48,128 nt of DNA. Origin: an uncultured Alphaproteobacteria bacterium (GTDB taxonomy: Bacteria > Pseudomonadota > Alphaproteobacteria > Methylaequorales > Methylaequoraceae). Of the stretch, positions 1 through 48,128 are shown in pieces. The stretch's first letter is position 1, and the number at the start of each line of letters is the position of its first letter. The notes beneath the pieces are model-generated. The model saw only the letters and a program-made list of their open reading frames with translations. It made no database searches and was not told the DNA's origin. The stretch spans positions 1 through 48,128 of the forward strand of contig CACBWF010000003.1 of the NCBI GenBank assembly GCA_902542925.1. The letters run 5' to 3'. The position numbers and the translations under genes were made by a program.

Positions 1-346
1 AATTTGTTATTAGAAAAGTCGTATTTAAATTTATATCAATAACATTTTGCCATTTCTGTAAATCCATTCTCAGAAAAAGACTGTCTTCAGTTACACCAGC
101 ATTATTTATTAAAATTTCTATAAGCGGGTGCTTTTGTATAATTTTCTCAAGACAAGAAAATAATTGTTCCTTTATCGATAAATCGCATGTGAAAAAATCT
201 GTTTTATCTGGATCTTTGAAATCAATTTCATCGAATCTATCTTTTTTTCTTCCTGTCACAATAACATAGTATCCATTTGCGTTGAAATCTCTTGCTAAAG
301 ATTTACCTATACCTCCGGTCCCACCTGTTAATAAAATTTTTTTCAT
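1..346 (-). CDS. fabG: 3-oxoacyl-ACP reductase / SDR (FabG), C-terminus beyond window
   Basis: Minus-strand translation MKKILLTGGTGGIGKSLARDFNANGYYVIVTGRKKDRF...LINNAGVTEDSLF: Rossmann GGxGGIG and NNAG motifs; ATGA overlap with the fabD stop; absent from the ORF track because it is truncated. Confidence 0.88.
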   Translation of the reverse strand, partial: MKKILLTGGTGGIGKSLARDFNANGYYVIVTGRKKDRFDEIDFKDPDKTDFFTCDLSIKEQLFSCLEKIIQKHPLIEILINNAGVTEDSLFLRMDLQKWQNVIDINLNTTFLITN

Positions 347-1305
347 CTAAAAAAATTCTCTAGAAAATGATCTATATCTGGCATTAATTCTATGCTACCA
401 GTATTTATTGGAAAATTCATTCTTTTATTGAGACCACACAAAACTTTTCCAGAACCAATCTCATAAATATTATCTACATTTAGATTTTTAATTTTATCAA
501 TAGACTCTCTCCATCTTACTTTGCTACAAATCTGTCTAACTAACAATTCTTTTATATTGTCAAATTTTTCATATACCTTTGCATCATAGTTGCTTACAAA
601 CTTAATCTCGATGTTATTAAACTCAATATTTTTAAGAGCTTGTTCCATAACATCGGCAGCAGATTTCATTAATTTGCAATGAAATGGTGCACTAACATTT
701 AATTCTATTGATTTTTTTGCTCCATTTTTTAGACATTGATTAGAAATGAGGTCAACTTGTTCAGAATGTCCAGATAAAACGACCTGTCCTGGGCAATTAT
801 CGTTGGCTACCTCGCAAACTAAATTATTTGAGTTTTCTGAAATTATTTCTTCAACGTTTTCTACATCCATCCCTAGAATAGCAACCATCTTTGTTGACAA
901 GTTTAAAACTGCATTTTGCATAGCTAAACCCCTTATTTTCAGTAATTTAGAAGCATTCTTAAGTGACAAAATATTTGATGCACAAAGTGCGCTATATTCT
1001 CCTAGAGAATGTCCACAAATAATGTGTGCAATTTTATTAAATTTTTCTTTTGATTCGTATTCAATAACTCTACTAAGAGCAACACTTAAAGCCATAAGTG
1101 CAGGCTGCGTATTTTCAGTTTTTTTTAAATCAGATTCAGGACCTTCAAAAATAACTTTAGACAAATTGAAATTTAATTCATTATCTATTTCATCAAATAC
1201 ATCTCTTGCAATTTTGTGTTGATTATATAATTCTTTTCCCATTCCCACTTTTTGAGAGCCTTGACCAGGAAAAATGAAAGCAATCTTATTATCCATAGTT
1301 ACCAT
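343..1305 (-). CDS. fabD: malonyl-CoA:ACP transacylase
   Basis: IAFIFPGQGSQKVGMGKELY, GHSLGEYSALCAS, APFHCKLM motifs; adjacent to fabG. Confidence 0.96.
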   Translation of the reverse strand: MVTMDNKIAFIFPGQGSQKVGMGKELYNQHKIARDVFDEIDNELNFNLSKVIFEGPESDLKKTENTQPALMALSVALSRVIEYESKEKFNKIAHIICGHSLGEYSALCASNILSLKNASKLLKIRGLAMQNAVLNLSTKMVAILGMDVENVEEIISENSNNLVCEVANDNCPGQVVLSGHSEQVDLISNQCLKNGAKKSIELNVSAPFHCKLMKSAADVMEQALKNIEFNNIEIKFVSNYDAKVYEKFDNIKELLVRQICSKVRWRESIDKIKNLNVDNIYEIGSGKVLCGLNKRMNFPINTGSIELMPDIDHFLENFFR

Positions 1306-1402
1306 TTACTTTACATTACATTGAAAAGATACTTTTTTTTTGTTGATAATGATGTTATAAACTTTTTTATTAAATTAATTATGTAATAAATAGGATATCA
1401 TA

Positions 1403-1726
1403 ATGGCAATGTATGAAAACGTTTTTTTATTTAGTGGTAATTTAACCGAAAAAATGGCTAATGAAAAGATTGATTCAGTAGAGGAATTAATAAAAAAAAA
1501 TAAGGGAAATATTCTCAAAAAAGAATATTGGGGACTAAGGTCTCTTGCATATAAGATAAAAAAAAATTCAAAAGCTCATTATTTTATGTTAAATACTGAA
1601 AATAACTACGAAACGATATTAGAAATAAAAAAGAAATTAAGTATTGATGAAGATTACCTAAGGCTACTTAACTTAAAAATCACAGAATTTGATAAAAACC
1701 CTTCAGTAATCTCAAGATTAAAGTAG
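1403..1726 (+). CDS. rpsF: 30S ribosomal protein S6
   Basis: MAMYENVFLFSGNLTE...YWGLRSLAYKIKKNSKAHYFMLN; followed by rpsR. Confidence 0.95.
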   Translation: MAMYENVFLFSGNLTEKMANEKIDSVEELIKKNKGNILKKEYWGLRSLAYKIKKNSKAHYFMLNTENNYETILEIKKKLSIDEDYLRLLNLKITEFDKNPSVISRLK

Positions 1727-1735
1727 AGAAAAGAT

Positions 1736-1984
1736 ATGTCAGTTAAAAATAAACTTTTTGATAATAATAGAAATGGATTAATATCGTCCTGCCCTTTATC
1801 AAAAAAGGATGCTCCTAAGATAGATTATAAAAATGTTGAATTACTAAAGAGATATACAACAGAAAAGGGAAAAATTCTGCCTAGCAGGGTAACACATGTA
1901 TCCACAAAAAAACAGAAAGAGTTATCTCTTGCTATAAAAAGAGCTAGATTCATTGCACTTTTGCCCTATGTATCAACCCAGTAG
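1736..1984 (+). CDS. rpsR: 30S ribosomal protein S18
   Basis: [51 protein letters not shown]. Confidence 0.96.
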
Positions 1985-1992
1985 GGTTTTTT

Positions 1993-2928
1993 ATGGAAAC
2001 TCAATCTAAATTACCCAAACAAGTCATTGCTGTTGGGTATTCGGTAATCTTTATTACTGTGTCATATTTTCTATTGCTTAAAACATCACCAATTATATTT
2101 AATTTTTTTAATTTTCTACCTCTTCTTCTTATTGGGTCATTATTAAATACTAGAGCATCATTAATAAGTTTTTTTATTTCTGCATTTTTTATTTTTTTAG
2201 TTTTTTCTTCAATATTGGAATCAACAAATTTTGACTTTTCTTATATAATTTCAAATATATTTTTGACATTTTTTTTAGCCTTGCTTTTCGTCTCATTAGT
2301 CAAAAATAAAGGAGTCTCCTGGGGTCAAATTCTGAATATTTATACAATTATTTCCTCTTCCATTTTAACATTAATATTTTTATTCATATTTGCGGATCAA
2401 ATGGATGATATTTTTGAGGAGATAAAAAATCAATATAGTATACTTTTTCTTAGTAATGAGGGTTTCAACGAATCACAAATTGATTCATTATTTAGTTCGG
2501 TTAAAAAAATTTTTCCTTCAATAAACTTTATTTTTAATTTATTAACAATTTTAATAAATTTTTATTTATCCAACTCAATAATTAAAAAGTTTAATTTTAG
2601 GTCTGAAATTGTAGTTGATTACAAAAATTTTGAAATTGACAATTGGGTATTTTTTCTTCTATGTGCAACGATAATTTTAAGTTTGTTATCAGCCGGAGAT
2701 TTTAATCTATATTTAATTAATATATCAATATCAATATCCTTTATTTTTTTTCTAAAAGGATATAATATTTTTTTTATTTTTTTTGATAAATTTAACCTTA
2801 CAAAATTCATAAAGTATCTTCTAATAATGAATCCGAAGATAAACAAGGTGAAGAAAGTGACATTACTTCAACTAAAGTTGAAGATAAAAAGAAAAAATAA
2901 ATTTGTTTCAATAGTTATAAAAATATAA
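1993..2928 (+). CDS. DUF2232-like multi-pass membrane protein; C-terminal frame uncertain
   Basis: Multi-TM hydrophobic protein directly after rpsR, as in many alphaproteobacteria. Confidence 0.7.
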   Translation: METQSKLPKQVIAVGYSVIFITVSYFLLLKTSPIIFNFFNFLPLLLIGSLLNTRASLISFFISAFFIFLVFSSILESTNFDFSYIISNIFLTFFLALLFVSLVKNKGVSWGQILNIYTIISSSILTLIFLFIFADQMDDIFEEIKNQYSILFLSNEGFNESQIDSLFSSVKKIFPSINFIFNLLTILINFYLSNSIIKKFNFRSEIVVDYKNFEIDNWVFFLLCATIILSLLSAGDFNLYLINISISISFIFFLKGYNIFFIFFDKFNLTKFIKYLLIMNPKINKVKKVTLLQLKLKIKRKNKFVSIVIKI

Positions 2929-3885
2929 ATGCTTTTAGTTGAGCTCTTATTTGGACTGCTTATCCTCATTTTAGGAGCCGAATACTTAATTTCGGGAGCA
3001 ATTATACTCGGTAGAAAATTTAATTTATCTGAGATATTTATCGGAATCATTATTATTGGTTTTGGAACATCCTTATGTGAACTTTTTGTTTCAATCGATG
3101 CAGTCTTGAGCAATGCAAGTGAGTTATCTCTAGGAAATATTATTGGCTCTAATATAGCAAATATCCTTCTTGTAATTGGGTCAGCTGCGTTAATTAAAAG
3201 TTTTAGAATTCCTAAATTACCTAATCTAGACCTTTTAACCCATATCTTCGCAACACTTTTATTTACTTTTGTTTGTTTTTTTAGCTATTTAAATATTTAT
3301 TGGGGTATTTTATTTGTGTTGTGTTTTATTGTATATTTTTTCAAAATTATTGATAATTCAAAAAACCTTTTAAAGAGTAATGACAATAATCAAAAAGATC
3401 TGAATATAATTGAAAAATCAGTTTGGAAGAGTCCTTTTATTTTTGGTCCATTAGTTATATTTTTTTCAATTTTTTTAATTATTAGTGGTGCAGATTTAAC
3501 CGTTGATTCAGCAATAGAAATATCAAAAATACTTGGAATCTCAGAATCAGTAATAGGTTTGTCATTGATTGCTATAGGAACATCTTTACCTGAAATAGCA
3601 TCAGGGATTGTTGCAGTTAGAAAGGGAAAATTTCTAATGGTAGTTGGAAATGTAGTAGGATCAAATCTTTATAACATATTATTGATAATTGGAGCATCTA
3701 CATTCTTCAATAAATATGACTATAATTTAGAAAATATCTCTAACGACTTAATTTTTCTAAATTGTTGCCTTATTTTTTTTACATTTTTAACCATAAAAAA
3801 AGTAGTCATATCAAAAATAATGTCTATTGTAATGCTTTTAATGTACCTTGGTTATCTAGGTTACATATTTTCTAAAACAATTTAA
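2929..3885 (+). CDS. Ca2+/Na+ antiporter (CaCA family, YrbG-like)
   Basis: Two alpha repeats: GFGTSLCELFVSIDAV..GNIIGSNIANILLVIG and IGTSLPEIASGIVAV..GNVVGSNLYNILLIIG. Confidence 0.9.
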   Translation: MLLVELLFGLLILILGAEYLISGAIILGRKFNLSEIFIGIIIIGFGTSLCELFVSIDAVLSNASELSLGNIIGSNIANILLVIGSAALIKSFRIPKLPNLDLLTHIFATLLFTFVCFFSYLNIYWGILFVLCFIVYFFKIIDNSKNLLKSNDNNQKDLNIIEKSVWKSPFIFGPLVIFFSIFLIISGADLTVDSAIEISKILGISESVIGLSLIAIGTSLPEIASGIVAVRKGKFLMVVGNVVGSNLYNILLIIGASTFFNKYDYNLENISNDLIFLNCCLIFFTFLTIKKVVISKIMSIVMLLMYLGYLGYIFSKTI

Positions 3886-3965
3886 AAGTTTTTACCATTA
3901 TCCACATAACTAACAACCAGATTTTTGGTGCTACATTTTAATTTTTCATATAATGTTATCTTTTT

Positions 3966-5429
3966 ATGAAGAATTTAAATAATAAGTCGTCTTCGAATTT
4001 AGAATTATTGGGTGAAGAAAGAAATACACCGCTAAATTATGAAGCTGAGAGAGCCTTACTTGGAGCAATACTATCAAACAATAAAGCTTTTGAAAGTATA
4101 GAAGACATATTAACTTCAAATGATTTTGCTGATCCATTACACCAAAAAATTTTTTCATATATAAAAAAAATTATGGAGAAGGGTCAAATTGCAGATATAA
4201 ATGTAATAAAACTTTTTCTTGAAAATGATGAAACACTAATTGAGAATGGAGGAATTGAATATCTTCTTAAGATAACTGAAAATTCATTAAGTATCATCAA
4301 TGCACATCACTATGGTAAAATAATCAGAGAACTTTCTCAAAGACGTCAACTGATAGATTTTGGTACTGATATAGTTAATAAATCTTTTTCACCAAAGATT
4401 GAAATTTCTGCAGACAACCTCATAGAAAATGCTGAACAAAGTCTATATGACCTTACTACACATGGCCAAATTAGATCTGGTCCTAAAAGCTTTGATAATA
4501 TTTTGTCAGAGACCGTTTCAATTGCCGAAAAAGCTTATAAAAAGGACAGTGAAAGTGTTGGAATGAAAACTGGTTTATCCGATTTTGATAAAAAAATAGG
4601 AGGGCTGCATAATTCAGATCTAATTATAATTGCAGGTCGCCCTTCAATGGGTAAAACAGCATTTGCTACAAATATTGCTTATAATATTACAAAAAGAAAA
4701 CAAAAGAGTAAAGAAGATGATCCTAAGGGGAATGTTTTATTTTTTTCACTGGAAATGTCTTCCGAACAACTGGCAACAAGGATTCTAGCTGAATCATCAA
4801 ATATTCCCTCTGAGAAAATTAGAACCGGGAATATATCAAAAAATGATTTCCAAAACGTTGTCAATTCTAGCGAAGAATTATCAAATCTTTCTTTATTTAT
4901 TGATGATACACCTGCTCTTACCATTTCCTCTATTAGAACAAGGTCAAGAAGATTAAAAAGGAAAGAAGGATTAGATCTCATAATTATAGATTACTTACAA
5001 TTAGTGAGTGGAACAAATATTAATCAAAGTGAAAATAGAGTCCAAGAGGTTTCAGAAATAACAAGAGGTCTAAAAGCAATAGCAAAGGACTTGAATATTC
5101 CTGTAATAGCATTATCGCAATTATCAAGAAAAGTTGAAGATCGAGAAGAAAAAAGACCACAATTATCAGACCTGAGAGAGTCTGGTACCATTGAACAAGA
5201 TTCTGATTTAGTAGTTTTTTTATATAGAGAAGAATATTATCTAGCGCGTTCAGAACCTACCGAAGGAACTGAAAAGCATAATGAATGGGTTCAAAAAATG
5301 TCAGCCATACATAATGTAGCTGAAGCAATTATAGCAAAACATAGACATGGTCCCATTTCAAAAGTTAAATTACACTTTAATGCATCATCAACAAAATTTT
5401 CAGATTTTGTGGATACTAATGATTTTTAG
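3966..5429 (+). CDS. dnaB: replicative DNA helicase DnaB
   Basis: NYEAERALLGAIL, GRPSMGKTAFA Walker A, DLIIIDYLQLV Walker B, LSQLSRKVEDREEKRPQLSDLRESGTIEQDSD. Confidence 0.97.
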   Translation: MKNLNNKSSSNLELLGEERNTPLNYEAERALLGAILSNNKAFESIEDILTSNDFADPLHQKIFSYIKKIMEKGQIADINVIKLFLENDETLIENGGIEYLLKITENSLSIINAHHYGKIIRELSQRRQLIDFGTDIVNKSFSPKIEISADNLIENAEQSLYDLTTHGQIRSGPKSFDNILSETVSIAEKAYKKDSESVGMKTGLSDFDKKIGGLHNSDLIIIAGRPSMGKTAFATNIAYNITKRKQKSKEDDPKGNVLFFSLEMSSEQLATRILAESSNIPSEKIRTGNISKNDFQNVVNSSEELSNLSLFIDDTPALTISSIRTRSRRLKRKEGLDLIIIDYLQLVSGTNINQSENRVQEVSEITRGLKAIAKDLNIPVIALSQLSRKVEDREEKRPQLSDLRESGTIEQDSDLVVFLYREEYYLARSEPTEGTEKHNEWVQKMSAIHNVAEAIIAKHRHGPISKVKLHFNASSTKFSDFVDTNDF

Positions 5430-5484
5430 ATTTTATAATTTAAATTTATCTTCATAAAAATTTCAATTTGGTTATATTTAAAAA

Positions 5485-6282
5485 ATGCAAAATTTTTTTA
5501 CTAACCTTCTATACTTACCGAAAACTATTGGGAAACTAACCTATCTTTTTTTTGATTCCCTAGGTTTCAAAGTTATTTTTTTTTTAAGTTGTGTTAAGAG
5601 TTGTTTCACACCTATTTACTATCCTGATCTAATTCTAAAACAAATTATTAAAATTGGTTATAATTCTTTGCCAGTTGTTGGAATGACAGCAATTTTTACT
5701 GGAATGGTTTTAGCCTTACAATCGTATACAGGATTTTCAAGATTCTCTGCTGAAAGCGCGATTCCGAATGTAGTTGTTCTTTCAATAACAAGAGAGTTAT
5801 CGCCTGTTTTAGCAGGTTTAATGGTTGCTGGAAGAGCAGGTGCAGCTATTGCTGCTGAAATTGGCACAATGAAAGTTACCGAGCAAATAGATGCATTGAA
5901 AACTCTATCAACCAATCCTCTAAATTATTTAGTGGCACCAAGAATTATTGCTGGATTGATTTCTCTTCCAATTTTGGTCTTCGTTGGAGACATAGTTGGT
6001 GTCTTTGGTGGTTATCTTATTTGTGTTTACGTATTAAGCTTTAATCCGGAAGTTTTTTTGGTGAATGTTTTCAATTTTGTTGAGTTTGTTGATATCTTTT
6101 CTGGTCTAGTTAAAGCATCAGTATTTGGCTTAATAATAACCTTTATGGGTTGTTACCACGGTTTTCATGCAAAAGGTGGAGCTCAAGGTGTAGGGCTAGC
6201 AACAACTTACTCAGTAGTTTCATCGTCAATTATGATTTTATTATTTAATTACATTCTTACATCGCTTTTTTTTCAAATATGA
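5485..6282 (+). CDS. mlaE: MlaE-family ABC permease
   Basis: VVGMTAIFTGMVLALQSYTGFSRF...ELSPVLAGLMVAGRAGAAIAAEIGTMKVTEQIDALKTL. Confidence 0.93.
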   Translation: MQNFFTNLLYLPKTIGKLTYLFFDSLGFKVIFFLSCVKSCFTPIYYPDLILKQIIKIGYNSLPVVGMTAIFTGMVLALQSYTGFSRFSAESAIPNVVVLSITRELSPVLAGLMVAGRAGAAIAAEIGTMKVTEQIDALKTLSTNPLNYLVAPRIIAGLISLPILVFVGDIVGVFGGYLICVYVLSFNPEVFLVNVFNFVEFVDIFSGLVKASVFGLIITFMGCYHGFHAKGGAQGVGLATTYSVVSSSIMILLFNYILTSLFFQI

Positions 6283-6992
6283 ACCTTAAAATAAAAATTA
6301 GAGATTTGCAGAAAAAATTTGGAAGCAAAATGGTTCTTAACAATTTAAATCTTGAAATTTTTGATAATGAATCCTTGGCTATAATTGGTGAGTCTGGAAG
6401 TGGTAAATCTGTGCTTACAAAATGTATTAATGGTCTAACAGAGTATAATAATGGAAAAATTATTTATGAAAATAGTTACGATGTGAAAAATCTAAAAACA
6501 AAAGAAAAAGAGTTACATATTTCTAATTTTGGCGTACTTTTTCAAAATTCAGCTCTTTTTGACAGTTTAGATGTAGAAAAAAATATTTTCTTTTCATGTT
6601 CTGGAAAAAAAGACTTTAGTATTTTAAAAGATGTTGGTTTAGATAAATCAGTTTTACCCAAAATGCCAGCTGAAATTTCAGTTGGAGTTCAAAAAAGAGT
6701 TGGTCTTGCAAGAGCTATTATGTCGAAACCAAAAATTTTAATCTTTGATGAGCCTACCACTGGATTAGACCCAATAATTGCAGATCAGATCAATAAGCTT
6801 ATTAGAGATCTCGTAATTAAAAAAAAATTAACGACAATAACGATTACTCATGATATGAAGAGTGTTTATGAATATGCTGATAAGGTTGCTTTTATTAGAA
6901 ATGGGAAAATAGAGTGGTACGGTCAAGTTAAACAACTAAAAAATTGTAAAAATATTTATATGAAAAATTTTATTAGTGGCAAAATTAAATGA
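6279..6992 (+). CDS. mlaF: MlaF-family ABC ATPase
   Basis: Walker A GESGSGKS, Walker B ILIFDEPTTGLDP; ATGA overlap with mlaE. Confidence 0.9.
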   Translation: MNLKIKIRDLQKKFGSKMVLNNLNLEIFDNESLAIIGESGSGKSVLTKCINGLTEYNNGKIIYENSYDVKNLKTKEKELHISNFGVLFQNSALFDSLDVEKNIFFSCSGKKDFSILKDVGLDKSVLPKMPAEISVGVQKRVGLARAIMSKPKILIFDEPTTGLDPIIADQINKLIRDLVIKKKLTTITITHDMKSVYEYADKVAFIRNGKIEWYGQVKQLKNCKNIYMKNFISGKIK

Positions 6993-7007
6993 CTTTAGGA
7001 CTTTTCT

Positions 7008-7658
7008 TTGGAATATAACGTAATCTTTGATATTTCTATTTTGGCTTTTATTTTTTTATCTGCAATATTAGCTTTTTCTAGAGGATTTTTTCAAGAATTT
7101 TTGTCATTGGTAAGTTGGCTTGGAGCTATTATACTCTCATATTACTTTTCAAAATATTTTGTTGATATTTTAGAAGGGATGATTGGTAACTTAATAATTT
7201 CCAAAATTCTGTCCTATGTTTTGGTCTTTATTTTATGCGTCTTTACGCTGTCTTATTTCACAAGTATTTTTTCTTCAAAAATCAAAAATAGTGCTGTTGG
7301 AATGATTGATAGGAGTTTGGGTTTTTTTTTCGGTATAATAAGAGGGTACATTTTATTATGTATGGGATTGTTCGCTTTTTATTTTTTTTTCAATCAAAAT
7401 CATCCATCATGGCTAGAAAAATCAAAAATGAATGATCTTTTGATACAAGGTTTAGTACAAATTGTTCCAATATTTGATAGTGAAAATGACTCTATAATAT
7501 TTTTAGAAGAGAAAATTAAAAAAAAATCTAAAGATTTATTTGAAAAGAGTATAAATTCTCATTTAAGAAGAGAAAAAAATAGATCGAATCTAGAAGGTTA
7601 TGGTAAAGATGAAAGAAATAATCTAGAAACGTTAATTGAAAATTTTGACAATGAATAA
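7008..7658 (+). CDS. cvpA: CvpA family membrane protein (TTG start)
   Basis: FDISILAFIFLSAILAFSRGFFQEFLSLVSWLGAIILSYYFS; directly upstream of purF. Confidence 0.88.
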   Translation: MEYNVIFDISILAFIFLSAILAFSRGFFQEFLSLVSWLGAIILSYYFSKYFVDILEGMIGNLIISKILSYVLVFILCVFTLSYFTSIFSSKIKNSAVGMIDRSLGFFFGIIRGYILLCMGLFAFYFFFNQNHPSWLEKSKMNDLLIQGLVQIVPIFDSENDSIIFLEEKIKKKSKDLFEKSINSHLRREKNRSNLEGYGKDERNNLETLIENFDNE

Positions 7659-9111
7659 ATTCTTGTTTCCTGAAAGAAAAATTAGAGAAGAGTGCGGAGT
7701 ATTTGGAGTTTTCAATAATGATGAGGCTGCATCATTAACGGCATTGGGTTTACATGCTCTTCAGCACAGGGGTCAAGATTCCTCTGGAATTGTAACTTAT
7801 TCTGAAAATAATTTTTTTGGACATCGAGGACTTGGACAGGTTAGTGAAGTTTTTAATGATTCAACTATTCTATCAAAACTTAAGGGTAAAAACTCTATTG
7901 GTCATAATAGGTATGGAACTACTGGAGAAACAGCACTAAAAAATGTTCAGCCACTTTTTTCAGAAATCCTTACTGGAGGAGTTGCAATAGCACATAATGG
8001 AAATTTGACAAACACAAATACACTTAAAGAAAAATTGATTAAATCTGGTTCAATTTTTCAATCAACTTCAGATACTGAAGTTATTTTACATTTAATATCA
8101 ACTGCAAGTGGTAATCTCATTGATAGGTTAGTTTATGCTTTGCATAGTATTAGTGGAGCTTATTCGTTGTTATTACTTAATAAAAGTTCATTGATAGGTG
8201 TCAGAGATCCGTTTGGAATTAGACCCCTTGTACTTGGAAAATTGAAAGATTCATACATCCTCTGTTCAGAGAGTTGCGGCCTTGATATAATAGGAGCTAA
8301 ATTAGTTAGAGATGTTCAACCAGGAGAAATAATAATTATTAATAATAATGGAATTGAATCTATAACTCCCTTCAAAAAAACTGCATTAAGACCATGCTTA
8401 TTTGAATACATATACTTTTCAAGGCCTGACAGTACACTTGATGGAAGAAATGTATACGATGTCAGAAAAAAAATAGGTGAACAGCTTGCGAAAGAATCGT
8501 CTGAGGATAAGGATTTGATCGATATTGTAATACCAATTCCTGACTCTGGGAACGCTTCTGCTTTAGGTTACTCTAATCAAATAAATAAACCATTCGAATT
8601 AGGGATTATCAGAAATCACTATACTGGAAGAACATTTATACAACCAACAAGTAGAGTTAGAAATCTTGGTGTAAAGTTAAAGCATAATCCAAACCCGTCT
8701 GCACTTAAAAATAAAAAAATTGCTCTAATTGATGACTCAGTAGTAAGAGGAACAACAGCGACTAAAATAGTTGAAATGCTAAAAAATGCTGGTGCAAAAG
8801 AAATTCATATGCGTATTGCGAGTCCTCCAGTAAAATTTCCTTGTTATTATGGAATAGATACACCATCAGAAAGTGAATTGCTTGCGTCTAAATATTCTAT
8901 AAAAGAAATTGCTAGTTATATCGGAGTTGATTCATTGAAATTTATTACTTTAAACGGAGTATATAATGCACTTGGATTTCCATCAGGTCGTGACCCAAAT
9001 AATCCACAATTTACTGACCATTATTTTAGTGGCGATTATCCTGTAAGATTAGTTGACAAGAATATAGGGAAAAAACCCTCACAGCTATCATTGTTAATTG
9101 AAACAAAATAA
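7651..9111 (+). CDS. purF: amidophosphoribosyltransferase
   Basis: IREECGVFGVF (N-terminal Cys), LQHRGQDSSGI, IALIDDSVVRGTT; ATG at 7651 preferred over the ORF-track TTG at 7636. Confidence 0.96.
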   Translation: MNKFLFPERKIREECGVFGVFNNDEAASLTALGLHALQHRGQDSSGIVTYSENNFFGHRGLGQVSEVFNDSTILSKLKGKNSIGHNRYGTTGETALKNVQPLFSEILTGGVAIAHNGNLTNTNTLKEKLIKSGSIFQSTSDTEVILHLISTASGNLIDRLVYALHSISGAYSLLLLNKSSLIGVRDPFGIRPLVLGKLKDSYILCSESCGLDIIGAKLVRDVQPGEIIIINNNGIESITPFKKTALRPCLFEYIYFSRPDSTLDGRNVYDVRKKIGEQLAKESSEDKDLIDIVIPIPDSGNASALGYSNQINKPFELGIIRNHYTGRTFIQPTSRVRNLGVKLKHNPNPSALKNKKIALIDDSVVRGTTATKIVEMLKNAGAKEIHMRIASPPVKFPCYYGIDTPSESELLASKYSIKEIASYIGVDSLKFITLNGVYNALGFPSGRDPNNPQFTDHYFSGDYPVRLVDKNIGKKPSQLSLLIETK

Positions 9112-9772
9112 ATTGAGTACTTTAAAAAAAAATGGAATAATTTTTGGCACCTCTTCTGTTTTAGGGTTGGAACTGGCAAAAGAACTAACTAGGAAAGGTA
9201 CAAATTTAATTCTTCAAGATAATTCAAAAAGTAATTTAGAAAAAATTAGTTTTCAGATGAAAAAAATTGGTAAGCAACAAACTTACTTACATTGTAATCA
9301 CCAAATTCCAGAAAATCTTGATAATTTAAATATAGCAATACAACAACAATTCAATAAACTAGATTTCATTGTTAGTACAATTGGAAATATTGAAAGTCTT
9401 AGACCATTAACTGACCTTAGTTTAAAGGAATGGAAAAAAAATATTGATATTAATTTGACAACAAATTGGGTTATTCTTAAAAATTCGGAGTTTTTTTTAA
9501 GAAAATCTAGAAGCCCAAAAATTTATTTTTTTTATAACTCTGAAATTGCCAATGGGGCGGCCTATTACAATAGTTATTCTGTATCTAAAGCAGCATTGAA
9601 ATCCATGGTTGACTTATACCAAAAAGAAAAAAAAAAGTTTAATTTCACTGTAAAGATAATCGATATAGAGTTAGATAAATTTTGTGAGATATCACATCTG
9701 AGACCAAAATATAAAAAATACAATTATAAGAAGGAAGTAAAAATGATAGTTTCTGAAATTATAAAAATTTAG
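9098..9772 (+). CDS. SDR-family oxidoreductase; start could be TTG 9098 or TTG 9113
   Basis: NGIIFGTSSVLGLELAKELTRKG...YNSYSVSKAALKSMV; SDR after cvpA-purF. Confidence 0.85.
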   Translation: MKQNKLSTLKKNGIIFGTSSVLGLELAKELTRKGTNLILQDNSKSNLEKISFQMKKIGKQQTYLHCNHQIPENLDNLNIAIQQQFNKLDFIVSTIGNIESLRPLTDLSLKEWKKNIDINLTTNWVILKNSEFFLRKSRSPKIYFFYNSEIANGAAYYNSYSVSKAALKSMVDLYQKEKKKFNFTVKIIDIELDKFCEISHLRPKYKKYNYKKEVKMIVSEIIKI

Positions 9773-11031
9773 CTAAAAAGTTCTTGTGTGATACTTGAGT
9801 ACCAATCATAAGACTCTCTAGCTTCTCTTGCTCTTTCTGCGTAAGATGCATCAGTCGGACTAGATTTACTTCCTAGGGAAACAATTCTATTTTGTTCAGA
9901 ATTTGTTCTATACCAGGAAGAAATTGAAAAACCATAATTTTCCGCAGCAAGACTATAACATGTATTTAAAAAAACTGGTTGTTCAATTTTATTACCAAAA
10001 ATTCTATTTTTTAAGTTTTCCGCACAAATTTTTGCTTGACTATAAGCAGAAAAAGCTGACTTCGGCATGTCCCATGCATTTATAGAGTCACCTACAACAT
10101 GAATATTATTATGATTCTTTAGAGCAAAGGTCACTGGGTTTATTTGACACCAGTCTTGTGATGAAAGTCTTGAATTAAAAATTAAATCAGATGCTTTTTG
10201 ATCTGGTATCAAGTTAAAAAAATCTCCAAAGACTTTTTGTCCTGATTTTAATACTACATAATTTTCTTTTGCATTAAATTCATTTACTATGCCACCTTTA
10301 CTTCTTGAAATCCACTCAATCGAGTTTGGATAAAGTTTTTTCCAAACATGTAAAAATAATTCCTTTTTAGTAAAAGAATCTTTTTTATCAAGAATAATAA
10401 TTTTAAATTTTTTTTTTTTTTTTTTTAAGAAATGTGCTATTAAGCAGGCCCTCTCATATGGTGCAGGCGGGCATCTGTAAGGATAATCTGGTGCCACAAT
10501 TATCAGTTTTGCGTTATCCTCAAGACTATTAATTTTTTTAAATAATATACTCGATTCTTTACCCCCCGACCAAGCGATAGGATTATTAATGGAATTTTTT
10601 TGATTAAATCCAATTATTGAGTCCCACTTAAAGCCAATACCAGGAGAAAGAACAAGCCAATCATAACTAATATTACTATTATTTAGTTGAATCTTTTTAT
10701 TTTCTGAATCTATAAATTTTACATTATCAAAAATGACATTTACACCTCTCCTAATTATATTATTATAGGAAAATTTATTTTGATTTATGTCTCTAAAGCC
10801 ACCTATCACATAATTTGAAAATGGGCATGTATAAAAATTTTTTTTTTTTTCTATTAATATAAGGTCAAGATTCTCAATATATTTCTCTAAATATTTTATA
10901 ACTGTACTTCCTCCGAAACCACCACCAATTACAACTACTTTTGGTTTATAATTAGCTCTTACACCTTTTAGCAATGGGAACCCTATAATTCCACTTAAGA
11001 CGTACTTTATAAACTTTCTTCTTGTTCTCAT
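9769..11031 (-). CDS. fccB: flavocytochrome c sulfide dehydrogenase flavoprotein subunit (FccB-like), Tat-type signal
   Basis: MRTRRKFIKYVLSGIIG Tat-like signal; VVVIGGGFGGSTVIKYL; CPFSN; HVVGDSINAWDMPKSAFSAYSQAKICAEN; adjacent cytochrome c. Confidence 0.87.
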   Translation of the reverse strand: MRTRRKFIKYVLSGIIGFPLLKGVRANYKPKVVVIGGGFGGSTVIKYLEKYIENLDLILIEKKKNFYTCPFSNYVIGGFRDINQNKFSYNNIIRRGVNVIFDNVKFIDSENKKIQLNNSNISYDWLVLSPGIGFKWDSIIGFNQKNSINNPIAWSGGKESSILFKKINSLEDNAKLIIVAPDYPYRCPPAPYERACLIAHFLKKKKKKFKIIILDKKDSFTKKELFLHVWKKLYPNSIEWISRSKGGIVNEFNAKENYVVLKSGQKVFGDFFNLIPDQKASDLIFNSRLSSQDWCQINPVTFALKNHNNIHVVGDSINAWDMPKSAFSAYSQAKICAENLKNRIFGNKIEQPVFLNTCYSLAAENYGFSISSWYRTNSEQNRIVSLGSKSSPTDASYAERAREARESYDWYSSITQELFS

Positions 11032-11032
11032 T

Positions 11033-11338
11033 CTAATTCTTTGGATAGTAATAATTTGCTAATCCAATAATATCTTCTTTTGATAAAACAGTTACTAATC
11101 TATTCATGACATTACTATTTTTTTTCGTTTTATATTCTGTCATTTTATCAATAAAATATTGATAATTTTTATTTCTTATTGAGTATAATTTTTTTATTCC
11201 AACTCCGGCACCATCATACCCGTGACAACCATTACAATTTTCTGCAATAGTTTTTATACTTATTCTGTCTTGCTCATCTGCATACACAGGAAATGTATAT
11301 ATAATAACTAATAAAAAAATTTTAATATTATTTTTCAT
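11033..11338 (-). CDS. class I c-type cytochrome, probable FCSD cytochrome subunit
   Basis: Signal peptide plus CNGCHGYDGAG haem motif; 1-nt gap to fccB. Confidence 0.85.
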   Translation of the reverse strand: MKNNIKIFLLVIIYTFPVYADEQDRISIKTIAENCNGCHGYDGAGVGIKKLYSIRNKNYQYFIDKMTEYKTKKNSNVMNRLVTVLSKEDIIGLANYYYPKN

Positions 11339-12665
11339 AGGGATTTTTAATTTTAGTAAATATTAATTTAACAATAACACCCTTAAAATCGAATGTTTTT
11401 TTTAATTCTCTTATAAGGAATCTTTTATAACTTTCATTAATAGAATCAGGAAAATTAGAGAAAATCTTAAATTTTGGGGGCCTTGAACTAATTTGAGTGA
11501 TGTATTTTAACTTTACTTCTTTACCACTTTTAAGAGCAGGTGGGTTTACATTAACAGTTTCACCTAACCATTTGTTAAGCTTTGCAGTATTAATTCTTCT
11601 CACCCAGAGATTCAGAAAATCTAAGATACCATTTTTAAGTTTTTCAATCCCTATTTTTTTTTTTGCCGAAATAAAAAAAGTTGGCATATCTTTTGTTTGT
11701 GGCAATAATAATGAAATTTGGTCTTTAATATATTGTTCTGAAAAGTTTTTTATTGTATCTATTTTATTTATAACCAATATAGTTGCTCTGGATTCCTTGA
11801 TTACTGAATTAATTATTTGTCTATTTTTTTTTTCCCAATAATTACTAATATCTAATATAATAAGTATAGTTTCTGATAATCGTATTTTTCTTTTTGTTTC
11901 ATATTCTGACAATTTTTGAATATGTTCTTTTCTTTTATAATTTGTTGACAAACCGGCTGTATCAAAAATTCTAAAGTGTAAATCATTGATTTGTATATTT
12001 GATTCAACTGGATCTCTAGTCAAATTTGGTTTTTCACTTGTAATTGCAATTTTTTTGTCACCAAAACAGTTTAAAAGAGTAGATTTTCCAGAGTTAGTTT
12101 GACCTACTATTGCAATAGAATGTTCAATTTTTTTATTTTCATAAGCTTCATTTTTATTATTTTTTTTTGGAATCAATTTATCTATTTCTAATTTTAATTC
12201 ATGAATTCCAATATTGTGGGCCGATGAAACAAAAATTGGATCTCCTAATCCTAATTTAAAACAATCTGTTTTTATAAATGGGTCTAGTCTTCCTTCACTT
12301 TTATTTATAACTAGAATTTTTTGGTTTTTAAATTTTCTCACCAATTTACAAACTAATAAATCATCATTATCGATTCCCTGTTTACCATCTATGACAAAAA
12401 GTATAATTGCAGATTCTGTAATATTATTAATAGTAAATGACGTTATTTCTTTACTAAAACAATTACTGTTATTAGAAATTCCAGCTGAATCAAATATTAC
12501 ATAATCATTTTCAAAAAAATTTATTTTTTTTTTTCTAATATCAACTGTAACCCCTGGAATATTTTGTACTAAAGCCAATTTTTTTTCGACAAAAGAATTA
12601 AACAATGATGATTTACCAACGTTGGGTTTGCCAATAATAAAGATTTCATTTAACATTTTACTCAA
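11328..12665 (-). CDS. der: ribosome-assembly GTPase Der (EngA)
   Basis: Two G domains: GKPNVGKSSLFN and GQTNSGKSTLLN; DTAGL, NKID. Confidence 0.95.
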   Translation of the reverse strand: MSKMLNEIFIIGKPNVGKSSLFNSFVEKKLALVQNIPGVTVDIRKKKINFFENDYVIFDSAGISNNSNCFSKEITSFTINNITESAIILFVIDGKQGIDNDDLLVCKLVRKFKNQKILVINKSEGRLDPFIKTDCFKLGLGDPIFVSSAHNIGIHELKLEIDKLIPKKNNKNEAYENKKIEHSIAIVGQTNSGKSTLLNCFGDKKIAITSEKPNLTRDPVESNIQINDLHFRIFDTAGLSTNYKRKEHIQKLSEYETKRKIRLSETILIILDISNYWEKKNRQIINSVIKESRATILVINKIDTIKNFSEQYIKDQISLLLPQTKDMPTFFISAKKKIGIEKLKNGILDFLNLWVRRINTAKLNKWLGETVNVNPPALKSGKEVKLKYITQISSRPPKFKIFSNFPDSINESYKRFLIRELKKTFDFKGVIVKLIFTKIKNPYEK

Positions 12666-13932
12666 GTGCTAATAATTTACCCTTTTTAGTTGTGAAAAAA
12701 ATCGATTTGTTTGATAAAATTGGGTTTGTAGTGAAATCATTATCTGTATTAATTTGTCCCAATATCATTCCATTAAATGGGGAAATAGAAAGTATTACTC
12801 CTTCAGAACTTGCAATTATAACTTGATTTGATGTTAACAATGGTCCAACCCATCTGAGCGATTTTTTTTTATTCTGATTCTTCAACTGCACCGTCCACAC
12901 TATAGTACCATCAGACAATTCTATGCAATGTAATTTATTTTCTGTATCTAGAAGATAAATATACTCCCCTGCTGTTACTATTGGATTAATAGTAGAAAGT
13001 TCAATTTCCCACATTTTTTCCCCATCGGTTAAATTCATAGCTAAAAATTTATTAATATAACTTGATACTAACAACTTATCTTTATGTATTACAGGAGAGG
13101 ACTGAATATCAAAAATAAGATTTCTGGTTGAGATTGTTCCTAATGCAATATTTTCAAACCATAGTATACTCCCATTTTCAGAATTTAGTGCAAATATCTC
13201 TCCTGATGTATAAGTCACATATAAAACATTGTCTTTCAAAGACGGGCTGACCCCTCCAATTATTGACACATTTTCTAAACTTCCTGAGTGTGACCATATT
13301 TCTTGTCCATTAAATTTTTCTAATGCAATTGTCTGGTTATCATCGGTAATAACAATTACTTTATTAGAAAAAATCAATGGAGGAGCAGATACTGGACTAG
13401 AAAAACTTTTTTTCCAATTTATTTCTCGTGTATTTAGGTTTATAGAATAAAGATTTCCAATTCCTGATGAAACAAATAGTGTGTCATCATTAATACCTAA
13501 ACCACCAGTAAAGAAAATTTCTTCATCACTTTCCTCACTTAATTTTTTTTCCCATATTTTTTTACCTGTGATTGCATTTCTAACGCTAATTATTGAGTTT
13601 GCAAGAACACTATAAATTCTATTTTTATAAATAATTGGTTTTGCAACAAAAAAATCGTTTTTACTGCCGCTGTAAGATGATTCTTTTACCCATTTTATTT
13701 TTAATTTTTTATTACTTAAAAAATGAGTTAAATTGTTTGATGCATTGTGATTATGTAAAGGCCAGTTTTTTATTTCTTTGGGTTCTGGTAAAATAACTGA
13801 TTTATTTGATTTAATAAGTTTTTGAGACTTTTTTTCAAATACATCTACACGTTTCCCAGGTAGCTTAATTTCTTCTTCATCAAAATAACTACATGCATTC
13901 AATAAAAGTAAAGCTACAAATAAAAAAAACAT
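12658..13932 (-). CDS. bamB: outer-membrane assembly lipoprotein BamB
   Basis: Lipobox LLLLNAC, PQQ-like repeats (GKKIWEKKL, GQEIWSHSG, GSILWFEN, GTIVWTVQL), adjacent to der. Confidence 0.9.
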   Translation of the reverse strand: MFFLFVALLLLNACSYFDEEEIKLPGKRVDVFEKKSQKLIKSNKSVILPEPKEIKNWPLHNHNASNNLTHFLSNKKLKIKWVKESSYSGSKNDFFVAKPIIYKNRIYSVLANSIISVRNAITGKKIWEKKLSEESDEEIFFTGGLGINDDTLFVSSGIGNLYSINLNTREINWKKSFSSPVSAPPLIFSNKVIVITDDNQTIALEKFNGQEIWSHSGSLENVSIIGGVSPSLKDNVLYVTYTSGEIFALNSENGSILWFENIALGTISTRNLIFDIQSSPVIHKDKLLVSSYINKFLAMNLTDGEKMWEIELSTINPIVTAGEYIYLLDTENKLHCIELSDGTIVWTVQLKNQNKKKSLRWVGPLLTSNQVIIASSEGVILSISPFNGMILGQINTDNDFTTNPILSNKSIFFTTKKGKLLALE

Positions 13933-13938
13933 TTCATT

Positions 13939-14586
13939 TTAGTTTTTATTTTTTAAAAAGTTCAACATATCATTTGATCTACCTTTAATATCTCTTGGAA
14001 CATCTTGTCTCTTTGAAATTTTCTCAAACATTTTTTTTGCATTATTCATATCACCATCTTTGAGAAATAAAAATGCTCTTAGTTCATTGGCAGTTGCACT
14101 CCAAGGATTATTATCAGAGAACTTATCTAATTTTTTTATTAAAAAATCAACTGGTTTATGGTCCATGGCATTAAGAACATAAAAAAGAGTAGAAATATCT
14201 CTAAAAGACGAATCAACTGCGGTATTTTCTAAGTCTTGGTACAATTTTAAACCATCATCAATTTTTCCATCTGAAATTAATATGGATGCCTGCTTCATTT
14301 TTGCTAATGTTATATACCCATCAGATGAACTGCTAGCTACTTTCTCCAGTGCAAGTAAAGCAGCATCAGTGTCTTGTTCTTGAATCAGTTCCACAGCAGC
14401 TGAGAAATCATCACCAAGAGATTCTTTCTGTTTTTTTGAATATGTTTGCCACCCAACAATTGAAATTGTTAGTAAAATTATTGCTGAAGCTAAGGAAATG
14501 AAATATGGAGCTAATTTTTTCCATAATTGCATTTGCCTTTCTTCTTTAATTTCTTCGTCAACTTCTCTAATAAATTCTTCGCTCAT
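13939..14586 (-). CDS. YfgM-like TPR membrane protein
   Basis: N-terminal TM plus TPR-like helices; order with bamB-der. Confidence 0.8.
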   Translation of the reverse strand: MSEEFIREVDEEIKEERQMQLWKKLAPYFISLASAIILLTISIVGWQTYSKKQKESLGDDFSAAVELIQEQDTDAALLALEKVASSSSDGYITLAKMKQASILISDGKIDDGLKLYQDLENTAVDSSFRDISTLFYVLNAMDHKPVDFLIKKLDKFSDNNPWSATANELRAFLFLKDGDMNNAKKMFEKISKRQDVPRDIKGRSNDMLNFLKNKN

Positions 14587-14661
14587 TTTTTTGTAGATAT
14601 AATTAAAATATTAAAATAAACTATTAATTTATAGTTTATTTAAGATAAATATCAATTAGTT

Positions 14662-14985
14662 GTGTTAGAAAATTTTAAAAGTAACAAAAATAAATTTAAG
14701 TTAGTTAGGTTTTCAAAATTAGAGTTAAATAAAATTATGGAGATTTACAGCAAAAAAATTGCTATTGGTGAATGGAAAGATTATTCAATTTTCTTTTCAA
14801 AGAATTGTGCAATCTTTAATATTCATAAATCCTTTTCAAGGAGCCCAGAATTTAAAATATTAAAATATTATCAAAATACAGAGAAATACACACTTTCTAA
14901 TAAAAATCAAATTTTGGCAAAATCAACATCATTAAATAAACTCTTAAAACTTTTAAAAAAGCCAAATTTAAGATTAATTAAGTAA
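14662..14985 (+). CDS. DUF2794 protein
   Basis: FSKLELNKIMEIYSKKIAIGEWKDYSIFFSKNCAIFNIHKSFSRSPEFKI resembles the DUF2794 core. Confidence 0.75.
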   Translation: MLENFKSNKNKFKLVRFSKLELNKIMEIYSKKIAIGEWKDYSIFFSKNCAIFNIHKSFSRSPEFKILKYYQNTEKYTLSNKNQILAKSTSLNKLLKLLKKPNLRLIK

Positions 14986-15288
14986 TTTTTTCATACCTGT
15001 CGTATATTTTTTTCCTTTAAAATCACTCAATCTCTGAATACCCATTACACCTGAAAAAATATAATCTTTTCTTCCGGATTCCCAGATAATTTCTAAATTA
15101 CCATCAATAATCTTCCATTGTCCTTTTTCACCATTTCCATAAGTCGAAATTGCCATTCCTGTTTCTATTATTTCAATATTAAATTCAGATTTCCACTCAT
15201 CTAAAGCCATCCAACTACCTATCCAACTTAGTCGATCCGCGCTAAGGCTAGAGAATGTAAAGGTAATTAAAAAAAAAAGCTTATACAT
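14974..15288 (-). CDS. small exported protein, unknown
   Basis: Signal peptide plus SWIGSWMALDEWKSEFNIEI...; full-length ORF. Confidence 0.7.
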   Translation of the reverse strand: MYKLFFLITFTFSSLSADRLSWIGSWMALDEWKSEFNIEIIETGMAISTYGNGEKGQWKIIDGNLEIIWESGRKDYIFSGVMGIQRLSDFKGKKYTTGMKKLLN

Positions 15289-15292
15289 TAGT

Positions 15293-15448
15293 TTACCTTA
15301 ATTTTAACTGTTTAATGATCTTTCTTTTCTGTTCTTCAGAGAAAAAAGTCCAGTTTTCAATTTCTTTTGTAGTTCTTTGGCAAGAAATACAATATTCTTT
15401 ACTTAAATCCAATTCACACTTATTTTTACAAGGCGATTTAACTTTCAT
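15293..15448 (-). CDS. DUF1289 Cys-rich protein (51 aa), below ORF-track cutoff
   Basis: MKVKSPCKNKCELDLSKEYCISCQRTTKEIENWTFFSEEQKRKIIKQLKLR*: CxxxC...CxxCxR and W-x-F-S-x-E-x-(K/R). Confidence 0.85.
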   Translation of the reverse strand: MKVKSPCKNKCELDLSKEYCISCQRTTKEIENWTFFSEEQKRKIIKQLKLR

Positions 15449-16065
15449 AATGTTAATTTAAACCCATTTATTATAAATTCAACAGCTAAGGCACCTAAAA
15501 TAATACCAAATATTTTTTGTAAAATTAATATTAAAGAGGTTCCTAATTTTTTTGCTATTAATTTTGAAGATAAAAAGAATATTGAAGTTATTAGAGTTAC
15601 CGAAATAAGCGGTAATATCTGATAAAAAAAATTGGCAATTGAAAATGTAAATTTTTCAGAAACTAAAATTGCAAGGGTAATTGCAGAAGGGCCAACTACT
15701 AGAGGTACAGCAATTGGAAATATAATATAACTTTGGAGGAATTGGTTATTTAACTTGTCATTTACAAATTTTTTTTTTCTTTCATTTCTTTTTTCAAATA
15801 ACATTTCAAAGGCTATAAAAAATAAAAAAATTCCACCAGCAATCTGAAAAGAGTAAATTGATACACCCATAAAATCTAAAAATAGATTTCCAAAAATTGC
15901 AAAAAATGTTATCAATATCGATGTTAAAAGAAATAAGAAAAAAGATAAAAATAATATTTTTTTTTCATCAATCCTTATAGAAAGAGAAGCAAAAATAGGT
16001 ATGAGTGCAATAGGGTCTAATGCTATAAAAGCTTTAAAAAAATTCTGAAGAAAAATTTCATGCAT
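15445..16065 (-). CDS. marC: MarC-family integral membrane protein
   Basis: FIALDPIALIPIFASL..., FPIAVPLVVGPSAITLAILVS; start MHEIFLQNFF at 16065 preferred. Confidence 0.87.
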   Translation of the reverse strand: MHEIFLQNFFKAFIALDPIALIPIFASLSIRIDEKKILFLSFFLFLLTSILITFFAIFGNLFLDFMGVSIYSFQIAGGIFLFFIAFEMLFEKRNERKKKFVNDKLNNQFLQSYIIFPIAVPLVVGPSAITLAILVSEKFTFSIANFFYQILPLISVTLITSIFFLSSKLIAKKLGTSLILILQKIFGIILGALAVEFIINGFKLTL

Positions 16066-16980
16066 AAAAACTTTAACAACTGTTACCAAGTAATCTCCTT
16101 TTATAAATTTATTAACATCAAAAATCCAATAGTATTTAAAGAATTAATAATTAATTTTGATCAAGTAAATAATATCAAAGGTACAATAATCATTTCAAAA
16201 GAAGGAATTAATGGTTCTGTTTTTGGAAGTAAATCAATCCTAAAAAAATTTTTTGAAATGATAAATAAAAATATATCAAATGACATAATCAAAAATACAA
16301 ATTTTGTTCAAAAATCGCCTTTCCTAAAATTTAAAGTAAAGATAAAAAAAGAAATTGTTAAGATTGGAATTCCATATCATGGAGTTAAGAAAAAACGGGG
16401 AATTTATGTTAATGCCTCAAAATGGGACAAGTTTTGCACTGATGAAAATGTTGTAATTTTAGATACACGTAATCAATATGAGTCTGATATTGGAAGTTTT
16501 AACAACTCAATCCTACCTGATATAAAAAGCTTTTCTGAGTTTCCAAGTTGGGTAAATAAAAACTGGAACAAAATAAAAGATAAGAAAATTTTTACATATT
16601 GCACTGGAGGTATTCGTTGCGAGAAAGCAACGTCTTTATTGATATCAAAAGGTAATTCAAACGTCTATCAGCTCAAAGGGGGTATTTTAAAATATTTATC
16701 TAGTAAAGATAACGGTTCTAACTTCAATGGAGAATGTTTTGTTTTTGATGAAAGAGTTACTGTTGATAAAAATCTTAAAAAAGGTAAATATGGTATATGT
16801 TTTGCCTGTGGTTCAGCAATATCTAAGGTTGATTTTTTATCTAATGATTATAAAAAAGGAGTTTCGTGCTCAAAATGTATTAATAAAACATCAGAAAAAC
16901 AAAAAAAAAGATTTTCAGAAAGACAAAAACAAATTAATTTTGCTAAACAAAAAGGAATTAAACATTTAGGTAAAACTTAA
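16060..16980 (+). CDS. trhO: tRNA uridine(34) hydroxylase (rhodanese family, YceA/TrhO)
   Basis: YQVISFYKFINI, SKEGINGSVFG, FTYCTGGIRCEKATSLL, CFACGSAIS..CSKC. Confidence 0.93.
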   Translation: MHKNFNNCYQVISFYKFINIKNPIVFKELIINFDQVNNIKGTIIISKEGINGSVFGSKSILKKFFEMINKNISNDIIKNTNFVQKSPFLKFKVKIKKEIVKIGIPYHGVKKKRGIYVNASKWDKFCTDENVVILDTRNQYESDIGSFNNSILPDIKSFSEFPSWVNKNWNKIKDKKIFTYCTGGIRCEKATSLLISKGNSNVYQLKGGILKYLSSKDNGSNFNGECFVFDERVTVDKNLKKGKYGICFACGSAISKVDFLSNDYKKGVSCSKCINKTSEKQKKRFSERQKQINFAKQKGIKHLGKT

Positions 16981-16988
16981 AATCTTTA

Positions 16989-18071
16989 TTATTCATCATT
17001 GAGTTTTCTTATTGAGAGTTTTTTCATTTTTTCAATTAAAGTGGTTCGATTAATCTTTAAACTATCAGCGCTTTTTGTAACAGAACCACTATTTACTTGA
17101 AGAGCAGCTTCAATTAAATTAATTTCAATTTCACTAAGATGTCTTCTTAAATCAATTTTATCCATATATTCAAACCATTTTCTGTAATGTTTTGGGTGAG
17201 GTAATTGAGAAAGATTCTCATTTTGTTTAGTTATATTGTTATTTGATTCTTTAGTAAGCGGTAAATCTCCGGTCATGTCCCATAATCCCTCCTTTTCTTC
17301 AATTCTATCAGGAAGGCTAATTTTAATAAGATTTTCTTTTACATTATTTGATTTTATAATTGTTTTCGGAAAAATAATTGCAGCCCTCTCAATTACATTT
17401 TTAAGTTCTCTAACGTTGCCTGGCCAAATATATTCCTGCAACGCCCTTATTGCAGAGGTATCAAATTTGGGTACTAATTCTTGATTCAATGAAATTTCAT
17501 TAATTATATGGTCTACCAGAATGGGTATATCTTCCTTCCTTTCAGAAAGTGTTGGTATTTCAATTGGAAAGACATTTATTCTAAAGAAAAGATCTGCTCT
17601 AAATGTACCATCATCTATTTTTTTTTCAATGTTTTGATGGGTTGCGCAAACTAATCTTAAATCTAACTTAATCTCTTTTTTCCCACCAACTCTTTGAATT
17701 GACTTTGTTTCAATTGCTCTTAATAATTTTGCTTGCAGAGACATTGGCATGTCACCAATTTCATCAAGGAAGAGTGTTCCATTATTTGATAATTCGAACC
17801 TACCCTGTCTAAGAGAGTCAGCGCCTGTAAAAGATCCCTTTTCATGACCAAAAAGTTCAGATTCAAGAAGTTCTGAAGGTATTGCTGCACAGTTCACATT
17901 GATTAAATCACCCCCTCTTTCTGAAGAATGATGAATTGCTTGCGCAACTACATCCTTTCCACACCCAGTCTCGCCTCTTAACAAAACAGTAGAATTAGAT
18001 TTTGAAACTAAATTAACTAATTTTTTTAATTCTAGAGTTGCTTCACTATTACCTTTTATTATTTCTTCCAT
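16989..18071 (-). CDS. sigma-54-dependent activator, FleQ/FlrA-like AAA+ plus Fis HTH, no N-terminal receiver
   Basis: GETGCGKDVVA, GHEKGSFTGA (variant GAFTGA), LDEIGDMP, WPGNVRELKN; C-terminus IDLRRHLSEIEINLIEAALQ..GSVTKSADSLKINRTTLIEKMKK is FleQ-like. Confidence 0.9.
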   Translation of the reverse strand: MEEIIKGNSEATLELKKLVNLVSKSNSTVLLRGETGCGKDVVAQAIHHSSERGGDLINVNCAAIPSELLESELFGHEKGSFTGADSLRQGRFELSNNGTLFLDEIGDMPMSLQAKLLRAIETKSIQRVGGKKEIKLDLRLVCATHQNIEKKIDDGTFRADLFFRINVFPIEIPTLSERKEDIPILVDHIINEISLNQELVPKFDTSAIRALQEYIWPGNVRELKNVIERAAIIFPKTIIKSNNVKENLIKISLPDRIEEKEGLWDMTGDLPLTKESNNNITKQNENLSQLPHPKHYRKWFEYMDKIDLRRHLSEIEINLIEAALQVNSGSVTKSADSLKINRTTLIEKMKKLSIRKLNDE

Positions 18072-18222
18072 AAATACTGATGGTCAATTTTTTGAATTTT
18101 TATATTTAAGTATGTCAGAATCATGACAAAAATAACTTTACAAAAAAAGAAAAAAAAAAAAAGTATTTTTAAGTTACTGAATATATTTGGTTTTTTAAAT
18201 TTCATTTTAAAATAAATAAGCA

Positions 18223-18240
18223 TTGGTAACATTTTTGCTT
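18223..18240 (+). promoter_or_regulatory. sigma-54 promoter of the FlbD-like gene
   Basis: TTGGTAACATTTTTGCTT; GG 18225-6 and GC 18237-8, 12-nt period; about 35 bp upstream of the ATG. Confidence 0.75.
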
Positions 18241-18272
18241 ATAGGATTTGTATAAAATTTAATGAGGCAAAA

Positions 18273-19439
18273 ATGGAAGAATTATTTTTAATAAACAATG
18301 AATTTAGAAATGAAGATTTAGAACTAATTAGAAAATTTCTAGAATTTAGAAAAATTTCATCAAATATAAAAAGTTATGATGAGATAAAAGACGAAAACAT
18401 TGGTAAATCAAAAATTATTACTAACAAATTATTTGAAGAAAAGATTGGTGGTAGAGAAAAACTTATCAAATTTGGTAGAAATATTGGTTGTTCAAAAATT
18501 TTAATTTTAGAATCAAATTCTGATAAATACTCTATTCAATCACATTTAGGAGAATCTGTTTTAAATATTAGTTTTAAAAAAATAAATGATTTTATTCTTG
18601 AATTGTTGATTAATATAATCTCTCAACAAAAGTTTTCATTTGCAGATCCAAGAACATTGAGTTTGATTAAATTAGCAAAAAGAGTTGCTGAAACTGATGT
18701 CACTGTTTTTGTTCACGGTCCTACAGGAACTGGAAAAGAGGTCATTTCAAATTACATACATCAAAATTCAAAAAGAAAAGACAATCCATTTATCGCAGTA
18801 AACTGTGCTGCTATACCGGAGAATATGCTAGAAGCCATGTTATTTGGTCACGAAAAAGGTGCATTTACAGGAGCATCATCTGCTAATAAAGGAATTTTTA
18901 GGGCAGCCGATACTGGAACACTTCTTTTAGATGAGATTTCTGAAATGCCATTATCTCTTCAAGCTAAGCTTCTACGTGTCTTACAAGAGAAAAAAGTTAC
19001 ACCTATTGGAGGTCAAAGAGACATAGATGTAGATGTAAGAGTAATTGCAACTACTAATAGAAATATGATGAGTGAAGTAAAAAATAAAACTTTTAGAGAA
19101 GACTTATATTACAGGCTTAATGTATTTCCGATTGAAACAACCAATTTATCAGAACGACCAGGAGATATCATACCAATAAGCCTTGCATTGTTAAAACGCC
19201 ACGTTGAAAGTTCTTCAAAGATTCCTTTTATAAGTGAAAGTGCTCAAAAAGTACTTACCAATTATAGCTGGCCAGGTAATGTCAGGGAACTTGAAAATGT
19301 TCTTCAAAGAGCGATTGTATTATCAAAAGACAATATGATTACTGACCTGGATATCATGATTGATAACGATATCGAGACTCAAATTCAAAATTTAAATCAT
19401 AATGCTGAAGAAGCAAATAAAGCTGCTTTAGGTTTTTAG
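18273..19439 (+). CDS. flbD: sigma-54-dependent activator, FlbD-like, lacking a C-terminal HTH
   Basis: FADPRTLSLIKLAKRVAETDVTVFVHGPTGTGKEVISNYIH, GHEKGAFTGA, LLDEISEMP, WPGNVRELENV; ends IQNLNHNAEEANKAALGF. Confidence 0.88.
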   Translation: MEELFLINNEFRNEDLELIRKFLEFRKISSNIKSYDEIKDENIGKSKIITNKLFEEKIGGREKLIKFGRNIGCSKILILESNSDKYSIQSHLGESVLNISFKKINDFILELLINIISQQKFSFADPRTLSLIKLAKRVAETDVTVFVHGPTGTGKEVISNYIHQNSKRKDNPFIAVNCAAIPENMLEAMLFGHEKGAFTGASSANKGIFRAADTGTLLLDEISEMPLSLQAKLLRVLQEKKVTPIGGQRDIDVDVRVIATTNRNMMSEVKNKTFREDLYYRLNVFPIETTNLSERPGDIIPISLALLKRHVESSSKIPFISESAQKVLTNYSWPGNVRELENVLQRAIVLSKDNMITDLDIMIDNDIETQIQNLNHNAEEANKAALGF

Positions 19440-19448
19440 GAGGTAAAA

Positions 19449-19787
19449 ATGAAACCAAGAATGACAACATTGACACCAGATATTAGTAATACTCAAGAAA
19501 CTGTAAAAAAATTACAAGAAAATATTATAAATACCACCAGACAATCAGTAAGTGATAATACTGATTCAGGAAATTTTTTAAGTAATATCGAAAAAGCTAT
19601 TCAAAATGTATCAGATACTCAAAAACAAAGTGCTGAGATAACTAAAAATTTTGAACTTGGATTTGAGAATGATTTAACTAAAGTTATGATTCAACAACAA
19701 TTATCATCATTAGGTTTTCAAATGACATTAAATGTTCGGAATAAAGTTTTGAGTGCTTACAAAGATATAATGAATATGCCCGTTTAA
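19449..19787 (+). CDS. fliE: flagellar basal-body protein FliE
   Basis: C-terminus QQQLSSLGFQMTLNVRNKVLSAYKDIMNMPV; precedes fliF. Confidence 0.88.
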   Translation: MKPRMTTLTPDISNTQETVKKLQENIINTTRQSVSDNTDSGNFLSNIEKAIQNVSDTQKQSAEITKNFELGFENDLTKVMIQQQLSSLGFQMTLNVRNKVLSAYKDIMNMPV

Positions 19788-19810
19788 GAATTATTAATTA
19801 GGATAAAAAA

Positions 19811-21526
19811 ATGGCAGAACAAACACAAAATATTAAAACAGTAAATGAACTCTCAAGTTCTGGTAGTAATTTGATGAGTAGAGCAACCAACATGTTAGAA
19901 AACTTTCAAAAGTTTTCTAACGAACCAGCTGTTCAGAGATCAATTCCAGTTATGATAACATTGTTCGTTATTTTTATTGGTATTGTACTTTTTGTAAGCT
20001 TCAGAGAACCACCAAAGACAGCACTTTTTTCTGCTCTACCAGAAAGTGAAAAATCACGTATTGTTGATGTACTCAAAGCTAATGGTATTGATGTTTCTGT
20101 TGATAGAACAACAGGAGAAGTTTTAGTTCCCTCACCTGAATATTATGAAGCTAGAATGAAACTTGCTGCCGAAGGGTTACCGAGTTCTGTACCGCAAGGT
20201 TATGATTTACTTGAAGACATTCCTTTAGGTACAAGTAGATCCGTCGAATTTATGAAAATGAAACAAACTCAAGAAATAGAATTGTCTAGATCTATAAATG
20301 AAATTTCTCATATCTTAGGAGCAAGAGTTCACTTAGCTATTCCAGAAAAATCTGTATTTGTAAGAGATTCAGCACCTCCAACTGCTTCAGTATTTATAAA
20401 GCTAGCTGATGGAAGAGTATTATCAAAAGAGCAAGTTCAATCTATAGTACATATTGTTTCATCATCAATTCCCAATATGGCATCTGATAATGTAACAGTT
20501 GTTGATCAGTATGGAACTTTATTATCCAAACCAGAAAATGACCCAAATTCTGCGTTAACGGAAAAACAATTAGCACACAGGTTAAAGGTCGAAAAACTAT
20601 ATAGAGAGAGGATAATTTCTCTTGTTACCCCAATAGTTGGACCAGGTAATTTAACGGCTCAGGTAAATATCTTAATGGACTACACAAGTTCTCAAGTTAC
20701 AGAAGAAGTTGTAGACCCTGAATCAATTGCAAAGCGTAGTGAGCAAAATAGTGCTGAAGAGTCGGCTGATAGACCTGCAAGAGGCATACCTGGTGCGGTA
20801 GCTAATCAGGCACCTCTTGCCGCAGAGTTAGGAACTGAAGCACCACAAAGTGAAGCTGAAGCTGAATTTAGACAGAGATCAACCAGTAATGTTAGAAATT
20901 ACGAAGTTAGTAAAAAGTTAAGTACAGTGGTCAAGCCTGTTGGAATTATAACAAAAGTAAAAACAGCAGTTTTAGTAAAAAATAAATTAGTGGAAACACC
21001 AGAAGGTATTGTATCTCAACCAATAAGTGATGAAGATAGAGAAAAAATCTCATCTCTTGTAAAAGAAGCCGTTGGATTTGAAGAAGATAGAGGTGATTCT
21101 ATTGTTGTTACAAGTGGTGAATTTATTGATGAAATTGATGTTCTTGAAACTAAATGGTATGAAAAATCTTGGTTTCAAAATATGGTAGGTCAACTATCAA
21201 CAGTTTTAATATTAGCAATAATAACATTTGGAGCATTAAAACCACTTCTTAATAGAATTCTGGTACCTGTTTCTGCAGGTGGAACAATGGTTACAGATTC
21301 TGATATTGAAGATGAAAAAGAAGAAGAAGTTGAAGTACAAGAAGGTGAGTCGTTAGAGGATATTAAAGCCAAACTTAAACCAAAAAAATCTGCTATTTCA
21401 GCTGAAATGTTGGATACAGCAAATACATATGATGATAAAGTTGCAGTCATAAGAATGATTGTAGGAGATGAATCAGGAAAAGTTTCTAATGTATTTAGAC
21501 AATTACTTCAAAAAGAAACAAATTAA
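19811..21526 (+). CDS. fliF: flagellar MS-ring protein FliF
   Basis: LPESEKSRIVDVLKANGIDV, GYDLLEDIPLGTSRSVEFMKMKQTQEIELSRSI, ARVHLAIPEKSVF. Confidence 0.97.
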   Translation: MAEQTQNIKTVNELSSSGSNLMSRATNMLENFQKFSNEPAVQRSIPVMITLFVIFIGIVLFVSFREPPKTALFSALPESEKSRIVDVLKANGIDVSVDRTTGEVLVPSPEYYEARMKLAAEGLPSSVPQGYDLLEDIPLGTSRSVEFMKMKQTQEIELSRSINEISHILGARVHLAIPEKSVFVRDSAPPTASVFIKLADGRVLSKEQVQSIVHIVSSSIPNMASDNVTVVDQYGTLLSKPENDPNSALTEKQLAHRLKVEKLYRERIISLVTPIVGPGNLTAQVNILMDYTSSQVTEEVVDPESIAKRSEQNSAEESADRPARGIPGAVANQAPLAAELGTEAPQSEAEAEFRQRSTSNVRNYEVSKKLSTVVKPVGIITKVKTAVLVKNKLVETPEGIVSQPISDEDREKISSLVKEAVGFEEDRGDSIVVTSGEFIDEIDVLETKWYEKSWFQNMVGQLSTVLILAIITFGALKPLLNRILVPVSAGGTMVTDSDIEDEKEEEVEVQEGESLEDIKAKLKPKKSAISAEMLDTANTYDDKVAVIRMIVGDESGKVSNVFRQLLQKETN

Positions 21527-21540
21527 TATAGAATAGAATT

Positions 21541-22590
21541 ATGGCTGAAAAAAAAGTAGATAATACTCAAGAAGAAGAAGAAAAAACACCATATGAGAGA
21601 CTAAGTAACACTCAAAAATGTGCTGTTCTTATGATGCTTCTTGGAGAAGATGAAGCTGCAGAAATTTTAAAGAACCTTGGACCAAAAGAAGTACAACAAC
21701 TCGGAAAAGAGATGTATTCAGTTGCGGGTTTAGATCAAGATACAGTCAATCAAGTATTAGATGAATTTCTTGCAATAATTAAAACACAGACAGATTTAGG
21801 AATGGGATCTTCAAATTATATTAGAAATGTGATGACTAAAGCATTGGGTGAGAATAAAGCACAATCAGTTCTTGGAAGAATCACTCCCACGGAATCTGAT
21901 AAACCAATCGAAATTCTTGATTGGATGGATGCCAGATCTGTCACAGAATTAATTGCCGATGAACATCCACAAATAATGTCTCTTGTTATTTCTTACTTAG
22001 AACCAGGAGTTGCAGCTGATGTGTTAGTAATGCTTCCGGAAGATATTCAAGCAGACATAATTCATAGAATTGCTACACTTGAAACAGTTCAACCAGATGC
22101 ACTTCATGAACTTGAAAGAGTGATGCAACTTAAGTTTAAAACTAATACATCTCTAAGAGCTTCTTCAGTTGGTGGAGTAAAAGCTGCAGCACAAATTATG
22201 AATTTTACTAAACAAAATATGGAAGGAAGGATAATAAAGTCATTAGGGGAAAAAGATCGACTTTTAGCAAAAGATATCCAAGAAAGTATGTTTACATTCG
22301 ATACATTGATACTGATGGATGACAGGAGCATGCAAACATTGTTAAGAAATGTTGAACAAGAAGTTCTAATAATAGCGCTTAAGGGCACAGATGACGAATT
22401 GAAAGAAAAAATATTTTCATGTATGTCTCAAAGAGCTGCTGCTAACATACAAGATGAAATGGAAGTTTTAGGACCACTAAGGTTAACTGAAGTTCAGGAA
22501 GCGCAGAAAGCAATTATTAATGTTGCAAGAACAATGTCTGATGAAGGGTCAATCGTTCTTGCTGGAAGAGGTGGAGATGATTACGTATGA
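21541..22590 (+). CDS. fliG: flagellar motor switch protein FliG
   Basis: KCAVLMMLLGEDEAAEILKNLGPKEVQQLGKEM, DEHPQIMSLVISYLEP, MFTFDTLILMDDRSMQTLLRNV. Confidence 0.97.
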   Translation: MAEKKVDNTQEEEEKTPYERLSNTQKCAVLMMLLGEDEAAEILKNLGPKEVQQLGKEMYSVAGLDQDTVNQVLDEFLAIIKTQTDLGMGSSNYIRNVMTKALGENKAQSVLGRITPTESDKPIEILDWMDARSVTELIADEHPQIMSLVISYLEPGVAADVLVMLPEDIQADIIHRIATLETVQPDALHELERVMQLKFKTNTSLRASSVGGVKAAAQIMNFTKQNMEGRIIKSLGEKDRLLAKDIQESMFTFDTLILMDDRSMQTLLRNVEQEVLIIALKGTDDELKEKIFSCMSQRAAANIQDEMEVLGPLRLTEVQEAQKAIINVARTMSDEGSIVLAGRGGDDYV

Positions 22591-23441
22591 TGCAAAATCA
22601 AACAAACCTAAAAAAAAAAGAAAATAATTCTTTAAATACAGACGAAATTCTTGGAATTCTTAGAAAAGCAAATAAGGATTTTACAAAAGAAACTGATATT
22701 TCTGGTAAAATATCAAATACTTTTCAAAGAACTGACATAATTAAAATTGCTAGGAAAAATAGTGGGACAAAGCAAGATATAACTTCTGAAAATAAAGTCA
22801 AAAATGAAGCTAAAAAAAATAATCAGCCTGATGAAACAAAAAGCAAAGATTCTGATAAAAAAATAGAAACAGAAAATAAACCAAAATTAATAAAAAAGTA
22901 TACTGAGCAAGAAGCAGATTTAAAAGCAAAAGAATTAGCAAAAAAATATTATTATCATGGATACAATTTAGGCGTTAAAAATATTAAAAAAGAATTACAA
23001 AAAGGAGAAAACAACTTAGCAATAACTCTTAAAAATACCATCGATAATCTTTTTTTTGTTTCAAAAGAATTTACTGAAAAGCTCTCTAAGGAAATTAATG
23101 TTTCAATTTTAAAACTTTGCAGGGAAATAATTGGGTATGAAATATCATTAGAACCTGGAAAATTTAATCAGAAAATATCCAAATTAGCTGATTTAATATC
23201 TAATTCAACAAACAAAATTAATGTGTTTCTTAATCCTGAAGATTTAAAAATTATTGCTAAATACTTAGAAAGTCATAAACCAAATACAGATATCAATCTT
23301 AGAGAAGATAGCAAGTTAGAAAGAGGAGATATTAAAATTAGTTCTGGTGAAATTGAAATTGAAGAAATATTCTCAAAAAAAATATTGTTTAATGATGATT
23401 TTGAAATAGCAAATCAATCACACACCCCAAAAAAGAAATAA
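22587..23441 (+). CDS. fliH: flagellar assembly protein FliH
   Basis: Position between fliG and fliI; basic/acidic N-terminus, FliH-like C-terminal half. Confidence 0.8.
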   Translation: MMQNQTNLKKKENNSLNTDEILGILRKANKDFTKETDISGKISNTFQRTDIIKIARKNSGTKQDITSENKVKNEAKKNNQPDETKSKDSDKKIETENKPKLIKKYTEQEADLKAKELAKKYYYHGYNLGVKNIKKELQKGENNLAITLKNTIDNLFFVSKEFTEKLSKEINVSILKLCREIIGYEISLEPGKFNQKISKLADLISNSTNKINVFLNPEDLKIIAKYLESHKPNTDINLREDSKLERGDIKISSGEIEIEEIFSKKILFNDDFEIANQSHTPKKK

Positions 23442-23442
23442 T

Positions 23443-24762
23443 ATGTCGGCTATTCTAAACAAAATCCATGAAAACTTTTCAAAAACTTCTTTAAAAAAAG
23501 ATAAAATTTATAAAGGTAAAATTTCAAGATTTGATGGTAAAATTGCTGAATGCAGTGGATTTCCAAGTCCTATTGGAACAATTTGTAAGATTAATTGTAG
23601 TGATGATAAGTTTGTAACTGGAGAAATAATTGGTTTTAAAGATGGCAGAAATTTATTAGCTATTCATGACTTAAACGCAAATGTTATTTCTGGTGCACCG
23701 GTTGAAGTAATTGAAAATGGATTTTACATAAATGTGAGTGATAAATTACTAGGAAGAGTTATTAATGCTCAAGGTAAAGCTATAGATGGTTCAAAACCGA
23801 TAGAAATAAGTGAAAATTATTGGCCTATTACAGGTAAATCAGTTAATCCTATGAACAAGGAACCAATTAATGAACCATTAGATGTTGGTATTAAAGCAAT
23901 TAACTCTCTTCTAACAGTTGGCAGAGGACAAAGACTCGGAATAATAGCAGGCTCAGGTGTGGGAAAATCTATACTACTTAGCATGATGACCAAATTTACG
24001 TCTGCAGATGTAGTAGTTGTCGCTCTTATAGGGGAACGCAGTAGAGAAGTTGGTAGCTTCGTAAGACAGGTTTTTAATGAAAAAACAAGACAAAAAACAG
24101 TTATTGTTGCGGTTCCAGCAGATAAATCTCCTCTGTTAAGAATTAGGGGGGCTGAAAGGGCAACATCTATTGCAGAATATTTTAGAGATAAAGGGAAAAA
24201 TGTTTTGCTTATTATGGACTCTCTTACTCGAATTGCCCATGCCAAAAGAGAGGTTGGTTTAGCATTAGGTGAACAACCAACATCAAAAGGGTATCCTCCA
24301 TCGGTTATTTCAATGCTACCTAATTTAATTGAAAGAACTGGTACAGGCACCAACGGTGGAAGTATTACTGCATTTTATACTATCTTGGCGGACTCTGATG
24401 ATACTAATGATCCTGTAGTTGATACTGCAAGAGCAATATTGGATGGACACATAGTACTTTCGAGACAACACGCTCAGATGGGAATATACCCTGCTATAGA
24501 TATAAATTTATCTTTAAGTAGGGTTATGAATTCAATCGCTGAAGAAAAGCATATTGAAAAGGCTACTTATATAAAAAAACTTTATTCATTGTATTTAGAA
24601 AATAGGGATCTTGTGTTAATGGGTGGGTATAATAAAGGTCAAAATGAAGAAATTGATAAGGCAATTGAAAACTGGTCTAAGATTTGCAAATTAATCACCC
24701 AAGCAGAAGACCAGTCTTCAAATTTTGAAGATAGCCTAAAAGAATTATACTCAATAAATTAA
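23443..24762 (+). CDS. fliI: flagellar export ATPase FliI
   Basis: GQRLGIIAGSGVGKSILLSMM, ALIGERSREV, LLIMDSLTRIAHAKREVGLALGEQPTSKGYPPSV. Confidence 0.97.
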   Translation: MSAILNKIHENFSKTSLKKDKIYKGKISRFDGKIAECSGFPSPIGTICKINCSDDKFVTGEIIGFKDGRNLLAIHDLNANVISGAPVEVIENGFYINVSDKLLGRVINAQGKAIDGSKPIEISENYWPITGKSVNPMNKEPINEPLDVGIKAINSLLTVGRGQRLGIIAGSGVGKSILLSMMTKFTSADVVVVALIGERSREVGSFVRQVFNEKTRQKTVIVAVPADKSPLLRIRGAERATSIAEYFRDKGKNVLLIMDSLTRIAHAKREVGLALGEQPTSKGYPPSVISMLPNLIERTGTGTNGGSITAFYTILADSDDTNDPVVDTARAILDGHIVLSRQHAQMGIYPAIDINLSLSRVMNSIAEEKHIEKATYIKKLYSLYLENRDLVLMGGYNKGQNEEIDKAIENWSKICKLITQAEDQSSNFEDSLKELYSIN

Positions 24763-24763
24763 A

Positions 24764-25174
24764 ATGAAGAAAAAAACTTATAATTTATTACTTCTAAAAA
24801 AAAAAATAAGTAAAAATCAATCTTTCAAAGAAATTTCCTCTCTTTCAAAGGAAAAAGATAAAAATAGAAATGCTGTTAAATCTCTTAATGATTTATTAAA
24901 CAAAAGTAAGTCAAATATAGGGCAACTACTGACAAGTAGTGATCTAAAAAATATGTCATATTTTCAAGAAGAGATTCGAAAAAGAGTAGAAATATCAAAA
25001 AGCAGAGAAAATTTCTTACAAGCTGAAATTAAAAGTAAAATGAAAGAATTATCAAAAATAAAAAAACAGGAAGAGGTTGTTAAGAATAAAATTAAAGATA
25101 TTGATTACCTTTCAAATGAAGAAACAGAAAAGAAAACAGAAATCACTCTTTTTAATAAAGGCTCAGGTTTGTAA
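24764..25174 (+). CDS. fliJ: FliJ-like coiled-coil flagellar protein
   Basis: Coiled-coil protein of about 136 aa directly after fliI. Confidence 0.7.
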   Translation: MKKKTYNLLLLKKKISKNQSFKEISSLSKEKDKNRNAVKSLNDLLNKSKSNIGQLLTSSDLKNMSYFQEEIRKRVEISKSRENFLQAEIKSKMKELSKIKKQEEVVKNKIKDIDYLSNEETEKKTEITLFNKGSGL

Positions 25175-25183
25175 AAATGTACA

Positions 25184-25199
25184 TGGCATTAGATTTGCA
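25184..25199 (+). promoter_or_regulatory. sigma-54 promoter of fliK
   Basis: TGGCATTAGATTTGCA; GG/GC spacing exact; predicted +1 about 25 nt upstream of the fliK ATG. Confidence 0.78.
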
Positions 25200-25235
25200 G
25201 AATATTTCTGTAAAAATTTAATATAGGTATATTTA

Positions 25236-26531
25236 ATGGATGTTTTGAAAAAAAAAGGAGAATTACCAACAGTAGATTCAAATAACAAGTTTATTAATAT
25301 AAAATCTGAAGGATTAGATGGAGTATTTGCTGAGTTGTTCTCACTTGTAAATTTATCTTCTATTGAATCAATAAACCCAAACAATGCTAATACTAACGCT
25401 AATGAAATAAATAACACAATTATAAACACTGATGGTGAAGAAATTAAAAGTGATAAAAATTCATTACTTGCAGCCAAATCACTAATATCCATTTTTCTTA
25501 ATGATAAAGAGGTTACCAGTAATACTGATCAAGCTGAAAAAATAAGTTTTAATTTAAAATCTTTTCAAAATATAAATTTACCTAAAACTGAAAATAAAGA
25601 AAAGGACTTCAAGGAACAAAATTTAAATTTTAATCAAAAAGACTATCTCATCAATTCAATTGGTATTACAAATAAGAAAAAAAAACAAGGTGATTTGACT
25701 GATAGTTCCAGGAAGTATAGCAACTTTAAAAATAATGATACTACTGATATTCTCGTTAAAGAAAATAAAAAAGATAACCTTAATAATGAATTACAAAAAA
25801 ATTCCAATTTAATCAATAAATCCAATCAATTGTTTTCAAATAGTGTAATGAAAAATTCAAAAAAGAAAGGACTAAAAGATAAAAATAAAATTTTTAAAAT
25901 TTCAGTAGAATATCTTTCAAAAGAAAAATCAGACATATCAATTCAAAAATTTGCAACGAACAAAGTTAGTAAACATATGTTAAAACAAACAACTGAAAAT
26001 AAAATGTTGTTGTCTAATAACGCTGAAAATTTAAATAGAGGAAATTTAATTGAAAACACTGTAACAAAAAATATTAATTATAATAATGTTCATGATAAAC
26101 AGTTTTTAGACTTACTTGAAAGTGGATGGGGAGAAAAATTTATTAAATCTTTAAAACAAAATATTGAAAATGGTAAAAATAAGATTGACTTCACAATTAA
26201 ACCAAAAAATTTAGGTAAACTAAAAGTTGAGGTTAACGTCGAGGATGGAAAAACTAATATTAAAATAAATGCCGAGAATAAAACTGTTGCTCATTTATTA
26301 AATGAAAACCAGATGAGACTTAATGATTTACTTAATAGAGATAATTTGAGATCAGATAGCATGTTTCAAGCAAGTCACCAAAATAATTCGAACGAAAATA
26401 GTAAAAATAATAATAAAAAAAAAAATGATAATTTTGATTCAATGCAAAGAAAAATTGAAACTAGTAGTAAAGAAGGTCAGGAAATAAGTAGCGCTAAAAA
26501 AAAATTACATAAAGTTGATATTAATGCATAA
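25236..26531 (+). CDS. fliK: flagellar hook-length control protein FliK
   Basis: Low-complexity N-terminus; C-terminal Flg_hook-like domain FTIKPKNLGKLKVEVNVEDGKTNIKINAENKTVAHLLNENQMRL. Confidence 0.85.
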   Translation: MDVLKKKGELPTVDSNNKFINIKSEGLDGVFAELFSLVNLSSIESINPNNANTNANEINNTIINTDGEEIKSDKNSLLAAKSLISIFLNDKEVTSNTDQAEKISFNLKSFQNINLPKTENKEKDFKEQNLNFNQKDYLINSIGITNKKKKQGDLTDSSRKYSNFKNNDTTDILVKENKKDNLNNELQKNSNLINKSNQLFSNSVMKNSKKKGLKDKNKIFKISVEYLSKEKSDISIQKFATNKVSKHMLKQTTENKMLLSNNAENLNRGNLIENTVTKNINYNNVHDKQFLDLLESGWGEKFIKSLKQNIENGKNKIDFTIKPKNLGKLKVEVNVEDGKTNIKINAENKTVAHLLNENQMRLNDLLNRDNLRSDSMFQASHQNNSNENSKNNNKKKNDNFDSMQRKIETSSKEGQEISSAKKKLHKVDINA

Positions 26532-26559
26532 GTTTATACAATAAAAAAGGAACAAGGTT

Positions 26560-27201
26560 ATGGCTGAAAATAAAAATCAGGAAGAAGAAAATAATAATAA
26601 AGGTGGAATTGTAAAAATTGCTTTAATGGGAGTTGGTGGACTTGTTCTTCTAGCTTTAGGTGCTTTTGTAGGGGCTTTTTTCTTTGGTGGAGAAAGTACT
26701 GATCCCTCTAGTGAAATATCACAAATTATAGAGAAAAAAGAAAACCCTGAAAAATTAGAAGAAGACGATGAATCAACAGAAGAAATAGCTGAAAATGAAT
26801 GTGCTGAAGAAGAAAAAGATGAAGAAGGAAATTGCCCAGTCGGACCAAAGAAAATTCCTAAACTTGTTCCAGAGGAAGAACTATTTGCAACAACTTACTA
26901 TGAATTTCCTGGTAATTTTACAACAAACTTAAAAGGTTCTAAAAAATTTCTTCAGGTTTCCTTAGGTGTGTCAACACAATATGATGAGCAAGTTATGGCA
27001 AATGTAGACAGTCACCAATTGGCTTTAAGATCTGAAATATTAGGTATCATATCTGAGTTTACTGCAGAAGATGTATCAAATAGAGAAGGTAAAAAGCAAC
27101 TTGCAGAAAAATTGAAAGAGGGGATCAATTTAATCCTTGAAGATGTAGAAGGATTTGGTGGAGTTGAAAATGTTCATTTTACATCGTTTGTTTTACAATA
27201 G
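26560..27201 (+). CDS. fliL: flagellar basal-body protein FliL
   Basis: Single TM, acidic linker, FLQVSLGVSTQYDEQVMANVDSHQLALRSEILGIISEF. Confidence 0.93.
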   Translation: MAENKNQEEENNNKGGIVKIALMGVGGLVLLALGAFVGAFFFGGESTDPSSEISQIIEKKENPEKLEEDDESTEEIAENECAEEEKDEEGNCPVGPKKIPKLVPEEELFATTYYEFPGNFTTNLKGSKKFLQVSLGVSTQYDEQVMANVDSHQLALRSEILGIISEFTAEDVSNREGKKQLAEKLKEGINLILEDVEGFGGVENVHFTSFVLQ

Positions 27202-27219
27202 TTTTATTTAAGGAAAAAT

Positions 27220-28218
27220 ATGGCAGAACCATCAAGAAAATTATCATCGGATGAAGTAACTGCTCTCATGGAGGGTTTAAAAACTGGTGATTTAAGTAAA
27301 TCAACAATCAAATCAGGTAAAGATGTAGAAGTAAAACCTTTTACTTTTGGATCTGATGATCTGACCTTACTAGGTGATTATTATGCGCTTAGACTAATCA
27401 ACGAGAGATTTGCAAGAATGGTAAGAACAGTATTTTTACCTCTATTAAGAGTTCAACCAAGAATAAGTTCATTTCCACCAGAAGTAAAAACCTTTGAAGA
27501 ATATAGTTCAGGACTTGATGCTTTTATGAGTTTAACTAATAACAGAATAGAGGAATTAAGAGGTTCCATGTTGACTGTCCTACCTCCGAACTTCGTAAGC
27601 TTATGTACAAGTAGCAGGTATGGAGGTAAATTAGAAATAAGTGATAATTCAAGAACTGAATTTACTTCAACAGAAGAAAAAATTATTGAAGTAATCAATA
27701 CTGGTATTTGTAATACTTTAGAACTTTCGTGGAAAGATTTAACGCCTATAACACTTAAATTTCAAAGTAGAGAGCAAAATCCTCAATTTGCTGCATTTGT
27801 TGAAGCAACTGATCTGGTAATAGTTTGTTCATTTGTAATGCAATTACCAAAGATTGATTCAATATCCTTTGATATTGTATATCCATTACAAACGTTAAAA
27901 CCAGTATCGTCTTTACTAAGATCAAGAGTGCAATCTGATGTTATTGATTCGAACCTTAATTGGCAGGATAGATTACAAAATGCTGTTTTGGAAATTCCTT
28001 TGAAAGCATATAGTAATTTGGCTGAACCAACTGTTTCAATGTCTAAACTACTAGTATTAAAAAAAGGTGATGTACTACCTGTTAATGTTGAAGATACTGT
28101 TGATTTTTATGTTGAAGATCAAAAATATTTTTTGGCAGAAATGGGACAAGTTAAAGGTAATATTGCAGTCAATTTAAAAGAAAGATTAAACATTTTAGGA
28201 GAAAAAAATGAACGCTGA
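27220..28218 (+). CDS. fliM: flagellar motor switch protein FliM
   Basis: LSSDEVTALMEGL, LRLINERFARMVRTVFLPLLRVQPRI. Confidence 0.95.
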   Translation: MAEPSRKLSSDEVTALMEGLKTGDLSKSTIKSGKDVEVKPFTFGSDDLTLLGDYYALRLINERFARMVRTVFLPLLRVQPRISSFPPEVKTFEEYSSGLDAFMSLTNNRIEELRGSMLTVLPPNFVSLCTSSRYGGKLEISDNSRTEFTSTEEKIIEVINTGICNTLELSWKDLTPITLKFQSREQNPQFAAFVEATDLVIVCSFVMQLPKIDSISFDIVYPLQTLKPVSSLLRSRVQSDVIDSNLNWQDRLQNAVLEIPLKAYSNLAEPTVSMSKLLVLKKGDVLPVNVEDTVDFYVEDQKYFLAEMGQVKGNIAVNLKERLNILGEKNER

Positions 28219-28594
28219 AACAACTGAAAATGTAAATTCAGAAACTAAAAATGAGAATGCACAGGTATCAGAAGATCCAAAAAAAACTGATCAGCAAAGT
28301 CAAGAAGTTGATTCAAAAATAAAGGATAGCTCAGCTGCTAATAATTTAAGAGTTCTTGAAAATATAGATGTAAAACTAACTGTAGAAGTTGGCAATACTG
28401 AAATTAAGATTAGAGATTTACTAAGATTAAATGAGGGTTCAGTTGTAGAATTAGATAGATTAGCTGGTGAACCTCTTGATATACTTGCTAATGGTACCAT
28501 GATTGCCAAAGGAGAAGTAGTTATGGTAGGAGAAAGATTTGGAATTAGGCTCACAGAGGTAGTTGATCCTGAAGAGAGAGTTCAAAATCTATAA
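28208..28594 (+). CDS. fliN: flagellar motor switch protein FliN
   Basis: IDVKLTVEVGNTEIKIRDLLRLNEGSVVELDRLAGEPLDILANGTMIAKGEVVMVGERFGIRLTEVV. Confidence 0.96.
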   Translation: MNAETTENVNSETKNENAQVSEDPKKTDQQSQEVDSKIKDSSAANNLRVLENIDVKLTVEVGNTEIKIRDLLRLNEGSVVELDRLAGEPLDILANGTMIAKGEVVMVGERFGIRLTEVVDPEERVQNL

Positions 28595-28679
28595 ATTGTC
28601 AATATTTTGGCATTTAAATATAATAAAAATATAAATAAATTCAGTAACTTATATAACAAAGACCCTATAAACTAAGTCA

Positions 28680-28695
28680 TGGCAGGTTTCTTGCT
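28680..28695 (+). promoter_or_regulatory. sigma-54 promoter of fliO
   Basis: TGGCAGGTTTCTTGCT; GG 28681-2, GC 28693-4. Confidence 0.78.
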
Positions 28696-28718
28696 TATGG
28701 TTATAGATAAACCATAAG
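28694..28718 (+). repeat. perfect 9-bp inverted repeat centred on the predicted fliO +1
   Basis: CTTATGGTT-ATAGATA-AACCATAAG. Confidence 0.85.
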
Positions 28719-28730
28719 GAGTTCAAGATT

Positions 28731-29102
28731 ATGACAGAATTTTCAGGCCCATCTTTTGATCAATATTTAATTGTGATGGGGTTTTTTGTAGCAATTTTTG
28801 CAATCTTTTTATTTATTAAAAAGAATAGATACATTATTTCTAACAAACTACAGAATCAAAAAAGAATGAAGGTGAGTGATGTTACTCTTTTAGGTCAAGG
28901 AGACAGAGCCCTAATTTTAAAGATAGATGATAAGGATTTCCTTTTTATTTCAGGAAAAAATTCTGGAGCTATTCTTACTGAGATTAAAAATGAAAATAAT
29001 TCTAAAGTAAGCAACATAGAACAAACAAAGTTAGAAACAAAAAATAAAAAAGCTTTTGAAATAAGAAGTTTGATTGAAAAAAGGTTAAAAAATGAAAAGT
29101 AA
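28731..29102 (+). CDS. fliO: flagellar biosynthesis protein FliO
   Basis: N-terminal TM; MKVSDVTLLGQGDRALILKIDDKDFLFISG; between fliN and fliP. Confidence 0.85.
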   Translation: MTEFSGPSFDQYLIVMGFFVAIFAIFLFIKKNRYIISNKLQNQKRMKVSDVTLLGQGDRALILKIDDKDFLFISGKNSGAILTEIKNENNSKVSNIEQTKLETKNKKAFEIRSLIEKRLKNEK

Positions 29103-29847
29103 ATTTGTAGTTAATTTTTCATTAATATTTATTTTCTTATTGACTAATTCACTAAATGCCCAAGAAATCACTTCTGGTTTAGAGGCTTTAACTGTAACCG
29201 AATTGCCAAATGGTGGAAAAACTTATTCATTGTCTCTAAAGATTCTAGCTTTAATGACAGCCCTAACTATTTTACCATCACTTGTATTAGGAATGACAGC
29301 TTTTACAAGAGTAATAATCGTTATGTCAATTCTCAGACAGGCATTAGGAACTCAGCAAACACCACCAAATCAAATTTTAATTGCAATTTCATTGTTCCTA
29401 ACTTTTTTCATTATGGCGCCAACTTTTAACAAAATATATTCTGATGTTTCAGGTCCTTATCAAAATGGTGAAATAACGATGACTGAGGCTATTCAAAGTG
29501 GTGGAAATGAACTAAAAAAATTCATGATAAGAAATACAAGGAACAACGATCTAAATATGTTTTCTGCCATGGCAGGTGAAGAAAATTTTGACAACCCAAC
29601 AGATGTTCCTTTTTACATAGTTCTTCCAGCATATATGACAAGTGAACTAAAAACTGCATTTCAAATTGGATTTTTACTTTTTTTACCTTTCCTTGTAATT
29701 GACATGGTTGTGGCTTCAATTCTTATGTCACTTGGTATGATGATGTTATCCCCGATGCTAATAGCTTTACCTTTCAAATTACTTTTATTTATACTTGTCG
29801 ATGGGTGGACAATGACAGTAGGCTCTTTAGTTGGAACTTTTCAATAG
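29092..29847 (+). CDS. fliP: flagellar export protein FliP
   Basis: SLKILALMTALTILPSLVLGMTAFTRVIIVMSILRQALGTQQTPPNQILI. Confidence 0.97.
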   Translation: MKSKFVVNFSLIFIFLLTNSLNAQEITSGLEALTVTELPNGGKTYSLSLKILALMTALTILPSLVLGMTAFTRVIIVMSILRQALGTQQTPPNQILIAISLFLTFFIMAPTFNKIYSDVSGPYQNGEITMTEAIQSGGNELKKFMIRNTRNNDLNMFSAMAGEENFDNPTDVPFYIVLPAYMTSELKTAFQIGFLLFLPFLVIDMVVASILMSLGMMMLSPMLIALPFKLLLFILVDGWTMTVGSLVGTFQ

Positions 29848-29858
29848 TGAGATAAATT

Positions 29859-30125
29859 ATGGGTTTTGACGAAAATATTGAAATGGTAAGACTAGCTTTT
29901 TATCAAGTATTAATTTCCAGTGGACCTTTTCTGGGAGCAGCTTTAGCTATAGGATTAACAATTGGTATTATTCAAGCCGCAACATCAATTCAGGAAATGA
30001 CACTCAGTTTTGTACCTAAAGTTGTCCTAGTAATTTTCGCTATGGGTTTTATGGCAAACTATTTTATCGTAAGCCTTACAGACTATTTTTCTTTTATATT
30101 TGATACTATTAGCGGAATTAAGTAA
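29859..30125 (+). CDS. fliQ: flagellar export protein FliQ
   Basis: GLTIGIIQAATSIQEMTLSFVPKVV. Confidence 0.95.
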   Translation: MGFDENIEMVRLAFYQVLISSGPFLGAALAIGLTIGIIQAATSIQEMTLSFVPKVVLVIFAMGFMANYFIVSLTDYFSFIFDTISGIK

Positions 30126-30946
30126 TGGTTGAAATTCCCCTACCATTTTATGAGCCTTTTAATAAACTTCCAGGACTAGAATTAAACCAATTAATTGATT
30201 TTTTACTAATTTTTATTTTATCTTCAATAAGGTTATCATCTTTTTTAATTTCTAGTCCTTTTTTAGGTTCAAGAAATATTCCACTACATGCAAAAATAGT
30301 TTTTTCTATGATTTTATCTTTTTTCTTTTTTGGTCAAACTTCTGACATAGAATTAAGTCAGTATATCATTGAAAATTTATTTTTTTTAGTTTTGATTGAA
30401 ATTTTAATTGGAGTTGCAAGTGGTCTGAGTCTTACAGTTTGGTTTAGTGCAGCCTCAATGGCTGGAGAAAAAATTGCAGCTTCAACTGGACTTGGTTTCT
30501 CTGCTTTAGTTGACCCAGAAACAGGTGGTCAGACTCCAGTTCTCAGTGTTTTGCTAGATTTATTTTTATTAACAATCTTTGTTTCACTGAATGGTCACCT
30601 TCTTGCAATAAACCTGATTGTGGAAAGTTATGAAGTTATAGAAGTAGGATCAAGGTTTCCAGGTATTGCACTAATAGGTTCTGGCATTGAGGCTGCTGGA
30701 GCAATGTTTTATACTGCAGGCTTGATAATGCTTCCAATCGTTGGGGGATTATTATTAACAAATATGGCTATTGGTGTAATTACTAAGTCCGCTCCAACAC
30801 TAAATCTATTTTCTTTTGGATTTCCAATAACCATAATGATCGCATTTGTATTATTATTTTTTGCAACTCGATCAATAGGTGGAGCCTTCGCAGAACTAGT
30901 AAAAAACTCAATAGAAAATCTTGAAGTTGTTTTAGGAGTAATTTAA
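30125..30946 (+). CDS. fliR: flagellar export protein FliR
   Basis: Multi-TM; GSRNIPLHAKIVFSM, GFSALVDPETGGQTPVLSVL; TAATG overlap. Confidence 0.93.
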   Translation: MVEIPLPFYEPFNKLPGLELNQLIDFLLIFILSSIRLSSFLISSPFLGSRNIPLHAKIVFSMILSFFFFGQTSDIELSQYIIENLFFLVLIEILIGVASGLSLTVWFSAASMAGEKIAASTGLGFSALVDPETGGQTPVLSVLLDLFLLTIFVSLNGHLLAINLIVESYEVIEVGSRFPGIALIGSGIEAAGAMFYTAGLIMLPIVGGLLLTNMAIGVITKSAPTLNLFSFGFPITIMIAFVLLFFATRSIGGAFAELVKNSIENLEVVLGVI

Positions 30947-32094
30947 TGGCTGAAGACAAAGATGAAAGTCAAGAAAAAACCCAGGACCCCAGTTCCCGAA
31001 GACTTGAAAAGGCTAGAGAAGAAGGGAAGGTTGTAAAATCTACTGAAGTTTTCGTTTTTGTACTACTTGCTGCAGGAATTTTATTGATGCAAATAACTCC
31101 ATTTTTTATAGAAGACTTCTTAAAATTGTGTAAAGGTTTTTTTGTATTTGGGCTTGAAGTAAAGCATGGTCATAGTGCTCTTGGCAGTATTTCAACTGCG
31201 ATAGATATGGTTGTGAAAACTGTTATAGTTTTTGGAATACCTTTGGCAATTGTCTGTATAATTACACAATTTATAATTGGTGGAATAAATTTTTCCCTAA
31301 AATCAATCTACTGGAAAATGGAAAAAATGAATCCTATTTCTGGATTAAAGAGAATTTTTTCACTTAACGGTCTCGTTAATCTTGTTAAGGCATTATTAAA
31401 AGTATTTTTACTTGGCGCAATCTCATTCTTCATAATTAAAAAAAATGTTCCGGATTTAACATACCTTACAACTACAAATTTAGCTTCTGCGTTTGGAAAA
31501 ACTGTATCTTTTTTTCCTGAATTAGTTTTAGCTTTATTACTTGGCTTAGCTCTTATAGCGATTCTAGATTTAGCCTGGCAAAAGTATGATTACATAAAAC
31601 AACTAAGAATGTCGCACCAGGATATTAAAGATGAGTATAAAGAAACAGACGGTCAGCCTGAAGTAAAACAAAAAATTAGAAAACTTCAAATGCAGGCAGC
31701 ATCAAAAGCTGCAAAAGAAAATGCTTCACTTGATAATTTATCTGAAGCCACAGCAATTATAACTAATCCGACTCACTTCGCCGTTGCATTAAAATATGAA
31801 GTTGGTGAATCAAAAGCGCCGGTTGTAATAGCAAAAGGGAGAGGAAAAGTAGCTGAACAAATAATTTCTAAATCTAGTGAATTAGGAATCTCAAAAATGC
31901 AAAGTCCGGTTCTTGCTAGGGCGATTTATTACACATGTGAAATTGGAGAAGAAATTATTAGTAAATTATATAGTGCAGTTGCAATTGCATTAGCTTATAT
32001 TTATAAGGTAAACAATGGGGAAAATATGGATGAGCCAGAAATTGAAATTCCTAACGACTTAGTCTTTGATGAATTTGGTAATAAAAATGTTTAG
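30946..32094 (+). CDS. flhB: flagellar export switch protein FlhB
   Basis: EKTQDPSSRRLEKAREEGKV, NPISGLKRIFSLNGLVNLVKALLK, autocleavage NPTH motif (ITNPTHFAVAL). Confidence 0.97.
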   Translation: MAEDKDESQEKTQDPSSRRLEKAREEGKVVKSTEVFVFVLLAAGILLMQITPFFIEDFLKLCKGFFVFGLEVKHGHSALGSISTAIDMVVKTVIVFGIPLAIVCIITQFIIGGINFSLKSIYWKMEKMNPISGLKRIFSLNGLVNLVKALLKVFLLGAISFFIIKKNVPDLTYLTTTNLASAFGKTVSFFPELVLALLLGLALIAILDLAWQKYDYIKQLRMSHQDIKDEYKETDGQPEVKQKIRKLQMQAASKAAKENASLDNLSEATAIITNPTHFAVALKYEVGESKAPVVIAKGRGKVAEQIISKSSELGISKMQSPVLARAIYYTCEIGEEIISKLYSAVAIALAYIYKVNNGENMDEPEIEIPNDLVFDEFGNKNV

Positions 32095-32296
32095 CAGTAA
32101 TGTAAGCAAAATTATAGTAACTTTTGCTTTTTTCTACAGTGCAATCATATGTTATTTCAAAGGTGAGCAACTTTATAATGAGGGACAAATTTTATATGCA
32201 ATAGTACTTTGGGTTTGCGCATTTTTGTCCTTTATAGGGGCTTTAAGATTCCAGGTTGCAAAATTAATATATTTTTTTAGAGACAAAAAATGGTAA
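32087..32296 (+). CDS. small membrane protein, unknown
   Basis: ATG 32087 (MFSSNVSKII) overlaps the flhB stop; two hydrophobic helices. Confidence 0.7.
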   Translation: MFSSNVSKIIVTFAFFYSAIICYFKGEQLYNEGQILYAIVLWVCAFLSFIGALRFQVAKLIYFFRDKKW

Positions 32297-32505
32297 AAAA
32301 AGCTAATATTCTTGATTGTAAAAAATGTAAACATTTGTATGTTACTTATGATAAGTTTTATCCTTGGGGATGCAAAGCATTCGGTTTTAAATCAAAAAAT
32401 TATCCTTATAATGAAGTTTACTCGATTTCTGGCATGAAATGTGCTCTATTTAGTATGAATAATAAATTTGGACAAAAAACAGATAAAAAGGGAAGATTTG
32501 CATGA
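32290..32505 (+). CDS. small four-Cys protein, possible metal-binding
   Basis: DCKKCKHLYVTYDKFYPWGCKAFGFKSKNYPYNEVYSISGMKCALF: CxxC...C...C; 4+3 nt overlaps with neighbours. Confidence 0.75.
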   Translation: MVKKANILDCKKCKHLYVTYDKFYPWGCKAFGFKSKNYPYNEVYSISGMKCALFSMNNKFGQKTDKKGRFA

Positions 32506-33227
32506 ATACGCAACTTAATACGATGCAAGAAAGTATCAAGATCGCTCTAGATGCAGCAGATGCTGCTACGGATGTTACGTCTGAATACAAAAGAATGAAA
32601 AACGAATACATAAAAGCGGAGCAAAAAGTGAAAGAAATACACAAATATACAACAATAATTTTTTCGGCTTCAATTGCAACAGCAGTTGTATCAGTTATTT
32701 TAATAGGCTTGTTATATTTTAAATCATTATCTGAACTTGAAGATATGACTAGTACTAGTAAGGAAGCTCTTGTAGTTTTTGCTGAAAATGTCGAAAATGT
32801 AAATAAAGCTGTTGATAACATGAATCAAAGTTTAAATAAACACTCTGATTTAGTTAATGCAAATATTGAAATCAAAGATAAGCTAAATATGTTAATGAGC
32901 GCTATTGAAAAAAATGACAAAAATTTGATGGTAAGTCTTTCAAAAGAGGTTTCAAATCTTTCAAAAGAAATTTCATCTTCTCTAAAAGCTGAGACTGGTA
33001 AACTGAATCAAAATATTCAAGAAAGCGACGTAATGACATCTGCTAAGGTTAACAAAGCCGTAGAAAAACTTCTTAACGATACAAATAAAAAACAAAACGC
33101 TAAACTGCTAAAGGAGCTTTCTAATAATACTTCAAGTTTGACAGCAGCGCTTGAAGCAATTTCTAAACAAAATAAAGTATTAGTTAAAGAAATTGTTGAT
33201 CAAAAAGAAAGTATAACCTATCCTTAA
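32502..33227 (+). CDS. single-TM coiled-coil protein, unknown
   Basis: TM helix (TTIIFSASIATAVVSVILIGLLYF) and long heptad-like region; ATGA overlap upstream. Confidence 0.75.
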   Translation: MNTQLNTMQESIKIALDAADAATDVTSEYKRMKNEYIKAEQKVKEIHKYTTIIFSASIATAVVSVILIGLLYFKSLSELEDMTSTSKEALVVFAENVENVNKAVDNMNQSLNKHSDLVNANIEIKDKLNMLMSAIEKNDKNLMVSLSKEVSNLSKEISSSLKAETGKLNQNIQESDVMTSAKVNKAVEKLLNDTNKKQNAKLLKELSNNTSSLTAALEAISKQNKVLVKEIVDQKESITYP

Positions 33228-33235
33228 TTTTTAAA

Positions 33236-34018
33236 ATGGAGCAAGTAAATAAGTCCGAAAGTTTTCTTAAAATTGATAGTTTTACAAGGAAAACTGTTGC
33301 TCAATCCTTATTACTAAAAGATAATGATGTAATTGTTGCTCTCGACAATAATCTTTATTTAAAAGGCGAAAATGCACTAATTGAGGATTTAAATTTACTT
33401 AAAAAAGAAGAGAAAAAAACGATACTTACAATTTTCAGAGAAGGTGGTTTTTTTGACGTACTAGTTTCTGGTAGCTTAGGAGCTAAATTTATATCTACTG
33501 ATAATGATGAAACAAAATTAATTTCTGAAAAGTTTTCAAAAAAAGAAATTTTCGATCAAATAGATTTAAAAGAATATATTGCAATGAGGGATTTAACTCA
33601 CAATTATGAAATAATATGCAAATCTAAGTCTTTGTTTGCTGGTTTAATGCCACCGATGTGGCTTGCATACCACAGTAAGTGGTGGTTAATATCTCTTTTT
33701 GCAGTATTAAGTTTTTTACTCATTTCTACTAATTTTTGGATTTTCCTTTTTGGTTGGGTATGTGTGAGTATTTATTGTTACATAGGTCAATTAGAGCTTT
33801 TAATAAGTTTTGCACTTCTGTCCGGGAAAGCATACTCAATGATACTATGCGCAACTGATATGGATCACGCTCAAAAGGTTGTGAGGGAACATAATCCCAA
33901 AGCCAAATACAAGGTGACGAGGTTAGGAGATCCTATTAAATCCGATCAAGAAAATAATAGTAAAGAAGATAAAAATCTAAAAAATAAGATTTCTGATTCA
34001 CAAGAAGCTTTGATATAA
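33236..34018 (+). CDS. membrane protein with PDZ-like N-terminus and DUF2628-like TM region
   Basis: LLLKDNDVIVALDNNLYLKGENALIEDLN..ILTIFREGGFFDVLVSGSLGAKF resembles a PDZ fold; then TM helices. Confidence 0.55.
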   Translation: MEQVNKSESFLKIDSFTRKTVAQSLLLKDNDVIVALDNNLYLKGENALIEDLNLLKKEEKKTILTIFREGGFFDVLVSGSLGAKFISTDNDETKLISEKFSKKEIFDQIDLKEYIAMRDLTHNYEIICKSKSLFAGLMPPMWLAYHSKWWLISLFAVLSFLLISTNFWIFLFGWVCVSIYCYIGQLELLISFALLSGKAYSMILCATDMDHAQKVVREHNPKAKYKVTRLGDPIKSDQENNSKEDKNLKNKISDSQEALI

Positions 34019-34054
34019 TTATAAAGTAAATTATATAAAATTAAGAGGTTATTG

Positions 34055-34663
34055 ATGGTCGTAGCAAAAAACGAACAATATTCTGTTCAAGCAGAAACAT
34101 TAATGAAAGCAGCAATTGAAGATTATCTTGAGCTAATAAAAGAAATTCAAGCTTCAAATGCAAATATGAAATTGATAAAAAGTATTAAAATTACTGTGAA
34201 CGGTAAACCAAGACGGTTAGTTGATGTCGGTGACCTAAAAACGGGTGAAAGTGAAAATCAATTAATTCTTTTAGTTTTTAATACAGATCACGTAGAACTT
34301 CTTTTAGACCAGATTGATGAGCTACAATTTGAATCATCAGTTGATGGTCAATTCATTAAAATTAATGTTCCTGATCCAAGCTATAAACAATTAATGGAAG
34401 TAGTAGACGACTTAAATAGAAAAAAAGGAAGTTGTATTGGAAGACTTACCAAAGCTAAATCTGAAGCAACTACAAGGGCAAGAACTGCAGTTGAAAACGA
34501 GTTTATTGAGCAAGCAGTTGCATCTAGGGCTACAAAAGTTTGCGATGAATTCTTAAGTCAATACACAGAAAAAGTAAATGAAATAACCACAGAAAAGATT
34601 CTTGAAATTTTAGGTGAAGATTATTTTAATAAATATAAAACTGAAGAATTAGACGAATTTTAG
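34055..34663 (+). CDS. ribosome-recycling-factor-like (RRF-fold) protein, diverged
   Basis: AETLMKAAIEDYLELIKEIQASNANMKLIKSIKITVNG..; SSVDGQFIKINVPDPSYKQLMEVVDDLNRKKGSCIGRLTKAKSEAT; C-terminal helix; length and order as RRF. Confidence 0.6.
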   Translation: MVVAKNEQYSVQAETLMKAAIEDYLELIKEIQASNANMKLIKSIKITVNGKPRRLVDVGDLKTGESENQLILLVFNTDHVELLLDQIDELQFESSVDGQFIKINVPDPSYKQLMEVVDDLNRKKGSCIGRLTKAKSEATTRARTAVENEFIEQAVASRATKVCDEFLSQYTEKVNEITTEKILEILGEDYFNKYKTEELDEF

Positions 34664-34665
34664 TC

Positions 34666-35301
34666 TCAAGCATCAATAGAAATTCTATTTTTAGACACTT
34701 CAGTTTTATTATCATAAAGCGATGATAAATTTTTGTATTTATTTCTGTTAGTTGGTTGATAGCTTAGCGGTGACCACTTTGGGTAATCAAATGTCATTCC
34801 CTTAACAGCTAACTTATCATGCTCTTTGAATTCTTTTTCTACATTGTCGGTTTTATTTTGTTTTTCAGAAAAATCAACATTTTTTAAGTTTAAATCATTT
34901 TCTACTTTATTTATCTCGTTTTTCTTATCTTTCCATAGATTACTTATACCCAATGTATCAAATGCAAGTTCTGTAGGTGTTTTATCAAATAACTTTTCGA
35001 AAACCCAATTACCAAAACCAGCAATTGCACCAATTGGACCTCCATATATAAATCCGCCAGCACTTGATTGAACTAAGTCTCTATCTGAGTCAGGTTTGTC
35101 AGAATTGATACTTGAGTATATACCACTTATAATAGGTATATTTTGAAGGGGATTAACAAGACCTTTTATCCAATCTAGAAACTTAGACCTATTCGTGGGA
35201 CTTTCATTTTTAATACCAAAATTTACTTTATTTTTTTTATCTATATTAGTGTTGAAAGCACTTTTGGAATTAAAACTATGTAAATGACTTTTTTCTATCA
35301 T
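34666..35301 (-). CDS. uncharacterised protein, motAB-linked
   Basis: FLDWIKGLVNPLQNIPIISGIYSSINSDKPDSDRDLVQSSAGGFIYGGPIGAIAGF; 4-bp gap to motB. Confidence 0.7.
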   Translation of the reverse strand: MIEKSHLHSFNSKSAFNTNIDKKNKVNFGIKNESPTNRSKFLDWIKGLVNPLQNIPIISGIYSSINSDKPDSDRDLVQSSAGGFIYGGPIGAIAGFGNWVFEKLFDKTPTELAFDTLGISNLWKDKKNEINKVENDLNLKNVDFSEKQNKTDNVEKEFKEHDKLAVKGMTFDYPKWSPLSYQPTNRNKYKNLSSLYDNKTEVSKNRISIDA

Positions 35302-35305
35302 TATT

Positions 35306-36499
35306 TCAATAATTTATTTCTATTTCAATTCTTCTATTTTTTGCTCTTCCTTGAGAAGTATCATTTGACTCAATAGGTCTTGTTTCACCATAACTAATTG
35401 CCTTCATTCTTTTTGGATCAAGAGAATCATTTTTTGATAATTGTTGTACAACCGATGCTGATCTGGCAGCTGCTAAATCCCAATTATCTCTGTAATTTGA
35501 ACCAAATGTCAAAGGCACATTATCTGTGTGACCCATTACTAAAATTTCACTTCTACCTTTTTTATTTTGTTCGGCAATCTTTGCCATTATATCTCTAGCC
35601 TTCCTTGTAAGTTCTGCTGAACCAGATTTAAAGGCACCTGCAGATCCTACCGTAATAATTACTTTATCATCATCCCTGTCAACGTTCACAAGACCCTCAC
35701 CTATTTCCTCTCTCAAAGCAACTTTAAGTTTATCCTCTGCTAGTTCAGCTTTTTTTGCCTCTTCCTTTGCCGATTGACTTTGTTCAGATTGACCAATACT
35801 ATCGCCTTCTGTTCCCTCTGCTTGACTTTCACCTTTGCTACTCGCAGCAGTTGCAAGATTTGATAAAGCCTTTTCTAATCCCCCAATTAGGACTTCTGTT
35901 TCAGATTTGCCACTTGATGATTTAACTGATTCTATTGAATCTAAGGTCTCTTTTAATAAATTTGGAAGTTCTTTCTCTTTAGCATCTAGTGGAGTAAAGT
36001 TAACTACTACTTTATCAGCTAAAACTTCAACCTCAATATCACCTCTAGCTATTGCGTCTTTGATATTTTTTGCTAACTCTGTTGCTTCTTCATCTTTACC
36101 TTCATCCTTTGTTGCATCTTGGGTTTTAGTTTTTAACTCAACATTTGGTTGGTCTGTCTCAGTAGTTTGCTGAGTCATATTTTCTGTAACCGCAGGTGTT
36201 GGGTTTGGACTAAAATTTAGCGATAAAATTGTAGTTCCTTTTGGTTGCTCAACTACCGGTATCACTCTTTGAATTCCAAAAGCATTTTTCATACTACCAC
36301 TTATTTGTTTAAACTTAGGTACATTAAACTCAGCAAATGATAGAATTAAAACAAAAAAAGCCATTAAAAGTGTTGCCATATCAGCAAAGGTTGCCATCCA
36401 TGCCGGAGCACCTTTAGGCGGACAAGCAGGACATTCATGCTCCTCTTCTTCATCCTTTTTTTCTTCTTTTTTTTTCTCTTCGACTTGTTCTTCAGCCAT
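35306..36499 (-). CDS. motB: stator protein MotB/PomB-like with OmpA-like domain
   Basis: CPPKGAPAWMATFADMATLLMAFFVLILSFAEFNVPKFKQISGSMKNAFG; VMGHTDNVPL...NRRIEIEI. Confidence 0.95.
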   Translation of the reverse strand: MAEEQVEEKKKEEKKDEEEEHECPACPPKGAPAWMATFADMATLLMAFFVLILSFAEFNVPKFKQISGSMKNAFGIQRVIPVVEQPKGTTILSLNFSPNPTPAVTENMTQQTTETDQPNVELKTKTQDATKDEGKDEEATELAKNIKDAIARGDIEVEVLADKVVVNFTPLDAKEKELPNLLKETLDSIESVKSSSGKSETEVLIGGLEKALSNLATAASSKGESQAEGTEGDSIGQSEQSQSAKEEAKKAELAEDKLKVALREEIGEGLVNVDRDDDKVIITVGSAGAFKSGSAELTRKARDIMAKIAEQNKKGRSEILVMGHTDNVPLTFGSNYRDNWDLAAARSASVVQQLSKNDSLDPKRMKAISYGETRPIESNDTSQGRAKNRRIEIEINY

Positions 36500-36510
36500 T
36501 TTTTGACCTA

Positions 36511-37278
36511 TTAAGCTGCAGCTTCAACTAGCGCTTGTTTCTCTTTAGGAGGAAGATTAGCAACTAATTGATCTTGAATATTTCTTCCACTTTCGCCCCT
36601 TGATATTAATTGTAATCCTATTATTATCATGTCTCTGTAAATTTGTTCATACAAAGAATAGCCTTTTAATTTTGTAACAATTGGCATAAAAATTGTGTTT
36701 GCAATCATCGCTCCATACAGTGTAGTCAATAGAGCAACCGCCATTGCAGGCCCAATTGCTTTTGGGTCTGCCATGTTACCAAGCATTGCAACTAATCCTA
36801 CTAATGTTCCAATCATACCCATTGCAGGAGCAATATCGACCCAAGCTTGAGCAACACCAATCATTTTCTCGTGGCGTTGTTGCATGCTTTTTAACTCTTT
36901 TTTTAACTGAACAGTTAATTTTTGCTCATCTGCACCATCTACAAGCATTTGAAGACCTCCGTCAAAAAAGGGATCAGGAGTTTCCTGCCCCTCTAATGCC
37001 ATCATACCGTCTTTTCTTGCAATTCCGGCTAGCTCTACAATTCTTGTAATTAATTCATCCATTTTCTTTACAGGTGGTTTAAAAGCTTTACCCATAGCAC
37101 CAAATGAACCCAAAAAAACAGGTAGAGGTGCCGTATACATGACAGCAAAAAAAGAACCCCCAAAAACAATTAAAATTGAAGGTATATCAATATATGATCC
37201 AAGCCCACCTGCTGAAATCATTGCACCAGCAATCATTCCTATGGTACCTAAAAAACCTATGAGAGATGCTAAATCCAT
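36511..37278 (-). CDS. motA: stator protein MotA/PomA-like
   Basis: PomA-like length (255 aa), MGMIGTLVGLVAMLGNMADPKAIGPAMAVALLTTLYGAMIAN. Confidence 0.95.
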   Translation of the reverse strand: MDLASLIGFLGTIGMIAGAMISAGGLGSYIDIPSILIVFGGSFFAVMYTAPLPVFLGSFGAMGKAFKPPVKKMDELITRIVELAGIARKDGMMALEGQETPDPFFDGGLQMLVDGADEQKLTVQLKKELKSMQQRHEKMIGVAQAWVDIAPAMGMIGTLVGLVAMLGNMADPKAIGPAMAVALLTTLYGAMIANTIFMPIVTKLKGYSLYEQIYRDMIIIGLQLISRGESGRNIQDQLVANLPPKEKQALVEAAA

Positions 37279-37321
37279 TAACTAATTCCTATTTTTATAT
37301 TATAAAATATTTAATGTAAGT

Positions 37322-37337
37322 TGCAACTTTGATACCA
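37322..37337 (-). promoter_or_regulatory. sigma-54 promoter of motAB
   Basis: Minus strand TGGTATCAAAGTTGCA; exact GG/GC spacing; about 45 bp upstream of the motA ATG. Confidence 0.78.
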
Positions 37338-37397
37338 AAGTTATAGTTTTATATATATTTAGTTAATAAAGTTATTACAAAGTAAAATTTAAATAAT

Positions 37398-37874
37398 ATG
37401 AAAAAAAACTTTAGCCTAATTACAGTCTTATTGAACATTTTTTTTAGTATTAATCATTTAAATGCAACTAACCTTATAGACAAAGGTTATTATGTAGTTG
37501 ATCTCAAACAAAAAGTAGATTGGTTAAAATGTTCTGCTGGACAGCAATGGGATGACACAAATTGTAGTGGTGAAGCTATCAAATTAAATCTTGAAGAAGC
37601 CGAAATTGCATTAAATCAACTCAATGAACAACTAGAAGGTGAATGGAGACTTCCAACTAAGAAAGAATTGAAAAGTTTAGTATGTAGCGATTGTACAGGA
37701 GCAAAAATTAATAAAAAATATTTTCCAAACACACCTGCAGAACCTTTTTGGACCTCACAGAGAAATTGGTGGTCGCCCAAATTTTATTGGTCAGTTAATT
37801 TTTTTACTGGGCATGTTTATGGTAGATTTGTACCGGAAAAAAGATTATTTTTGAGATTTCTTAGAGATCGCTAA
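37398..37874 (+). CDS. secreted DUF1566 (Lcl C-terminal-like) protein
   Basis: Signal peptide; WRLPTKKELKSLV..FWTSQRNWWSPKFYWSVNFFTGHVYGRF. Confidence 0.75.
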   Translation: MKKNFSLITVLLNIFFSINHLNATNLIDKGYYVVDLKQKVDWLKCSAGQQWDDTNCSGEAIKLNLEEAEIALNQLNEQLEGEWRLPTKKELKSLVCSDCTGAKINKKYFPNTPAEPFWTSQRNWWSPKFYWSVNFFTGHVYGRFVPEKRLFLRFLRDR

Positions 37875-38101
37875 TCTTTTTTACTTTGAAAATATTGGAG
37901 TAATTTTATTACAAATACAAATAATCCTGATATTAAAACAAATATTGCAAAATTAAGCGGCGTGACAAATTTCAAAAGGTGCAGTTGGTCTGAGGCTGTA
38001 AGTGCAACAATTATTATTAAAAGAACTGAAAATATAAAGTATCTGATCGATAAGCATAAAAAACATCCTTTTTTATCATCATTTTTTGACATAACACTCA
38101 A
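37871..38101 (-). CDS. small two-TM protein
   Basis: Full-length ORF, overlaps the upstream gene by 23 nt. Confidence 0.5.
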   Translation of the reverse strand: MSVMSKNDDKKGCFLCLSIRYFIFSVLLIIIVALTASDQLHLLKFVTPLNFAIFVLISGLFVFVIKLLQYFQSKKD

Positions 38102-38621
38102 ATTTTAAAGATTTACTATATTTACACACGTCATTAGCAAAAGATATTTTATTAGTTGGAAGTACAAGCCTATATAAACCATTTTTTTTGTCCTGAATTA
38201 TTAATAAATTAATATTTTTAAATTTTGGTTTGAGCTTATTTTCAATTAACTTTTCTAATTCAATAAGATTTTTTTTTGTTTTATATACCCCATATTGAAC
38301 AAAATATTGTTGAATATTAGGCGGTAAACTTTCTATAATGACTTTTCCTAAATTTTTATTAAGTTCTTTTTTCACAATTTTTTTTTCTTTTAAAGAATTT
38401 TGTTCAGACAATTTTTTTTCAGCAAGTGATTTCTTTTCTTGAATAACCGAAGTTAAAATTTTGTCTCTGTCAATTTTAAATTTTTTGTCAAATACGTCTA
38501 GTTGATTGTTAATAATATTTTTTGATTTATTTAAGTTTTCTTGCGTCAAAAAAATAACATTCAAGAAAATCAAAATAAAAATAATAGAAATTATATTAAA
38601 AGGAAGTAAAAAAATCATCAA
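38079..38621 (-). CDS. SPOR-like membrane-anchored protein
   Basis: N-terminal TM, coiled linker, C-terminal YFVQYGVYKTKKNLIELEKLIENKLKPKFKNINLLIIQDKKNGLYRLVL. Confidence 0.6.
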   Translation of the reverse strand: MMIFLLPFNIISIIFILIFLNVIFLTQENLNKSKNIINNQLDVFDKKFKIDRDKILTSVIQEKKSLAEKKLSEQNSLKEKKIVKKELNKNLGKVIIESLPPNIQQYFVQYGVYKTKKNLIELEKLIENKLKPKFKNINLLIIQDKKNGLYRLVLPTNKISFANDVCKYSKSLKFECYVKK

Positions 38622-38817
38622 GACTACTCTAGCATTTATACTTAAAAAAAAAAGAAAAAATACACAAAAAACAGCAATTTACACATTTTTGAATAATTTA
38701 CTTCTGAAAAATTACTTTTTAAAACAAAGTCAGGTTTTTGACTAAAAAAAATTGTCAAATTAAAGTTTTGCTTTTTATTCTTAAAATTGTGAGATTATAA
38801 TAAAAGGAGATATTATT

Positions 38818-40272
38818 ATGCAAATAACACAGAACCTCAAATTAAAACAGAGTCAGTCATTGGTAATGACTCCTCAATTACAACAAGCTATAAAATTATT
38901 ACAACTAACAAATTTAGAGCTATGTGATTTAGTTAATAAAGAATTAGAGGAAAATCCTTTTCTTGAAGACAGCAAATTTGAAGAAAACAAAGGTGAGGTA
39001 GATCATGAAAATGAGACACATAACCTCGAAGACGAGTTTGTCAGTAAAGATGCAATGGATTCTGAAATAAAATCAGAAGCATATGATAATTGCTGGGATA
39101 AAGAATTAAATTGTAATAATAAATCACAAAATTATGAAACAATCGATGCTGGTTCTGTTGCTGAACAAACGGTTAGTGAGGAAATAACACTGAAGTCAGT
39201 TCTCACAGATCAAGCTAATTTAGAATTTGATAAAGATGATGAAAAATTTATTTCTCGAGTTTTGATTGATTATATTGATTCATCTGGTTGGATGACAAAA
39301 GATTTAAAAGAAATTTCTGAAATTATTGGATGCGAAGAAAATAAGGTTCAAACTATAGTTGATAGAATGAAAGATTTTGAACCCAGCGGTGTTTTTGCTC
39401 AAAATCTACAAGAATGTTTGACAATTCAATTAAAAGCAAAAGAATTATTTAATGATAAAATTAAAATACTACTAGAAAATTTTGATTTGTTAGCAGCCGG
39501 TGAAATTAAGACTATTTGTAAGCAAGGTAATTGTTCAAGAGAAGAGATTGCTAAAAATTTAGCTGTTATTCGACAAATGAACCCTAAACCAGGGAATATT
39601 TATGCTGCACCTGAAAATAATATTTTTCACCCAGATGTTATTGTAAAACGCAAAAATAATACTTGGGAAGTTGAATTAAATCAAAGTACACTGCCTAAAA
39701 TTGTAGTTAATGAAAATTACGCAAATCAATTAAACAATTTAAATTGTAGTCAGGGTGATAAAAAGTTTATTACAGAATCAATTGGATCTGCCAAATGGTT
39801 AGTTAAAGCAATTGAGCAAAGGAATATAACCACACTCAAAATTAGTAGTGAAATTGTTCAACAGCAAAAAGAGTTTTTTGAAAAAGGTTTATCATACTTA
39901 AAACCTATGATACTCAAAGATGTCGCAAAAAAGATTGGAATGCATGAAAGTACGGTAAGTCGAGTAACAAGTGCAAAACTTATGCTTACACCAAGAGGTA
40001 TATTTGATATGAAACACTTTTTTAGTGCATCAATTAATAGTACAGAAAAGGGTGAATCATATTCAGCGGCTTCAGTAAGAGAAACTCTCAAAAATTTGAT
40101 TTCAAGTGAACCGCTTAATCAGCCATTTAGTGATGAGGTAATTGTTTCAAAACTTCAGAAAGAGGGAATCAACCTTGCTAGGAGAACAGTTGCTAAATAC
40201 AGAGAATTAATGTGTATTCCATCATCAGCAGAGAGAAGAAAAATAATGAAAATTCAAAATATAGGCATTTAA
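38818..40272 (+). CDS. rpoN: RNA polymerase sigma-54 factor
   Basis: LKLKQSQSLVMTPQLQQAIKLLQLTNLEL; HESTVSRVTSAKLMLTPRGIFDMKHFF; RpoN box ARRTVAKYRE. Confidence 0.98.
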   Translation: MQITQNLKLKQSQSLVMTPQLQQAIKLLQLTNLELCDLVNKELEENPFLEDSKFEENKGEVDHENETHNLEDEFVSKDAMDSEIKSEAYDNCWDKELNCNNKSQNYETIDAGSVAEQTVSEEITLKSVLTDQANLEFDKDDEKFISRVLIDYIDSSGWMTKDLKEISEIIGCEENKVQTIVDRMKDFEPSGVFAQNLQECLTIQLKAKELFNDKIKILLENFDLLAAGEIKTICKQGNCSREEIAKNLAVIRQMNPKPGNIYAAPENNIFHPDVIVKRKNNTWEVELNQSTLPKIVVNENYANQLNNLNCSQGDKKFITESIGSAKWLVKAIEQRNITTLKISSEIVQQQKEFFEKGLSYLKPMILKDVAKKIGMHESTVSRVTSAKLMLTPRGIFDMKHFFSASINSTEKGESYSAASVRETLKNLISSEPLNQPFSDEVIVSKLQKEGINLARRTVAKYRELMCIPSSAERRKIMKIQNIGI

Positions 40273-40290
40273 TAAATATTAAATCAAATT

Positions 40291-40470
40291 TTAATTTATC
40301 ACGCTTTTAATTGTTTTGAAAACTTCAATGTTTTTGTCCATAAAATGTGAAACAGGATATATTTCTTTAAAAGATTCTTGTTCTTTATCATTAAAATATA
40401 CGATTTCAACAAATGGTGCACTGTTTAATTTTGTTTTATTTGAAAGTTTAATTTCTTTTAAATTATTCAT
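40291..40470 (-). CDS. small protein of 59 aa, unknown, sigma-54-driven
   Basis: MNNLKEIKLSNKTKLNSAPFVEIVYFNDKEQESFKEIYPVSHFMDKNIEVFKTIKSVIN with good SD (AGGAG); ORF-track start 40521 overlaps the promoter. Confidence 0.65.
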   Translation of the reverse strand: MNNLKEIKLSNKTKLNSAPFVEIVYFNDKEQESFKEIYPVSHFMDKNIEVFKTIKSVIN

Positions 40471-40494
40471 AATTATTCTCCTTTTGAGGAATAC

Positions 40495-40510
40495 TGCAGA
40501 TTTTATGCCA
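40495..40510 (-). promoter_or_regulatory. sigma-54 promoter of the 59-aa gene
   Basis: Minus strand TGGCATAAAATCTGCA; exact GG/GC spacing. Confidence 0.68.
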
Positions 40511-40542
40511 TAGATCAGCATAAAAAATAAAACTTATTTCAT

Positions 40543-41196
40543 TTATGAATTTTCTTCTTGGAGAATTTTTTTGAAATACATAATTTTTAAATCTGTTCTA
40601 CTTTTTACTTTTGATTTTTCTTTCTGTGATAAAATTTGTCTATCTTGTAAATCTTGATTATATCTACCTTCTCTATTTTTTTTCCAATGCTCATGGACTC
40701 TTTTTAAATAAACTTTCATTCTTATTGGATTTGACGAATGGTATCGTGATATTGCTAGGTTCCAACTTTTGTACTTCAAAAATAATTTTTTGAGAAATCT
40801 CCCTGCATAGTAGATATTTTCTTCTGGATCAATCATGTCTTTCAAATTTTTAAACATCCTACCATGATACCTATAATTTAATTGCATACACCCAATATCT
40901 ATATTTTGTTCATTCGAATAAATAGCTTTATCCAGATAATTGGTCATTTCTTTTTTTGAGTCAAAAAAAATTGATTTTCCATTAACGTTTAGTGACCAAG
41001 GCCAAGGTTGATAAATACCGTTTTTTGTAATTCCTGTCTCTGTAAATGAAATTGATGAAAGTAATTTATTTGGAATCTTAAACTCTTTTTCAACCTTGGA
41101 GGCAATAGTGTAGCAATCATCCAACTTTTGAGCATTAGTATTATTTAATACAATCAAATTAAATATTAGGATTATTGGGATTGAATAAAAATTCAT
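40543..41196 (-). CDS. secreted lytic transglycosylase (SLT domain)
   Basis: Signal peptide; LLSSISFTETGI, NIDIGCMQLNYRYHG, DPEENIYYAGRFLKKL, WNLAISRYHSS. Confidence 0.85.
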   Translation of the reverse strand: MNFYSIPIILIFNLIVLNNTNAQKLDDCYTIASKVEKEFKIPNKLLSSISFTETGITKNGIYQPWPWSLNVNGKSIFFDSKKEMTNYLDKAIYSNEQNIDIGCMQLNYRYHGRMFKNLKDMIDPEENIYYAGRFLKKLFLKYKSWNLAISRYHSSNPIRMKVYLKRVHEHWKKNREGRYNQDLQDRQILSQKEKSKVKSRTDLKIMYFKKILQEENS

Positions 41197-41206
41197 TCAA
41201 TATTTT

Positions 41207-41222
41207 TGCAATTACAGTGCCA
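41207..41222 (-). promoter_or_regulatory. sigma-54 promoter of the lytic transglycosylase
   Basis: Minus strand TGGCACTGTAATTGCA, consensus-grade. Confidence 0.85.
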
Positions 41223-41229
41223 CTTAAAA

Positions 41230-42570
41230 TTAGTCTTTAAGAATCGAACTGCTTAAAAGATTTCTTCCTATGGAAATAAAATTGTAAGGATTAATATGTT
41301 TTTTATTAACAATAATTTCGTAATGTAAATGGGCTCCAACAGCTCTTCCAGTTGCTCCCATTTTACCAACTATTTCTCCTTCCTTAACTTGAGTACCTTT
41401 TTTAACAAGAATTTTGTGGAGATGCCCATACAAAGTCTCAATACCATGTTTATGTTTAATTTTAATTGTTTTTCCAAATGACCCATTTCTTCCAGAAAAT
41501 ATTACAGTACCATTTGCAGAAGCTCGAACCTCTTCTTGCCAAGTACCAGCCATATCTATACCTTTATGCATTTGTCTTATTTTTGTTTTTGGATGAGTTC
41601 TTAACCCGTAAGGGCTTGAAACATAATAATACTGCATTGGTGGTTTAAGTGGTAAATAGACAATAGCATCTTTTAAATTTTCCAGAAACTGAAATCTTGC
41701 TGTAACAGAATTTATTAACTCTGATTCGTTATTATTATCGAGCTCTTTTTTTAAAATTGAATCTATTTCTTTAAGATTAATATTATCTGGACTAAGTTTT
41801 AAAGTTTTAAAAACATTGAGTAACTCCATAATTTCAAGATCAATTTTGCGAGTAAACTGTGTAATTTTTGTTTTGTTGTTACGAGGTGCTGAAAATGGCA
41901 GCACTGGCAATGAATTATAATTTCTCTTTAAAATTTCTTTTTTAATTTCTCTTTCATTTAAATTTGAATTTTGTTTTTCACTGATTCTTTTGTTGGACTC
42001 TTCAATTGGAACCATTTCAGGACTAGCTAAACTTACAAATTCATCAAATACAGATTCATCACTTAAAGAGACATTTGGATGAATTCCAAAATCAAATTCA
42101 TTAATAATATCTTTAAAATTTGAATATTTTTCAATAGCATAATTTTTAATTATTTCTAAATTTACGAAGTCGTCTTTTTTATCCTCAATATCAGCGATAA
42201 CTTTTTCTTTTTTAATAGTTGAATCAACTATACTTTCAGTAACAATGGCCTGCTCTGCCAAGTTTTTTAAAACCTCAACTTCAGATTTGGTAAATTGACT
42301 TGTTTGGTTTATCGAATTTTTGTAAAGCATTAAATGAGTAAATACATTAATTACACCAAAGAGTGCAAATTGTAATATTTTAAAAGCAACAAATATCGAT
42401 AACAAAAATCCTGAAATATAATGCTTGATATTAAATACAACTTCAATTGGACCCTTTTTTGTAAAAAAAAGAAACCTTCTTTCTTTAAGTATTTCTTGAA
42501 GATTTTTTGTGACATTCATTTCACCAAATCTTGGACTGGATTTTATTTGATCAATAAAGTTTCTCAGCAT
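41230..42570 (-). CDS. membrane-anchored M23 (LytM) peptidase
   Basis: SSPYGLRTHPKTKIRQMHKGIDMAG...GNGTVIFSGR-like region...GHLHKIL...GAHLHYEI: HxxxD and HxH motifs; N-terminal TM. Confidence 0.92.
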   Translation of the reverse strand: MLRNFIDQIKSSPRFGEMNVTKNLQEILKERRFLFFTKKGPIEVVFNIKHYISGFLLSIFVAFKILQFALFGVINVFTHLMLYKNSINQTSQFTKSEVEVLKNLAEQAIVTESIVDSTIKKEKVIADIEDKKDDFVNLEIIKNYAIEKYSNFKDIINEFDFGIHPNVSLSDESVFDEFVSLASPEMVPIEESNKRISEKQNSNLNEREIKKEILKRNYNSLPVLPFSAPRNNKTKITQFTRKIDLEIMELLNVFKTLKLSPDNINLKEIDSILKKELDNNNESELINSVTARFQFLENLKDAIVYLPLKPPMQYYYVSSPYGLRTHPKTKIRQMHKGIDMAGTWQEEVRASANGTVIFSGRNGSFGKTIKIKHKHGIETLYGHLHKILVKKGTQVKEGEIVGKMGATGRAVGAHLHYEIIVNKKHINPYNFISIGRNLLSSSILKD

Positions 42571-42582
42571 GATTGTTCTCCC

Positions 42583-43131
42583 TTATTTGAGATAGAGAAC
42601 TACAACTAGCATAATATTTGTTAATAATTGCATTAACATTATTAAAAGCATTAATTTCCAAGATATCGGGTTATTGATATTAAGACTAAATTGTGGGAAT
42701 TTTTCAGTAACTTTATCGAATTCAACTTTTTTATTTTGACTATCAACCGTATTTTTCAATTGATAGTTTTCAAAGGATTTTTTTGATTTAGTTTTTTCTT
42801 TTTGATTGATATTAATCGATGATTGCAAATTTTCATCATTTTTCTTTTCAATATTCTCATTTAATGACTCAACATTCTTAAAATTTGGTGAATTAACTTT
42901 TGATCCATCAAATTCAGTTTTTTTATTTTCAAGACTATCGGATTTTTTTAAAAAATTGTCGTTAGTATTTTTGTTTGAGGGTTTTAAATCTTTTTGATTT
43001 TCTAAATTGCCTTTTTTTAAAATAATTTTTTCATTTGGTTTTGAATTATCTTCAGAAGGAGAAGCACCATCATCAATTTGTGTTCTCATTCTTTCAATTC
43101 TTTGTCTAATATCTACTACTTGTTCAGCCAT
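42583..43131 (-). CDS. tail-anchored low-complexity protein, unknown
   Basis: VVDIRQRIERMRTQIDDG, K/N-rich middle, C-terminal TM (WKLMLLIMLMQLLTNIMLVVVLYLK). Confidence 0.65.
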   Translation of the reverse strand: MAEQVVDIRQRIERMRTQIDDGASPSEDNSKPNEKIILKKGNLENQKDLKPSNKNTNDNFLKKSDSLENKKTEFDGSKVNSPNFKNVESLNENIEKKNDENLQSSININQKEKTKSKKSFENYQLKNTVDSQNKKVEFDKVTEKFPQFSLNINNPISWKLMLLIMLMQLLTNIMLVVVLYLK

Positions 43132-43165
43132 AATAATTAATTAAACTTATCAAAAATGAATTCAA

Positions 43166-43181
43166 TGCATTTGTTGCGCCA
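43166..43181 (-). promoter_or_regulatory. sigma-54 promoter of the 43131/M23 operon
   Basis: Minus strand TGGCGCAACAAATGCA; exact spacing, one weaker position in -12. Confidence 0.62.
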
Positions 43182-43241
43182 AAACTAAAATTTTGATAAA
43201 GTTTTATTTGTTATAATAACTTATTCTGATAAGGTTACAAA

Positions 43242-43649
43242 ATGTTTTCTAAAGACGATAAAGAATCTTTTAAATCTTCCGATTCAAGTGTTATAGGTAC
43301 CGAAATGCAGATTAATGGTAACATAAAGTGTCAAGGTAGTCTTGTGATTAAGGGTACTGTCAAAGGTAACATCGAATGTGACGAAATTAGACTTTCTTCT
43401 GAAGGTGTTCTTAAGGGTTCTATTAAATCAAAAGATTCAGAAATTTCTGGCAAATTTGAAGGTAATATTTTTTCAGATACAATTGCTATTGGTTCAACTG
43501 CTAGTATCAAAGGTGGTATTAACTACAATAGAATGCAGGCAGAACCTGGAGCTAAACTGGAGGTTGACTTTCTTTTAGGTTTGGAAGAGAAAACAAAGGT
43601 TTCAAAAAAAACTAACTTAGCCAAGTCGTTAAAAACTATAAAAGGATAA
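43242..43649 (+). CDS. bactofilin 1
   Basis: GTEMQINGNIKCQGSLVIKGTVKGNIECDEIRLSSEGVLKGSIKSKDSEISGKFEGNI. Confidence 0.92.
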   Translation: MFSKDDKESFKSSDSSVIGTEMQINGNIKCQGSLVIKGTVKGNIECDEIRLSSEGVLKGSIKSKDSEISGKFEGNIFSDTIAIGSTASIKGGINYNRMQAEPGAKLEVDFLLGLEEKTKVSKKTNLAKSLKTIKG

Positions 43650-43656
43650 ATAAATT

Positions 43657-44043
43657 ATGTCAGAAAATCAGTCTATAATTGGTAAAGATGTACTCTTTAA
43701 AGGTAAAATTACCAATTCTAAAACAATTGAAATACATGGAAGAGTTGAAGCAGATATAAAATCTGAAAAGATAACCCTTGGTAAAACCGCAAATTATGAC
43801 GGTGGAATTCAGGCCGATTTGGTTGTAATATCTGGTAAATATCAAGGAAAGTTAAAAGCTGATTCTGTTTGGTTAACAGATTCTTCAGTAATTTCCGGTG
43901 AGATAAATTACAAATCTCTTCAAATGGATAGAGGTGCAGCCTTAAATTGCAGAGTTGTTCATAACTGGGATGAGAAAAAAATAAATAAAAGAAAAGATCA
44001 GAATTTTGAAGATGAAGGAACTGGAGAGTCAGATGAGAATTGA
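43657..44043 (+). CDS. bactofilin 2
   Basis: GKDVLFKGKITNSKTIEIHGRVEADIKSEKITLGKTANYDGGIQADLVVISGKYQGKL. Confidence 0.92.
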   Translation: MSENQSIIGKDVLFKGKITNSKTIEIHGRVEADIKSEKITLGKTANYDGGIQADLVVISGKYQGKLKADSVWLTDSSVISGEINYKSLQMDRGAALNCRVVHNWDEKKINKRKDQNFEDEGTGESDEN

Positions 44044-44064
44044 CAATCTTAAAAAAGGTGAATC

Positions 44065-44382
44065 ATGAGTGATTTGACTTACATAAACAAAGAATTAACA
44101 ATGGAAGGTACCCTGCAAGCAAAAGAAAGCCAAGTGGTGGTTGCTGGTAAGTTTAAAGGGAATATTACTGCAAAAACTGTAATCTTAGAATCAACGAGTA
44201 TTTTTGACGGAATATTAAATGCTGAACATTTAAAGATCGAGGGGCAGGCTTCTGGTGAAGTCACTGCTGAGTTCCTAGAAATAACTGGCTCTGGAAACTT
44301 TGACGGCAAGCTCAAAACTAACTCATTATCAGTTGACATGGGGGCAAAAGTCTCAGGTAATGTAGGGAGAATTACTGGTTAA
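44065..44382 (+). CDS. bactofilin 3
   Basis: NKELTMEGTLQAKESQVVVAGKFKGNITAKTVILESTSIFDGILNAEHLKIEGQASGEV. Confidence 0.92.
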   Translation: MSDLTYINKELTMEGTLQAKESQVVVAGKFKGNITAKTVILESTSIFDGILNAEHLKIEGQASGEVTAEFLEITGSGNFDGKLKTNSLSVDMGAKVSGNVGRITG

Positions 44383-44638
44383 TTTTTGATATTTCCTGAC
44401 TTTTAATACAATTCTCAAAAAATTCTAAACTTTTTTTTGAACCTTCAAGTTGTTGAAGCTTCATAGAGGAAAATCTTCCAGCAGCTAAAGCAACTGCCCA
44501 ACTGTCGTTGTAGTATTGTGAATATTGGTTTAAAACCTTTTCAATATCATCTCTTATAAAAATATACAATTTTTTTTTATATTCTTCAGAATGCTTTAGT
44601 TTATTTGGGAAATATATTATATTAGAATTAATTGACAT
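44372..44638 (-). CDS. small protein, unknown
   Basis: MSINSNIIYFPNKLKHSEEYKKKLYIFIRDDIEKVL...; start trimmed from the ORF track (44701), which runs into the divergent gene. Confidence 0.6.
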   Translation of the reverse strand: MSINSNIIYFPNKLKHSEEYKKKLYIFIRDDIEKVLNQYSQYYNDSWAVALAAGRFSSMKLQQLEGSKKSLEFFENCIKSQEISKINQ

Positions 44639-44673
44639 ATATTTAAAACGTCTTATTTTGAAATTGTTTAAAA

Positions 44674-45066
44674 ATGAAACAAAATAAAAATTCAAAAACA
44701 CCCCAACTACCTGTTAAACGGTCTGAAAACCCAATGGTTAAGGTTTCTAAACATGGGAATCCTCTAGATATTTCGGAGAAATTACAACATTTTAAAAATA
44801 GAGATGAAGTAAGGAAGTTCTTACCTGATATACTCGGAAGAGTATTAGCAAGGATTTGGATAGATTCCAATTTTAGAGAACAATTCTCAACAGATCCTCA
44901 AAAAACCCTAGAATTCAATGGAGTAATATTACCGGATGATATGACTATTGAATTTCAAAAACCAAATTCTGATAGGCCTAGAATTGTTGTTTATGAACAA
45001 AAACCTAATTCAAAATTTAAACTGAGAGTTCTTTACCTACAGTTAGTTATGATGGCTGGAAGGTGA
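44674..45066 (+). CDS. NHLP-leader/nitrile-hydratase-alpha-like protein
   Basis: LARIWIDSNFREQFSTDPQKTLEFNGVILPDDMTIEFQKPNSDRPRIVVYEQKP resembles the NHLP leader pattern. Confidence 0.6.
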   Translation: MKQNKNSKTPQLPVKRSENPMVKVSKHGNPLDISEKLQHFKNRDEVRKFLPDILGRVLARIWIDSNFREQFSTDPQKTLEFNGVILPDDMTIEFQKPNSDRPRIVVYEQKPNSKFKLRVLYLQLVMMAGR

Positions 45067-45692
45067 TTATAAAAATAATTTCTTTTTTACTATTTTTATT
45101 TCTATATTCTTCTATCTACTGCGCAGAAATTATTTCTGATGAAGAATACTACAATAAAGGAATAAATTTATACAAAAACGCTGAATTTGACGAAGCTTTT
45201 GTAATTTTTTTTAATCTAGCTCAAAAGGGAGAAAGAGATTCTCAATTTAATATTACTAACATGTACGAAGGTGGAGTAGGAACTACACAAAATTTTGTTG
45301 AAGCTCTTAAATGGTGTTGGTTATGTGCCCTTGGAGGTGAGAAAAAATGTTTTAAGAAAATCGAAAAATTGCTGACTAAAATTGATGATGAGTCTCTTGT
45401 GAAAATAAGTAAAGAAGTTGAAGCGTTCTTAGAAAAAAAGCTTTATGAAAAATCAGATATTAATTATTCATTAATGTTAGGATTTTGGTACGAAAAATTT
45501 TCTCCTGAGCAAAATATTGAAAAAGCTTATATGTGGTACTCTGTAGCTGTTACAGGAGGCTTGTACAAAGCAATGAAGAATAGAAATAATACAGGAGAGT
45601 CTTTACTGCCAGAAACTCTTATTGATCTTCAAAATAAAGCTAGTAAAATCTATTCAGAAATAAAATATTTTGGAAACACAAAGGATGAATAA
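45063..45692 (+). CDS. secreted Sel1-repeat protein
   Basis: Signal peptide; GERDSQFNITNMYEGGVGTTQNFVEALKWCWLCALGG; GTGA overlap upstream. Confidence 0.8.
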   Translation: MIIKIISFLLFLFLYSSIYCAEIISDEEYYNKGINLYKNAEFDEAFVIFFNLAQKGERDSQFNITNMYEGGVGTTQNFVEALKWCWLCALGGEKKCFKKIEKLLTKIDDESLVKISKEVEAFLEKKLYEKSDINYSLMLGFWYEKFSPEQNIEKAYMWYSVAVTGGLYKAMKNRNNTGESLLPETLIDLQNKASKIYSEIKYFGNTKDE

Positions 45693-45694
45693 TT

Positions 45695-45955
45695 ATGGAT
45701 TATAAAGTTCACTGGATTATTGACGGTATCATGAATGTGGATGCAAATTCAAAGGAAGATGCTGAAAAAATAGTGCAGGAAAAGTTGCAAAATTTTGTTA
45801 AAAATTCTGATGATTTGATGAATTTTTTCATTGCAAAATCTATACAAGGTCAAGCTTATCTTCCTAGTAATGAAGAAAACGAAAAAATTTTACAAAAGGG
45901 GGATGACAGTTTTAGCGATCTAAAAAAAAATGAAAGTAATCAAGATGATACCTAA
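45695..45955 (+). CDS. small conserved-looking protein, unknown
   Basis: VHWIIDGIMNVDANSKEDAEKIVQEKLQNFV...IQGQAYLPSNEE. Confidence 0.65.
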   Translation: MDYKVHWIIDGIMNVDANSKEDAEKIVQEKLQNFVKNSDDLMNFFIAKSIQGQAYLPSNEENEKILQKGDDSFSDLKKNESNQDDT

Positions 45956-46214
45956 TCTACTGATCTTATTTTCTTTATTAATACCAGATATGTCATTAGG
46001 AATAGGAAGAAAGTATGAGCCTGAGGAAGGAACCTTTGATAGAAGAAAAAGAATAGTAATTCAAAATAAATGTAGACTGGTCAAACAAACCCATGTCCCT
46101 GGTGATGTCGTTTGTGAATATCAATCTCAAAAAAGAAGCGATAAAAATAAACAAGTTTATCTTGGTTCACCTGGACAGGTCTGCTTGAGAGAAATAATTT
46201 GTCCTGTGAAATAA
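45930..46214 (+). CDS. small secreted four-Cys protein
   Basis: Signal peptide; Cys in KCRL, VCEY, VCLR, ICPVK. Confidence 0.65.
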   Translation: MKVIKMIPNLLILFSLLIPDMSLGIGRKYEPEEGTFDRRKRIVIQNKCRLVKQTHVPGDVVCEYQSQKRSDKNKQVYLGSPGQVCLREIICPVK

Positions 46215-46226
46215 TATAAATTTTAA

Positions 46227-47159
46227 ATGCAACAAGATAAATACCTGAAATTAAGAACCAGATGTTGGGAACTACTTGAACCCGGTTCTGAAAAAGATAG
46301 CTTTAGTAAAAAAGTTGATATTTTTCTATTATTACTAATTTCACTTAATGTTTTTTCGGTTATACTTGAAACAGTAGATCAACTTTACAACAAATATGAA
46401 AAGGTTTTTTTATACTTTGAGGTCTTCTCAGTTTTTATTTTCACTATAGAATATTTTCTACGTATATGGTCTTGTGTATCAGAAAAAAAATTTGGTAACA
46501 ACAATTTAAAAAAAAGGATAAGATTTGTTTTCACCTTTTCAGCAATTATTGATTTGATAGCAATATTACCTAGTCTTATTGCACTAATTTATCCTTCTGT
46601 TGATTTGAGGTTTATTAGAGCACTCAGAATTGTTCGATTACTAAAATTTTCAAGGTATTCTAGTTCAATTAATAGCTTGTTATCGGTTTTATGGGATCAG
46701 AGAAGATCATTTGGTGCAGCTTTTTTTATATTATTCATAGCTTTAATAATCGCTTCAAGTGGAATGTATTTGGTAGAAAAAGATGTCCAACCAGACAAAT
46801 TTGGTAGTATTCCAGATGCTATGTGGTGGGCAGTTGTAACATTAACCACTGTAGGATACGGTGATGTTACCCCGATTACCTCAGTAGGAAGAATTTTTGG
46901 CTCAATAATAATTATTTTGGGAATTGGAACTGTTGCACTCCCTTCTGGTATTTTAGCCGCTGCATTCTCAGATTTTCAAAGACGTAATCAAAAGAAATAT
47001 GAAGATAAACTCAAGGACATGTTATCTGACAATATAATTGATGATCTAGAAAGAGAGGAGTTAAAGAGACTTTCAGAGAGTCTTAATCTTTCGGAAGAAG
47101 ATATAAGCTCTATTGAAGGATCAAATAAAATTAATCAACCAACTGATCCTACAAAATGA
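46227..47159 (+). CDS. voltage-gated potassium channel (Kv-type)
   Basis: S4-like LRFIRALRIVRLLKFSRYS; selectivity filter TLTTVGYGDVTP. Confidence 0.93.
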   Translation: MQQDKYLKLRTRCWELLEPGSEKDSFSKKVDIFLLLLISLNVFSVILETVDQLYNKYEKVFLYFEVFSVFIFTIEYFLRIWSCVSEKKFGNNNLKKRIRFVFTFSAIIDLIAILPSLIALIYPSVDLRFIRALRIVRLLKFSRYSSSINSLLSVLWDQRRSFGAAFFILFIALIIASSGMYLVEKDVQPDKFGSIPDAMWWAVVTLTTVGYGDVTPITSVGRIFGSIIIILGIGTVALPSGILAAAFSDFQRRNQKKYEDKLKDMLSDNIIDDLEREELKRLSESLNLSEEDISSIEGSNKINQPTDPTK

Positions 47160-48128
47160 TTGATACCACTACTAACTCTTCTAGTACACTCATAAAGAGC
47201 TTCTAATCTAGTAAAAATGTTATTTTCTTTGATATAATTGATACTTTTTTCATTGATATAATTTGATGGTTCTCCAAACCCAACGTAATTATTACCTTTT
47301 TTTCCAATTGGAAAAATTTTCTTTAAAATGTTTACTGCATTTAAAATATCAAACCTTATTAATTTGGCTATAACTTCGTCTCTAGAAACGCCTGCTTGAT
47401 CGTTAAATTTTGGAATTTCGACTGACAACAAAAAAATTTCATGAAAAATAGCAACTCTTATACCATGCATTAAAAGTAATTCATCTCTTATTTCTTTTTC
47501 AATTACTCTGCCCCTTCCAACTGCAATTCGTCCTTTCACCTTTCTACCTAACAACCAATTTCTTATTTCCATGTATTCTTGGTGTAAGACTCTATAAACT
47601 TTATTTAATCTCCAGTGCACGTCAAAAGATTCTAGAAGATTTGCTACTTCTCTCATATTCTCACTTCTTCTTTGGTCAGCAGTCCTAGTAGACCAATTTA
47701 ACCACATTCCGGGATCAAAACAATCTACATAAGCCTTCAAAACCTCTATATCACTGTAAGCAAATGAGTATTCTACTATTTTCATAATCCTATTAAATCT
47801 GTCAGATTTATTAACCATTTTATTAAAAGCATTAAAATCTTTTCTTAAAAACTGTCCAACACCCCCTAGTGAATTAGCAAACATACCTAATTGTTGTAAA
47901 ATGCTATTTTGTGGAATAGCTCTTGTTTGACTAGGATGATAAACCAAAGTCTTTACCCCTGTGTCACTCTGTCTTTTTATTGCTCTTGAGCCAGTTGAAT
48001 GTAAAATGTTACTCCCAAAAACACTCAATAAAGTAGCAAAATTTGGATCATCCATTATTTTTGTATTAAATTGTTTGATAGTATTTACAAATTCAACCCC
48101 AAAGTCAGGTGAAGAATAAAGTGGATCA
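47135..48128 (-). CDS. phosphoenolpyruvate-carboxylase-like protein, C-terminal part (5' end beyond window)
   Basis: Frame stays open past the ORF-track Met to the window edge (DPLYSSPDFGVEFVNTIKQFNTKIMDDPNF...); HSTGSRAIKRQSD..QTRAIPQNSILQQLG resembles the PEPC GSRPAKR..LRAIPWIFAWTQ segment. Confidence 0.55.
   Translation of the reverse strand, partial: DPLYSSPDFGVEFVNTIKQFNTKIMDDPNFATLLSVFGSNILHSTGSRAIKRQSDTGVKTLVYHPSQTRAIPQNSILQQLGMFANSLGGVGQFLRKDFNAFNKMVNKSDRFNRIMKIVEYSFAYSDIEVLKAYVDCFDPGMWLNWSTRTADQRRSENMREVANLLESFDVHWRLNKVYRVLHQEYMEIRNWLLGRKVKGRIAVGRGRVIEKEIRDELLLMHGIRVAIFHEIFLLSVEIPKFNDQAGVSRDEVIAKLIRFDILNAVNILKKIFPIGKKGNNYVGFGEPSNYINEKSINYIKENNIFTRLEALYECTRRVSSGINHFVGSVG

Follow-up and report, generated by a model that had tools for sequence, protein, structure and literature searches.

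A ribosome recycling factor paralogue encoded beside flagellar genes in Alphaproteobacteria, with a possible role in motility

Introduction

Ribosome recycling factor (RRF) is an essential translation factor, normally encoded by a single gene, frr, and its residue Arg132 is essential for ribosome recycling. The RRFs of mitochondria and chloroplasts work on organellar ribosomes. To our knowledge, BLUF proteins with an RRF-like partner have not been described. Our literature search, whose scope excluded most subscription journals, found no paper on bacterial RRF paralogues of the kind described here, nothing on point for RRF in flagella or motility in this lineage, and no paper combining RRF and BLUF.

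Here we describe a gene in a flagellar locus of an uncultured alphaproteobacterium. By "the window" we mean the whole stretch of DNA analysed, 48,128 nucleotides in length; the protein of interest and its relatives are called RRF-L.

Homology and predicted fold

The RRF-L reading frame of the window runs from an ATG at 34055 to a stop codon ending at 34663, as a preliminary description of this DNA had placed it. The gene and its parts are as follows.

34055-34663, plus strand: RRF-L, an RRF-fold paralogue of 202 amino acids (PF01765, E = 7.9e-11; AlphaFold2 model and Foldseek; purifying selection)
34043-34048, plus strand: likely ribosome-binding site AAGAGG, 6 nt upstream of the RRF-L ATG (putative, read directly in the sequence)
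34157-34177, plus strand: approximate equivalent of the RRF motif RTGRA, ASNAN in RRF-L (hhalign mapping)
34370-34504, plus strand: helix 2, residues 106-150, where conservation is highest (AlphaFold2 model, alignment and conservation); it contains K133 and K135, at the positions of N130 and R132 of E. coli RRF

The window protein is an RRF homologue. Among Pfam families only RRF scored above its cut-off (PF01765, 42.5 bits against a cut-off of 29.7), and phmmer matched the protein to the Aquifex RRF 1ge9 (E = 1.2e-6). An hhalign comparison of the family profile, built from a broad alignment of 34 RRF-L relatives (A4), with canonical RRF gave a probability of 97.9 and E = 3.7e-12 over 190 columns; the narrower alignment A1 had yielded a probability of 82.6 with a misplaced gap, which A4 improved. 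Searched against PDB sequences, the profile found RRFs only, down to E = 2e-4.

The AlphaFold2 model of the window protein (pLDDT 90, pTM 0.76) predicts a two-domain fold of the RRF type. All 26 Foldseek matches in the PDB at E<=1e-3, which are also the 26 best, are RRFs, and a second model, for a relative of the motAB type with about 33% identity, again retrieved RRFs. Whole-chain TM-scores were 0.5-0.65, and some single-domain matches scored higher; this suggests that the modelled hinge angle differs from that of the solved RRFs. The preliminary description had proposed a likeness to RRF over nearly the full length, and sequence and structure comparisons agree with it; no fold other than that of RRF emerged. 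Chance resemblance is ruled out by the Pfam, hhalign and Foldseek results, and a fold match that merely mirrors the training set of AlphaFold2 by the independent agreement of the sequence profiles. A viral origin was rejected as well: viral contigs contained no relative, and none of the structural matches at E<=1e-3 was viral.

Loss of RRF marker residues

RRF-L scores 28 bits against the TIGR00496 equivalog model, far below its cut-off of 149.1. It keeps eight of the 41 residues that are constant in 18 alphaproteobacterial RRFs and none of the nine arginines among them, and the RTGRA motif is lost. The replacements, with E. coli numbering given first, include R28 to Q32, R31 to N35, R109 to Q112, R110 to L113, R129 to T132, R132 to K135 and R133 to S136. 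The earlier view that RRF arginines had been replaced is right, with the qualification that R132 is not simply lost: its column is lysine in 34 of 34 aligned RRF-L sequences. This conserved lysine would be compatible with ribosome binding. The titles of PDB entries among the fold matches include E. coli R132G and Mycobacterium R31A and R109A mutants, indicating that others have treated such arginines as functional.

The metagenome-assembled genome to which the window belongs is 54% complete and has RRF-L as the sole RRF-type copy seen, which is uninformative as to a second, canonical gene. Genome G001, of the same genus, has both RRF-L and a canonical frr, the latter in the order tsf-pyrH-frr-uppS; the tsf-pyrH-frr context is thus occupied by another gene and not by RRF-L. 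Most members of the window's family (f1) likewise have canonical frr together with RRF-L, and several have a third copy. This coexistence within genus and family bears out the proposal of a diverged paralogue.

We consider RRF-L very probably not a recycling factor. That it is a redundant and still active one would fit its fold, its length and the purifying selection described below, but this reading is highly improbable given a canonical frr in its normal operon in the same genus, the missing marker residues and the low TIGR00496 score.

Selection and conservation

Judged by a dN/dS of 0.074 against the same-genus copy, RRF-L is under purifying selection. In the proteins of type A, the window type, helix 2 is the most conserved part (mean pairwise identity 0.91 and 0.86 for its two halves), and the RTGRA-equivalent segment (0.56) and helix 3 (0.58) are the least conserved. 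Canonical RRF has its highest value in the RTGRA segment (0.77), so the conservation peak has shifted from that segment to helix 2. Type A proteins are acidic, with net charges of -6 to -12, compared with -6 to +2 in canonical RRFs. The positive half of helix 2 is kept (+2 in P0001, +3 in canonical RRF), which leaves room for RNA binding.

RRF-L might be a regulator that has kept ribosome binding, in or close to the site of RRF, and acts as a competitor of RRF, as a pausing or dedicated recycling factor, or as an aid to the co-translational insertion of flagellar membrane proteins, its expression from a flagellar locus coupling translation to assembly. The invariant lysine and the conservation of helix 2, which in RRF faces the 50S subunit, would be expected of such a protein, and the use of the clade outside flagellar loci, once in fusion with BLUF (see below), fits a general regulated activity. 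We nevertheless regard this possibility, the main rival to the flagellar role proposed below, as less likely than not, because none of the nine invariant arginines is left, the RTGRA motif is gone, the equivalent segment is among the least conserved parts, and type A proteins are acidic.

Flagellar neighbourhood in the window

On the plus strand, the gene order is fliP-fliQ-fliR-flhB, genes for proteins of 76, 71, 241 and 260 amino acids, and RRF-L; the gene for a 211-residue protein, motB and motA follow in convergent orientation. The flagellar setting proposed in the preliminary description is therefore real, with a fliPQR-flhB string before RRF-L and motAB after it. The main neighbours are listed here.

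29092-29847, plus strand: fliP, recognised by reading the translation
29859-30125, plus strand: fliQ, recognised likewise
30125-30946, plus strand: fliR, recognised likewise
30946-32094, plus strand: flhB (PF01312, E = 9e-103)
32502-33227, plus strand: 241-residue protein with one probable transmembrane segment and a coiled coil, a constant neighbour
33236-34018, plus strand: 260-residue protein with a weakly PDZ-like N-terminus and probable membrane segments, the constant upstream neighbour
34666-35301, minus strand: 211-residue protein, convergent, between RRF-L and motB
35306-36499, minus strand: motB, recognised by reading; every complete type A or type M locus has a homologue in this position
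36511-37278, minus strand: motA, recognised by reading, with homologues at other loci

The 260-residue gene and RRF-L are separated by 36 nt, and a terminator scan found no terminator-like site between them; promoter-like matches at the locus were no more frequent in a promoter scan than expected by chance.

The 211-residue gene occupies the same place in every type A locus that reaches that far and was not detected beside motAB in the loci of family f175. The protein has no Pfam family, and its core is conserved (NPLQNLPIISGIYSS...GGFIYGGPIGAIAGFGNWVFEK). The 241-residue transmembrane, coiled-coil protein and the weakly PDZ-like 260-residue membrane protein are encoded after flhB in both families with flagellar RRF-L; profile searches gave neither a confident family. 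Beyond motA, a gene that reads like one for a DUF1566 secreted protein (37398-37874, plus strand) has a constant place in both families.

Conservation of the flagellar linkage

Every type A locus of sufficient length has flhB, the 241- and 260-residue genes and RRF-L followed by the convergent 211-residue gene, motB and motA, and the linkage is conserved across nine genera of family f1. In f175, RRF-L of type M (the motAB type) lies directly downstream of motA-motB on the same strand in 20 of the 20 genomes in which motA was found, with a gap of 18 nt after motB at locus L099. Neither motA nor RRF-L was found in f175 genomes G503 and G507, and the locus of G508 is cut off by the end of its contig. 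The pattern in f1 and f175 is consistent with RRF-L being absent where flagellar genes are absent, but the genomes are incomplete and linked genes are lost together, so that part of the co-occurrence is not independent. The preliminary description had suggested looking for orthologues after flhB. Linkage is indeed conserved in two families, and its steadiest element is motA-motB, not the export genes alone.

The position of RRF-L could simply reflect inherited gene order, its function being unrelated to flagella. The order in type A is uniform within one family, and type B and other branches of RRF-L lie away from flagellar loci, both as this explanation would predict. It is improbable all the same: the linkage outlives changes of strand and neighbour between the families, RRF-L standing behind the 260-residue gene in one and behind motB in the other, and several f175 loci have no flhB nearby.

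Distribution and phylogeny

We surveyed 387 genomes from the class and 399 from the phylum, a strong match being one of more than 100 bits to the RRF-L profile. Strong matches occurred only in Alphaproteobacteria. A wider spread in the phylum was rejected, the remaining matches scoring 65 bits or less and having the length of canonical frr. Targeted surveys placed RRF-L in families f1, f109, f173, f175 and f18; where records of f1 bear a name, they are of uncultured marine Alphaproteobacteria. In a quick tree with SH-aLRT values only, RRF-L formed one clade apart from canonical RRF with a support of 100 and long branches. Within it, types A, B and M made up one subclade (support 96), with B nested in A. 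RRF-L is apparently an undescribed RRF-like clade of some alphaproteobacterial families. Its fold makes it a variant of a family already known, and its genomic context and residue pattern seem not to have been described before.

Type B is a duplicate found in the same family and genomes as type A, away from flagellar genes (loci L064, L066-L071 and L084-L088). It lies near bioB and, in several loci, beside genes for a DnaJ-domain membrane protein, a TerB-domain protein and a coiled-coil protein. The f109, f173 and f18 branches are non-flagellar and occur in unrelated places. These members, including the same-genome duplicate, imply that service to the flagellum would be confined to one branch of the fold family.

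A 415-residue protein of f109 (locus L079, 793-2040, minus strand, genome G243) matches both PF01765 (32.8 bits) and BLUF (85 bits) above the Pfam cut-offs, the BLUF domain being C-terminal. Apparent flgF, fliA, flhG and flhF genes, recognised by reading, lie about 3-6 kb from the fusion gene, and motA lies 60 kb away.

In genome G016 (contig C28, loci L051 and L090), the RRF-L gene at its normal locus is broken into two overlapping frames. This frameshift may be an assembly error or the mark of a decaying copy.

Proposed role

The conserved linkage suggests that RRF-L probably has a role in motility. The pattern of residues and neighbours may well come from an RRF-fold paralogue that has given up ribosome recycling and works for the flagellar apparatus; we would put this reading at about even. 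It could act off the ribosome as a soluble cytoplasmic adaptor, a specific mechanism that we hold with slightly less than even confidence. The long helix 2 would dock on a flagellar partner at the stator or the export gate, candidates being MotA, FlhB and the co-located 241- or 260-residue protein. Docking would reuse the face by which RRF binds the 50S subunit, and the invariant lysine that stands where RRF has Arg132 would be central to the contact.

This reading draws on the homology and fold shared with RRF, the low TIGR00496 score, the lost marker residues, the coexisting true frr, the low dN/dS and the linkage in two families, and also on the conservation peak moved to helix 2, the acidity of type A proteins and the support for the clade of types A, B and M. 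The same lysine in the non-flagellar proteins (type B, f109, f173 and f18) may point to a shared, non-flagellar activity, and this counts against the reading, as does the positive half of helix 2. We propose only tentatively the full scheme, in which the RRF fold was duplicated and recruited, through its old ribosome-facing helix and an invariant lysine in place of Arg132, as a stator- or export-gate-associated flagellar protein, a sister branch having been joined to a blue-light sensor.

A whole clade of bacterial RRF paralogues keeps the fold of an essential translation factor and loses its marker residues. If the flagellar role is true, a motor or secretion machine of ocean bacteria has taken up a translation-factor fold, and RRF-L is a specific new candidate gene for motility. 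If RRF-L still binds ribosomes, a dedicated translation regulator is embedded in a flagellar operon, and the BLUF fusion could mean light control in one lineage.

Comparison with known systems

RRF-L resembles RRF itself (Frr; PF01765/TIGR00496) in full-length homology, the order of secondary structure, the predicted two-domain fold and the conserved helix 2. It differs in having identities in the 17% range to solved RRFs and in being encoded at a flagellar locus in lineages that have a true frr elsewhere. The organellar RRFs are also diverged relatives with the RRF fold and were found in the same fold search, but RRF-L shares its cytoplasm with a canonical RRF. The clade touches the BLUF photoreceptors with effector domains (PF04940) through the L079 member, which carries a BLUF domain; the window protein has none.

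Types A and M show the conserved linkage to flagellar genes that would be expected of flagellar accessory proteins. In this they are like the lineage-specific accessory genes beside motAB and flhB, such as those for the 241- and 260-residue proteins, which are conserved, lineage-restricted and in the same locus. Unlike those proteins, which belong to no confident family, RRF-L has a recognisable translation-factor fold.
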